Part shown: positions 1-39,862 of the stretch, piece by piece | Numbering within the stretch: the stretch's first letter is position 1 | Layout of the letters: each line of letters opens with the position of its first letter | Source: a virus | IMG/VR virus record: IMGVR_UViG_3300043434_000094 | Coordinates: 1 to 39,862 of that record | Direction: 5' to 3' (one strand) | DNA: 39,862 nucleotides | Notes under the pieces: model-generated | What the model saw: the letters and a program-made list of their open reading frames with translations, nothing else | What the model was told of the DNA's origin: nothing | Database searches by the model: none | Made by a program: the position numbers and the translations under genes

Positions 1-77
1 CCATCACCGTTTCTAACGTTTACTATGGCGCTGTATGTTGATCCTGCGTCTATATAGATATTGCTTATCTGGGCCAT
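1..77 (-). CDS. Tail-associated protein, N-terminal fragment
   Basis: The first 25 codons of a minus-strand gene that runs off the left edge of the window. The start ATG at 75-77 gives MAQISNIYIDAGSTYSAIVN and onwards. A perfect TATAAATA box lies 25 bases upstream, which supports the start and late expression. It follows a series of tail-fibre genes in the same direction, so a virion or tail-fibre role is likely, but the fragment is too short to assign a family. Confidence 0.6.
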   Translation of the reverse strand, partial: MAQISNIYIDAGSTYSAIVNVRNGD

Positions 78-101
78 GGTTTAAATCTTTATGTATGTTA
101 T

Positions 102-109
102 TATTTATA
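102..109 (-). promoter_or_regulatory. T4-type late promoter (TATAAATA)
   Basis: On the minus strand this is an exact TATAAATA, the T4 late-promoter -10 element recognised by the gp55 sigma factor with gp33 and the sliding clamp. Expected transcription start is near 95, giving a leader of about 18 bases before the ATG at 77. It would let the leftmost gene be transcribed independently of the fibre genes before it. Confidence 0.6.
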
Positions 110-128
110 ATAATTCTATCTTAAAACT

Positions 129-845
129 CTATATAGTTGGGCCTCTTATATCACCTAAAACTATATAAGACACATTGCTTACTCCTGTAATAGCATACCC
201 GGCAGGTCCACCTCTACCAATACCATAGTCTGTACCTGGCTGACCTAAGTTGCCACCTGTTGCGCCAAATCTTCCTATACCGCCTGTTAACAGGGTACCT
301 GGTTGTGGAGTAGATCCACCGGCTCCACCGACGCCAGCTGGTCCAGGAGTATCACCCGCTCCGCCACCACCAGTTGGTCTATTATTACCGTTACCGTCTC
401 CCCCAGCACCACCGCCACCACCGCCGCCAATGATTCCATAATTTTCTAATGCTGTATATCCAGAAACCCTAATAGCATCACCACCCGGAAAGCCTTCTGC
501 AAAGTTTGACTCTGTACCATCTCCACCACCTTGACCGCCCGCACCAACTATATAGCCATTATTAATTAAATATAGCGTTGATCCTACTGGAAGAGATGAG
601 GCATCTAAAGCATAGTTGCGTGTTAGAAGTACAATATCTTGTACGGTGCTGTTAACAGTTCCTGGTGATGTAGATCCAACTATTACTCCAGAGTTTACTG
701 TTAATCTAACGTCTACTGGTCCTGTTGGTGTATAACCAAGTGCAGAAGTAACAGCTGTCATGACATTATAATTTTTAACATTTGATGAAATTACAAGATT
801 TGCAAATGTTTTTCCAGGTCTGAAAGCATGAACAATTCCAGTCAT
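129..845 (-). CDS. Glycine-rich tail-fibre tip or adhesin-like protein
   Basis: A 238-residue protein. An N-terminal beta-rich part (about 1-120) is followed by long glycine runs (GGGGGGGAGGDG and similar, about 100-215). Such polyglycine blocks occur in receptor-binding tips of T4-type long tail fibres (for example the gp38 adhesins of Salmonella phage S16 type), where they pack as polyglycine helices; that function is inferred by composition and place. The start is the ATG at 843-845, which overlaps the TAA of the upstream fibre gene; an upstream alternative 10 codons longer would run into that gene. It is the last complete gene of the fibre run and has a second glycine-rich relative at 2536-3354. 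Confidence 0.65.
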   Translation of the reverse strand: MTGIVHAFRPGKTFANLVISSNVKNYNVMTAVTSALGYTPTGPVDVRLTVNSGVIVGSTSPGTVNSTVQDIVLLTRNYALDASSLPVGSTLYLINNGYIVGAGGQGGGDGTESNFAEGFPGGDAIRVSGYTALENYGIIGGGGGGGAGGDGNGNNRPTGGGGAGDTPGPAGVGGAGGSTPQPGTLLTGGIGRFGATGGNLGQPGTDYGIGRGGPAGYAITGVSNVSYIVLGDIRGPTI

Positions 846-1249
846 TAGGAAACTCCGACTCCTGAAATAAACCAAGTGTCGCTAGCAACTTTTATTAACG
901 ACGCCATTCCGTTTACTGCAACTGTTCTATTTCCTGTTAAAACTGTTCCTGCAAATTTCGCAGTGATTCCTGTTGTGCTAATAGTTAGTGCACCAGATCC
1001 ATTATTAATAATGCTTATAGCAGTACCTATCGGAAATGCTACTAATGAATTTGTAGGAATAGTTATAGTTGCTGCCGCTCCTGTATGATAGATATGTTTG
1101 CTACTATCAGAAAGAGCTAAAGTGTAAGAAGATGTCTGAGGGTTTTGAGGAATAATCTTATATCCCAAATCTAAGCCGTCATTTTTGGGTGCACCTGCTA
1201 GATCTATATTATTTTCTAATTGTTGTGAGTTTACTTTTGTTAATGGCAT
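845..1249 (-). CDS. Small tail-fibre protein
   Basis: A 134-residue protein beginning MPLTKVNSQQLENNIDL. Its middle (about 50-130) reads as a short beta domain with the pattern TITIPTNS..FPIGTAISIINNGSGALTI, common in distal pieces of phage tail fibres and in phage tail proteins with beta-sandwich tips. No catalytic motif is visible. It lies 10 bases after the collar-domain fibre gene and overlaps the next glycine-rich gene at TAATG, so all three are probably translated from one late mRNA. Confidence 0.6.
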   Translation of the reverse strand: MPLTKVNSQQLENNIDLAGAPKNDGLDLGYKIIPQNPQTSSYTLALSDSSKHIYHTGAAATITIPTNSLVAFPIGTAISIINNGSGALTISTTGITAKFAGTVLTGNRTVAVNGMASLIKVASDTWFISGVGVS

Positions 1250-1259
1250 CTTCTATTCC

Positions 1260-2522
1260 TTATAGTTTCATAATATAACATAGAGCATAGTATGGTGGTA
1301 AGTTTTTATTTACACCAGATTCTCCGGCTGTACTAACTGACGTTGCTACTGAAATTCCAGTTGTATTTGAACCTGTTGCTCTTGTACCAACAACAGATGC
1401 AGTTCCTGCTCCGTAATTTGCATTATTACCAGCATCTGAAGCAATAGCAATATTTGATGTATGCGTATGTCCAGGGTCTGTGACAGTAGATGTTGCAGTA
1501 TGGGTGTGGCTTACTACTACTGCATCTCTGCTGCCACCTGTATTTCCAACCGCATATGTGCTTCCAGCACCCACTACAAATCTATCTCTAAGATCCGGTG
1601 TTCCACTAGAACCATTACACAGAGCCCAACCAGAAGGAATAGCAGCTGCCGATCCAGACCAAATAATAATTCCACCGGATGGAACAATGAATGGACTTAA
1701 TTCAGCAAGAAGTTCAGCAATAGCGTTTTGTACATTAGTAGAAGCAATAGTTCCAGTTGGGGTAAATGATACCGCTGTAGCAGACATATCATAGTTTATA
1801 CTAGAGTCTACTTCAGCAAGTACTTTAGTTCCTGCTGTGACAGGATCTGTTAATGTAAATGTTGTTGTAGAAGTTTCAGTATATGCATCGGGGAATTGAC
1901 GAACACCATTGATATAAACTCTTAATTGTCCAGAACCAATTGTATATTGACCAACTCCAGTAAATACAGTTTGGCCTGCTGTAGCATTATAGCTTACTCT
2001 GGATGTATTAATTCTTGTGCCAATTAGTGTCGTTGCACCGGTCTCGGCTCCCCAGAAGTATGTTCCAGGACCAGAAGTTTTTAATACATATCCAGCAATT
2101 TCACCGGAAGGTAATAAGTTGTCAAGAGCCGCAGATGAGCTAGTTGCACCAGTACCACCATTAAGTACAGGAACAATGCCAGTAACATTTAGAGCTGTAC
2201 CAGAAACATTACCAGTTACGTTACCAATTAAGCTAGCAGTAATTGTTCCAGCCGTAAAGTTGCCAGATGAATTTCTCATTACGATACTGTTAACTAGATT
2301 AGTATCAGTTGGCTCCATACTTCTTAGAGTAGTTGCATTTATACCTGCAGTATCTGTATCAACAGTCAATAGTTTAGCTAACACGTCTGCAGCAGTGTAT
2401 GCTGTTGTGTTTAACTTTGAACCTACTGCAATAGATAATTCAGAGAAGTTAGTATCAACCTCTTGAATAGTCAGTGGTCTTCCTACCCCACCTACTGCTG
2501 CATCTCTTAAAGTAATTGCCAT
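1260..2522 (-). CDS. Tail fibre with C-terminal phage tail collar domain
   Basis: A 420-residue fibre protein. The N-terminus (ITLRDAAVGG...PLTIQEVDTNFSEL, 3-30) resembles that of the fibre at 3358-4131, probably the part that attaches to the baseplate or trimerises. Residues about 55-130 repeat the YTAADVLAKLLTVD and GNFTAGTITA..GNVTGN segments of that paralogue. From about 283 comes a phage tail collar domain like that of T4 gp12: PSGWALCNGSSGTPDLRDRF, followed by the His-rich SHTHTATST region that in gp12 binds metal, and a C-terminal LPPYYALCYIMKL. Role: receptor binding or short-fibre-like attachment. The collar assignment is firm; the exact fibre class is not. Confidence 0.8.
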   Translation of the reverse strand: MAITLRDAAVGGVGRPLTIQEVDTNFSELSIAVGSKLNTTAYTAADVLAKLLTVDTDTAGINATTLRSMEPTDTNLVNSIVMRNSSGNFTAGTITASLIGNVTGNVSGTALNVTGIVPVLNGGTGATSSSAALDNLLPSGEIAGYVLKTSGPGTYFWGAETGATTLIGTRINTSRVSYNATAGQTVFTGVGQYTIGSGQLRVYINGVRQFPDAYTETSTTTFTLTDPVTAGTKVLAEVDSSINYDMSATAVSFTPTGTIASTNVQNAIAELLAELSPFIVPSGGIIIWSGSAAAIPSGWALCNGSSGTPDLRDRFVVGAGSTYAVGNTGGSRDAVVVSHTHTATSTVTDPGHTHTSNIAIASDAGNNANYGAGTASVVGTRATGSNTTGISVATSVSTAGESGVNKNLPPYYALCYIMKL

Positions 2523-2535
2523 TTGATATTCCTAA

Positions 2536-3354
2536 TTAAAAATTTGTGTAATACGTTATTCTTACTTCGCCGCGAGCACCTACGTCACCACCACCATAGT
2601 CACCACCGCCACCCCCGCCACCCGGTGCTGTACCAGGCATAGATCCAGCTTGACCTTGGTTACCGTTAGAACCTTTACCACCAGCGCCACCAAATACAGA
2701 TGTTCCACCTGGACCACCGACAGATCCTGACGTTTCGCCAGATCCACCACCGCCACCGCCGGCATATGTTCTATTTTGACCGGCAGCAACAGAAGGACCC
2801 GAGTTTGTTCCTGGACCACCACCGCCACCATCTTCAGTTATATAGCCTGAGTATGTAACACCTGGATTAGCAAGTATTGATCCACCAATTCCACCAGCAG
2901 CCCAACCACCACCTCCGCCACCGCCGGCTCTAGCTCCTAAGAAAGAACTTTCTCCACCAGGACCACCAGGACTACGAGTTCCTCCTCCGCCGCCACCGCC
3001 ACCAACTGTTATAAATCCTGTTTCTGGAATGTCTGAATACGCAACATTAAATTGCATATATGAACCTCCACCTGCACCACCGGCTGGAGAGTCGTTACTA
3101 CCGCCGCCACCACCGCCACCACCGCCCCATATTTGAACTGTCATATAGTCAAAATATGATGTGGGTTTAGTCCAACCAGATGACGCTGTAAACGTTTGTG
3201 CAGCGGGCGGATTAGCTAATTCAAAAACTTTTCTCCAAACCCCACCACTTTTTACCCATATAATTCTGCAGTTTCTCCAGACGCCGCCGCTCTTAATGTA
3301 AACTTTATTAGCTTGACGCTGTACACCACTAGATTTAATAAAAGTCTTAGTCAT
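2536..3354 (-). CDS. Glycine-rich tail-fibre protein with KSGGVWR repeats
   Basis: A 272-residue protein. The first 45 residues contain three copies of a short (I/V)KSGGV(W/Q)R element, an N-terminal repeat seen in many phage tail proteins. From about 70 it is dominated by glycine runs (WGGGGGGGGGSND, GGGGGGGGT, and others) ending in EVRITYYTNF. The architecture suits a fibre tip or adhesin with polyglycine helices. It lies between two shaft-like fibre genes, so the cluster reads shaft, tip, shaft with collar, small fibre, tip. The stop of the upstream gene is 3 bases away. Confidence 0.65.
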   Translation of the reverse strand: MTKTFIKSSGVQRQANKVYIKSGGVWRNCRIIWVKSGGVWRKVFELANPPAAQTFTASSGWTKPTSYFDYMTVQIWGGGGGGGGGSNDSPAGGAGGGSYMQFNVAYSDIPETGFITVGGGGGGGGTRSPGGPGGESSFLGARAGGGGGGGWAAGGIGGSILANPGVTYSGYITEDGGGGGPGTNSGPSVAAGQNRTYAGGGGGGSGETSGSVGGPGGTSVFGGAGGKGSNGNQGQAGSMPGTAPGGGGGGGDYGGGDVGARGEVRITYYTNF

Positions 3355-3357
3355 AAA

Positions 3358-4131
3358 TTAGAATTGATAGATAATATCACCATCTACGCCAATAGCATTT
3401 GAAGGAATTCCAGAAACTACAGACTGTACAGTTTTAGTTCCTTGAGAATTCTGTCCTGCAGTTTGTACGTACGATTGTGTATAAGACTGTGTAGCAATAG
3501 TACCAGACTCATTAGGAGCAAACAACGTTCTAGTAGTTGCGGTACTAATAGCAGACAACTGGAACGTTAAAACTTTAGAAGTGTCGGCATCATCAGTAAT
3601 AGAGAACAAACCATCTCTAAATGTTTGCTGGGCAGTCCAAGTATTTGATGAACCCGATATGCTAATAGATCCACCAAGAGAAACTGAAACACCATTAATG
3701 CTTATTGCACTATTAGTTAAAGATGAATTTGGGATAGATGTTACTTTGGAACCAGCTAGACTTGTGATCCATGAAGGATTGCTGTATGACTGATTTGTAT
3801 ATACACCATTTGTTACGGTGTCTGCGTTTCCAGTAACGTTACCTGTTAAGTTAGCAGTAATAGTTCCTGCCGCAAAGTTCCCTGAAGCATCTCTTCGTAC
3901 GATAGTATTTGCAGTATTAAGTGTTGCTTGTGAGAATCCATCTAGAAAGTCTGCGTCTAAACCAGAGCCAGATCCATCGACTGTTAACAACTTAGCTAAT
4001 ACGTCAGCTGCAGTATATGACGATGCGTCTAATTTAAGAATTAGCTCATTATTAATATTATTAAAGTTCGCATCAATCTCATTGTTTGTTAGTGGTGAGC
4101 CTTTAACGCTTCTAAGTGTTATCGATGCCAT
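3358..4131 (-). CDS. Tail-fibre shaft-like protein
   Basis: A 257-residue protein, paralogous in its first 110 residues to the collar-domain fibre at 1260-2522: both have ITLR...PLT..E(V/I)D.NF, YTAADVLAKLLTVD and GNF.AGTITA..GNVTGN. The rest is beta-rich with Ser/Thr/Gly and no enzyme motif, as expected for a trimeric fibre shaft. The start ATG at 4131 lies 20 bases inside the preceding small coiled-coil gene, suggesting translational coupling. Confidence 0.65.
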   Translation of the reverse strand: MASITLRSVKGSPLTNNEIDANFNNINNELILKLDASSYTAADVLAKLLTVDGSGSGLDADFLDGFSQATLNTANTIVRRDASGNFAAGTITANLTGNVTGNADTVTNGVYTNQSYSNPSWITSLAGSKVTSIPNSSLTNSAISINGVSVSLGGSISISGSSNTWTAQQTFRDGLFSITDDADTSKVLTFQLSAISTATTRTLFAPNESGTIATQSYTQSYVQTAGQNSQGTKTVQSVVSGIPSNAIGVDGDIIYQF

Positions 4132-4327
4132 TTGCTATCCGTTCCATTAGTGTCTCTAATTTATTTATTCTTTCCATAAGGTCTTCAATTGTTTTTTCTT
4201 TTTCCTGCTTTTGACGTCTAAGCATTCTATACTGTTGTAACTTAGTTGTGTCTGTTTCAAGGACAGCAGAAGAATTGCTGTCCCGAACAAGAGTGTCATT
4301 TTCTACTTTATAGAACATATTAGTCAT
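4112..4327 (-). CDS. Small coiled-coil protein downstream of the fibre protein
   Basis: A 71-residue protein. Residues 30-68 ([21 protein letters not shown] and on to [14 protein letters not shown]) form heptads of Leu/Ile/Met between charged residues, a clear coiled coil. It overlaps the 3' end of the 1769-residue gene by 8 bases and the next fibre gene by 20, so it is tightly coupled to fibre production. A fibre chaperone or small trimerising virion part would fit, but no family is recognised. Confidence 0.6.
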
Positions 4328-7300
4328 CCAAAGCGATCGCTCTTAAGTCTCTAATCTTAGGTGTTAGTGTTTCTGATGAAGACAATAGTACGATCTTAAT
4401 CATAAATGTATTAAAGCGAGTTGAGATTGGATTATCGTTAACTGGTAATCCTAAAGCATTAAACGCGCCAGTTGGGAAGTATCTGTGTTCTCTGTATTCA
4501 TATGTGCTAGCAGAGAATGGAACTGATCCTTCAAGCTGCATCTCTACCCAAGATTCATCAGCAATAGGTGTTACTTTTTCTGTTGGTAGAATCTTGTAGT
4601 ATACTTTTATGCTTGTGCCAGATGGTTTATACGCATCAAATGTAACATTTAAGTTAGATGCATCAAATCCACTAGCCAAAGTAACTGGTTTAGAAACATA
4701 TTTAGCTAATGCACTACCACCAACAGTTCCATTTTCGCCGGTAGAATTATTATTAATAACGTTCTTAACTACTACAGCTGATAGAGACGGTATGTCAATG
4801 ATTGGTGATACAGAAGTATCAGAAGTTGCTAGTGTTGCTTTCAATCTTATTGAAGCGTCACTTAAAGTAACAGCCTTAGTAGCTAATCTTCTCATTACAT
4901 TAAACGTAATGTCTTGATTAGTATTAATTGGGATGTAGTCAGACTCAAATGCACCGTTTGCATTATAGAACAAAGCTTCCCATACGATAGCTGTATTTGT
5001 TGGAGCTACTTGTGAAACTTGTGTAAACAATGTATTGTAGTCCATAGTTCCAGTTGGATCGTCTACTTCAAACACAGCAGATCCAGATGTGTTGAACTCA
5101 GCTCTATTGATTCTAAATTTCAAATCTAAGTTCTGGTCTGGTTCCCAGGTTCCAGCATTTTGTGACTTGAATAATGAACCAATGTATGGTTGTTTGTCGA
5201 TGCGTTTAGAGCCACCAACTATTGTGCCACCCATTTCAGCAACATAGATGTAGTAGTCTTGTGTATTCGCAAGAATAACAATAGAGTACTCATCTGGCGT
5301 CAAGTGAATTGGCACAGGGAAAGTAAATTTAGTTGCAGCTGAAGCATCATTAGATACTACTACTGATTCTGGATTCAACGTTACTTCAGCAAATGGTATA
5401 GTTGGCGTTGAAGATGGATATCCATTTACAGTTCTTCTAATCTGACATGTTACTGGAACACTGTTAGATTTAGATCTAAAGTATACTTCAACAGAAGTTA
5501 CATGCATACCAGATGGATAAACATCTGCCTCTACGCCGAATGTTTGAGCTACAGGGTCAGCTTGATATCTGAAACCAGTTTGTGTAATCACGCGCTGATT
5601 TTGAACAGATCTTGTAGTCAATATAGTTTCTTGTGTTGACTGTAAGATACCAGTAGCTGTGTATTTAGCTTCAGCGATAGACTCTTCAGTAGCAAGATCG
5701 TTCAATGAATTGTCGATCAAGCGAATAGTTCTTTCACCTGTTCTGAATGTAGAAGCAGGGATTTGGAACTCAAAGCCTAGGTTACCAAATTCGTCAGTAG
5801 TCAAAGCTGTACCAAGTGTAGGATAATCAGTTACACTAACAACAGTAGCTGTACCACCTCTAGCACCAGTTATAGTATTGCCGGCAACTATTGTTCCACC
5901 TGTTAAGTCATAGATATATAATCTACGTTGAGCTGGATTAGCAGTTGTAGGTGCAGTATAGATAGAGCAATATGCTGTCTTACCGCCGGTGATTGATAAT
6001 TCTTCTCCATCAGTAAATAGAGCATTTGCATGGCCAGAAACAACCACTACAGATAGAGGTTTACAGAAAGCTGATATATCTTGATTATCAAAGAATGGGT
6101 ACATAGTTGTATTTGGTTTAAGGAGAGTAGCTCCACCAACAACTGTACTTGCTCTGATAGTAGGTATAAATTGTACGTCAACTACAGAAGCACCTAAGTT
6201 TGTTTCTGTTGAACTTAATACATTAGTTACTATAGATGTAGATGTGTTAGTAATAGAAACACGGTTACCGCGACCAGTTATATTTTGAATAACTCTGTCA
6301 GCAGCATCTGGAACTGATACGTCAACAATCTGATTAATAGCAGGTAATTCAAGAGTATCTACCCATTGATCGAATGAAGGGTGTAATGAAATAGTTCCTT
6401 GGAACTTAATTACATTGAATGGGTTAACGTTAATCCATGTGCTAGCCAATGGCTGATTGATAGCATTAGTTTCAGTATATGCTAATGTTAGAATATCGCC
6501 AGTAGCAGTTGTGCTAGTTGTAGTAGCTAATGAATACTCGTTAAACTCTACTTCAAACGGTGCTCTCATTTCAGCGTTAACTGGATCAACGGCTGCATTA
6601 AAGTCAAAATCACCAGGATTTGCTAAAGAAGTTTGGCTATAGTTTTGAGCTCCAAATTCATTCCATGTGTTAACACCATTGAACCATGCGTTCCACCAAC
6701 CCCAGCGTCTTGTTGACCAAGTATTATTTGCAAAGATGTCTGCTGATGTAAATGAATCAACAGCAAAACCGTTCTTGAATTTTTCTACGCTAGATGAATC
6801 AACGATAGAAGAATCCTTAGCTTGTTTTTCTAACAAGGACAATTGAGTATAGTACTCAAGGTTCTTAATTCTTTTCTCTAACTTACCAATATCCTTCATT
6901 GTATAGCGTCTGTTGTCTACGTATCTAATAGAGATGTCAGAAACAGAACCAGTGTATGGAGGAATAACCAAGTCATAGATAACCATACCTTCTGTGTCAT
7001 TTATTGGCACAACAGGATTTAAAGCTGGAATTCCGCGCTTAACAAAGAATTGATTGTCAGGCATCGCAAGAATGCGGTCAATGCGACCTAGATAGTACTG
7101 ATAGTCGGCGTTAAGTGTTGTATTAGCGACTGGAACACGAGAAGCACTAGGGAAGGTAATAGTTCCTGGAGGGGCTCCTGCTGATAGAGTTCCATCAACT
7201 CTTCTTGGTCTAAAGTCAATACAGTCTCTAAGCTGATACACTCTTCCTGTGGCTGGATCAGTAAACGCTGGGTAGTCTTCATATGCTACGCCAGAGCTTG

Positions 7301-9629
7301 TGTAAGAGTCTACAGATAAGAATCCATTTCCAGAGTGAGTAAAGTATCTAACAACAGCTAATAAGTAGTGCGTTGCTGTTGGAGCAGTACCTGTTAAGAC
7401 TAACTTACCGTGGTCATAATATTCTGCACGCTGACCATCATCTACTCTGTAGTTTGCTGTTACGTCAGTATATGAAACGCTGTTCCAGGTAACGGCACCG
7501 GTGGTTGAGTTGACTGTAGGAGCAGTACCAGTATTTGTTCCAATGTTATATACAGCTAGAACCTCGTATACGTCAGATACTTTTAGTGAATCTTTACCAT
7601 TCAATGTAGTGTTTAATCCGCCAGCTGCACCAGTACCAATAATAACTTTAGTGTAACCAGTTAAAGTCTTAGTTTTAGCTGATTGATTGTTAGCATTTAC
7701 TCTAGCAAGAATAGTTGCCGCAAATGATATTGCAGCAGAACCAATGTTAAACGTAACTTGAGCAGCGCCTGGGTTTAATGTAATAGATTTACCAGTTCCA
7801 ACGAATCGTAGAACTTGTCCTACATTTAATGTTCCAGTAATTGTTGTAGATGCAACAGTTTGGGATGCACTTACAGTATATGTTCCTGCTCCACCTGAAC
7901 CAGAAACAAACGCAGTAATCTTAGTTCCGGACGTTACACCAGAACCTGAGATAGTATCTCCAACGTTTAAGCTACCTGCAGTAACTGCGGTAACAGTTAA
8001 TGTTGTTCCAGATATAGAACCAGTTACAGTAGCAGTAGTTCCAGATATAGAACCTGTAACTACAACGTGGTAGTTTTCATCAGCTTCTGTTGAAGTTAAT
8101 GTTCCAACTGTACCAGGGAATGTTTGTGACCCAGTTACAATTATAGATGTTGAACCTGACGAGAACGTTTGACCAGCAAAACTTAACTGATATGAATAAT
8201 CAGAATCACTATTTCCAAGACCGTCTGTTACAGTTTTAATGTATGAGTTAACGAATGGGAACACTAAACCTGGAGCGTCGCCACCAGTTAGGAATGTGTC
8301 TCCTGTTCCACCGATTCTGCTTAATGCATCGATAGTTGCAGATGAACTTGCTGTTGTAATTGTACGAACATCTTTAAAGTTGCCGGTCATTACGATATCA
8401 AACAAGTACATTCTATAGATTGCTTCTGCGGTACCAACAGTACCAGCAGAATATTGTAGATGACGAACTTTAGCTGTACCTATAGTAGAAGAGCTGGCAT
8501 TTACAAGGTTAACTGTGGTAAATGAATATGGGTCAAATACACCAGTAACAGTATCAACAAAAACGTAGTTACCATATGATAAGCTTACGTCAGCGTTATC
8601 TGCTTCTTCAATGTCTGCAACTGATCTAGCGCGATCAATGTCAATGTATGACTGATTGATAGTTTCAAACTCGTATCCCTTAATGTAACCTTTACCAGGC
8701 GCAAGAGCAACAGTAAATTGATCAGGATCTGTCTTGTGATCGGTAATTTGAATTGGCCAGTCTTTAACTGTGTAGTCGCCGGACTCATCAAATGTGCGTC
8801 TAGCTAATTCTTTACCGATCTCAGAGTAAATAGTTTTTGTTTTATTGACAACTAACAAACCATCAACGACACGAGCAACCTCGATGAAGTTATTAATTGA
8901 AGTTGATAGGTCTTTAGATGTAAGAGTTAATGTTACAGAGTATCTGTCTGCACCAGGTGCAGCAAAGTTAAATGAACCTTGAGCGTTATCTAGTAATGTT
9001 AAATCTTCTTCTGCGTCAACAATAGTTTCTTCAACTAAGAATCCAATATTCTTAGAAGACGTATTGGTGTACTTGTCTACAGCAATAGCTTGTGGCTCTA
9101 CGTATACAAACTTACCATCAATAAAGAACACTCCACTGTCTACTGAGAAGAACATTGCAGAATTAAATGGAGAAGTTGTTTGTATAGTTGCTGAATACGT
9201 AGGCAATTCAACTGTTGAAATTACTTCGCCTGCTGTAAATGCTTCGCCTGAAATAATCTTAACGATTAAAGTCGCTGGATCTGTGTCTGTTGCTAATTCA
9301 ACTTTACGAACAATGGCTTTAGTTCCTGACGTAGCGCCAAGAATAGTTTTACCTTCGAAGTTTGTGAAGATAACGGTTGAGCTTAAATGAGTAGCTTCCA
9401 TCTTAATAGAAAGAAGGTCATTTTCAAAAAGTCTTCCACCTCCTAGAACGCTTGTACCATTTACAAAGATGTGTTGACCAAATTTATTGATTTGATCTTG
9501 TATCTGTGTTTGCATCTGGGTAAGTTCGCGCGCTTGCACAGCATACCCAGGTCTGAATAAGATTCTATGAAAGCCTTTCGCTTCGTCAAAATCGTCATAA
9601 TATGGTTCAGCGTTGAAGTTTATTGCCAT
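4320..9629 (-). CDS. Large virion fibre or baseplate protein, DUF4815 type
   Basis: At 1769 residues this is the largest gene in the window. The N-terminus ([36 protein letters not shown] in two parts) is the DUF4815 signature seen in the long structural proteins of cyanophages and other aquatic T4-like phages, located just after gp8 as T4 gp9-gp12 are. Roughly residues 500-615 hold Ser/Thr/Gly beta repeats ([20 protein letters not shown], then [20 protein letters not shown]), an inserted module common in phage tail proteins. A Trp-rich patch ([14 protein letters not shown]) lies mid-protein. Probably a baseplate-attached fibre. A TATAAATC late-promoter-like box precedes it. Confidence 0.75.
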
Positions 9630-9647
9630 GTCGTTGTCTTCCGATTA

Positions 9648-9655
9648 GATTTATA
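9648..9655 (-). promoter_or_regulatory. Late promoter-like box (TATAAATC)
   Basis: Seven of eight bases match the T4 late element TATAAATA, in the 36-base gap between gp8 and the 1769-residue gene, 19 bases before its ATG. Spacing is as for the other late promoters here, but the last base differs, so it is a weaker call. Confidence 0.35.
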
Positions 9656-9665
9656 ATACTATTTA

Positions 9666-11945
9666 TTAGATTGTCAGCACAGTTCTAATAGTAATAATTT
9701 GTTCCTCAGATGGAGCAAATGGTTCTCTCACTGATAAGAATAAGAAGTCTCCAGAGAATTGATCAATTGTTCTTTCTGTAACAGAATCAGCTACAACTGG
9801 GTATCCTTCAGGAGTCAATAATACGTCTCCTGGCGAAATTGTAAAGTTGTTGAATACAGAAACAAGAATTTGAGTTGAATTGAATTCAACAATTCTGTAG
9901 TTCTTATATGTTGCATTTGCCATTACTAAAAGTTGGTCGTATTCTAACTTAGATACGTCAAAATTACCGGTAATAAGTACGCATCCTGATCCAACGTCCT
10001 GATTAAATCTGTTAGTTGTACCAAACTCACGGATGTTCTTTAGTAGACCAGCTTTACGATAGTCGTTAGTAACAATTAAACCTTGGTTAATGTCACGAGC
10101 AATAGAACTGTAGAACATAATGGAACTAGCGTTAAGTTCGTCAATAGCATTTGAACCATGACCACCTAGTGGGGACATAATCGCTCTAACAACAGCACCA
10201 GTACCACCACCAGTAACAACAACGTCTGTCCATGTGTATCCTACTCCAGGATTAGTAACATTTACACCAACTAAACTTCCGCCTTGAACTACAGCGGTTG
10301 CAGTGGCTCCCGTACCGTCTCCTAAAACAGTTAATGTAGCAGCTCCGTAGCCAGATCCTCCATTTACAACCTTGTATGCTTCAATAGTTCCAGGAACAGC
10401 AAGAAGCTCAACGTTTGCCTGAAGAGTGTCAATGTTACCAACATTTAAGTTAACACTTAGAGCAGCTCCGGATCCAGGAGGTTTTGTTACAGTACCTTGA
10501 ACTGTAATGCTTCCAATGTTAGAAGCTCCAGTCGTATACGTAAATTCAGTAGGAGACGTAACATTTATTGTAAACACTCCATTATATCCAGCTGGAGTAA
10601 CACCTGAAACTGTAATGGTATTTCCTGTACTAAATCCGTGAGGAACAGTTGTAGTAATAGTTGCCGTAGTTCCAACTGAAGTTCCTGCAGAAGTGCTTCT
10701 TGTTAGAGCAGTATCTGTAACTTGAAGGTTAGCATTAGTATATCCAATACCACCGTCATTGATTGTTGTTCCAACGATCTCACCACCTGGACCTAGAATT
10801 GCTTCTATGTCTGCGGCTGTGTCAATCATAACAGGAGTAATAACTGCCATTCTGCCAACGTATGTTAGTGTAGCAGTTCCATTTGTAGCAGATCCTGATG
10901 TATGGGTCGGCTCAAGAGTACCAGTTGTTCCAGCGGTTGTAACTTGATAGTATCTTCCTTCGTATGAAAGATAGTCATTTAATGCTACAACAGTCGAGAT
11001 AACAAATGGCGTGGCTCCAGAAACTGGAGGATCAACTGTTATAACCGGAGGATTAGGATCAGATGTGTAACCATAACCAGCAGTTAACAATGTTACTGTA
11101 TCTACAGCTCCACCACTTATTGTACATTCAGCGGTTGCGGTTTGTTCGGCACCTAGTGTAATGGTTGGAGCTGAAACTGTCAGACCAGGAGCTGTAGAAT
11201 AGCCTTCACCAGCGTCTTCTATAGCTAATGACTGTATGATTTGAGGATTCTCTGCCAGGTATCCATTACCAGAAACAGTTATTTGTGGGTCATTATAACC
11301 AGATCCACCGTCATCAATAACGACTGAAATGATTTCGCCATTAGAAAAGAACTGCGACTTAAGAGCAGTAGTAACAGGCATATATTGAGAAGACAAGAAA
11401 CGGTTTCTTAATGAAACCGGAATAACATACATAAACTTCCATTTGTATCCGTCTGGTGTTGTGAATACAGATGTACCAGTTCCAGTTGGTTCAAAGGTTG
11501 ATGGAGAGTTATAGTTGTTGTCAATGCATTTATAAACGTTATACTCTGATGTCAACACATAAAATTTAGATTCTTCTAAACGAACTGCTCCAGAATAAGC
11601 TGGATTTGCGTCATTTGTCGCGTCGTCATACATATCATATATGTCGCCAGATACCCAATCGTATCTAGGAACAACGTATGAAACGTCAGAAGGAGTAATA
11701 AGCTTAGTCGTAAGAATGTCACGGCGAACGTGAAGCTCGTATCTAAAGTCATCAGTTGGCTGTCCAGGAACGTCACCAACGTTTGGATCCTGTGATGGAA
11801 TAAATGGACTTAAGAAGTCTGTCCAGGCGTTTTCTTTACCTAGAAAGTGATAGTAACGAGACTGCTTTGAAACAATCTCATTATAGATCGCATCAGCGAT
11901 CGTCTTCTTAAATCTTGACTTAAATATACCGTAACTGACTGACAT
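9666..11945 (-). CDS. gp8: Baseplate wedge protein gp8
   Basis: A 759-residue protein. The N-terminal about 200 residues match T4 gp8 in order: a short helix, FLSPFIPSQDP, PRYDWVSGDIYD (T4 has PRRDWGD), YNVYKCIDNN and a DGYKWKFMYVIP block (T4: DGYVWEYLFEIP); the C-terminus EEQIITIRTVLTI matches the T4 end. T4 gp8 is only 334 residues. The extra length is a central beta-rich insertion (about 210-600) with repeated DDGG.GY..P/GGSGYGAA elements and one TVPHGFSTGNTITVSG repeat. In T4, gp8 dimers join gp7, gp6, gp10 and gp53 in each wedge. The ATG follows an AGG five bases upstream, inside the end of the preceding gene. Confidence 0.8.
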   Translation of the reverse strand: MSVSYGIFKSRFKKTIADAIYNEIVSKQSRYYHFLGKENAWTDFLSPFIPSQDPNVGDVPGQPTDDFRYELHVRRDILTTKLITPSDVSYVVPRYDWVSGDIYDMYDDATNDANPAYSGAVRLEESKFYVLTSEYNVYKCIDNNYNSPSTFEPTGTGTSVFTTPDGYKWKFMYVIPVSLRNRFLSSQYMPVTTALKSQFFSNGEIISVVIDDGGSGYNDPQITVSGNGYLAENPQIIQSLAIEDAGEGYSTAPGLTVSAPTITLGAEQTATAECTISGGAVDTVTLLTAGYGYTSDPNPPVITVDPPVSGATPFVISTVVALNDYLSYEGRYYQVTTAGTTGTLEPTHTSGSATNGTATLTYVGRMAVITPVMIDTAADIEAILGPGGEIVGTTINDGGIGYTNANLQVTDTALTRSTSAGTSVGTTATITTTVPHGFSTGNTITVSGVTPAGYNGVFTINVTSPTEFTYTTGASNIGSITVQGTVTKPPGSGAALSVNLNVGNIDTLQANVELLAVPGTIEAYKVVNGGSGYGAATLTVLGDGTGATATAVVQGGSLVGVNVTNPGVGYTWTDVVVTGGGTGAVVRAIMSPLGGHGSNAIDELNASSIMFYSSIARDINQGLIVTNDYRKAGLLKNIREFGTTNRFNQDVGSGCVLITGNFDVSKLEYDQLLVMANATYKNYRIVEFNSTQILVSVFNNFTISPGDVLLTPEGYPVVADSVTERTIDQFSGDFLFLSVREPFAPSEEQIITIRTVLTI

Positions 11946-11946
11946 A

Positions 11947-12390
11947 TTAACCTACCGTAATGGTCCATGAAATAGCGATTGTGTCTGACGATGTTTTTGC
12001 GATAACCGGGAATGTTGTTCTACACATCATATCACCAGAAGAAGCCGCATTGAATATAGCCGCTTCTGTAATATTACCTGTTCCTACACCTACTCCAAAG
12101 GTTGCAGTATAAGTAATATCAGAACCACTTACTGATGTTAATGCAAGTGCTTCACGAGCTAATTCGTTAGCTAGAGCAGTGTTAGTTAAAGCTGGCGTTG
12201 CTGTACCTTGGCCAATAGCCATGTGCGACATAATCGTTTCAGAGTTACCAGCGATTCGTTGAGCGATGTGTTCTTTACCACTAGTTACAACCAAATTTGG
12301 TATGTTAACTTGCTCAACCAAGTTATTTTTCTCGTCAAACTTCTGAATAGAAAGTTCTCCGGTCATTTTAATTTTAGAATGAAAATTCAT
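11947..12390 (-). CDS. Small virion or tail protein of unknown family
   Basis: A 147-residue protein (MNFHSKIKMTGELSIQKFDE). Beta-rich, with a middle part TSGKEHIAQRIAGN..IMSHMAIGQGT.ATPALTNTAL that resembles tail-fibre or tail-accessory proteins of several phages, and an ending SDTIAISWTITVG. It lies between the gp7-position wedge protein and gp8 in one tight operon, so a minor baseplate or fibre role is likely. I know of no defined function. Confidence 0.6.
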   Translation of the reverse strand: MNFHSKIKMTGELSIQKFDEKNNLVEQVNIPNLVVTSGKEHIAQRIAGNSETIMSHMAIGQGTATPALTNTALANELAREALALTSVSGSDITYTATFGVGVGTGNITEAAIFNAASSGDMMCRTTFPVIAKTSSDTIAISWTITVG

Positions 12391-12398
12391 AGTTTTTC

Positions 12399-13874
12399 CT
12401 AGAGTCCTGGATTAAGTGTAGTAGGGTCAAAATCTTGGAATGTTTCAGGGTTATAATCAGGTAACATGTAAGTTCCCTCATCATAAGGATTAATTCTGAT
12501 CCTTCCACCAACATCTTCTGGGTTAAAGAATTTATTAGTAATAGATTTATTTATTGTTCTAAATGTAGCCTTAGATTGATAAACGTCAACAGATAACTCG
12601 CCTGAAACACCAGGAGCATAGTTACTTTGGATTTGATACTCACCAAATAACTTAATGCCGGCCGGATGAATATAAGACTTCAATATTGTTTTATAGTCTT
12701 CTAATCTAGCGTCAATAGTTATCAAATAAGAATACTTCTGATAGAAGAAGTCGTCTTGTAGCTTGATAGCGTCACTCGTGAATCCATCATTTGTTGTATA
12801 GTAACCTTGGTACCTAGCTACAGGTCCAACGTTAAAACGAATAAGAGTATATTCTAGGTCAGTTTGATTGTTTATCGTGTCGTTTAAGAATTCACGAAGC
12901 AAAGTACCACCATAACTTGGGTTAGAATATATAACGTCCCAAACGTTTGGATTAGTAATGTAACCAAAGTCCTGGTACTTTTCAAGGTACGACTGGTCAG
13001 GTAAGTCAAATTGTTGTATAGAATTCTTATCAATAACAATCGAAGCGCTATTATTAATAGACTGCTTAGAAGTTAACACGAAGAAGTCGTCAGCGTATCC
13101 TGCGCCAAATTTAATGATTGATATTTTTAGCACTCCACCGTTGGAGTCGACTCTAGTAACTTTAAACAGAATTTGAACAGTTTCAGATCCAACTAGAGTG
13201 TTCGCTAAGATGATGTCACCAACTTTATAGTTTTCACCTGGTGCAATTACTTCATAACTCTCAATAGTTGGAATGATAGTTCCAGTAAGAGATTGATACT
13301 CTACTAGATCACCTATCTGTATATTTCCATAGTAATTCTTGTCAATAAAAACTTCGTATATATTGCCACGAATAAACGTTACGCGTTCTACATAAGCTTT
13401 GATTCTAGCATTTTGGGAAATAATCGTAATTCTATTTCCTGGTAAAGTGTTAGCGTTTCCAGAAGTTAAGTTGACAAATATTGATGTTTCTTGTTTCCAT
13501 TTACCATCAGATGCTTTTAGAACCTGATCCCATGGATACGAAATTTCAGCAGTTTTGTTGAAAAGAATGCGGAACAAGAATTTATATACTGCCTCTGACC
13601 CCTTTGCGGTATATATTTCCTTAATCTTTCTCATTAACAAGACTTTATCTATATTCTCGTAGTCTTGTTCACCAAATACGTTTAACTCACCCTTGAAGTA
13701 ATCAATAAACGAATCAATTGATTCATCTATGTCACGAATATTGGACAAGTTTCTTTGATTAGTTTGATCCAAGTATTCATAGTAGGCCTCAACAAACGCA
13801 GTAAATACTGGGTAGTCTTCCCTTACAAAGTCAGGAAGCTGCTGAGCAACTACAGATTTTAATTTAACTGTCAT
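12399..13874 (-). CDS. Baseplate wedge protein in the gp7 position
   Basis: A 491-residue protein. The N-terminus (LPDFVREDYPVFTAFVEAYY, 14-33) is a signature of baseplate proteins of cyanophage-type T4 relatives. It is followed by helices (to about 110), then beta-rich repeats with GENYKVGDIILAN and GAGYADDFFVL. In T4 the gene between gp6 and gp8 is gp7 (1032 residues), the wedge component that contacts gp10, gp8 and gp53. Order and neighbours here suggest the functional counterpart, but it is half the length and I cannot show homology by eye. The start overlaps the gp6 stop by one base. Confidence 0.6.
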   Translation of the reverse strand: MTVKLKSVVAQQLPDFVREDYPVFTAFVEAYYEYLDQTNQRNLSNIRDIDESIDSFIDYFKGELNVFGEQDYENIDKVLLMRKIKEIYTAKGSEAVYKFLFRILFNKTAEISYPWDQVLKASDGKWKQETSIFVNLTSGNANTLPGNRITIISQNARIKAYVERVTFIRGNIYEVFIDKNYYGNIQIGDLVEYQSLTGTIIPTIESYEVIAPGENYKVGDIILANTLVGSETVQILFKVTRVDSNGGVLKISIIKFGAGYADDFFVLTSKQSINNSASIVIDKNSIQQFDLPDQSYLEKYQDFGYITNPNVWDVIYSNPSYGGTLLREFLNDTINNQTDLEYTLIRFNVGPVARYQGYYTTNDGFTSDAIKLQDDFFYQKYSYLITIDARLEDYKTILKSYIHPAGIKLFGEYQIQSNYAPGVSGELSVDVYQSKATFRTINKSITNKFFNPEDVGGRIRINPYDEGTYMLPDYNPETFQDFDPTTLNPGL

Positions 13875-15712
13875 TAGTTTCTACTTGATGTAAAGATATA
13901 GTTCGCGTTACCCGCAGAGTCACCCACAGAAACTTTATCAACGATAGCGTTTACTGTAATGTCTTCGTCAAGAATTCTTACTAATTGGTTTCTTACTGAA
14001 ACTACGTCGTTTGATTCTGGTTTAATAATGAATGAGAATGTTTCCTCAGCGATACCAGTAATATTTAAACCGATAATCTCGATGGATCCTTTTGCGTAGT
14101 CAATAGTACCAATCGTGTCTGGTAAGTATTGTTTATTCAAGTTAACGTCAAAATAGTAAAGTCTAAATGTTCCCATTTCGCCAGGCATTGGTAAGTCTTC
14201 TAGGTACATAACGTCTGTTCCACCATTCATATAGAATCCGGTTGAAACGATTGACTCTTCAGGAACAGAAGACCAATAGATTGGGTTAACTAATTCAACA
14301 GAATAGTTAGCCAATAAATTATACTTAGGTTCTATTTCACGACGCAATTTAATTGTTGTGATAGAGCTAACTATTGATTTTTCAGTTCTGTCTATCAAAG
14401 TATTGTATTGTGAGAATCTAAAAATGCCGTCATACGAATCCAAGTAGTCAGAATTATACTGCTGAATTGTTTCAACAGTTAAAGCCTTTATTTGATTAGC
14501 TGTATTTGCTGTGTTATTTGGATTATAATAAACTGTAGTATCAACCATAATGTCAATATATTCTGGATCGACAATCTCTGGTGTTATAGTAACTACGTTT
14601 CTAGTTTTGAGAATATTATTAATTACAAAGTTTTTCTGTGAAGCAGTTAAAGTCTCAGATGATTTAGGTTTAATAGATATGAAAACTTTACCATAGACTG
14701 GAGGTATGTTATCTTCTCCACCCCATACGTTAACAGATTCTGCTTCATCGTATCTAGCAAGAATAATAGACTTATAGTCATTTACTGTTACTCCGCGATT
14801 TTGAGCAGAGTATGCTCGTGGAGCATTAAATCTAATTGTGTCTATGCCTTCTTTATCTACGCCGCCTTGAGCTGGGATAGTTGTAACTACTGAAACTATT
14901 CCACCAAGCAATGATCCACCCTGATAGCTGAATGTTCTTGCGCCATTGGCTGCTTCTTTATTAGTTGTAAAGTAATTAATATTTACAACGTTACCATTCT
15001 GTAGAGCCTGTCCTATTACACCATTACCAAATTCTAACTCATAGAACTCACCTTCTATCTCTTTAACGAAATAGATTCTGTCTTCTGCGGTTAATGAAAT
15101 AATGTCTTCAGCTCTAACGAATGTTTGGAACGATGAGCTGGTTAAAGAGTCTTGAACTCTAACTGTAACAGTAGATAAGTCAACGTCTCCGTTAGGAATG
15201 ATGTATTTAGTTCCTTCGGCAACCACGTACTTAAACGACAGTGGAGTACCTTCTTTAATTTCAAGATCAGAAAATACGTATTGACCAGCTTGCAAAACTG
15301 CGGTTGTATCTTCTAGCGTATAGAAGTTATAAGATACACCGTCTACTGTAGTTCCGAATGGTGTATTCTTTGGAAGAGTTAATGTTGTAGGAGTAGAAGT
15401 TGTGCTAGACACCGTAACGTCTACAGTAGCTGTAGGGCAGCCAGCAGATCCTGGTATATATCCAATTTCTTTAGCTCTTGAAACAACGCTTGATCTTTTA
15501 GAAGCTGAATCTAAGAAAGATTCATTTACCGCAAGGTTAGAATACAGAGCATTGTAGTGTGTATTATATGCTAAGACGTCAAGCAAAACTGACATCGCAG
15601 AACCTTCAAAGTCATAGTCTTGAAACTCTGTTTGACCTTCAAGGAACGTCTTTAGATTGTTTTTGATCAGATCAAAATCTAATTCTGCGGTATTAATCTT
15701 TTTATTTTTCAT
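13874..15712 (-). CDS. gp6: Baseplate wedge protein gp6
   Basis: A 612-residue protein (T4 gp6: 660). The N-terminus ELDFDLIKNNLKTFLEGQTE..DYDFEGSAMSVLLDVLAYNTHYN is typical of gp6 and of the related gpJ-like baseplate family. The centre includes the FGNGVIGQAL and NRGVTVNDYKSIILARY blocks of that family. gp6 dimers form the inner ring that ties the six wedges around the hub and carries the conformational switch on contraction. It is flanked by gp25 (one-base overlap) and the gp7-position protein, the conserved order. Confidence 0.9.
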   Translation of the reverse strand: MKNKKINTAELDFDLIKNNLKTFLEGQTEFQDYDFEGSAMSVLLDVLAYNTHYNALYSNLAVNESFLDSASKRSSVVSRAKEIGYIPGSAGCPTATVDVTVSSTTSTPTTLTLPKNTPFGTTVDGVSYNFYTLEDTTAVLQAGQYVFSDLEIKEGTPLSFKYVVAEGTKYIIPNGDVDLSTVTVRVQDSLTSSSFQTFVRAEDIISLTAEDRIYFVKEIEGEFYELEFGNGVIGQALQNGNVVNINYFTTNKEAANGARTFSYQGGSLLGGIVSVVTTIPAQGGVDKEGIDTIRFNAPRAYSAQNRGVTVNDYKSIILARYDEAESVNVWGGEDNIPPVYGKVFISIKPKSSETLTASQKNFVINNILKTRNVVTITPEIVDPEYIDIMVDTTVYYNPNNTANTANQIKALTVETIQQYNSDYLDSYDGIFRFSQYNTLIDRTEKSIVSSITTIKLRREIEPKYNLLANYSVELVNPIYWSSVPEESIVSTGFYMNGGTDVMYLEDLPMPGEMGTFRLYYFDVNLNKQYLPDTIGTIDYAKGSIEIIGLNITGIAEETFSFIIKPESNDVVSVRNQLVRILDEDITVNAIVDKVSVGDSAGNANYIFTSSRN

Positions 15713-16104
15713 TATCGTGTTCTCTCAAGAACGAAGTTTACAACAATTGGTCTTGTAGTGTTGATGATAGTAAACTCAATGGTTACTGCTACGTCATTTG
15801 AGTCAGGTTCAAACCTTACTGCTACATCATTTAAAATAACTCTAGGTTCAAAGTTTACTATTGTATCTGTGATTGCTCTCTTTAGCATAATTGCTAACAT
15901 AGGAGTAGTAGGTTCAAATAATAAACCTCTAATCACAGAACCTATTTCAGAATGAAATGGACGCTCATAGTTTTGTGTCATCACTAAGTTCTTAACAGAC
16001 TGTTTAATTGACTCTTCGTCATACTTGCGGACGAGATCGTTTGTTACCGGGTGTCTGGTAAAGTTAAAATCTAAGTCTGAGAATGTTCTAGTGTTACGCG
16101 CCAT
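15712..16104 (-). CDS. gp25: Baseplate wedge protein gp25
   Basis: A 130-residue protein (T4: 132) of the gp25/lysozyme-like baseplate family. Key motifs: DLDFNFTRHPVTNDLV at the N-terminus, a helix NLVMTQNYERPFHSEIGS, and the invariant EPR in NFEPRVIL (about 89-96). Despite its fold name it is structural: it joins wedge to hub and starts the sheath. It is the first gene of the wedge run after gp5. Confidence 0.92.
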   Translation of the reverse strand: MARNTRTFSDLDFNFTRHPVTNDLVRKYDEESIKQSVKNLVMTQNYERPFHSEIGSVIRGLLFEPTTPMLAIMLKRAITDTIVNFEPRVILNDVAVRFEPDSNDVAVTIEFTIINTTRPIVVNFVLERTR

Positions 16105-16128
16105 GTATTATTTATTAGCCGCCATGAG

Positions 16129-18930
16129 CTATACTAAAAAGAATCCTGATTGTCCATTTTGCTTATAAGTGCTACCATTAACCATAGTGAACGCCATTTT
16201 ACGATTAGCTGCACCTTGGCCTGTAGTCTGACCTTTTTCTAGTCCACGGTATCCTATATGAATCCATGTAGAACCTGATCCTTGATACTCTAGAATCATT
16301 TGATCGTATGGTAATACTTTTTCTAATTCTTGTATCAGATCGAAGTGACGTTGTTTTCTATCTGCGTCTTTAGGAAGAACACTGATATCAACTGCCCTAC
16401 CATATGGATGGTCAGAAGTTGTAGAATTAGCAGCGTTTCCTGCGCTTCTATAACCAGAATTAATAGTCCACTGTTTACCGTATCCTGCGGCCCCACCTGG
16501 CAGAATAGCTAAAGCAGGTTCAAGTATGTTAGCGCATAGTTGAGCTAAGTTGCATACGATCTGTTGTTTAGTTAAACCTACCTGATCCTTAAGTTTATTA
16601 GGTCCATCGACTCCACCGTCTATCAACATACCAAGTGTAAAGTTAGCTGACAGTCTAAAGTCGTTCGTAAACTTCTCGACTCCATTAACGATATCACATG
16701 GTACAACAGTAGCAGTATTTGTTCCACCAAGCGGCGTTGCTTGGTCTTGTACTGGAGGAACAGGGTACTTGCTTTCAAGTTCTGCTCTCTTAGCTTGACC
16801 TTCAGGTGTTGCCCAATCTTCTTCTGTTTCAAATTGGAACTCAGCTTCACCATCAGAAGTTGGAGCTACCAAGAATGGTAGAACAACATTTAATGGAACT
16901 CCTACGTCTGGTGCTGATTTTGTTATATCTGGTTCAGACGCAGAGTCTACTGACGAGCAGTCTGTACTTCCTGATCTTGAAGGATCTGCTGGGCAAGAAT
17001 GATCGACACCAGAGTCATGTCGCTCATACGTATTGCCACCAGTAAACATGTGCTTGTCGCCGTTCCATCTATAGTAGCTTGTTCCTACTGTTTCATAGTA
17101 GTTAGAAGCCGAAAGATTATATGAACTTGTTCCTTCTATATTAATATTTGCGGCTTGTATGTTTAAGTTGTCGTTGACAAACAGTTCCATTGAACCACCA
17201 ACAGCCATTCTAAGGTCTTTTGCTACACCGATCTCAAGGTCATTTCCAACCTGAACGTTAGCGTCACCTGTTACTTCAATGTTAGCGCTAGACTGACAGA
17301 ATATGTTAATGTTACCGTCTGTTGTTAAGTTACATTCGCCTCTAATATAGATCGAACCGTTTCTATCAATGATCTCGTACTTATCACCTACGACATGGTG
17401 TACTTCTGTACCATTCGCATCTACTTCAGTGAATGTACCTTTTCTATGATACGTTAATGTACGCTCATATCCTGGTGTGTCGTCAAACTCTTGTACGTGT
17501 CCAGACTCAGATTCAAACACATGATTGAATGGATATTTGGCAGCATAGGATGTTGGTGGCTCGCTGAACTCACCCTGTCCTAAAGCTTTATCAATACCTA
17601 TCGCTCTGTTGGTATCTTTAATGGTGTGTACTGTATTTTTCTTAATGCCACGCGCAAGTCTGTTTGTATCTGGTTCGTATAAACGACTCTTTAATGGGTA
17701 CTTGTTGTTAGGATCTTTGAATCCTGTTGGTCCTGCTATCGTTGGAGCAGGCTGATCGTATCTAACTGGATCAGTTGGTGCCGAAGTAGAAGCTGTTTTC
17801 TCTTCTGGTAAGTCAGAAGTAATCGGCGTACCATAGAAGTACTCATAGTATTTTAATCTTACTGCTGCGCCATTACCTGTGTCATGACCGATACCAGCTT
17901 TAGCTGCATAGAAGTATCCTGGGTTGTCTGTAGCTAGAGTAGATTTTGGTTTCAATCTATCTTTAATGTATAGACACGCAACGCCAGCAGAAACAGCTAT
18001 GTCTGAATTTAAAAGTTCTGGGTTGCTTAAGATGTCAAACCCAGATTTCTGTGCATACGTAGCATAATTGCTTCGGCCTGTAATCTGAATGAATCCACGA
18101 CCAAAGAATTTACCACCGTCTCCTGGTTGAGTATTACCAAGTTGTTTACCATTGTTTGATGGATCATACACGAAGTCAAAGAACTCTTCGCGACTCATTT
18201 TCTTTGTTGCGCGAGTATATGCTTCAACTTGGTCAGGATGATTCTTAACAAACGTTGTATAGAACGTAGACTTAAGTCCTTCTGCAGAATAACTATATTG
18301 TTCTGACTGTGGGATCCAACCTGATTCTCCACCAGCGATAGCTAACACTGAACATTTTTGTTCACGAGTAGTCATTCCAAACTTATCACAAGCAGCTAAC
18401 AGCGCTTCAATTCCTCGAGCAGCAGCTGTTCTGTCGCCTCTCCAGTCTGGTGGAGGTATTCTTGGAATGTCTGGTAAAGCAGCTGATGTGGTTGGAGTAG
18501 CAGTTTTAACTCCAGAAGTTGGTACTGTTTCGCCATCATTATTTGTAACTACATCAGTTGAAGCTTCAGATACATTACCATCGTCGTCTTTTAACAATAT
18601 TCCTGGTAGGTCTTTATCTACTTCACCATTGTCTTGTGGTATACCACCTACAGTTCCAATCATAATAGGGAACTGTTCGTCATCGTCTCTAAATACAATA
18701 ATTACCCAAGTGCCTTCAACTGGTCCAACTGGAGAGTGACCAATTCCTGATATAGCAGCAGAAGTTACTGGTTGAAGTGGGTATGCCCATGGTAGATCTT
18801 CGGTAGGCAATAAATTCTTGTCATGACTGTGTAAACCAGCAACACGAACCTGGCATCGACCTAATTTGAGTGGGTCTTTTCTATTTTCGACCACACCATG
18901 ATATATTTGAACTTTATACAGTTGTTGCAT
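16129..18930 (-). CDS. gp5: Baseplate hub spike gp5 with GH19-like and M15-like domains
   Basis: A 933-residue protein (T4 gp5: 575). Order: gp5-type OB fold (about 8-97, ending FPIMIGTVGG); linker; GH19 chitinase/lysozyme-like domain (about 165-370) with catalytic-type Glu202 in AGGESGW and GRGFIQITGRSNY at 277-289; a gp5 C-terminal beta-helix (about 475-645) built of short beta repeats; then a D-Ala-D-Ala peptidase M15-like domain (about 745-895) with SGYRSAGN, SDHPYGRAVDI (His841, Asp848) and WIHIGY (His891) as zinc ligands. Role: puncture of the outer membrane and local murein digestion at infection. T4 gp5 has a different lysozyme (GH24) and no peptidase. The start overlaps the hub gene stop by one base. 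Confidence 0.88.
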   Translation of the reverse strand: MQQLYKVQIYHGVVENRKDPLKLGRCQVRVAGLHSHDKNLLPTEDLPWAYPLQPVTSAAISGIGHSPVGPVEGTWVIIVFRDDDEQFPIMIGTVGGIPQDNGEVDKDLPGILLKDDDGNVSEASTDVVTNNDGETVPTSGVKTATPTTSAALPDIPRIPPPDWRGDRTAAARGIEALLAACDKFGMTTREQKCSVLAIAGGESGWIPQSEQYSYSAEGLKSTFYTTFVKNHPDQVEAYTRATKKMSREEFFDFVYDPSNNGKQLGNTQPGDGGKFFGRGFIQITGRSNYATYAQKSGFDILSNPELLNSDIAVSAGVACLYIKDRLKPKSTLATDNPGYFYAAKAGIGHDTGNGAAVRLKYYEYFYGTPITSDLPEEKTASTSAPTDPVRYDQPAPTIAGPTGFKDPNNKYPLKSRLYEPDTNRLARGIKKNTVHTIKDTNRAIGIDKALGQGEFSEPPTSYAAKYPFNHVFESESGHVQEFDDTPGYERTLTYHRKGTFTEVDANGTEVHHVVGDKYEIIDRNGSIYIRGECNLTTDGNINIFCQSSANIEVTGDANVQVGNDLEIGVAKDLRMAVGGSMELFVNDNLNIQAANINIEGTSSYNLSASNYYETVGTSYYRWNGDKHMFTGGNTYERHDSGVDHSCPADPSRSGSTDCSSVDSASEPDITKSAPDVGVPLNVVLPFLVAPTSDGEAEFQFETEEDWATPEGQAKRAELESKYPVPPVQDQATPLGGTNTATVVPCDIVNGVEKFTNDFRLSANFTLGMLIDGGVDGPNKLKDQVGLTKQQIVCNLAQLCANILEPALAILPGGAAGYGKQWTINSGYRSAGNAANSTTSDHPYGRAVDISVLPKDADRKQRHFDLIQELEKVLPYDQMILEYQGSGSTWIHIGYRGLEKGQTTGQGAANRKMAFTMVNGSTYKQNGQSGFFLV

Positions 18931-20219
18931 TATTTACTCTCGTTAAGGTTCATTATGTAAGAATCTTTTATTAGTTCCATCGTGCACTCGTGCTTTTCTC
19001 TATTGATGGAATGATTGATCGCAGAAATTATGTAGTATCCTGATAGAATAGTGTCTAGTACATCCTGGTTTGCTTCAGATTTTTTAATAGGTTGCATCTT
19101 GTAAAGTAATACTTTAACTTTCATGCCTACTGTGTAGTCTGTTCTGCCTAATACTGTAACATTTATCTTTGTGTTCTGTGCTTGCATCATTTGTGACAAG
19201 CGTCTTTGGATAAACTTAACGTTACTTAGGTCACCGTATCCATTATGCGTACCATACTGTCTAGGAGACGTAAATACAAGCGAATTCGGACTTCTAATTA
19301 GTTCAGTAGTTACAGGAGCGTGTGGATTTAGGTGATACGTGTTGTTGTAATCCAAATTCATAGAGTAATTCTTTGAATAGTACTTCTTAGTCAATGGATC
19401 AGTAGTTATAATCTTAGAACCATACATTCCAGACTTGGCTTTGTCTAAATAGTCAGCTATAACAGGAACATCATACTCGATAATTCGTTTATAGTCTTCA
19501 TTTAGATTAAATATAGCTCTGCCGTCTGATAGAACGTCCTTAGCATAGTTATCATACACAAATTCTTGGAACGCAGGCTGATTATACAAGGATTCTAGTG
19601 ATACAAAGTTAAATCCTTTTCTATTTTCATAAAATACGTAATCAGCGGTGCCAGATTTTCCTTGGGCAGCATTAGTTACATAGTTCAAGCATCGAACCGG
19701 TGACCAATAGTTTGATATAAACTTAGTTCTATTGGCTGTAGGCTCTGAGTTGACAGCTTTTGTTGATTCTAGACCAAACTCTTTGTTTGATATAAGATCT
19801 TTTGCGATGTCAGACACTAAACCCGAGTATGGCTTTGAAATATTCTTGTTAACGTCAGCGATGGCTTCTTTGGACACAAAATGTAGTTGATAGAATATAG
19901 TTCTGTCTCCACTTACGATTCTATCTGTTATTTTATAGATATAGAACTGCTGTTTTATGTAGTCTTTTTGTTCAAGCGAAGGAGTATGAATGTTTATGTT
20001 AACAAACTCTTCCCCGACGAACGGCAAAAGGTTAATGAAGTCAAAAGACTCCATAACAGTTATAATTCCTGACATAAATGGCGAAAAAAGGTCTTCGAAT
20101 ATCTCAACCTTAATAACCTGGTTGGTAATATTCTGAGTCATGCCTCTAGACGTCACCACGCTAATGTTGTCAACGCTGACGTCACCAGCAAATCTTATTT
20201 TTTCGTTTGTGCTAATCAT
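18930..20219 (-). CDS. gp27: Baseplate hub protein, gp27-like
   Basis: A 429-residue protein (T4 gp27: 391). It begins with a beta domain (KVEIFEDLFSPFMSGIITVM), includes FYIYKITDRIV...IFYQLHFVSKEAI typical of the first tube-like domains of gp27/gpD/VgrG hubs, and ends with a beta-strand block GYYIISAINHSINREKHECTMELI. It lies directly before gp5, its expected partner: a gp27 trimer forms the torus that holds the gp5 trimer. Homology is judged by fold pattern and place, not by a long identical motif. Confidence 0.72.
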   Translation of the reverse strand: MISTNEKIRFAGDVSVDNISVVTSRGMTQNITNQVIKVEIFEDLFSPFMSGIITVMESFDFINLLPFVGEEFVNINIHTPSLEQKDYIKQQFYIYKITDRIVSGDRTIFYQLHFVSKEAIADVNKNISKPYSGLVSDIAKDLISNKEFGLESTKAVNSEPTANRTKFISNYWSPVRCLNYVTNAAQGKSGTADYVFYENRKGFNFVSLESLYNQPAFQEFVYDNYAKDVLSDGRAIFNLNEDYKRIIEYDVPVIADYLDKAKSGMYGSKIITTDPLTKKYYSKNYSMNLDYNNTYHLNPHAPVTTELIRSPNSLVFTSPRQYGTHNGYGDLSNVKFIQRRLSQMMQAQNTKINVTVLGRTDYTVGMKVKVLLYKMQPIKKSEANQDVLDTILSGYYIISAINHSINREKHECTMELIKDSYIMNLNESK

Positions 20220-20701
20220 AGATCATTAAAGTTTTTCAATATGGTATTAATAATATTAAGTGATGGAACTTTAATTCTTCGTTTGCTTTCGTTAACTTGC
20301 TCTTCGTACTGATAGTTAGATACAGAAGTAGCTTGAGGGTTGTATTGATCAACTATATTCCCATTATTATCGATATAATGATGAGTAGCATAAATGTCCT
20401 CGTATTTTTCTTGAACGTGAGCTAGTAATGCTCTTTGGTCCAACGGAAAATCATCAACGTAGTTAAATCTTTGGTTAACTAGCATAATGATCCAGTGATA
20501 GAATGGATTACCGTATACTTTTTCCGCTATAATCTCCGGTGTTTCACCATCCATGATGTCATACTCATCATATAAAGTAATATTTTCTAAAACTTCTTTT
20601 CTAAATCTGACGTTCTTAACGATGTCTGTTACAACGACAAGCTGTCTCTCACCATTTATCTCAAAGTCATAGTATATTTTATCGAAATTATTGAAGTACA
20701 T
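20216..20701 (-). CDS. gp53: Baseplate wedge protein gp53
   Basis: A 161-residue protein of the T4 gp53 family (T4: 196). Signature: F.KIYYDFEINGE at the start, VTDIVKNVRFRKEVLENITLY, then a LysM-like part with PEIIAEKVYGNPFYHWIIML (about 54-73). gp53 clamps gp6, gp7 and gp25 of the wedge. It overlaps the hub gene by 4 bases (ATGA) and gp48 by one. Confidence 0.88.
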   Translation of the reverse strand: MYFNNFDKIYYDFEINGERQLVVVTDIVKNVRFRKEVLENITLYDEYDIMDGETPEIIAEKVYGNPFYHWIIMLVNQRFNYVDDFPLDQRALLAHVQEKYEDIYATHHYIDNNGNIVDQYNPQATSVSNYQYEEQVNESKRRIKVPSLNIINTILKNFNDL

Positions 20702-21867
20702 TAGAAGCCCTCTTGAATGCGCTCTTTAGACATTTGAACAAGTTCTTTAAACGTCATTGACACGTTTATTTGTGATGGGATACCACCTTCAAATGACGTA
20801 AACTGAGACTGTGGAGCGTAGTTTACTGTTAAGTCTGATAGAACACATGACGTGTGTCTTGGTAAGTGAAGGTTTTCATCTACGCCATTGTAATGAACGA
20901 TGTCAAACTCTGATGGATAGATATACAAGAAGTTATTTGCGTCTTTATATTCTGGGTGCATATGCAACTTAAACATATAGATAATATTTTCTATGTTTTG
21001 GTATTCTTGCTTGCTTCTTGGGAAGAACTGGTAGTCAAACTGCCATGTTCTAAAGTCAACGCCTCTGAATATTTGTTCTTTCTTAGGATTTACCGCGATG
21101 CCAGTGATCGCTGATATAGAATCCTTACCACCAATAGTGTTTAATGCGACAGCAGAACCAATGGCTGCAGCTTCTGGACCTAATCCGCGAAGCTCATCTG
21201 CTATATTACCTTTCTTAATTCCTTCTGAGATAGCTCTAACAAGGTCGTCACCACCACGCATAGCCATTTGGAAAGCAGATGTGTTAACGTCGTCATAGTT
21301 AGCAGAGTATCGAGCAGATAAGTTATTAGGAGTATGAAGAGCGATAGCGGCTGTAAGTCTCTTTAGTTGTCTACTAAAGTTTGCGGTTTGCGTAGCAACT
21401 ACTGTCGTACCTAATACGTTATATGCAGCACCAGCCGTAGCACCTTTTAAGTCTCCCTTTATTGCTCCACCAGCAATCGCTCCTTCAAGACCTGATCCGA
21501 TGGAAGCTTGCGTCTGTGTTATGTTTTGACCTACTAGTCTATCTTGTTGTGCTGGACTCCAGTCCTGAACTGTCTGATTGCCATACCACTTGTCTTGATT
21601 GTTTAATAGCTTTGATGCATCATTAACGTTGATATAAAACACAACATAATTGTTACCATATTGGTTAACAGTTCCTGGAGCTTTTTCAGATGTTTGTGAC
21701 CCAAGCAGATCTGTTGGGTATGACAAGTTTGCTACTTTATAAGTAGAAGAATTAAACCTTGTTCTTTTGTTTTGAAGGTCATTAAGGTCTTGAAGTTTAG
21801 ATCCACTGACTGATTCTGTGTATCCTTGTTGACCTTTAAGATGAGCTGGTACGTAATCTTGAGCCAT
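20701..21867 (-). CDS. gp48: Baseplate tail-tube cap protein gp48
   Basis: A 388-residue protein (T4 gp48: 364). The C-terminal half (FRGVDFRTWQFDYQFFPRSK, then DIVHYNG and CVLSDLTVNYAPQSQFTSFEGG..SQINVSMTFKELV) is the tube-like fold shared by gp48, gp54 and gp19. The middle has a Gly/Ala-rich helical stretch (EGAIAGGAIKGDLKGATAGAA). gp48 caps the hub and, with gp54, starts the tail tube. It is the first gene of the leftward late operon and has its own late promoter at 21898-21905. Confidence 0.85.
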   Translation of the reverse strand: MAQDYVPAHLKGQQGYTESVSGSKLQDLNDLQNKRTRFNSSTYKVANLSYPTDLLGSQTSEKAPGTVNQYGNNYVVFYINVNDASKLLNNQDKWYGNQTVQDWSPAQQDRLVGQNITQTQASIGSGLEGAIAGGAIKGDLKGATAGAAYNVLGTTVVATQTANFSRQLKRLTAAIALHTPNNLSARYSANYDDVNTSAFQMAMRGGDDLVRAISEGIKKGNIADELRGLGPEAAAIGSAVALNTIGGKDSISAITGIAVNPKKEQIFRGVDFRTWQFDYQFFPRSKQEYQNIENIIYMFKLHMHPEYKDANNFLYIYPSEFDIVHYNGVDENLHLPRHTSCVLSDLTVNYAPQSQFTSFEGGIPSQINVSMTFKELVQMSKERIQEGF

Positions 21868-21876
21868 AAACGCCCT

Positions 21877-21884
21877 TATAAATA
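21877..21884 (+). promoter_or_regulatory. T4-type late promoter for the gp4 operon
   Basis: Exact TATAAATA on the plus strand, with an expected start site near 21890 and a leader of about 22 bases to the gp4 ATG at 21913. It lies on the gp48 side of the 45-base divergent region and points at the opposing late promoter at 21898-21905. Confidence 0.7.
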
Positions 21885-21897
21885 TGTCTATATTGGT

Positions 21898-21905
21898 TAT
21901 TTATA
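21898..21905 (-). promoter_or_regulatory. T4-type late promoter for the gp48 operon
   Basis: Exact TATAAATA on the minus strand, with an expected start site near 21892 and a leader of about 24 bases to the gp48 ATG at 21867. Together with the plus-strand box it forms a face-to-face pair whose start sites nearly coincide. Confidence 0.7.
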
Positions 21906-21912
21906 AGCATTT

Positions 21913-22350
21913 ATGGCGTACTATAAGGGAAAATTTACACCCAGGTATCCTGAAAAATACATGGGTGACCCTACAAATATCATCTATCGCAGTTCATGGG
22001 AACTTAAGTTCATGAACTGGTGCGACCTATCATCTAGCGTTCTCAAATACTCCTCAGAAGAAACAATTATACCTTACAGGTGTCCAACCGATAATCGACT
22101 TCATCGATACTTTGTAGACTTTAGAATAGACGTTAGGTCTAAAGATGGAAAAATAAAAACGTATCTTGTTGAAGTTAAACCAGACTCTCAAACGCGTCCT
22201 CCGGTCTACCCAGGAAAAAGAACAAAACGATATCTGACCGAGGCTTTAACCTTTATGAAGAACCAGGCTAAATGGGAAGCAGCTTCTCAATATTGCTTAG
22301 ATAGAGGATGGGAATTTAAGATAATCACTGAACATGAATTAGGCGTATAA
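21913..22350 (+). CDS. gp4: Head completion protein gp4 (nuclease-like)
   Basis: A 145-residue protein (T4 gp4: 150) aligning along its whole length with T4 gp4: YKGKFTPRYPEKYMGDPTNI, YRSSWELKFMNWCD, SSEETIIPY..P.DN..HRYFVDF, VEVKPDSQTRPP, FMKNQAKWEAASQYC...WEFKIITEHELG. The D..(V)EVK pattern with the upstream E is a PD-(D/E)XK-type nuclease core, known for this family. gp4 acts after packaging so that the filled head can accept the tail. It is the first gene of the rightward late operon. Confidence 0.93.
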   Translation: MAYYKGKFTPRYPEKYMGDPTNIIYRSSWELKFMNWCDLSSSVLKYSSEETIIPYRCPTDNRLHRYFVDFRIDVRSKDGKIKTYLVEVKPDSQTRPPVYPGKRTKRYLTEALTFMKNQAKWEAASQYCLDRGWEFKIITEHELGV

Positions 22351-22353
22351 ATA
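22346..22353 (+). promoter_or_regulatory. Possible late promoter overlapping the gp4 stop codon
   Basis: Exact TATAAATA, but only 4 bases before the ATG at 22358, so transcription would begin at or within that start codon. It makes sense if the next gene actually starts at ATG 22421, which has AAGGA at the right distance, or if the message is leaderless. It may also be chance, since the TAA stop of gp4 forms part of it. Confidence 0.35.
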
Positions 22354-22357
22354 TATC

Positions 22358-22951
22358 ATGGCGACTGTTAATTCATTAGAAGATATATTCAAGCAGAATC
22401 AATATAATTTGAAGGACTCGATGCGCAAGTCTTCTGACTGGTTTGAGCAACAAGCCAAGCTGATGGCTAAGCAGGGAATTACACCTAAGAAAGCGTTAAA
22501 AGGCGAACACATGTCTAATAACCTTTTGCCAGGTAATTTGTATATGTTTTTCTATGATCCTAAGTACAAAGAAACTTTGCCATACTACGATAGATTCCCA
22601 ATGGTGTTTCCATATGAAAAGACACAAGATGGATTCAAAGGTCTAAATATGCACTATTTACCATATCAACTTCGTGTGAAGCTATTAGATAGATTATTGC
22701 AATTTAGAAACAACACTAGAATGGATGAAACAACTAGATTAAAGTATTCATGGTCTCTGATAGGCGGCGTAACTAAGTTTAAGGCCGCGGAACCATGCAT
22801 TAAGCACTATCTTTTCAATCATGTTCAGTCTTCATTTAAAATGATACTACCACAAGACTGGGCAACTGCCATGATGCTTCCTGTTGAAGTATTCGTTGGT
22901 GCTAGCAAGCAAAGAGTATGGCAGGACTCTAAGAGACTAATAACAACATGA
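22358..22951 (+). CDS. Conserved T4-like phage protein, probable head or tail completion factor
   Basis: Up to 197 residues. The core LLPGNLYMFFYDPKYKETLPYYDRFPMVFPYE followed by GLNMHYLPYQLRVKLLDRLL is a pattern I associate with a conserved protein of aquatic T4-like phages; some annotations call such proteins virion proteins or DNA end protectors, which I cannot verify. It is placed next to gp4, where T4 carries gp2 and gp3. The ATG at 22358 has no Shine-Dalgarno. The in-frame ATG at 22421 is preceded by GAAGGA at good spacing and would give 176 residues starting MRKSSDWFEQ. Function unknown. Confidence 0.7.
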   Translation: MATVNSLEDIFKQNQYNLKDSMRKSSDWFEQQAKLMAKQGITPKKALKGEHMSNNLLPGNLYMFFYDPKYKETLPYYDRFPMVFPYEKTQDGFKGLNMHYLPYQLRVKLLDRLLQFRNNTRMDETTRLKYSWSLIGGVTKFKAAEPCIKHYLFNHVQSSFKMILPQDWATAMMLPVEVFVGASKQRVWQDSKRLITT

Positions 22952-23637
22952 GTACACTAAGAGAATTTGTAGCAGCTGTTAAAACACAGGGACTAATGCC
23001 TTCAAATAGATTTAAGGTAGAGTTCAGTCTGCCTGGGAGCGTACTTAATGCTCCAAGTGGAACAGCTTTTAAGCCTGATCTTAGAAAGGTCATGTTGTAC
23101 TGCGACACAGCACAATTGCCTGGGATGTCTATATCGACAACTCAAGCTAGAACATATGGTGAATTCAGAGAGATGCCATATGAAAGATTATTTGACAACA
23201 TCAATTTAACTTTTTATATAGATAGAACCATGGACACAAAGGCTCTCTTTGACACATGGATCAACTCTATACAAAACCCTGCATCTAGACAACTTGCGTA
23301 TTATAATGACTATATTACGGACATGACTATCTATGTATTAGATAAGTCAGACAAGTCTCAATACAGCGTAAAGCTATATGAATGCTATCCAAAGTCTATT
23401 GGATCAATTCAATTAGATTATGCTGCTAAAGACGTGATGAAGCTTCAAGTATCGATTAATTATCGCTATTGGACTTCAAGTTCAGCAGTTGAGAGTGCAA
23501 ACTCGTCGAGTGTAGTTCAGAACGGTAGAGAATTCTTGGATGGCAACCCTGGAGCTGGAACACTCGGCTCTCAGAGTATAAGCAATCCAGGTTTAATCGA
23601 TTTGAACTCCAACAGCTTTAACACGTTTAGGAGATAA
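22948..23637 (+). CDS. gp54: Tail-tube-like protein, probable gp54 baseplate tube initiator
   Basis: A 229-residue protein with the gp19/gp54/gp48 tube fold: MPSNRFKVEFSLPG, CDTAQLPGMSI, a middle DNINLTFYIDRTMDTKALFDTWINSIQNPASR (T4 gp54 has a matching DWVNSVQDP), and LYECYPKSIGSIQLDY...MKLQVSINYRYW at about 150-180, equivalent to the end of gp19. The C-terminal 50 residues are Ser/Asn-rich. It is longer than gp19 (163) and shorter than T4 gp54 (320). The WINS.Q.P motif favours gp54 over tube protein gp19. The start overlaps the previous stop (ATGA). Confidence 0.7.
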   Translation: MSTLREFVAAVKTQGLMPSNRFKVEFSLPGSVLNAPSGTAFKPDLRKVMLYCDTAQLPGMSISTTQARTYGEFREMPYERLFDNINLTFYIDRTMDTKALFDTWINSIQNPASRQLAYYNDYITDMTIYVLDKSDKSQYSVKLYECYPKSIGSIQLDYAAKDVMKLQVSINYRYWTSSSAVESANSSSVVQNGREFLDGNPGAGTLGSQSISNPGLIDLNSNSFNTFRR

Positions 23638-23638
23638 A

Positions 23639-24139
23639 ATGGATCCAAGAAAACAAGGGGTAAGTGACAACGCTTACCAGCATTTAAAAGAAGCAGATAC
23701 TAATGGCGACGGCTACGTAAGTAGCGAAGAACTATCTATGTATCTAGAATTTAAGCGTAGAGAACTTGAAGATCAAGACGCTCAACGCGACGCTATGCGC
23801 AAGATGGCATGGTTTGCATTATTTGGTATGTTATTGTACCCAGTGGTTATTGTATTTACGTCATGGATTAATGTAGACGACGCAGCTAAAATTGTAGGTG
23901 ATATTGCTCCTACATACTTTGTAGCTATCGCAGGTTTGGTTGCAGCATTTTTTGGAGCGAATGCGTACACAAGCTCAAAAAAGACTGAAGCGGCGCCAGC
24001 ACCTGCTGCCCCGCCGCAAAGATCAAGTTATTCTGCTCCAGCTCCAGCCCCTGCTCCAGTAGTTAAAGAAACTCCAGTAGCAGAAGCACCGGTAGAATCT
24101 ACAGAGCGTAAAACACCAGTGAGAAAGAAAATATCATAG
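23639..24139 (+). CDS. EF-hand protein with two membrane segments
   Basis: A 166-residue protein. Residues 20-31 (DTNGDGYVSSEE) are a canonical 12-residue EF-hand calcium loop: Asp20, Asn22, Asp24, Tyr26 (backbone), Ser28 and Glu31 at positions 1, 3, 5, 7, 9 and 12, with Gly25 at 6. A charged helix follows, then two hydrophobic segments (about 57-76 and 88-107) and a long Ala/Pro-rich tail ending in basic residues (RKTPVRKKIS). A good SD (GGAG) lies before the ATG. It sits between tube protein and small terminase in a late operon. Two TM helices in a late gene allow a holin-like role, but this is a guess; calcium-gated membrane or virion roles are equally open. Confidence 0.75.
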   Translation: MDPRKQGVSDNAYQHLKEADTNGDGYVSSEELSMYLEFKRRELEDQDAQRDAMRKMAWFALFGMLLYPVVIVFTSWINVDDAAKIVGDIAPTYFVAIAGLVAAFFGANAYTSSKKTEAAPAPAAPPQRSSYSAPAPAPAPVVKETPVAEAPVESTERKTPVRKKIS

Positions 24140-24148
24140 AGGATTAAA

Positions 24149-24580
24149 ATGAAGATTGATGATAAGCTTTCAGAGGTTTTTGATATAGAACCTGTAAAGC
24201 AAGAAGTGATAACAAGTTCAGGTGATGTAATTATTCCTGAACATAAAGAACAAGATGAAAAGATTGATTATGACTATGAAAAGTCTAGAAACAATCTTCA
24301 TTCTTTATTACAACAAGGTCAGGATGCTCTAATGCACGCTTTAGAAGTAGCAAAGAGCTCAGAGCATCCTAGAGCTTTTGAAGTTGTAGGTAACTTAATG
24401 AAGCAGCTTGCAGATATAAATGAGCAGCTTTTGAAGTTACATGAAAAGAAACAAAAGCTAGACACTCCAAAGGATGCTAAACAGGAAGGTCAAGCGCAAC
24501 AGGTTACTAATAACGCGATATTTGTGGGCAGTACAAGCGAATTGAGTAAATTAATTTCGAATATGTCTAAAGGAGAATAG
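24149..24580 (+). CDS. gp16: Small terminase subunit gp16
   Basis: A 143-residue protein (T4 gp16: 164). The pattern matches T4: acidic N-terminus, DYDYEKSRNNLHSLLQQGQDAL, central coiled-coil helices (EVAKSSEHPRAFEVVGNLMKQLADINEQLLKLH; T4: [28 protein letters not shown]), and the C-terminal NAIFVGSTSELSKLI (T4: NATVFMGSPTELMDEI). gp16 forms a ring that recognises DNA and stimulates the gp17 motor ATPase. Here it lies among tail genes, and the large subunit gp17 is not in this window. Confidence 0.88.
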   Translation: MKIDDKLSEVFDIEPVKQEVITSSGDVIIPEHKEQDEKIDYDYEKSRNNLHSLLQQGQDALMHALEVAKSSEHPRAFEVVGNLMKQLADINEQLLKLHEKKQKLDTPKDAKQEGQAQQVTNNAIFVGSTSELSKLISNMSKGE

Positions 24581-24581
24581 T

Positions 24582-25298
24582 ATGGCTTTACCAATGAATA
24601 GTACCCCGGTTTATAATTTAACTATCCCGTCTACCGGTAAAGTAATTAATTATAGACCATTTTTGATTAAAGAAGAAAAGGCCCTTCTTGTAGCTCAGCA
24701 GTCTGAAGACCCTAAGGTCATGATGGATACTCTAAAGCAGGTTATTAGAGACTGCGTTGAAGATAAACAATTACAAGTAAATGACCTGGCAACTTTTGAT
24801 ATAGAATATATGTTCTTGCAAATTAGAGCCAAGTCCGTAGGTGAAGTAGTTGAGTTAAACTTAAAGTGCGACACCTGTGAAGATGAAAAAGCTTTTGCAC
24901 GAGTAAATATAGATCTAACAAAGCTGCAAGTTGAGAAAGAAGACGGCCACAACGCTAAAATAAATTTATTTAATGACGTTGGTGTAATTATGAAGTATCC
25001 TTCATTCGATACTATTAAGAAGTTTGAAGGATTAGATAATAATAACGTAGATCAAATGTTTGAGATCGTTATTGATTGTATAGATGCTATCTATACGACA
25101 GAAGAAGTATATCATTCTAAAGAACAAACTAAACAGGATCTACTAGACTTCTTGAATAACTTAACGTCAGATCAATTTGTTAAGATTCAACAATTCTTTG
25201 AGACTATGCCTAAACTTAGAAAGCATATTGATTATAGCTGTCCTGTTTGTGGTAAAGAGCATCATAAAGTACTAGAAGGTATTGCAAGTTTTTTTTAA
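24582..25298 (+). CDS. gp26: Baseplate/tail assembly protein gp26 (zinc-binding T4 baseplate family)
   Basis: A 238-residue protein (T4 gp26: 208) of the T4 baseplate protein family. Features: N-terminal IPSTGKVINYRPFLIKEEKALL, then EYMFLQIRAKSVGE, and two cysteine pairs, CDTC (about 99-102) and CPVC (about 224-227, followed by GKEHHK), which probably bind zinc. It has a strong SD (AAGGAG) before the ATG. In T4 this protein belongs to the hub assembly pathway; its place directly before the tape measure matches that of tail assembly chaperones in other tailed phages. It ends AGT TTT TTT TAA, a slippery run described separately; a -1 shift there would give a 297-residue product. Confidence 0.85.
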   Translation: MALPMNSTPVYNLTIPSTGKVINYRPFLIKEEKALLVAQQSEDPKVMMDTLKQVIRDCVEDKQLQVNDLATFDIEYMFLQIRAKSVGEVVELNLKCDTCEDEKAFARVNIDLTKLQVEKEDGHNAKINLFNDVGVIMKYPSFDTIKKFEGLDNNNVDQMFEIVIDCIDAIYTTEEVYHSKEQTKQDLLDFLNNLTSDQFVKIQQFFETMPKLRKHIDYSCPVCGKEHHKVLEGIASFF

Positions 25299-25317
25299 TT
25301 AACCTCTCACACGAGAG
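25289..25317 (+). promoter_or_regulatory. Predicted -1 programmed ribosomal frameshift signal
   Basis: Eight T in a row (25289-25296) give a T TTT TTT heptamer in the frame of gp26. It is followed after 8 bases by a perfect 5-bp hairpin, CTCTC (25304-25308), loop ACAC, GAGAG (25313-25317). A -1 slip avoids the TAA at 25296-25298 and continues LINLSHESLYNYYK without a stop straight into the ATG of the 45-codon ORF. Heptamer, spacer and hairpin fit the standard arrangement, and the place (last two genes before the tape measure) is that of lambda G/GT. The shift itself is not shown. Confidence 0.7.
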
Positions 25318-25336
25318 CTTGTATAATTACTATAAA

Positions 25337-25474
25337 ATGAACTTTGCTCTAATGCAGTATCATAAGTACACATTAGAGGATATAGAAAATATGATGCCGT
25401 TTGAGAGGGAAATTTACGTTGCAATGCTTGTGCAATATTTAGAAGAAGAAAAGAATCGATTGGAAAGAACCTAA
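25337..25474 (+). CDS. Short ORF before the tape measure (downstream half of the frameshift pair)
   Basis: A 45-codon ORF, MNFALMQYHKYTLEDIENMM and on to YLEEEKNRLERT, ending at TAA 25472-25474. It overlaps the tape measure ATG (TAATG). It is in frame with the -1 product of gp26, with 14 open codons between slip site and ATG and no Shine-Dalgarno I can see before the ATG, which favours production as a gp26 fusion (238 + 59 = 297 residues). The fold seems helical with a Y.LEDIE..MPFEREIY core typical of small GT-type chaperone extensions. A free 45-residue protein cannot be excluded. It may fill the role of T4 gp51, but I see no direct similarity. Confidence 0.65.
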   Translation: MNFALMQYHKYTLEDIENMMPFEREIYVAMLVQYLEEEKNRLERT

Positions 25475-27108
25475 TGGCTAAGAAAGACCAAAAGTTAACT
25501 CTAGCAGAACTAACTGCAGCGCTAAAGTCATCTGACAGCAAGATGAACCCGGCAATCGCTGCTCAGTTAGAGGCTGCGATGGCCCAACCGTCTCAATCAT
25601 CGGTTGATATAGTACAACCGATGCAAAAGTTAACTTCTGCCATTCAACAAAACACTGTTGTTCTAACCCGTGGAAAGACGAAAGAAACTGACCTCTCAGA
25701 AAATCAGATAGAAGATAGAAAAGTACAAGAAGATCAAACAGAACTTCTAGAAAAGATTGAAGAGAATACACGACCAGTTAAAATAACCAAAGGAACATCT
25801 GATAAATCTGGATTGGATTTCAATCTTCCTGGTTTAAATAAATTAGGTCTATTTGGTACTCTTCTTGCTGGCGCGTTAGGCGCTATTACAGGAGTTCTAG
25901 TAGCTCAAGCTAAAGTTATGGTTGGAACATTAAAGCTTTTGTACAAGATGCTTCCTGGAGATATTGTTGGAAAAGTTATAGCTGGAATAAAAAGAATTCC
26001 TCAGTTACTAAATGACATGGTAACTAAAGTTTTAATTAATATTGAGTATGCGTTCAATATTGTCACCGATTTATTTAAGAATAGATTTCCAAAAACATTT
26101 GCCGCGATAGAAGAAGTAGTAGTAGGATTTAGAAACTTCTTTGTAAATGTATTCGAAAAGGCTAAAGCCATAGTTACAACAATAGCTGAAGTAGTGGTCA
26201 AAGCATTTAATTTCCTAAAAGATGGATTTATTAAATACTTTGCTGAGCCAATAGAAAAAGGAATTGATTTAATTAGGCAGGGTTCTAAATCTGTGTCTAA
26301 TGGTGTAGGAAAAATAAGTGGCTTCATACAAGGAATTAAAGACTTCTTTACTGGCATCGGAAATTGGCTAGGAAACTTTGCAAAAGTATTCAAAGGCGCA
26401 ATGATCATCGCTGAGAAGATAGCATTACCTATCACCATTATTATGGGTCTGTTTGATGGTATTACAGAAGCAATTAAAGGATATGAAAAAGGCGGCATAC
26501 TAGGAGGCATCCAAGGATTTATTACTGGTGCTTTAAACTCTCTAGTAGGAAGCTTCCTAGACCTTATTAAGAATGTAATTTCATGGATTCTAGACAAGCT
26601 AGGATTTGATGATGCTTCTAAGTTCCTTGATTCGTTTTCATTTAGTGATATGATTAAGAAGTTTGTTGATGCGATATTCCATCCTATTGACACTATTAAA
26701 TCAGCATTTAATTCATTAATTAAATGGATGAGTGGAATTCAGATACCACAATTTAGTATAGCTGGATTCAAATTTGGTCCATGGAAACCATTCAGTGGAA
26801 TGGAAAAATTTGCTGCAGAAACTGCTCCAACAACTAAGACTGAACAGGCCCCTGCTGCCGTCAAAGATGAAGACGTAAAACAAGACAAAGTTAAAACAGT
26901 TCCTCCAGAGTCTTCAGCTAATAAAGTATATTCTGATTCTGCTAAGAATGAGGAAGCTAAGCAGAAACCAGCATCTACTCCAGCCGGTGGTTCAACAGTT
27001 GTAACAACACAGCAAGTAAACAATCAAACGCAAAATGCTATGTTTAAATCGCCGGTTAGAAACTCGGAAAACACACTAAGTTCGTATCTAAAGACAAGGT
27101 ACGTATAA
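25474..27108 (+). CDS. gp29: Tail-length tape measure protein gp29
   Basis: A 544-residue protein (T4 gp29: 590). N-terminal charged coiled coil (about 1-110), then a long hydrophobic and helical core (about 125-480) with several membrane-like stretches (LFGTLLAGALGAITGVLVAQ, IALPITIIMGLFDGI, GGILGGIQGFITGALNSLVG) typical of tape measures that may insert into the host membrane on injection. The C-terminal about 90 residues are Lys/Ala/Pro-rich, with VNNQTQN near the end. The length of the core sets the length of the tail tube. It is the last gene of the rightward operon, ending just before a terminator. Confidence 0.87.
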   Translation: MAKKDQKLTLAELTAALKSSDSKMNPAIAAQLEAAMAQPSQSSVDIVQPMQKLTSAIQQNTVVLTRGKTKETDLSENQIEDRKVQEDQTELLEKIEENTRPVKITKGTSDKSGLDFNLPGLNKLGLFGTLLAGALGAITGVLVAQAKVMVGTLKLLYKMLPGDIVGKVIAGIKRIPQLLNDMVTKVLINIEYAFNIVTDLFKNRFPKTFAAIEEVVVGFRNFFVNVFEKAKAIVTTIAEVVVKAFNFLKDGFIKYFAEPIEKGIDLIRQGSKSVSNGVGKISGFIQGIKDFFTGIGNWLGNFAKVFKGAMIIAEKIALPITIIMGLFDGITEAIKGYEKGGILGGIQGFITGALNSLVGSFLDLIKNVISWILDKLGFDDASKFLDSFSFSDMIKKFVDAIFHPIDTIKSAFNSLIKWMSGIQIPQFSIAGFKFGPWKPFSGMEKFAAETAPTTKTEQAPAAVKDEDVKQDKVKTVPPESSANKVYSDSAKNEEAKQKPASTPAGGSTVVTTQQVNNQTQNAMFKSPVRNSENTLSSYLKTRYV

Positions 27109-27111
27109 CAA

Positions 27112-27139
27112 AAAGGGAGCCGAAGCTCCCTTTCTTTTT
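27112..27139. terminator. Bidirectional intrinsic terminator between gp29 and gp32
   Basis: A perfect 9-bp stem, AAAGGGAGC (27112-27120) and GCTCCCTTT (27125-27133), with a CGAA loop. On the plus strand it is followed by TTTCTTTTT and closes the gp29 operon. On the minus strand the loop is UUCG closed by C-G (an extra-stable tetraloop) and is followed by T-rich sequence, so it also ends the gp32 message. It separates the two convergent operons. Confidence 0.85.
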
Positions 27140-27148
27140 GACTATTAA

Positions 27149-28114
27149 TTAGTCTTCATTTGCGATACGTTGGAACATCGCCATCATATCATCTTCATCG
27201 TCATCATTAATCTCTGGTATCTTAGCTGATTGAACCTCAGGAATACGTGGAGCTGGCGCTTGCATGAATTCTGGACCTTTTTGCTCAGTAAATTGACGAG
27301 GTGCAGCAACTGGAATTGGATCAGCGGCTAACTGTGCTGCAGTAGGAGCCGGAGCAGCGTCACCACTTAGTACCCATTCAAGCTTTTGTTTCAACTCATC
27401 GTATGTCTTGAAATTCTTAGGATCAATAAATTCAGCAAGTTTATATTGCTTATTGACTACAGACAAGATTTGTTCATCAGATGAAGCTACTGGAGCTGGA
27501 TCAGCAAATACTGATTCATCATAGTTAGGGTAGCCTTCTACGTTACGCATACGCAACTTAAAGTTGGCACCTTCCCATAAGTCAAACACATTCACTGGAC
27601 GCTCATCTTCAAAAGTTGGCTTTGCCTTATTCATAATCTTATCAAAGATTTTCTTACCATACTTGAATAAGAATACTTTACCTTCGTTCTCTGGGTGTTT
27701 AGGATCAGAGATAACTAAGATGTTAGAGATGAAGTGCAAGCGACGCTTTTGGTCACGAGCTTGTTTACGACCTGGAGAGTTATCATCAGATGATTCATTC
27801 CACAGTTTGGAATTCAACTCACCAACTGGATCGTTCTGACCTAGAGTAGTCAAAGAGTTTTCAATGTACCAGCGACCTGTAGGACCCTTGAAGCCATGAG
27901 AGAATACTTTAACCCATGGAAGTTCATCACCTTCTGCTCTTGGCAAAAAGCGAATAACTGCTGAACCATTTCCTGCCTTGTCTTTCTCAAGTTTCCAGAA
28001 ACGATTGTCGTCGTAGTTCTTTTGATCTGTTGTGGGATTAGCGACTTTTTCGAATGCTGAGCTGATTGCTCCAAAGTCTTGATTGCGCATGTTGCGAAGT
28101 GTATTAATGTCCAT
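27149..28114 (-). CDS. gp32: Single-stranded DNA-binding protein gp32
   Basis: A 321-residue protein (T4: 301). The order matches T4 gp32: basic N-terminus for cooperativity, FWKLEKDKAGNGSAVIRFLP (39-58), VFSHGFKGPTGRWYIENS, NILVISDPKHPENEGKVFLFKYGKKIFDKI (131-160), WEGANFKLR...GYPNYDES, Pro/Ala-rich linker (about 255-300) and acidic C-tail (INDDDEDDMMAMF) that binds replication partners such as gp59. T4 gp32 holds zinc with His64, Cys77, Cys87 and Cys90. Here His73 remains, but the protein has no cysteine at all, so this zinc site is lost. It is transcribed leftward from a late-type box, with a repeat-bearing leader. Confidence 0.93.
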   Translation of the reverse strand: MDINTLRNMRNQDFGAISSAFEKVANPTTDQKNYDDNRFWKLEKDKAGNGSAVIRFLPRAEGDELPWVKVFSHGFKGPTGRWYIENSLTTLGQNDPVGELNSKLWNESSDDNSPGRKQARDQKRRLHFISNILVISDPKHPENEGKVFLFKYGKKIFDKIMNKAKPTFEDERPVNVFDLWEGANFKLRMRNVEGYPNYDESVFADPAPVASSDEQILSVVNKQYKLAEFIDPKNFKTYDELKQKLEWVLSGDAAPAPTAAQLAADPIPVAAPRQFTEQKGPEFMQAPAPRIPEVQSAKIPEINDDDEDDMMAMFQRIANED

Positions 28115-28120
28115 CGTATT

Positions 28121-28176
28121 TTCCTTGTATAAGCGTTGTATAGATTTGTGTATATTTGTATAGAGTATTGCTACTC
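28121..28176 (-). promoter_or_regulatory. gp32 mRNA leader: hairpin plus UAUACAA repeats, probable autoregulatory operator
   Basis: Read on the minus strand: a perfect 5-bp hairpin GAGTA-GCAA-TACTC (28163-28176, GNRA loop), then four TATACAA-type elements (28156-28162, 28146-28154 with two extra bases, 28136-28142, 28125-28131) spaced 10, 10 and 11 bases, the last running into the AAGGA Shine-Dalgarno (28122-28126), and the ATG at 28114. T4 gp32 represses its own translation by binding a 5' pseudoknot and then spreading along an unstructured AU-rich leader to the SD. This leader has the same layout; a pseudoknot partner for the hairpin was not identified. Confidence 0.6.
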
Positions 28177-28180
28177 ATTT

Positions 28181-28188
28181 TATTTATA
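28181..28188 (-). promoter_or_regulatory. T4-type late promoter for gp32
   Basis: Exact TATAAATA on the minus strand overlapping the stop of gp59. The expected start site near 28174 would give a leader of about 60 bases that begins within the hairpin described above. gp32 can also be made by read-through from the 29293-29321 promoter via gp33 and gp59. Confidence 0.55.
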
Positions 28189-28789
28189 CATCCCCACAAT
28201 AGGATTTATAAATTTTTTCAAGTTTTTCTTTGTCATATGAAAAGAAACCCTTAAGCTTTTTGAGACGAAGCATCTCGTCTTCAAAGAAGATGTTTAAGGA
28301 AGCATTTTGCTGCCACACATCTATAATACCAGTCAAGTCATGAATGATAGAGATAGTCTGTGGTTGAATTTGCTTTCCCAAATATAGTTTAATTATAAAT
28401 GGTATATCATTATTTGTACAATTAATTACCGTGTTTAATTCAATACCTTGCTTCTCGGCTTCATATTGAATTAAAGCTAGGTCGTCACTAAAAGTCTTTG
28501 TGATAGATTCTTTAATCCTCAACCACTGTACGTAGTTTGATACCGCAAGGCTTTCATCATACAGATAGTTGACGTTACCATACGCATAGTTAGCAACTAC
28601 AAATTGAATGAAGTCTTTATCAGTCTCTAGCTTCTTTGTTAGTCTTTCAAAGATATAGGAGTCGTTTCTAGACTTGTATGCGTCCAAGGAAACTTTTATG
28701 TTTCCTCTTGTTTCGAATACGTTATACTTTTCTTTGGTAAAATGTAACTTTAAAGCTAGGTGATATCGATAAGCTTTAAATCCATTCAT
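28184..28789 (-). CDS. gp59: Helicase loader gp59
   Basis: A 201-residue protein (T4: 217). N-terminus GFKAYRYHLALKLHFTKEKYNVFETRGNIKVS corresponds to the T4 start (YKLYLMIKQHMNGKYDVIKYN), followed by a helical protein with YIFERLTKKL.....DFIQFVVANYAYGN. gp59 loads the gp41 helicase onto gp32-coated forks and recombination intermediates. It sits between gp33 and gp32 as in T4, with its start overlapping the gp33 stop (ATGA). Confidence 0.85.
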   Translation of the reverse strand: MNGFKAYRYHLALKLHFTKEKYNVFETRGNIKVSLDAYKSRNDSYIFERLTKKLETDKDFIQFVVANYAYGNVNYLYDESLAVSNYVQWLRIKESITKTFSDDLALIQYEAEKQGIELNTVINCTNNDIPFIIKLYLGKQIQPQTISIIHDLTGIIDVWQQNASLNIFFEDEMLRLKKLKGFFSYDKEKLEKIYKSYCGDV

Positions 28790-29013
28790 AGATCAAGCAT
28801 ACCTCGCTTAGGTAGCATGTTTGCTTCAATCATATTCAATTCAATCTTAGCCTTAAGATTCTTATTGATCAAAGGTGAGATGTCTTCTGGATCGATAAAG
28901 TTCTCTTCACAGTACTTTAATACTGCGTCCATGTGGGACATCTTTCTTTCTCTAACCATCTCTTCTATGAATATAGCAAATTCGTTTGTGTTCTTAAAGA
29001 TACGACCTTCCAT
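28786..29013 (-). CDS. gp33: Late transcription co-activator gp33
   Basis: A 75-residue protein (T4: 112; aquatic relatives are usually shorter). Core KMSHMDAVLKYCEENFIDPEDISPLINKNLKAKIELNMIEANML matches the gp33 helical region that binds the beta flap of host RNA polymerase. The extreme C-terminus (PKRGMLDL) is a plausible sliding-clamp binding tail. With gp55 and gp45 it directs transcription from TATAAATA promoters. Order dsbA/gp33/gp59/gp32 is partly kept from T4. Confidence 0.82.
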   Translation of the reverse strand: MEGRIFKNTNEFAIFIEEMVRERKMSHMDAVLKYCEENFIDPEDISPLINKNLKAKIELNMIEANMLPKRGMLDL

Positions 29014-29270
29014 TAAATCATCCCCAAATAGTATTCAGTTAACTTTAGGTCTGCTTTTGCAATTTCGCATTCTTTAAGTTTGTCTTTGTATGCCTGCCAG
29101 ACTGGATCAGAACTTTCTGTTGCTGACATTTTGTCTGAGAATAGATCGAGATACTCGTCAAAGAATTTGTTAAGCACCTCGATCTTTTGATTGAGTTCTG
29201 ATTGAAGGAACTCTAATGCTTGTTTATCACGTCTACGATAAAAATCTAAAATTAAACCATTAGCACTCAT
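29013..29270 (-). CDS. Small helical phage protein of unknown function
   Basis: An 85-residue protein. Almost entirely helical, with charged heptad-like stretches (QALEFLQSELNQKIEVLNKFFDEYL, then YKDKLKECEIAKADLKLTEYYLG), so a small coiled coil or helical bundle. First gene of the operon driven by the promoter at 29293-29321, with SD GGAG and ATG at 29270, and one-base overlap with gp33 downstream. T4-like phages often have small proteins here; I cannot name a family. Confidence 0.7.
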   Translation of the reverse strand: MSANGLILDFYRRRDKQALEFLQSELNQKIEVLNKFFDEYLDLFSDKMSATESSDPVWQAYKDKLKECEIAKADLKLTEYYLGMI

Positions 29271-29292
29271 AATAACTCCATTGTAAAATAAT

Positions 29293-29321
29293 ATTATAAC
29301 TCAAATTCAAATTAATGTACA
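29293..29321 (-). promoter_or_regulatory. TKTACW/TATAAT promoter before the gp33-gp59 operon
   Basis: Minus strand: -35 TGTACA (29316-29321), 17-base spacer beginning TTAATT, -10 TATAAT (29293-29298). Expected start near 29286, 16 bases before the ATG at 29270. Confidence 0.75.
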
Positions 29322-29591
29322 CTACTTTTTAGTTACCTGTACTGAAATATCATTTGTGCCGCTAATTCTATTCACATACATAACACACAGAGAACTCGGT
29401 GTTTCGTCCATCTCGTATGCACATGTTACTGCGAGTGGTTCAATACCTTTATCTAAAGCAAACTTAACAGCTTCAGATAGTGCACGATTTGTTTCAACCT
29501 TTTCGGTATGAGTCGCATATACTACCATTGCAAAGAATAGCAAAATGCCAATCGTGATTACATATAGAAAATGTAGTGTCTTATTGTCCAT
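29322..29591 (-). CDS. Single-pass membrane protein, unknown
   Basis: An 89-residue protein with one N-terminal membrane segment (about 6-26, LHFLYVITIGILLFFAMVVYA) and a soluble 60-residue domain with two cysteines (CAYEMDETPSSLC) ending in Lys-Lys. Topology probably N-in with the domain in the periplasm. The start overlaps the ClpP-like stop (TAATG), so the two may be coupled. A spanin-like or membrane-anchoring role is possible but unsupported by a motif. Confidence 0.65.
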   Translation of the reverse strand: MDNKTLHFLYVITIGILLFFAMVVYATHTEKVETNRALSEAVKFALDKGIEPLAVTCAYEMDETPSSLCVMYVNRISGTNDISVQVTKK

Positions 29592-30262
29592 TATTCAGTC
29601 TCCTTCACTTTTTTAACGCGTTTAACTTTTACTGGTTCTTCGACTTCACCGTTAGCTTTCTTTTCTGCGTCGTCGCGGCGCTTAGCAAGAACCTTCAGTC
29701 TGTTTTTCAATCTTGTAACAATTTGCTCATTATCAAACCAGACTTCCACGCCATTCTTAACTTTTGCAAGTTCATCCTTGGTCAAGAAACCTTCGTACGC
29801 GTCATCTAGCAATTTTTCTACTTGGGATACCGTAAAGTCTGTATGAGCTTTGATTGTTGATGTATTACCTACTGAACCAAATGATGCTGTATGAGCCATC
29901 ATGTAAGCTGAGTTGAATACATGTACTTGAGTGCAGTACATAGTAATGATTGAAGCCGCAGAGTGGCAAGCACCCATTAGATAAGCAGTCACCTCTCCTG
30001 GGCAGCATTGAATAGCTGTAATGATTGACGTTGCGGTGTCGAGGTTGCCACCTGGTGAATTAATAAACAAATTGATTTGATCTGTTTCAGAAGCATTCAT
30101 CAATAAAGATATTACTTCACGATAGTTAGATGGATCTAAAATTTCATCATCTAAGTAAACGTCATATGTCTTAAGTACAGTTTCTTTAGAGCTGATTTGT
30201 ACGTGTTTTATTAATCCTGCCAAGATGTTTCCTGGACTGTCTTCTCTATCGGCTTTTGCCAT
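29591..30262 (-). CDS. ClpP-like serine protease
   Basis: A 223-residue protein of the ClpP/crotonase-like protease family. INLFINSPGGNLDTATSI (63-80) is the ClpP oxyanion-region signature; the nucleophile is Ser101 in LMGACHSAASI; the catalytic His is His124 in AYMMAHTASFG. A Lys-rich tail (about 200-223) follows the domain. Aquatic T4-like phages often carry such proteases; whether it processes head proteins or modulates host proteolysis is not known. The start is ATG 30262 with GAGGGG seven bases upstream; the TTG two codons earlier is in the SleB stop region and is not needed. Confidence 0.85.
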   Translation of the reverse strand: MAKADREDSPGNILAGLIKHVQISSKETVLKTYDVYLDDEILDPSNYREVISLLMNASETDQINLFINSPGGNLDTATSIITAIQCCPGEVTAYLMGACHSAASIITMYCTQVHVFNSAYMMAHTASFGSVGNTSTIKAHTDFTVSQVEKLLDDAYEGFLTKDELAKVKNGVEVWFDNEQIVTRLKNRLKVLAKRRDDAEKKANGEVEEPVKVKRVKKVKETE

Positions 30263-30264
30263 AA

Positions 30265-30801
30265 TCAACCCCTCTTATAAAATATATGATTACCAATTTT
30301 TGTTATACGTTTCAAATTCCAACGAGGATTGACATAATCAGCATGATAAAACATTGCACCATGTGTAGGATCATCAATCTCACCGTAATTCAAATAAGCT
30401 TGCATAGCCACTTTTCTAACTTGATTTAACCTAGCTCGTTCAGATGGACTATAGTTATATTTAACAGCCTTCTGTTGGAGCTTAGAATCGCACCACCAAG
30501 AAAACTGACAAACATTGTTTATCTTCTGTCTTACTACTCCACATACGCTGTTAGGATATGCTGAGGATCTAGTTCTTTTCATAGTCACCATAGCAACTGC
30601 TAGTTGACCTGTAGTAGATTCATGTCCAGCTTCAAACATTATGTTTTGTGCTAAGCATTCTACTTGTGCTTTTGCTTTAGAATTTAAAGCTGAATATGGC
30701 ACATTGATTGTTATCTCTTCTCTGTTATGATTCACCTTACTCATAAGCAGAAGTCCTGCCAAAGCTACGGTGAAAAATGTGACAACAAAGGTATTTTTCA
30801 T
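30265..30801 (-). CDS. SleB-type cell wall hydrolase with N-terminal membrane anchor
   Basis: A 178-residue protein. Signal peptide or anchor at 3-21, then a SleB/CwlJ (hydrolase_2) domain at about 45-178: CLAQNIMFEAGHES (catalytic-type Glu in FEAGHES), GQLAVAMVTMKRTRSSAYPNSVCGVV, CQFSWWCD, and DPTHGAMFYHADYVNPRW near the end. The family cleaves murein (lytic transglycosylase). The exported form suggests an endolysin released through the Sec path or a membrane-tethered one. It has its own promoter (30837-30865) and a strong SD (AAAGGAG). Confidence 0.85.
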   Translation of the reverse strand: MKNTFVVTFFTVALAGLLLMSKVNHNREEITINVPYSALNSKAKAQVECLAQNIMFEAGHESTTGQLAVAMVTMKRTRSSAYPNSVCGVVRQKINNVCQFSWWCDSKLQQKAVKYNYSPSERARLNQVRKVAMQAYLNYGEIDDPTHGAMFYHADYVNPRWNLKRITKIGNHIFYKRG

Positions 30802-30836
30802 TGGATATTCTCCTTTGATTTTACTTTGATTATATT

Positions 30837-30865
30837 ATTATACTATAAGTGCTAATTAAAGTACA
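30837..30865 (-). promoter_or_regulatory. TKTACW/TATAAT promoter before SleB-ClpP operon
   Basis: Minus strand: -35 TGTACT (30860-30865), 17-base spacer starting TTAATTAGCACTT, -10 TATAAT (30837-30842), with an A-tract just upstream of the -35. Expected start near 30830, leader about 29 bases. It overlaps the last codons of the upstream exonuclease gene. Confidence 0.75.
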
Positions 30866-31506
30866 CTGTTTTTTGCGTATTCTTGACGCAATTCAACTAG
30901 TTTTTTGATGTGGTCTTTACGACGCGCTTGAAATACTTGCGGGGTGTCATCGTCTACTCCTATTATTATCGTTATGTCTGGAACGGTGATACCAAAAAGT
31001 TCCTCAAACATAACAGAATAAGCAGTGGCCTGTACAAAATAATGTTCTATGTCTTCACGTTTCTTTGGCTTCTTAGATGTCTTAAAGTCGATAATTGACA
31101 ATAAGCCATTATATTCACCAATGCAATCTACAGTTCCTGCCATTCTTAATTGGTCGGAATACAACATGGCTTCTAGAGCGTGGATGTTGTCTATTCTATC
31201 TACAACTGGCTGCAGTGATTTCCAAAAGTCAAAGTCAAACATATCGACTTGGAGTGATTCACCTAGAAGAAAGTTTTCACAATAGCTGTGAATTCTTGTT
31301 CCTCTGTCTGCGGCTTGTTTAGATATGCGGTCAGCTACTGCGTCTCCAACGCGTTTTCTCCAAGCATCAATGTGGTGCTTAGTTGCTTGACCGGTTACCG
31401 TAGTTACTGAGGGGTATCGATTACCAGAAGGAGTCTCATAAACTCTACCTTCTGGTAACGTTATTCTCTTCACTACAGGAAATTCATGATGTATAAACTG
31501 CTTCAA
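30856..31506 (-). CDS. PD-(D/E)XK exonuclease (RecB/Cas4/MGME1-like)
   Basis: A 216-residue nuclease. Motifs: YPSVTTVTG (31-39), RGTRIHSYCE (69-78, His73), LEAMLYSD (Glu112), RMAGTVDCIGEYNGLLSIIDFKTSKK with Asp127, Asp140 and Lys142 forming the active site, and VQATAYS (Q-x3-Y motif, 158-164). This layout fits single-strand-acting exonucleases found in phages and in the mitochondrial MGME1 group. Likely roles: DNA repair, recombination or host DNA breakdown. It is the last gene of the operon that starts with the 165-residue Rossmann-like protein. Confidence 0.85.
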   Translation of the reverse strand: MKQFIHHEFPVVKRITLPEGRVYETPSGNRYPSVTTVTGQATKHHIDAWRKRVGDAVADRISKQAADRGTRIHSYCENFLLGESLQVDMFDFDFWKSLQPVVDRIDNIHALEAMLYSDQLRMAGTVDCIGEYNGLLSIIDFKTSKKPKKREDIEHYFVQATAYSVMFEELFGITVPDITIIIGVDDDTPQVFQARRKDHIKKLVELRQEYAKNSVL

Positions 31507-31752
31507 TTAGTCTTCTTTACGATACTTCTTTTTCAAAGTTGGTACTTTACGATTTGGGTCAAGAGGTTTAATCTTGCCGTCATCTTTTTTCTTTGGTGCT
31601 GGTGCAGCTTTCTTTTCGGCTGGCTTCTTACCCTTAACTACAACTGGCTCAGATTTAGCTGGCTTAGTAGGAGCTGCGTTACCGATAGTTGCAATTGCAA
31701 GCATTGCTGTACCAAATGCTAACAAGCCAATAAGTTTAATTAGGTGTTTCAT
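31507..31752 (-). CDS. Exported lysine/proline-rich small protein
   Basis: An 81-residue protein. Residues 1-26 form a classical signal peptide (Lys, then a hydrophobic core, predicted cleavage after GNA). The mature 55 residues are nearly all Lys, Pro, Ala and Asp (KKPAEKKAAPAPKKKDDGKI, then RKVPTLKKKYRKED): strongly basic and probably disordered in the periplasm. No lipobox, so not an o-spanin. It overlaps the outer-membrane protein gene by one base and is probably made with it; it could act on murein, lipopolysaccharide or the barrel. Unknown family. Confidence 0.65.
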   Translation of the reverse strand: MKHLIKLIGLLAFGTAMLAIATIGNAAPTKPAKSEPVVVKGKKPAEKKAAPAPKKKDDGKIKPLDPNRKVPTLKKKYRKED

Positions 31753-32336
31753 TAGAATCTTACTCCATATCCTAGGTTGTAACCCATCACTTGTGAATCT
31801 CCATAGAATCGATCTATACCAGCAGAAACAAATGATGTTTTATTTATTGCATACTGTGCGCCTAAACGAACAGTGTTAGTCTTGTCAAAATATTCTTGAC
31901 TGAAAGAATCGCGGTAACGGTAGCCAACACGTATAGTTAATGGTTCAATTAGATGAATGTTTGCACCAGTTTCTGTACTAAAGTATGTGTGATCTTGGTT
32001 AGCAGTTAGCTTATAACCTAAAGCACCACGAGTATATACTGAAAATGTATCATTTAATGGTTGAGTGTATGTTGTGCCTGCTTCGAAGCGTGTAGTATTA
32101 TTTCCTGCACCATTATCTTCATTAAACTTTTCGGTACGGAATTGCTCACCAATATCCACTTGCCAATTTTTATTAATATTATGACCTAACGTAAAGTTGA
32201 TACCTTGTCGATTTGTTTGACCTTGATCACCTGCGATCGTGTCACGTAAAGCATATTGTAGATGAACAAAGTTGTCTTCAGCTAATGCCGAAAATGATGC
32301 CACTGTCAAAACTGCTGCTAATACTAATTTTTTCAT
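31752..32336 (-). CDS. Phage-encoded outer-membrane beta-barrel protein
   Basis: A 194-residue protein with a clear signal peptide (1-19, cleavage after SALA) and a mature part of alternating hydrophobic and polar residues in amphipathic strands (NFVHLQYALRD, GINFTLGHNINKNWQVDIGEQF, FSVYTRGALGYKL, LTIRVGYRYRDSF, NTVRLGAQYAI, MGYNLGYGVRF). It ends in a C-terminal Phe, the BAM insertion signal. Size suits an 8- to 10-stranded OmpX/Ail/OmpA-type barrel. Synthesised during infection, it could mask receptors (superinfection exclusion) or aid lysis. The resemblance to proteobacterial barrels suggests acquisition from a host. Confidence 0.75.
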   Translation of the reverse strand: MKKLVLAAVLTVASFSALAEDNFVHLQYALRDTIAGDQGQTNRQGINFTLGHNINKNWQVDIGEQFRTEKFNEDNGAGNNTTRFEAGTTYTQPLNDTFSVYTRGALGYKLTANQDHTYFSTETGANIHLIEPLTIRVGYRYRDSFSQEYFDKTNTVRLGAQYAINKTSFVSAGIDRFYGDSQVMGYNLGYGVRF

Positions 32337-32338
32337 AA

Positions 32339-32836
32339 TTACTCCCTTATAAAATTAAAAACTACATCTGGGTTGGATGATTTCATTTCATCCCACAAAG
32401 ATCTCCAACGCTGTACATGGTTCATAGGGTTATCAGCTACATGTTGACGTGTGTATGTCTCCATTGTATCTTCAAAATATGAATCCATCCCATATAGGTC
32501 AAGTTCTTTATAACCTAACTCTATAGCCTTTCGGGCTGCTAAGTGTCCGCTTGAATAATTAGCAGGCACTTTATATAATTCTTTAAACAAATTCTTTTCT
32601 AATATGTATGGTCTAAATCGTATGGTAGATGTGTATCTCCATGCAGCTGTTCCTACACATATAGGGACCGTAATTAGGTCATTATATTTACACCACACAC
32701 CTATAACATCAGGATCCATGATTACCGTAAAGTCGACCTTAGTCCAGGGAATATTACAACCTATAACTAGGTCATAGTTTTTCTCTGGACTATAGGCTAT
32801 TCGACTTGGACCATTTCCTAATATTGCACACTTCAT
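32339..32836 (-). CDS. Rossmann-like protein, possible glycosyltransferase or MptE-like (DUF115) relative
   Basis: A 165-residue protein. Starts KCAILGNGPSRIA (nucleotide-binding-like loop), then YDLVIGCNIPWTKVDFTVIMDPDV, and near the end SSGHLAARKAIELGYKELDLYGMDSYF. The GNGPS, CN, D(P)D and GYKELDLYGMDS series is shared by DUF115/MptE-like proteins and some small sialyltransferases; the substrate is unknown. A sugar or surface-modifying role would suit the adjacent outer-membrane protein. The -10 of its promoter ends only 3 bases before the ATG, so the message may be leaderless. Confidence 0.6.
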   Translation of the reverse strand: MKCAILGNGPSRIAYSPEKNYDLVIGCNIPWTKVDFTVIMDPDVIGVWCKYNDLITVPICVGTAAWRYTSTIRFRPYILEKNLFKELYKVPANYSSGHLAARKAIELGYKELDLYGMDSYFEDTMETYTRQHVADNPMNHVQRWRSLWDEMKSSNPDVVFNFIRE

Positions 32837-32839
32837 TTT

Positions 32840-32868
32840 ATTATAACACTATAGTGAATAAATGTACA
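32840..32868 (-). promoter_or_regulatory. TKTACW/TATAAT promoter before the surface-protein operon
   Basis: Minus strand: -35 TGTACA (32863-32868), 17-base spacer beginning TTTATT, -10 TATAAT (32840-32845), directly followed by AAA and the ATG at 32836. Confidence 0.7.
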
Positions 32869-32872
32869 ATTA

Positions 32873-33499
32873 TTAGGCTAGAACGTGAAGAGCGTGTTCA
32901 TAATGCTTGATGCGGTCTTCTAAACCAATGAAGCCGCCGTTGATCTTTTTAGTCATTGTCTTGATGTCGCCTGCGTCTGCTTGAACGTTAAGTTTGTTCT
33001 TTTGCCAGAACCAAACGGCTGCAAGAAGTGATGTAGGAATATGATCGATCAAAAGATCTGGGTCATTTAGTAGTGTTTCTGGATCTTCGAAGTAATCATT
33101 AGCAAATGCTCTATAGTTATCTTTACCAGTTAACTGGATAGGGCCTCTACCACGATACTTCCATCCGTCACCAGATGCTTCATCTCCGTTACCCATGCGA
33201 TTAGCGTATACTACATTCGCAATCTTTTCGGGTTGACGAGCATACTTAGTAGCATCTCTGCCGGCATTCTTAAAATACTTAGGGAAAATGTTATTCAACC
33301 CTTCGGCCGAATAATTTAGATTCTCTTTTAGTACTGAAAAGCCCGCAGACTCATGACCACATTGTGCCAAGAAAGCAGCTACACGCTTTGGTGTATTAAT
33401 CTCAAAGTCCGGAAGGATGTCATTAATAGCATCTGTCCATTCTTGTGCGTTTGCGTTCTTTGGAAATAGCTCTTTAAACTGTTCAACTGTAATTTGCAT
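32873..33499 (-). CDS. GH19-type endolysin
   Basis: A 208-residue protein of the GH19 chitinase/lysozyme family used as phage endolysin. Catalytic-type Glu50 in LAQCGHESAGF, LNYSAEGL at 61-68, and GDGWKYRGRGPIQLTGKDNY at 110-129, the family core. No signal peptide, so it would need a holin to reach the murein. It resembles the GH19-like domain within gp5 (YSAEGL and GRG.IQ.TG..NY in both). Preceded by a 41-residue hydrophobic protein and PhoH in one late operon. Confidence 0.88.
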   Translation of the reverse strand: MQITVEQFKELFPKNANAQEWTDAINDILPDFEINTPKRVAAFLAQCGHESAGFSVLKENLNYSAEGLNNIFPKYFKNAGRDATKYARQPEKIANVVYANRMGNGDEASGDGWKYRGRGPIQLTGKDNYRAFANDYFEDPETLLNDPDLLIDHIPTSLLAAVWFWQKNKLNVQADAGDIKTMTKKINGGFIGLEDRIKHYEHALHVLA

Positions 33500-33502
33500 G
33501 AT

Positions 33503-33628
33503 TTAGCTTTTTACTTTAGCAAGTAAACCTTTAACTAAGTTAACAACTTTAGCTACTACGCCGTTTACGTGGGCATTCCACTTAGCGCCAGCTACCAAAC
33601 CTACTACTAATGCTAATACTAATTCCAT
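33503..33628 (-). CDS. 41-residue hydrophobic protein before the endolysin
   Basis: A small ORF (MELVLALVVGLVAGAKWNAH and VNGVVAKVVNLVKGLLAKVK then Ser), starting at ATG 33628 with a perfect AAGGAG Shine-Dalgarno at seven bases, 3 bases before the endolysin start. One hydrophobic helix (1-15) and an amphipathic Lys-bearing helix (about 20-40). Size, charge and place next to the endolysin suit a small membrane-active or holin-like protein, but this rests on context only. Confidence 0.6.
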   Translation of the reverse strand: MELVLALVVGLVAGAKWNAHVNGVVAKVVNLVKGLLAKVKS

Positions 33629-33639
33629 TTTACTTCTCC

Positions 33640-34404
33640 TTATTTGTTATCTACAGCGTCTTCATACTTCATCTTAGCAAGGATGTAGTCCTTTACTAAG
33701 CTCGATCTAACGATGTCATCAGGCGTAAATTCAATTCGGGTAAAAGCACCCATATGCATAGCGATGTCAAAGAACTTCAGAATACCGGACATATCGTTTT
33801 TCTTTTTGTTCAAGTCAGTCTGACGATAGTCTCCGCACCAGATAATCTTGGAACGATAACCAACTCGAGTCATAACAGTATCGATCTCTTCAAAGGTAAG
33901 ATTCTGCATTTCGTCTACAATAATAATTGCGTCATCAAAACTCATACCACGAATGAATGATGTAGATATAAACTCAATATGATGTTGCTCCTCTAATCGA
34001 TCCCATGCATCTCGGCGACCGAATAAAGTTTCACAAATCTGTCTGTATGGTTGTTGATAGATCTCCATCTTCTCGTCGACATCTCCGGGCAGGTGCCCAA
34101 TCTCTCGACCTTGAACTGCTGATCTAACAACAATAATCTTATTAAAAGGATTAGACTTATCTAATACCTCTTCTATTGCTTTATACAGAGCACAGAATGT
34201 TTTACCTGTACCTGCTACTCCATGTAAAGCTATAAAGTAGTCTCCGATCTTATAAGCATCAAAGAACTTCTTTTGATTATCTGTTAAAGGCTGAAACGTT
34301 TTTAAGTCATCTAGTCTCAGCTTTAAATGATTACTTGGCTTGTTAGCCGGTGTTTCTTCTATTGGCACCACATGGGCCACTTGAGGTCTTGCTCTACGCG
34401 CCAT
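33640..34404 (-). CDS. phoH: PhoH-like ATPase
   Basis: A 254-residue P-loop protein. Walker A GVAGTGKT (62-69), VVRSAVQGREIGHLPGD (92-108, typical of PhoH), Walker B IIIVDEMQN (160-168), and a CGDYRQTDL sensor motif. phoH is widespread in aquatic T4-like phages; host PhoH belongs to the phosphate regulon, but the phage role (RNA metabolism, phosphate stress) is unproven. First 25 residues are basic and disordered. It is transcribed with the FmdB-like gene, the 41-residue ORF and the endolysin. Confidence 0.92.
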   Translation of the reverse strand: MARRARPQVAHVVPIEETPANKPSNHLKLRLDDLKTFQPLTDNQKKFFDAYKIGDYFIALHGVAGTGKTFCALYKAIEEVLDKSNPFNKIIVVRSAVQGREIGHLPGDVDEKMEIYQQPYRQICETLFGRRDAWDRLEEQHHIEFISTSFIRGMSFDDAIIIVDEMQNLTFEEIDTVMTRVGYRSKIIWCGDYRQTDLNKKKNDMSGILKFFDIAMHMGAFTRIEFTPDDIVRSSLVKDYILAKMKYEDAVDNK

Positions 34405-34412
34405 TATATATC

Positions 34413-34661
34413 CTAAAGTTGTCTTGTTGTTTTATTTAATTGACTACCTGGAGTCTTTTCATGAATTCTTTGTAAGACTTCCTTAAAGCCTTGGTCTGTT
34501 CTGCGAACGCCAATAGCAACAGGATCCATTAGAGGTGGTGCGCTTGATATAACCGATTCTATGTCTGGATTTTCTCTTAAGTATTCCTCTTTAGAAGATA
34601 TACTCATAAGCTTCTCAAACATCTCACCAGTACTTTTATTACGAAATTCATATAAAGGCAT
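34413..34661 (-). CDS. FmdB-like small protein lacking zinc cysteines
   Basis: An 82-residue protein. MPLYEFRNKSTGEMFEKLMSI is the start of the FmdB/zinc-ribbon regulatory family, but the CxxC pairs that follow in bacterial members are missing; instead SSKEEYLRENPDIESVISSAPPL continues. Similar cysteine-free versions occur in cyanophage-type T4 relatives. Function unknown. Preceded by a late promoter at 34692-34699. Confidence 0.65.
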   Translation of the reverse strand: MPLYEFRNKSTGEMFEKLMSISSKEEYLRENPDIESVISSAPPLMDPVAIGVRRTDQGFKEVLQRIHEKTPGSQLNKTTRQL

Positions 34662-34671
34662 TAAATATCCC

Positions 34672-35229
34672 TTAACTAATAATGTTATTTTTATTTATAA
34701 ACTCCGGTACGTCTCTTTTCTTCCAGGAGAACATTCTTTGTTTCTCACCGTTATAATAATTATGATACGATTGTACTGAGTTACCTAGAACTTTGTATTG
34801 ATCTGGCATAGCTGGAGTCGGTTCAGTGAATTCACCTATAGTTATTCCATTTGGTGGAAATGCCAACTGTTTAACTAGTCCAGAACTTTGGCACTTATGA
34901 ACCTTTTCATAACGATATGTATATTCATCACATAATTCAACTAGCAATCCGAACAACCATGCATAGTTTTGATCGGTTTTTCGACACCATACACCAGACG
35001 GATGATTGATATGAGTGGCAGAATATAGAATTTGTTCTCTATGATCTGGTAGAACCCAGCGTTTTTGCTTGCGGCCAGAAGGACTGACACCTATAGTCTC
35101 TACGCCATCGATAACGCGGTGAGCAGTAGACAGCAATTGACAAGTTTCCAAAATCATCTTGACACAATGCTTGTCTACGTGATACTCTGCCGCGATCTTA
35201 GGATTATTGTGTAAGTAGAAAATATTCAT
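34672..35229 (-). CDS. Conserved phage protein with HCVKMILETCQLLSTAHRV motif
   Basis: A 185-residue protein. The N-terminal motif (Y...N P..AA.YH.DKHCVKMILETCQLLSTAHRV, 5-38) followed by HPSGVWCRKTDQNYAWL (76-92) and PPNGIT is conserved in many large aquatic phages. His and Cys residues in the DKHCVKM, HINHP and WCRK segments could form a metal or catalytic site. I know of no proven function. It overlaps the following two-helix membrane protein gene by one base. Confidence 0.7.
   Translation of the reverse strand: MNIFYLHNNPKIAAEYHVDKHCVKMILETCQLLSTAHRVIDGVETIGVSPSGRKQKRWVLPDHREQILYSATHINHPSGVWCRKTDQNYAWLFGLLVELCDEYTYRYEKVHKCQSSGLVKQLAFPPNGITIGEFTEPTPAMPDQYKVLGNSVQSYHNYYNGEKQRMFSWKKRDVPEFINKNNIIS
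34692..34699 (-). promoter_or_regulatory. T4-type late promoter for the PhoH-endolysin operon
   Basis: Exact TATAAATA on the minus strand, inside the last codons of the 185-residue gene, 31 bases before the ATG at 34661. It would time PhoH, the 41-residue hydrophobic protein and the GH19 endolysin as late genes. Confidence 0.6.
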
Positions 35230-35429
35230 TATTTTTTAAGAATCTCGTTGTACTTACGGCGTTGATATTCAATATTGACTAGCAAACCAAATGTAACTGC
35301 GGCCAGTAATGCGGCAGGAACCCATGGCGCTGAATTTTCTATGAAAAGAATTATTGCATTGATAGCTAAAAACAATCCTGCGATCAAAGCAGTTACAGTC
35401 ACAATAGATTTAAGTAATAGTTTATTCAT
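35229..35429 (-). CDS. Small protein with two membrane helices
   Basis: A 66-residue protein: helix 1 about 7-29 (SIVTVTALIAGLFLAINAIILFI), a short ENSAPW loop, helix 2 about 36-52 (VPAALLAAVTFGLLVNI), and a basic tail (EYQRRKYNEILKK). A helical hairpin with cytoplasmic ends, of the size of class II holins, but it lies in an early-type operon away from the endolysins, so no function is assigned. Confidence 0.6.
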   Translation of the reverse strand: MNKLLLKSIVTVTALIAGLFLAINAIILFIENSAPWVPAALLAAVTFGLLVNIEYQRRKYNEILKK

Positions 35430-35611
35430 AACGATTTCCTTTTTTCAATTTCACTATTAAGAACGAGTCTATGATGGTCCACGACTTCAGTATTTAATAC
35501 ACCTATGTCGTCATAGTACGATACTTTGAACATGAAGTCTTGTAGAGCTTCGAACTCTACGATCTCAGCTTCGTACGACTGCATATACTCGTCTTTTACT
35601 TTTATCTTCAT
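35426..35611 (-). CDS. Small protein of unknown function
   Basis: A 61-residue acidic protein (MKIKVKDEYMQSYEAEIVEF), predicted as a small beta domain. The ATG at 35611 lies only about 7 bases after the -10 of the promoter 35618-35646, so either the message is leaderless or translation begins at the in-frame Met10. Overlaps the membrane-protein gene by 4 bases. Confidence 0.55.
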   Translation of the reverse strand: MKIKVKDEYMQSYEAEIVEFEALQDFMFKVSYYDDIGVLNTEVVDHHRLVLNSEIEKRKSL

Positions 35612-35617
35612 TATATA

Positions 35618-35646
35618 ATTATACCACAGTTCCTAATTAATGTAAA
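35618..35646 (-). promoter_or_regulatory. TKTACW/TATAAT promoter before the 35-kb operon
   Basis: Minus strand: -35 TTTACA (35641-35646), 17-base spacer beginning TTAATTAGGAACT, -10 TATAAT (35618-35623). This is the best sigma70 match of the family. Two TGTTACAA direct repeats lie just upstream of the -35. Confidence 0.8.
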
Positions 35647-35654
35647 CAAGTTTT

Positions 35655-35672
35655 TTGTAACAAATTGTAACA
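35655..35672. repeat. Tandem TTGTAACA repeats one helical turn apart
   Basis: TTGTAACA at 35655-35662 and at 35665-35672, a 10-base period, 9 bases upstream of the -35 at 35646 (minus-strand sense). The position and spacing suit an upstream activator or UP-like element. The remaining gap up to 35728 contains only a GC-rich inverted segment (CACCGGTG) without a T-run; nothing more is seen. Confidence 0.5.
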
Positions 35673-35728
35673 GAATAGGCCTCACCGGTGCATCCCAGAG
35701 GTGTTTTCACAGTTTAAGATGTAATCTA

Positions 35729-36151
35729 CTATTTGTCCTCTTTTTTAGCCTTCGGTTTGATGAATCCGAGGCCCTCTAACACAGTTCTAGTGATCTTTGG
35801 ATACATTTTTTCAAGCTTTTGATCCTTAATAGCTATCAATAGTTTAGCTTCTTTAGGATGTACAGCTTCCAGCAGACCAATAAACAGTTGTTCTTTGCGT
35901 AAAGCTTTTAAGTCCTTGCGATTATATACATAGAACTTCTTAGTTTCCATTCGAAGGTTAGCTGGCGACATACCAAAGTCTGGTGCACCATCGGGTTTGA
36001 ATGGTGGTTCTCCATCTGGTAGATCCATCTTCTTGTCTTCGTCAAATGCATACTCAAAAACATAGCGCAGAGCCATGTCATCTTTATAGTCATTAAGCTT
36101 CTTTACGTCTTCATTTATTTCATCTAGAATTTCAGTTAAAAATTTTGCCAT
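35729..36151 (-). CDS. Conserved T4-like phage protein, unknown
   Basis: A 140-residue acidic protein (MAKFLTEILDEINEDVKKLN). Helical N-terminus, then a short proline segment (DLPDGEPPFKPDGAPDFGMSPANLRME) and helices KDLKALRKEQLFIGLLEAVHPKEAKLLIAIK, Lys-rich end. The start is the ATG at 36151; a TTG five codons upstream overlaps the RNase H end and is less likely. Its place next to RNase H suggests replication. I associate its form with a conserved hypothetical of aquatic T4-like phages. Confidence 0.7.
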   Translation of the reverse strand: MAKFLTEILDEINEDVKKLNDYKDDMALRYVFEYAFDEDKKMDLPDGEPPFKPDGAPDFGMSPANLRMETKKFYVYNRKDLKALRKEQLFIGLLEAVHPKEAKLLIAIKDQKLEKMYPKITRTVLEGLGFIKPKAKKEDK

Positions 36152-36152
36152 T

Positions 36153-37049
36153 TTAAAAGTCCTCAATTTCGTCCAACAATAGCCGGCACTGATGTTTGAT
36201 TAGATAATTCATTACAGAATTCTTGTCTCCCTTTGGAGAAGCATTCTCATAACTACTTATAATACTTCCACTAATGTTTTCAGGAATAAATTCAAAGTTT
36301 ACCAACATTTGGTTTCGTTGATAGTTGCGCTTTTCATCATCCGTTTTACAAGCCTCAATTCCTTTCTCATAGAACTCAGGCAGTCTTTTAGATGAGAATG
36401 GTTTTTGTCTTTCGCCTGATACGAAAGTATCGTCTTTAGACAGGATATTTGGAATTCCATCTCCCGAATCTCCTTTGACAATGTGCTCAACAGTGTATTC
36501 GATAACATCTTTTTGACTCCCTTGTACAAATTTTTTCTGCATAGGTGACCATTGCCGAACGTTCTTATACTTCTGAAGCTGTATAAAGTCCTTGTCAGAA
36601 GATACAATCAGCATCTTTTGTGGTTCCTCGAACAAACCTTCTGTTAGTAGCTGATTTGATTGAGACCACTTAGCCATAACCGCGATCACGTCGTCGGCTT
36701 CAGCTCCATTTACATGAAGCACTCTGTATGGAAAGTGTTCGATAAGATCCTGACGCAATTCACCAAGAGTGTCAAATATCAATCCCCAGTCTAGGTCTGA
36801 CTTTTCGCGATTTACTTTACGCATAGCTTTGTAGTGTGGAAACACTTGACGGCGCCAGTAATTAGAACCATCACACGCAATAACTAGTTCACCATACTCC
36901 TTGCCATAGCGTTTCTTGTAAGACTTAATAGTAGACAGAGTGGTATGTCTAATTAAGTTCTTAATCTCATCAGCAGATTGACGCTTGATGTCATTCTGAA
37001 ATGGTAGAATGTTGCTTAGTGCAATCTGACTGTAGTCAATTAATATCAT
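36153..37049 (-). CDS. rnh: RNase H, FEN-1-like 5' nuclease
   Basis: A 298-residue protein (T4 Rnh: 305). Conserved acidic centres: Asp5 in MILIDYSQIAL, ACDGSNYWRR, GAEADDVIAVMAKW, VSSDKDFIQLQ and KGDSGDGIPN, the H3TH region that binds two Mg ions. It removes RNA primers from Okazaki fragments together with gp32. Its stop lies 2 bases beyond the ATG (36151) of the next gene, and its start overlaps the proline-rich gene by 4 bases. Confidence 0.93.
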   Translation of the reverse strand: MILIDYSQIALSNILPFQNDIKRQSADEIKNLIRHTTLSTIKSYKKRYGKEYGELVIACDGSNYWRRQVFPHYKAMRKVNREKSDLDWGLIFDTLGELRQDLIEHFPYRVLHVNGAEADDVIAVMAKWSQSNQLLTEGLFEEPQKMLIVSSDKDFIQLQKYKNVRQWSPMQKKFVQGSQKDVIEYTVEHIVKGDSGDGIPNILSKDDTFVSGERQKPFSSKRLPEFYEKGIEACKTDDEKRNYQRNQMLVNFEFIPENISGSIISSYENASPKGDKNSVMNYLIKHQCRLLLDEIEDF

Positions 37050-37423
37050 AATCTAAATCTTTCGTTTGTTTCTGACTTTATTCTAACGTCGTCAGTGCTG
37101 CTATAGGTTGTTGGTCCATACCATGTGTCGCCTGCTCCAGAACTCCAGTTAACTCCAGCGCCTGGTGCTGTAGAGCACATAATCTCAGGTCTAGTTCCTG
37201 GATACGTAGGACTAATCGTAAATGGTGAAGATGGCCATGTTGGTGGTGATGGATAATTTGGATATGCTGGAGTAGCAATGCCTGGTCCAACTCTAAGCGG
37301 AGTTTCCTTCTTAAATACTAACTGTAAATGGTCTTTAATAATAGTCCATTGAGCATCATTAGGTGCTGATTGATTGACTTCAGCAAAGCCTTGTAACCAA
37401 TATACAAATTGTTCTGGTGTCAT
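37046..37423 (-). CDS. Small phage protein with proline-rich tail
   Basis: A 125-residue protein. Residues 1-37 (MTPEQFVYWLQGFAEVNQSA then PNDAQWTIIKDHLQLVF) form a helical module seen in many phage hypothetical proteins. Residues about 45-110 are Pro/Ser/Tyr/Thr-rich with aromatic residues (PAYPNYPSPPTWPSSPF), probably disordered. No enzyme motif. Coupled to both neighbours by overlaps. Confidence 0.65.
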   Translation of the reverse strand: MTPEQFVYWLQGFAEVNQSAPNDAQWTIIKDHLQLVFKKETPLRVGPGIATPAYPNYPSPPTWPSSPFTISPTYPGTRPEIMCSTAPGAGVNWSSGAGDTWYGPTTYSSTDDVRIKSETNERFRL

Positions 37424-38550
37424 TATAGTACCCTCAGTAAGATGGTCTCAGCATTAATTCGACCATTCATTTTTGTATTAATAGTAGTTAGCGAAGATAG
37501 GATCTTGTTTAATGCTAACTTACCACCTTCTAGTACCTTTGGAATAACGTCTGCAGGTTTACGTAATCCGTTTTGTGAACTTACTTCTGGATCCCATCCT
37601 AGTAAACTAGAACCTTTAACGCTGAAGCCAGAAGAACCGGTTGCATAATAAACACCTAGCTTCTTGTTCTTAGTGTTATAAACCCATAGTTGTTGAGCAC
37701 CTACAATCTTAGTAGGGTGTACTGACTTGAGTCCTAGTTCAGGGAACTCAGCAAGGTACTTCAACTTCTCTACTTGTTTTGCGGGTGGTTTTGCTTTCTT
37801 AACTCGTGGTGCACGATTAGCTTTAGCCGCAAGAGTTGCATTAGTACAATCTTCAATGATACCTTGAATCATATCTCTAAAGCGTTTTAGTTCAGCTTTA
37901 GTTAGGAAACTATAAGCCTCAACTAACTGTTCATCCTTACCTTCGATTGCTTCTTCGAGTTCGTCAAGAGTAGATTTGTAGTATTCACCGATGCGTTTTG
38001 CTACAGCACCAGATATACCATTAGAGATTAAGAACGACTTAGCAGAGAAGTCTGACTTCTTAGTCTTAAAGAATTCATCGATTGCGTAGTCAATAGTTTC
38101 TGACTTGGCTCGTGCTGCTTCGATGACTCGCTGCTCCACTGAGACGACAGGAGTTTTATGAGTAGGATCGTCTTCAACTGGAGCAGCGGCCTTCTTTAAG
38201 CTGTACTTAGTATACAAGCCATCTAACTTTGCTTGCATCTTAGCTTCATCTTCTGGTGATATGTATTCACCTTTGTTTTTGATTGTAAGTAATGAACCTA
38301 GAGTTAAGAACTCATAATCTGGTGCATCAGAGAGGACCTCATAATACGCCTTATTATTTTTCTTAAGGTAGTTCAATACTGTTTTTGCGCGTTCCTTGTT
38401 TTCTAGAGTTGCATTATAGTAACAAAGTGCGATTTGAAGTGATACACGATAGTCTTCTTTAGTAACGATCGGAGCGCCGCCACCAGCAAGTTTAGCCTGA
38501 GCGCGCTCGATACGTTCACGTTTCTTATCGATTTGAAAATCTGATGCCAT
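37423..38550 (-). CDS. Conserved T4-like phage protein, probable nucleic-acid-associated protein
   Basis: A 375-residue protein starting MASDFQIDKKRERIERAQAK. Helical first half with an SVEQRVIEAARAKSETIDYAIDEFF segment, a helical middle (KSFLISNGISGAVAKRIGEYY), Lys/Arg-rich linker (APRVKKAKPPAKQVEK), and a beta-rich C-terminal part with LWVYNTKNKKLGVYYATG and FSVKGSSLLGW. The upstream ATG at 38595 lies beside the -10 of its promoter, before the transcription start, so ATG 38550 with AGGA upstream is the start. Function unknown; the first gene of the operon with RNase H, hence possibly replication-linked. Confidence 0.72.
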   Translation of the reverse strand: MASDFQIDKKRERIERAQAKLAGGGAPIVTKEDYRVSLQIALCYYNATLENKERAKTVLNYLKKNNKAYYEVLSDAPDYEFLTLGSLLTIKNKGEYISPEDEAKMQAKLDGLYTKYSLKKAAAPVEDDPTHKTPVVSVEQRVIEAARAKSETIDYAIDEFFKTKKSDFSAKSFLISNGISGAVAKRIGEYYKSTLDELEEAIEGKDEQLVEAYSFLTKAELKRFRDMIQGIIEDCTNATLAAKANRAPRVKKAKPPAKQVEKLKYLAEFPELGLKSVHPTKIVGAQQLWVYNTKNKKLGVYYATGSSGFSVKGSSLLGWDPEVSSQNGLRKPADVIPKVLEGGKLALNKILSSLTTINTKMNGRINAETILLRVL

Positions 38551-38583
38551 ATAATATAGTCCTTTAATTTGACTTGAATTTAT

Positions 38584-38612
38584 ATTATATATCAAGTCCT
38601 AATTAAAGTACA
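38584..38612 (-). promoter_or_regulatory. TKTACW/TATAAT promoter before the RNase H operon
   Basis: Minus strand: -35 TGTACT (38607-38612), 17-base spacer beginning TTAATTAGGACTTGATA, -10 TATAAT (38584-38589). The 20 bases around the -35 are nearly identical to those of the promoter at 30837-30865 (both read AACAGTGTACTTTAATTAG). Expected start near 38577. Confidence 0.78.
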
Positions 38613-38620
38613 CTGTTATT

Positions 38621-38872
38621 TTAATTATTTTGCGTTACAGTTTGATACAATTCCTCAAACTCGTCTGCTTCAGCAACTTCGTCTTGGAAGCTATTCTTAT
38701 GGTAGACTTTGATCATCTTAGCTATTTGTTTCTTTGGGATTTTATAGGCATCATTTAGGTCTGCAATGATGTTTTTGATGAGGTCTCGTTCAGCATCGAT
38801 TCTAATATAACTATTAGAAGCTTCTTGCATTGCGTCACGGATTTTCTTACGGTCTTGGTCAAGCAGTTGCAT
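38621..38872 (-). CDS. dsbA: dsDNA-binding protein DsbA-like
   Basis: An 83-residue protein (T4 DsbA: 89). The second half aligns with T4 DsbA: RIDAERDLIKNIIADLNDAYKIPKKQIAKMIKVYHKNSF, then EVAEADEFEELYQTV (T4: ...NELIKDI..., LLALYHKDN, EAETEEVVELYDTV). In T4 DsbA binds double-stranded DNA near late promoters and helps late transcription. The start is ATG 38872 with GGAGAT seven bases upstream; a longer reading extends 27 codons into the preceding gene and is rejected. Confidence 0.78.
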   Translation of the reverse strand: MQLLDQDRKKIRDAMQEASNSYIRIDAERDLIKNIIADLNDAYKIPKKQIAKMIKVYHKNSFQDEVAEADEFEELYQTVTQNN

Positions 38873-38882
38873 TATATATCTC

Positions 38883-39122
38883 CTAGATTGGTCTTGTGAT
38901 ACGTGGTACTTCTGTGAAAGATTCTGAATGGGTAATACTTCCATATTGGTCATGGAAGTTTCTACAGACTTCTAATCTAGACTTGATTAGGATATTGTCT
39001 TTGTCTCTGTATTCTACTACCTGAAATGAATAAGATATAGCCTGTGGAATCCATATCTCTGGAACTGATCCAGGAATTGAGGGAATTGGTACTATAATTC
39101 TATTAGTTGGTATTGGATACAC
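38883..39122 (-). CDS. Small protein of unknown function
   Basis: A 79-residue protein. It begins at a GTG (39120-39122) with GGAG six bases upstream. Start with Pro/Ile repeats (YPIPTNRIIVPIPSIPGSVP), then a beta-like part (SYSFQVVEYRDKDNILIKSRLEVCRNF). It is the first protein gene after the tRNA cluster and would be transcribed with it from 39749-39777. Family not recognised. Confidence 0.55.
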   Translation of the reverse strand: MYPIPTNRIIVPIPSIPGSVPEIWIPQAISYSFQVVEYRDKDNILIKSRLEVCRNFHDQYGSITHSESFTEVPRITRPI

Positions 39123-39142
39123 TTATTACTCCATAACAAAAT

Positions 39143-39219
39143 TGGTGGGCCGTCTGGGATTCGAACCCAGTGCCTATCGATTATGAGTCGATTGCTCATA
39201 CCAAATGAGCTTCCAGCCC
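39143..39219 (-). tRNA. tRNA with CAU anticodon, probably Ile2 (AUA) or Met
   Basis: 77 bases including encoded CCA. D stem GCTC/GAGC, anticodon stem ATCGA/TCGAT with loop CTCATAA (anticodon CAU), T arm CTGGG-TTCGAAT-CCCAG, acceptor GGGCTGG/ACGGCCC with six pairs (one G-U) and a G-A mismatch at 7-66; positions 8-9 are AA. The CGA-CTCATAA-TCG core is like bacterial and T4 tRNA-Ile2, which reads AUA after C34 becomes lysidine, rather than elongator Met. This is inference. Confidence 0.85.
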
Positions 39220-39224
39220 GAAAC

Positions 39225-39298
39225 TGGAGCGGGATAAGGGGATCGAACCCTCGCTAAAAGATTGGAAATCTCTTGTGCTACCATTACACCAATCCCGC
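39225..39298 (-). tRNA. tRNA-Gly (UCC)
   Basis: 74 bases with encoded CCA. Acceptor GCGGGAT/ATCCCGC (7 pairs), D arm GTGT-AATGGTA-GCAC, anticodon stem AGAGA/TCTTT with loop TTTCCAA (anticodon UCC), T arm GAGGG-TTCGATC-CCCTT, discriminator U. Closely like bacterial tRNA-Gly(UCC). Reads GGA/GGG. Confidence 0.93.
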
Positions 39299-39662
39299 AG
39301 TCCAACTGTTAGCTTACGTCCTTGCCGTTGGCGCTTGGACAGCCAGATCAAAGTTCTGGAAGACTTTTGGTGGTTATCCCACCGGACGACCGAATCCTTA
39401 TACGTCTATAAGGCAATAACTGTAAATTCAGTTTCGCATTTGCACTACACACATGCCGCAGTGTAAAGTGGCTCGGTTCTGTTAATAAGAGTACTGGTAA
39501 AACGTTTAAGACAGCTAAAAGTTAGCTCGTCTCCTGTACTAGCTTTTAAGATAACCTTTAGCTTCAGTTATCTCTCCTTTATCGATGGACAGCTCGCGGT
39601 ACAGGATCGTGATATCCCTAACCAGTTCGGGTTGCTTACTCTTTCTCTCGCACTCTTATATT
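39299..39662 (-). ncRNA. Structured noncoding RNA within the tRNA cluster
   Basis: 364 bases without a convincing ORF between tRNA-Arg and tRNA-Gly, co-transcribed with them. Reading the minus strand, I find at least eleven stems. Domain I (39485-39659) is closed by an 8-bp pair ATAAGAGT/ACTCTTAT (39652-39659 with 39485-39492) plus an adjacent 6-bp pair ACTGGT/ACCAGT (39621-39626 with 39493-39498). Inside are a 7-bp pair CCTGTAC/GTACAGG (39599-39605 with 39533-39539), a 7-bp hairpin (39549-39573) and a 10-bp hairpin with one bulge (39509-39532). Domain II (39318-39477) has hairpins at 39418-39433, 39396-39413 (7 bp, GACG loop), 39369-39383, 39343-39359, 39318-39340, and a pair 39472-39477 with 39389-39394. 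No tmRNA tag, RNase P or group I core is seen. Could be one RNA or two. Confidence 0.65.
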
Positions 39663-39739
39663 TGGCACCCTGGGAGGGAGTCGAACCCCCGACCGAAGAG
39701 GTAGAAGCTCTTTGCTCTAGTCCACTGAGCTACCAGGGT
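39663..39739 (-). tRNA. tRNA-Arg (UCU)
   Basis: 77 bases with encoded CCA. Acceptor ACCCTGG/CCAGGGT (7 pairs), D arm GCTC-AGTGGACTA-GAGC, anticodon stem AAGAG/CTCTT with loop CTTCTAC (anticodon UCU), T arm GGGGG-TTCGACT-CCCTC (one mismatch), discriminator G. It is the first gene after the cluster promoter. Reads AGA/AGG; T4 also carries this tRNA. Confidence 0.93.
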
Positions 39740-39748
39740 ATATTTTTA

Positions 39749-39777
39749 ATTATACATTAAACTACAATTAAAGTAAA
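39749..39777 (-). promoter_or_regulatory. TKTACW/TATAAT promoter of the tRNA cluster
   Basis: Minus strand: -35 TTTACT (39772-39777), 17-base spacer beginning TTAATTGTAGTTT, -10 TATAAT (39749-39754). Expected start near 39742, just before the 5' end of tRNA-Arg at 39739. Confidence 0.75.
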
Positions 39778-39781
39778 ATTA

Positions 39782-39862
39782 TTATGCTGCGTAACGTGAA
39801 TACTTTGGAAGCTTAGACTTCAGGTATTCCATTTGGTCAGCTATAACGTTTCTGTTTTGTAG
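39782..39862 (-). CDS. C-terminal fragment of an unidentified gene
   Basis: The last 26 codons (ending MEYLKSKLPKYSRYAA, stop TAA at 39782-39784) of a minus-strand gene entering from beyond the right edge. The reading frame is open to the edge. The fragment is helical and basic and too short to assign. The tRNA-cluster promoter begins within 20 bases of its stop. Confidence 0.5.
   Translation of the reverse strand, partial: LQNRNVIADQMEYLKSKLPKYSRYAA

Follow-up and report, generated by a model that had tools for sequence, protein, structure and literature searches.

The 364 nt between tRNA-Arg(UCU) and tRNA-Gly(UCC) in a T4-like phage are non-coding throughout and consist of two unrelated structured RNAs, RNA-B and RNA-A, followed by a 68-nt 3' extension. 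Covariation in relatives, which lay beyond the sight of an earlier note made from this sequence alone, establishes at the level of sequence comparison that the stretch is structured. RNA-A is apparently an undescribed phage RNA family. The window analyzed here is an entire IMG/VR virus record of 39,862 bases, and its source phage is T4-like, with a gp33-like transcription regulator 3' of the tRNAs. The minus-strand order is the end of an HNH-type gene, tRNA-Arg(UCU), the 364-nt stretch, tRNA-Gly(UCC), tRNA-Met, an 80-aa gene and the gp33-like gene. The features are as follows:

39663-39739, minus strand: tRNA-Arg(UCU), upstream neighbor (ARAGORN and Rfam)
39484-39662, minus strand: RNA-B, directly 3' of the tRNA-Arg CCA, with a relative in locus L165
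39652-39659 with 39485-39492, minus strand: RNA-B closing helix, stacked on 39621-39626 with 39493-39498
39599-39606 with 39532-39539, minus strand: RNA-B inner helix, kept in L165
39367-39483, minus strand: RNA-A, conserved core with five helices (covariance models R1 and R2, 43 matches)
39299-39366, minus strand: 3' extension (68 nt) between RNA-A and tRNA-Gly, common to locus L051 only
39225-39298, minus strand: tRNA-Gly(UCC), downstream neighbor (ARAGORN and Rfam)
39143-39219, minus strand: tRNA-Met(CAU) (ARAGORN and Rfam)

According to ARAGORN, the stretch (39299-39662, minus strand) touches both flanking tRNAs; it begins right after the CCA of tRNA-Arg, as the earlier note had stated, and ends 0 bases, not 1, from tRNA-Gly. 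The absence of a credible ORF was borne out, the longest sense ORF being 51 aa and extending into a tRNA. A cmscan search of the region against Rfam 15 (GOLLD, ROOL and tmRNA included) returned the three tRNAs alone, with 0 matches in the stretch at E up to 10, and both ARAGORN and Rfam were negative there for one- and two-piece tmRNA. The long-range pairs described previously are indeed present: AUAAGAGU/ACUCUUAU (8 bp), the coaxial ACUGGU/ACCAGU (6 bp) and the inner CCUGUAC/GUACAGG (7 bp). With no matching Rfam family and with covariation in relatives, the proposal of an undescribed structured RNA holds. Its description as one large RNA resembling GOLLD or ROOL is not supported, since RNA-B and RNA-A are unrelated and lie apart in another phage (L165), and the rest of the stretch is a local extension.

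The MFE of the stretch, which had been suggested as a check, gave z = -2.45 against shuffled sequences (second estimate, -2.19). However, 70 control windows from the same contig have a mean z of -0.9 (sd 1.2) and about ten are as low as the stretch, so the energy test could not settle the matter. An MFE z-score was rejected as proof of structure for the same reason, and folding energy alone is weak evidence that would have revealed neither the RNA-A nor the RNA-B findings. A helix as long as the RNA-B closing helix and spanning >150 nt occurred in 1 of 100 shuffles. The lowest control-window z belongs to 24201-24564 (-4.8 on the minus strand, -3.4 on the plus strand), in a coding region.

Exact patterns taken from the window's own sequence yielded either no relative or a chance match in an RNA-phage-polymerase-like gene, and the gp33-like neighbor gene used as a query led to a syntenic sister, L002, without RNA-A. 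Among loci reached via the upstream HNH gene, blastn matched only the 3' half of the stretch, in L051 (81%, positions 179-364 of the stretch), L049 and L044; all three copies lie in tRNA clusters, at differing places. A motif from their alignment was used for the first IMG/VR motif scan, which added L053, L057 and L090. In the structure filter, true members score 16-18 and every other pattern hit scores 9 or less. Covariance model R1, built on the six-sequence alignment, then detected G005:3539-3632 (the contig of L045) at E ~1e-11, a member that the model had not seen and that earlier patterns had not matched; its P4 reads GAG-GACG-CUU instead of AUA-GACG-UAU, so that helix and loop are kept. 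The pattern of the last scan took in this member and, combined with R1, gave 43 matches in IMG/VR contigs, representing 34 distinct sequences and 23 clusters at 85% identity. The distinct sequences are 94-133 nt long and have a mean pairwise identity of 0.63. When model R2 was run over 533 kb, known members alone were returned.

Relatives were also sought elsewhere. In 50,697 named phages, blastn with the 364-nt stretch and several RNA-A copies gave no credible match; hits in S-TIP28 and Vibrio D260 were rejected as lying inside coding genes. A bacterial origin was rejected: none of 754 genomes sampled from two classes contains the strict RNA-A pattern, and the 12 pattern hits in genome contigs fail the structure test. 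Five other RNA-A members showed no overlapping Rfam match, and no description of the motif was found in the open literature, although subscription papers or preprints could contain one.

In the predicted fold of RNA-A, P1 closes a junction of the variable P2 and hairpins P3 and P4, and hairpin P5 follows. Percentages are alignment cells that pair:

39474-39478 with 39388-39392, minus strand: P1, closes the junction, 5 bp; 97.1%, double changes in 3 of 5 pairs
39467-39470 with 39443-39446, minus strand: P2, variable in length and sequence; 87.5%, double changes in 4 of 4 pairs
39418-39433, minus strand: P3, 5-bp hairpin, loop AAUUUA (39423-39428); 98.2%, 3 pairs double-changed
39396-39413, minus strand: P4, 7-bp hairpin, loop GACG (39403-39406; in the search patterns); 98.3%, double changes in 7 of 7 pairs
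39369-39383, minus strand: P5, 5-bp hairpin, pentaloop GAUAA (39374-39378); 100%, double changes in 5 of 5 pairs

Already in the six-sequence R1 alignment, double compensatory changes affect 12 of 26 pairs, and 94.7% of cells pair, versus 28-43% with slid partners. Across the 34 distinct sequences, such changes are found in 22 of the 26 pairs of the five helices, supplying the covariation in homologs that had been proposed as a check; 96.8% of cells pair, versus 29-45% with slid partners, and the covariation score is 0.635, versus 0.19 for shuffled and 0.04-0.10 for slid alignments. RNAalifold returns the same five helices from this alignment, which was fitted to the model, and recovers P1, P3, P4 and P5 with 12 double-changed pairs from a seven-sequence MAFFT alignment (A3) that was not. 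A scan of all column pairs gave no covarying helix beyond the five nested ones and none crossing them; loop-loop contacts of the kissing or pseudoknot type, which lack covariation, were rejected.

Helix lengths are near-fixed in the family. P5 has 5-6 bp and an RANAA loop, whereas P2 is shortened or absent in L164; in the window copy, the outer pair of P1 is an unpaired A-C. In the junction, GUGAA, which links P3 to P4, and UA, 5' of the P1 3' strand, are ~90% conserved or more. The P3 loop AAUUUA, which was in every search pattern, is identical in 34 of 34 sequences. Because the patterns contained AAUUUA and GACG, with GUGAR added for the last scan, the invariance of these elements is partly built in; both loops also occur in the three copies that similarity revealed (L044, L049 and L051) and in the L045-contig member, found by the model.

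RNA-A is intergenic and occurs in T4-like tRNA clusters, among T7-like replication genes and in jumbo-phage chaperonin operons. About half of the members lie outside tRNA clusters, between protein genes, so the earlier assignment to tRNA clusters does not extend to RNA-A as a family. Where tRNAs adjoin, they are tRNA-Gln/tRNA-Trp, tRNA-Asp/tRNA-Arg, tRNA-Met/tRNA-Asn or tRNA-Cys. Elsewhere, RNA-A separates the genes for a T7-like primase-helicase and a DNA polymerase (L170), lies immediately 5' of a ribonucleotide reductase gene (L175) or is close to a terminase gene (L206). In the 344-kb record of L191, it follows the stop codon of ClpS, itself downstream of GroEL and Hsp20, and the next gene is convergent; the arrangement is similar in L203 (317-kb record) and L177, with a stop codon on one side and a convergent gene on the other. 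Often 0-16 nt separate RNA-A from the stop codon or tRNA CCA end that precedes it, and many members end 3-8 nt 5' of a tRNA. No conserved neighbor gene was found among the contexts compared, and even close relatives of the window's tRNA cluster (L044, G005, L049, L051) have RNA-A at differing sites.

Exactly one RNA-A was present in each of 24 positive records in a 37-record scan, including records of 344, 317, 158 and 149 kb, as in each significant positive of an earlier 20-record scan; this copy number is a lower bound, since records may be fragments. In the sister contig G001 (L002), the RNA-A hit is unconvincing (12.6 bits, E 0.68), so RNA-A is dispensable or replaceable. Several neighboring genes were seen in passing. 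The 344-kb phage record shows a GroEL, Hsp20 and ClpS operon with RNA-A as its end (L216:7083-9614). An ORF resembling a GIY-YIG homing endonuclease by eye starts 9 nt past RNA-A, before tRNA-Trp, in L172, L174, L192 and L195, and an HNH gene ends 3 nt 5' of RNA-A in L051. A suspected peptidyl-tRNA hydrolase gene 3' of RNA-A in L057 was dropped, having no intact ORF or Pfam hit. In L002, an ORF that by eye resembles an RNA ligase (3975-4526) follows tRNA-Arg, in the place that RNA-B and RNA-A occupy in the window.

RNA-B is a probable second structured phage ncRNA, for which the support, from two sequences, is good but not strong. Its relative, L165:6006-6065 (78% over 60 nt), belongs to a 24-tRNA cluster in which RNA-B (5851-6065) and RNA-A (3253-3362) are ~2.5 kb apart. 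Helices were compared directly, as the 3' half was misaligned in the RNAalifold alignment. All three nested long-range helices are kept in L165 with altered letters: the closing helix AUAAGAG/CUCUUAU becomes AUUUGAG/CUCAAAU, the stacked helix ACUGGU/ACCAGU becomes ACUGUU/AACAGU and the inner helix UCCUGUAC/GUACAGGA becomes UCCUGA/UCAGGA. The L165 copy, folded alone, adopts a similar fold. The 3' extension (39299-39366) is 78% identical to its counterpart in L051, where its hairpin CCAGA/UCUGG has become CCUAA/UUAGG.

A single copy at unrelated sites, a near-rigid fold and no conserved neighbor fit a trans-acting RNA, although we infer action in trans only from the single copy and the lack of a conserved neighbor. 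We give an even chance to the reading that the two RNAs are independent phage ncRNAs and that RNA-A acts in trans after release from polycistronic transcripts. RNA-A would be transcribed as a passenger, at a cistron end or between cistrons, and the tRNA-processing machinery (RNase P and 3' enzymes) or, elsewhere, host RNases would cut it free. It would fold into a compact body whose loops may make tertiary or protein contacts, and its target in infection would be a component of either the host or the phage. RNA-B would be a second such RNA that adjoins RNA-A by chance in the window phage. To our knowledge, very few structured RNAs are known across unrelated tailed phages, and a single-copy RNA-A without a fixed neighbor in T4-like, T7-like and jumbo phages suggests a general need in infection. 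The chances fall slightly short of even that RNA-A represents a new class of phage RNA that serves infection in general, either as a new ribozyme or by acting in trans on a host machine that is conserved, and that these phages share it and pass it among themselves. The covariance model makes RNA-A directly testable.

Other roles for RNA-A have to be weighed against action in trans. Regulation of downstream genes from a 5'-UTR, as a riboswitch or a put-like antitermination element, would suit L049, L164 and the L190 group, where a ribosome-binding site and start codon lie within ~5-60 nt. However, a conserved regulated gene, a riboswitch trait, is missing downstream, where tRNAs, DNA polymerase, ribonucleotide reductase, other unrelated proteins or convergent genes are found instead. 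This reading is very improbable, since in L191, L203 and L177 a convergent gene alone follows directly. The put RNA of HK022 works regardless of gene identity, an indifference that RNA-A shares, but its sites of action lie 5' of terminators in early operons, whereas RNA-A can end an operon. Unlikely, but deserving more weight, is action in cis, with RNA-A as a 3'-end or intercistronic element that blocks exonucleases on its own transcript or directs how that transcript is processed; the positions directly after stop codons or tRNA CCA ends agree with it, as do the end of the GroEL-Hsp20-ClpS operon in L191 and the like positions in L203 and L177. A general stabilizer should nevertheless recur, and each of the 24 positive records has one copy, next to neighbor genes that vary. 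RNA-A could also cleave itself as a ribozyme and in this way separate cistrons or trim the ends of tRNAs, a role proposed for theta ribozymes, which are HDV-like, lie beside phage tRNAs and form a nested double pseudoknot (PMC10879173). Both are phage RNAs adjoining tRNAs, and the compact junction, near-fixed helix lengths, conserved unpaired bases and placement (many members 0-16 nt past a gene or tRNA, many 3-8 nt before a tRNA) speak for a ribozyme. We regard this as rather unlikely: none of Rfam's known ribozyme families matches, the flanks where cleavage would be expected are weakly conserved, and covariation supports five nested helices with no crossing helix and no extra pairs for an HDV-like double pseudoknot.

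Membership of the stretch in a known family (GOLLD, ROOL, tmRNA or T4 RNA C/D) is highly improbable. GOLLD and ROOL, two phage RNAs without a known function, are often found near tRNA islands (PMC12286853), and the stretch resembles them as a structured phage RNA in a tRNA cluster. They are, however, ornate, hundreds of nt long and form pseudoknots and cages, whereas RNA-A has 94-133 nt, nested helices only, no Rfam model match and about half of its members outside tRNA clusters. A comparable place, after tRNA-Arg in a T4-like tRNA cluster, is taken by T4 RNA C and RNA D (species 1 and 2), which are ~119-139 nt long and which PMC9697503 lists as late RNAs without a known function; yet with filters off the score of R2 on the rnaC/rnaD region does not exceed 5 bits, so there is no sequence-structure match. 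The wcaG, manA and glnA RNAs are cis-regulatory RNAs of phages (PMC9964418) that share with RNA-A their structured nature and occurrence in T4-like phages, but RNA-A has neither a conserved target gene nor an Rfam match. Chance structure in a decayed intergenic region would agree with a folding energy unexceptional for the contig; it is refuted for RNA-A by compensatory changes over 34 distinct sequences and opposed for RNA-B by two, and its probability for the stretch is close to nil. Against shuffles, T4 rnaC itself (L217:1909-2047) has z -4.6 and a T-arm-like hairpin, CCGGGUUCGAAUCCCGG, and T4 RNA D is unremarkable (z -0.8).

The tRNA clusters of this lineage seem to contain several more such RNAs, which bears on the role of T4 RNAs C and D. 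In the sister phage, L002:5291-5571 is a separate structured RNA candidate (281 nt, z -4.0) directly 5' of tRNA-Gly; a 64% relative occupies the same place in L052 (5456-5732), and when the two are folded together, 14 pairs differ in both partners. Between tRNA-Trp and tRNA-His, L002:629-733 and L051:2934-3037 share a 105-nt non-coding segment that is 88% identical and has long hairpins.
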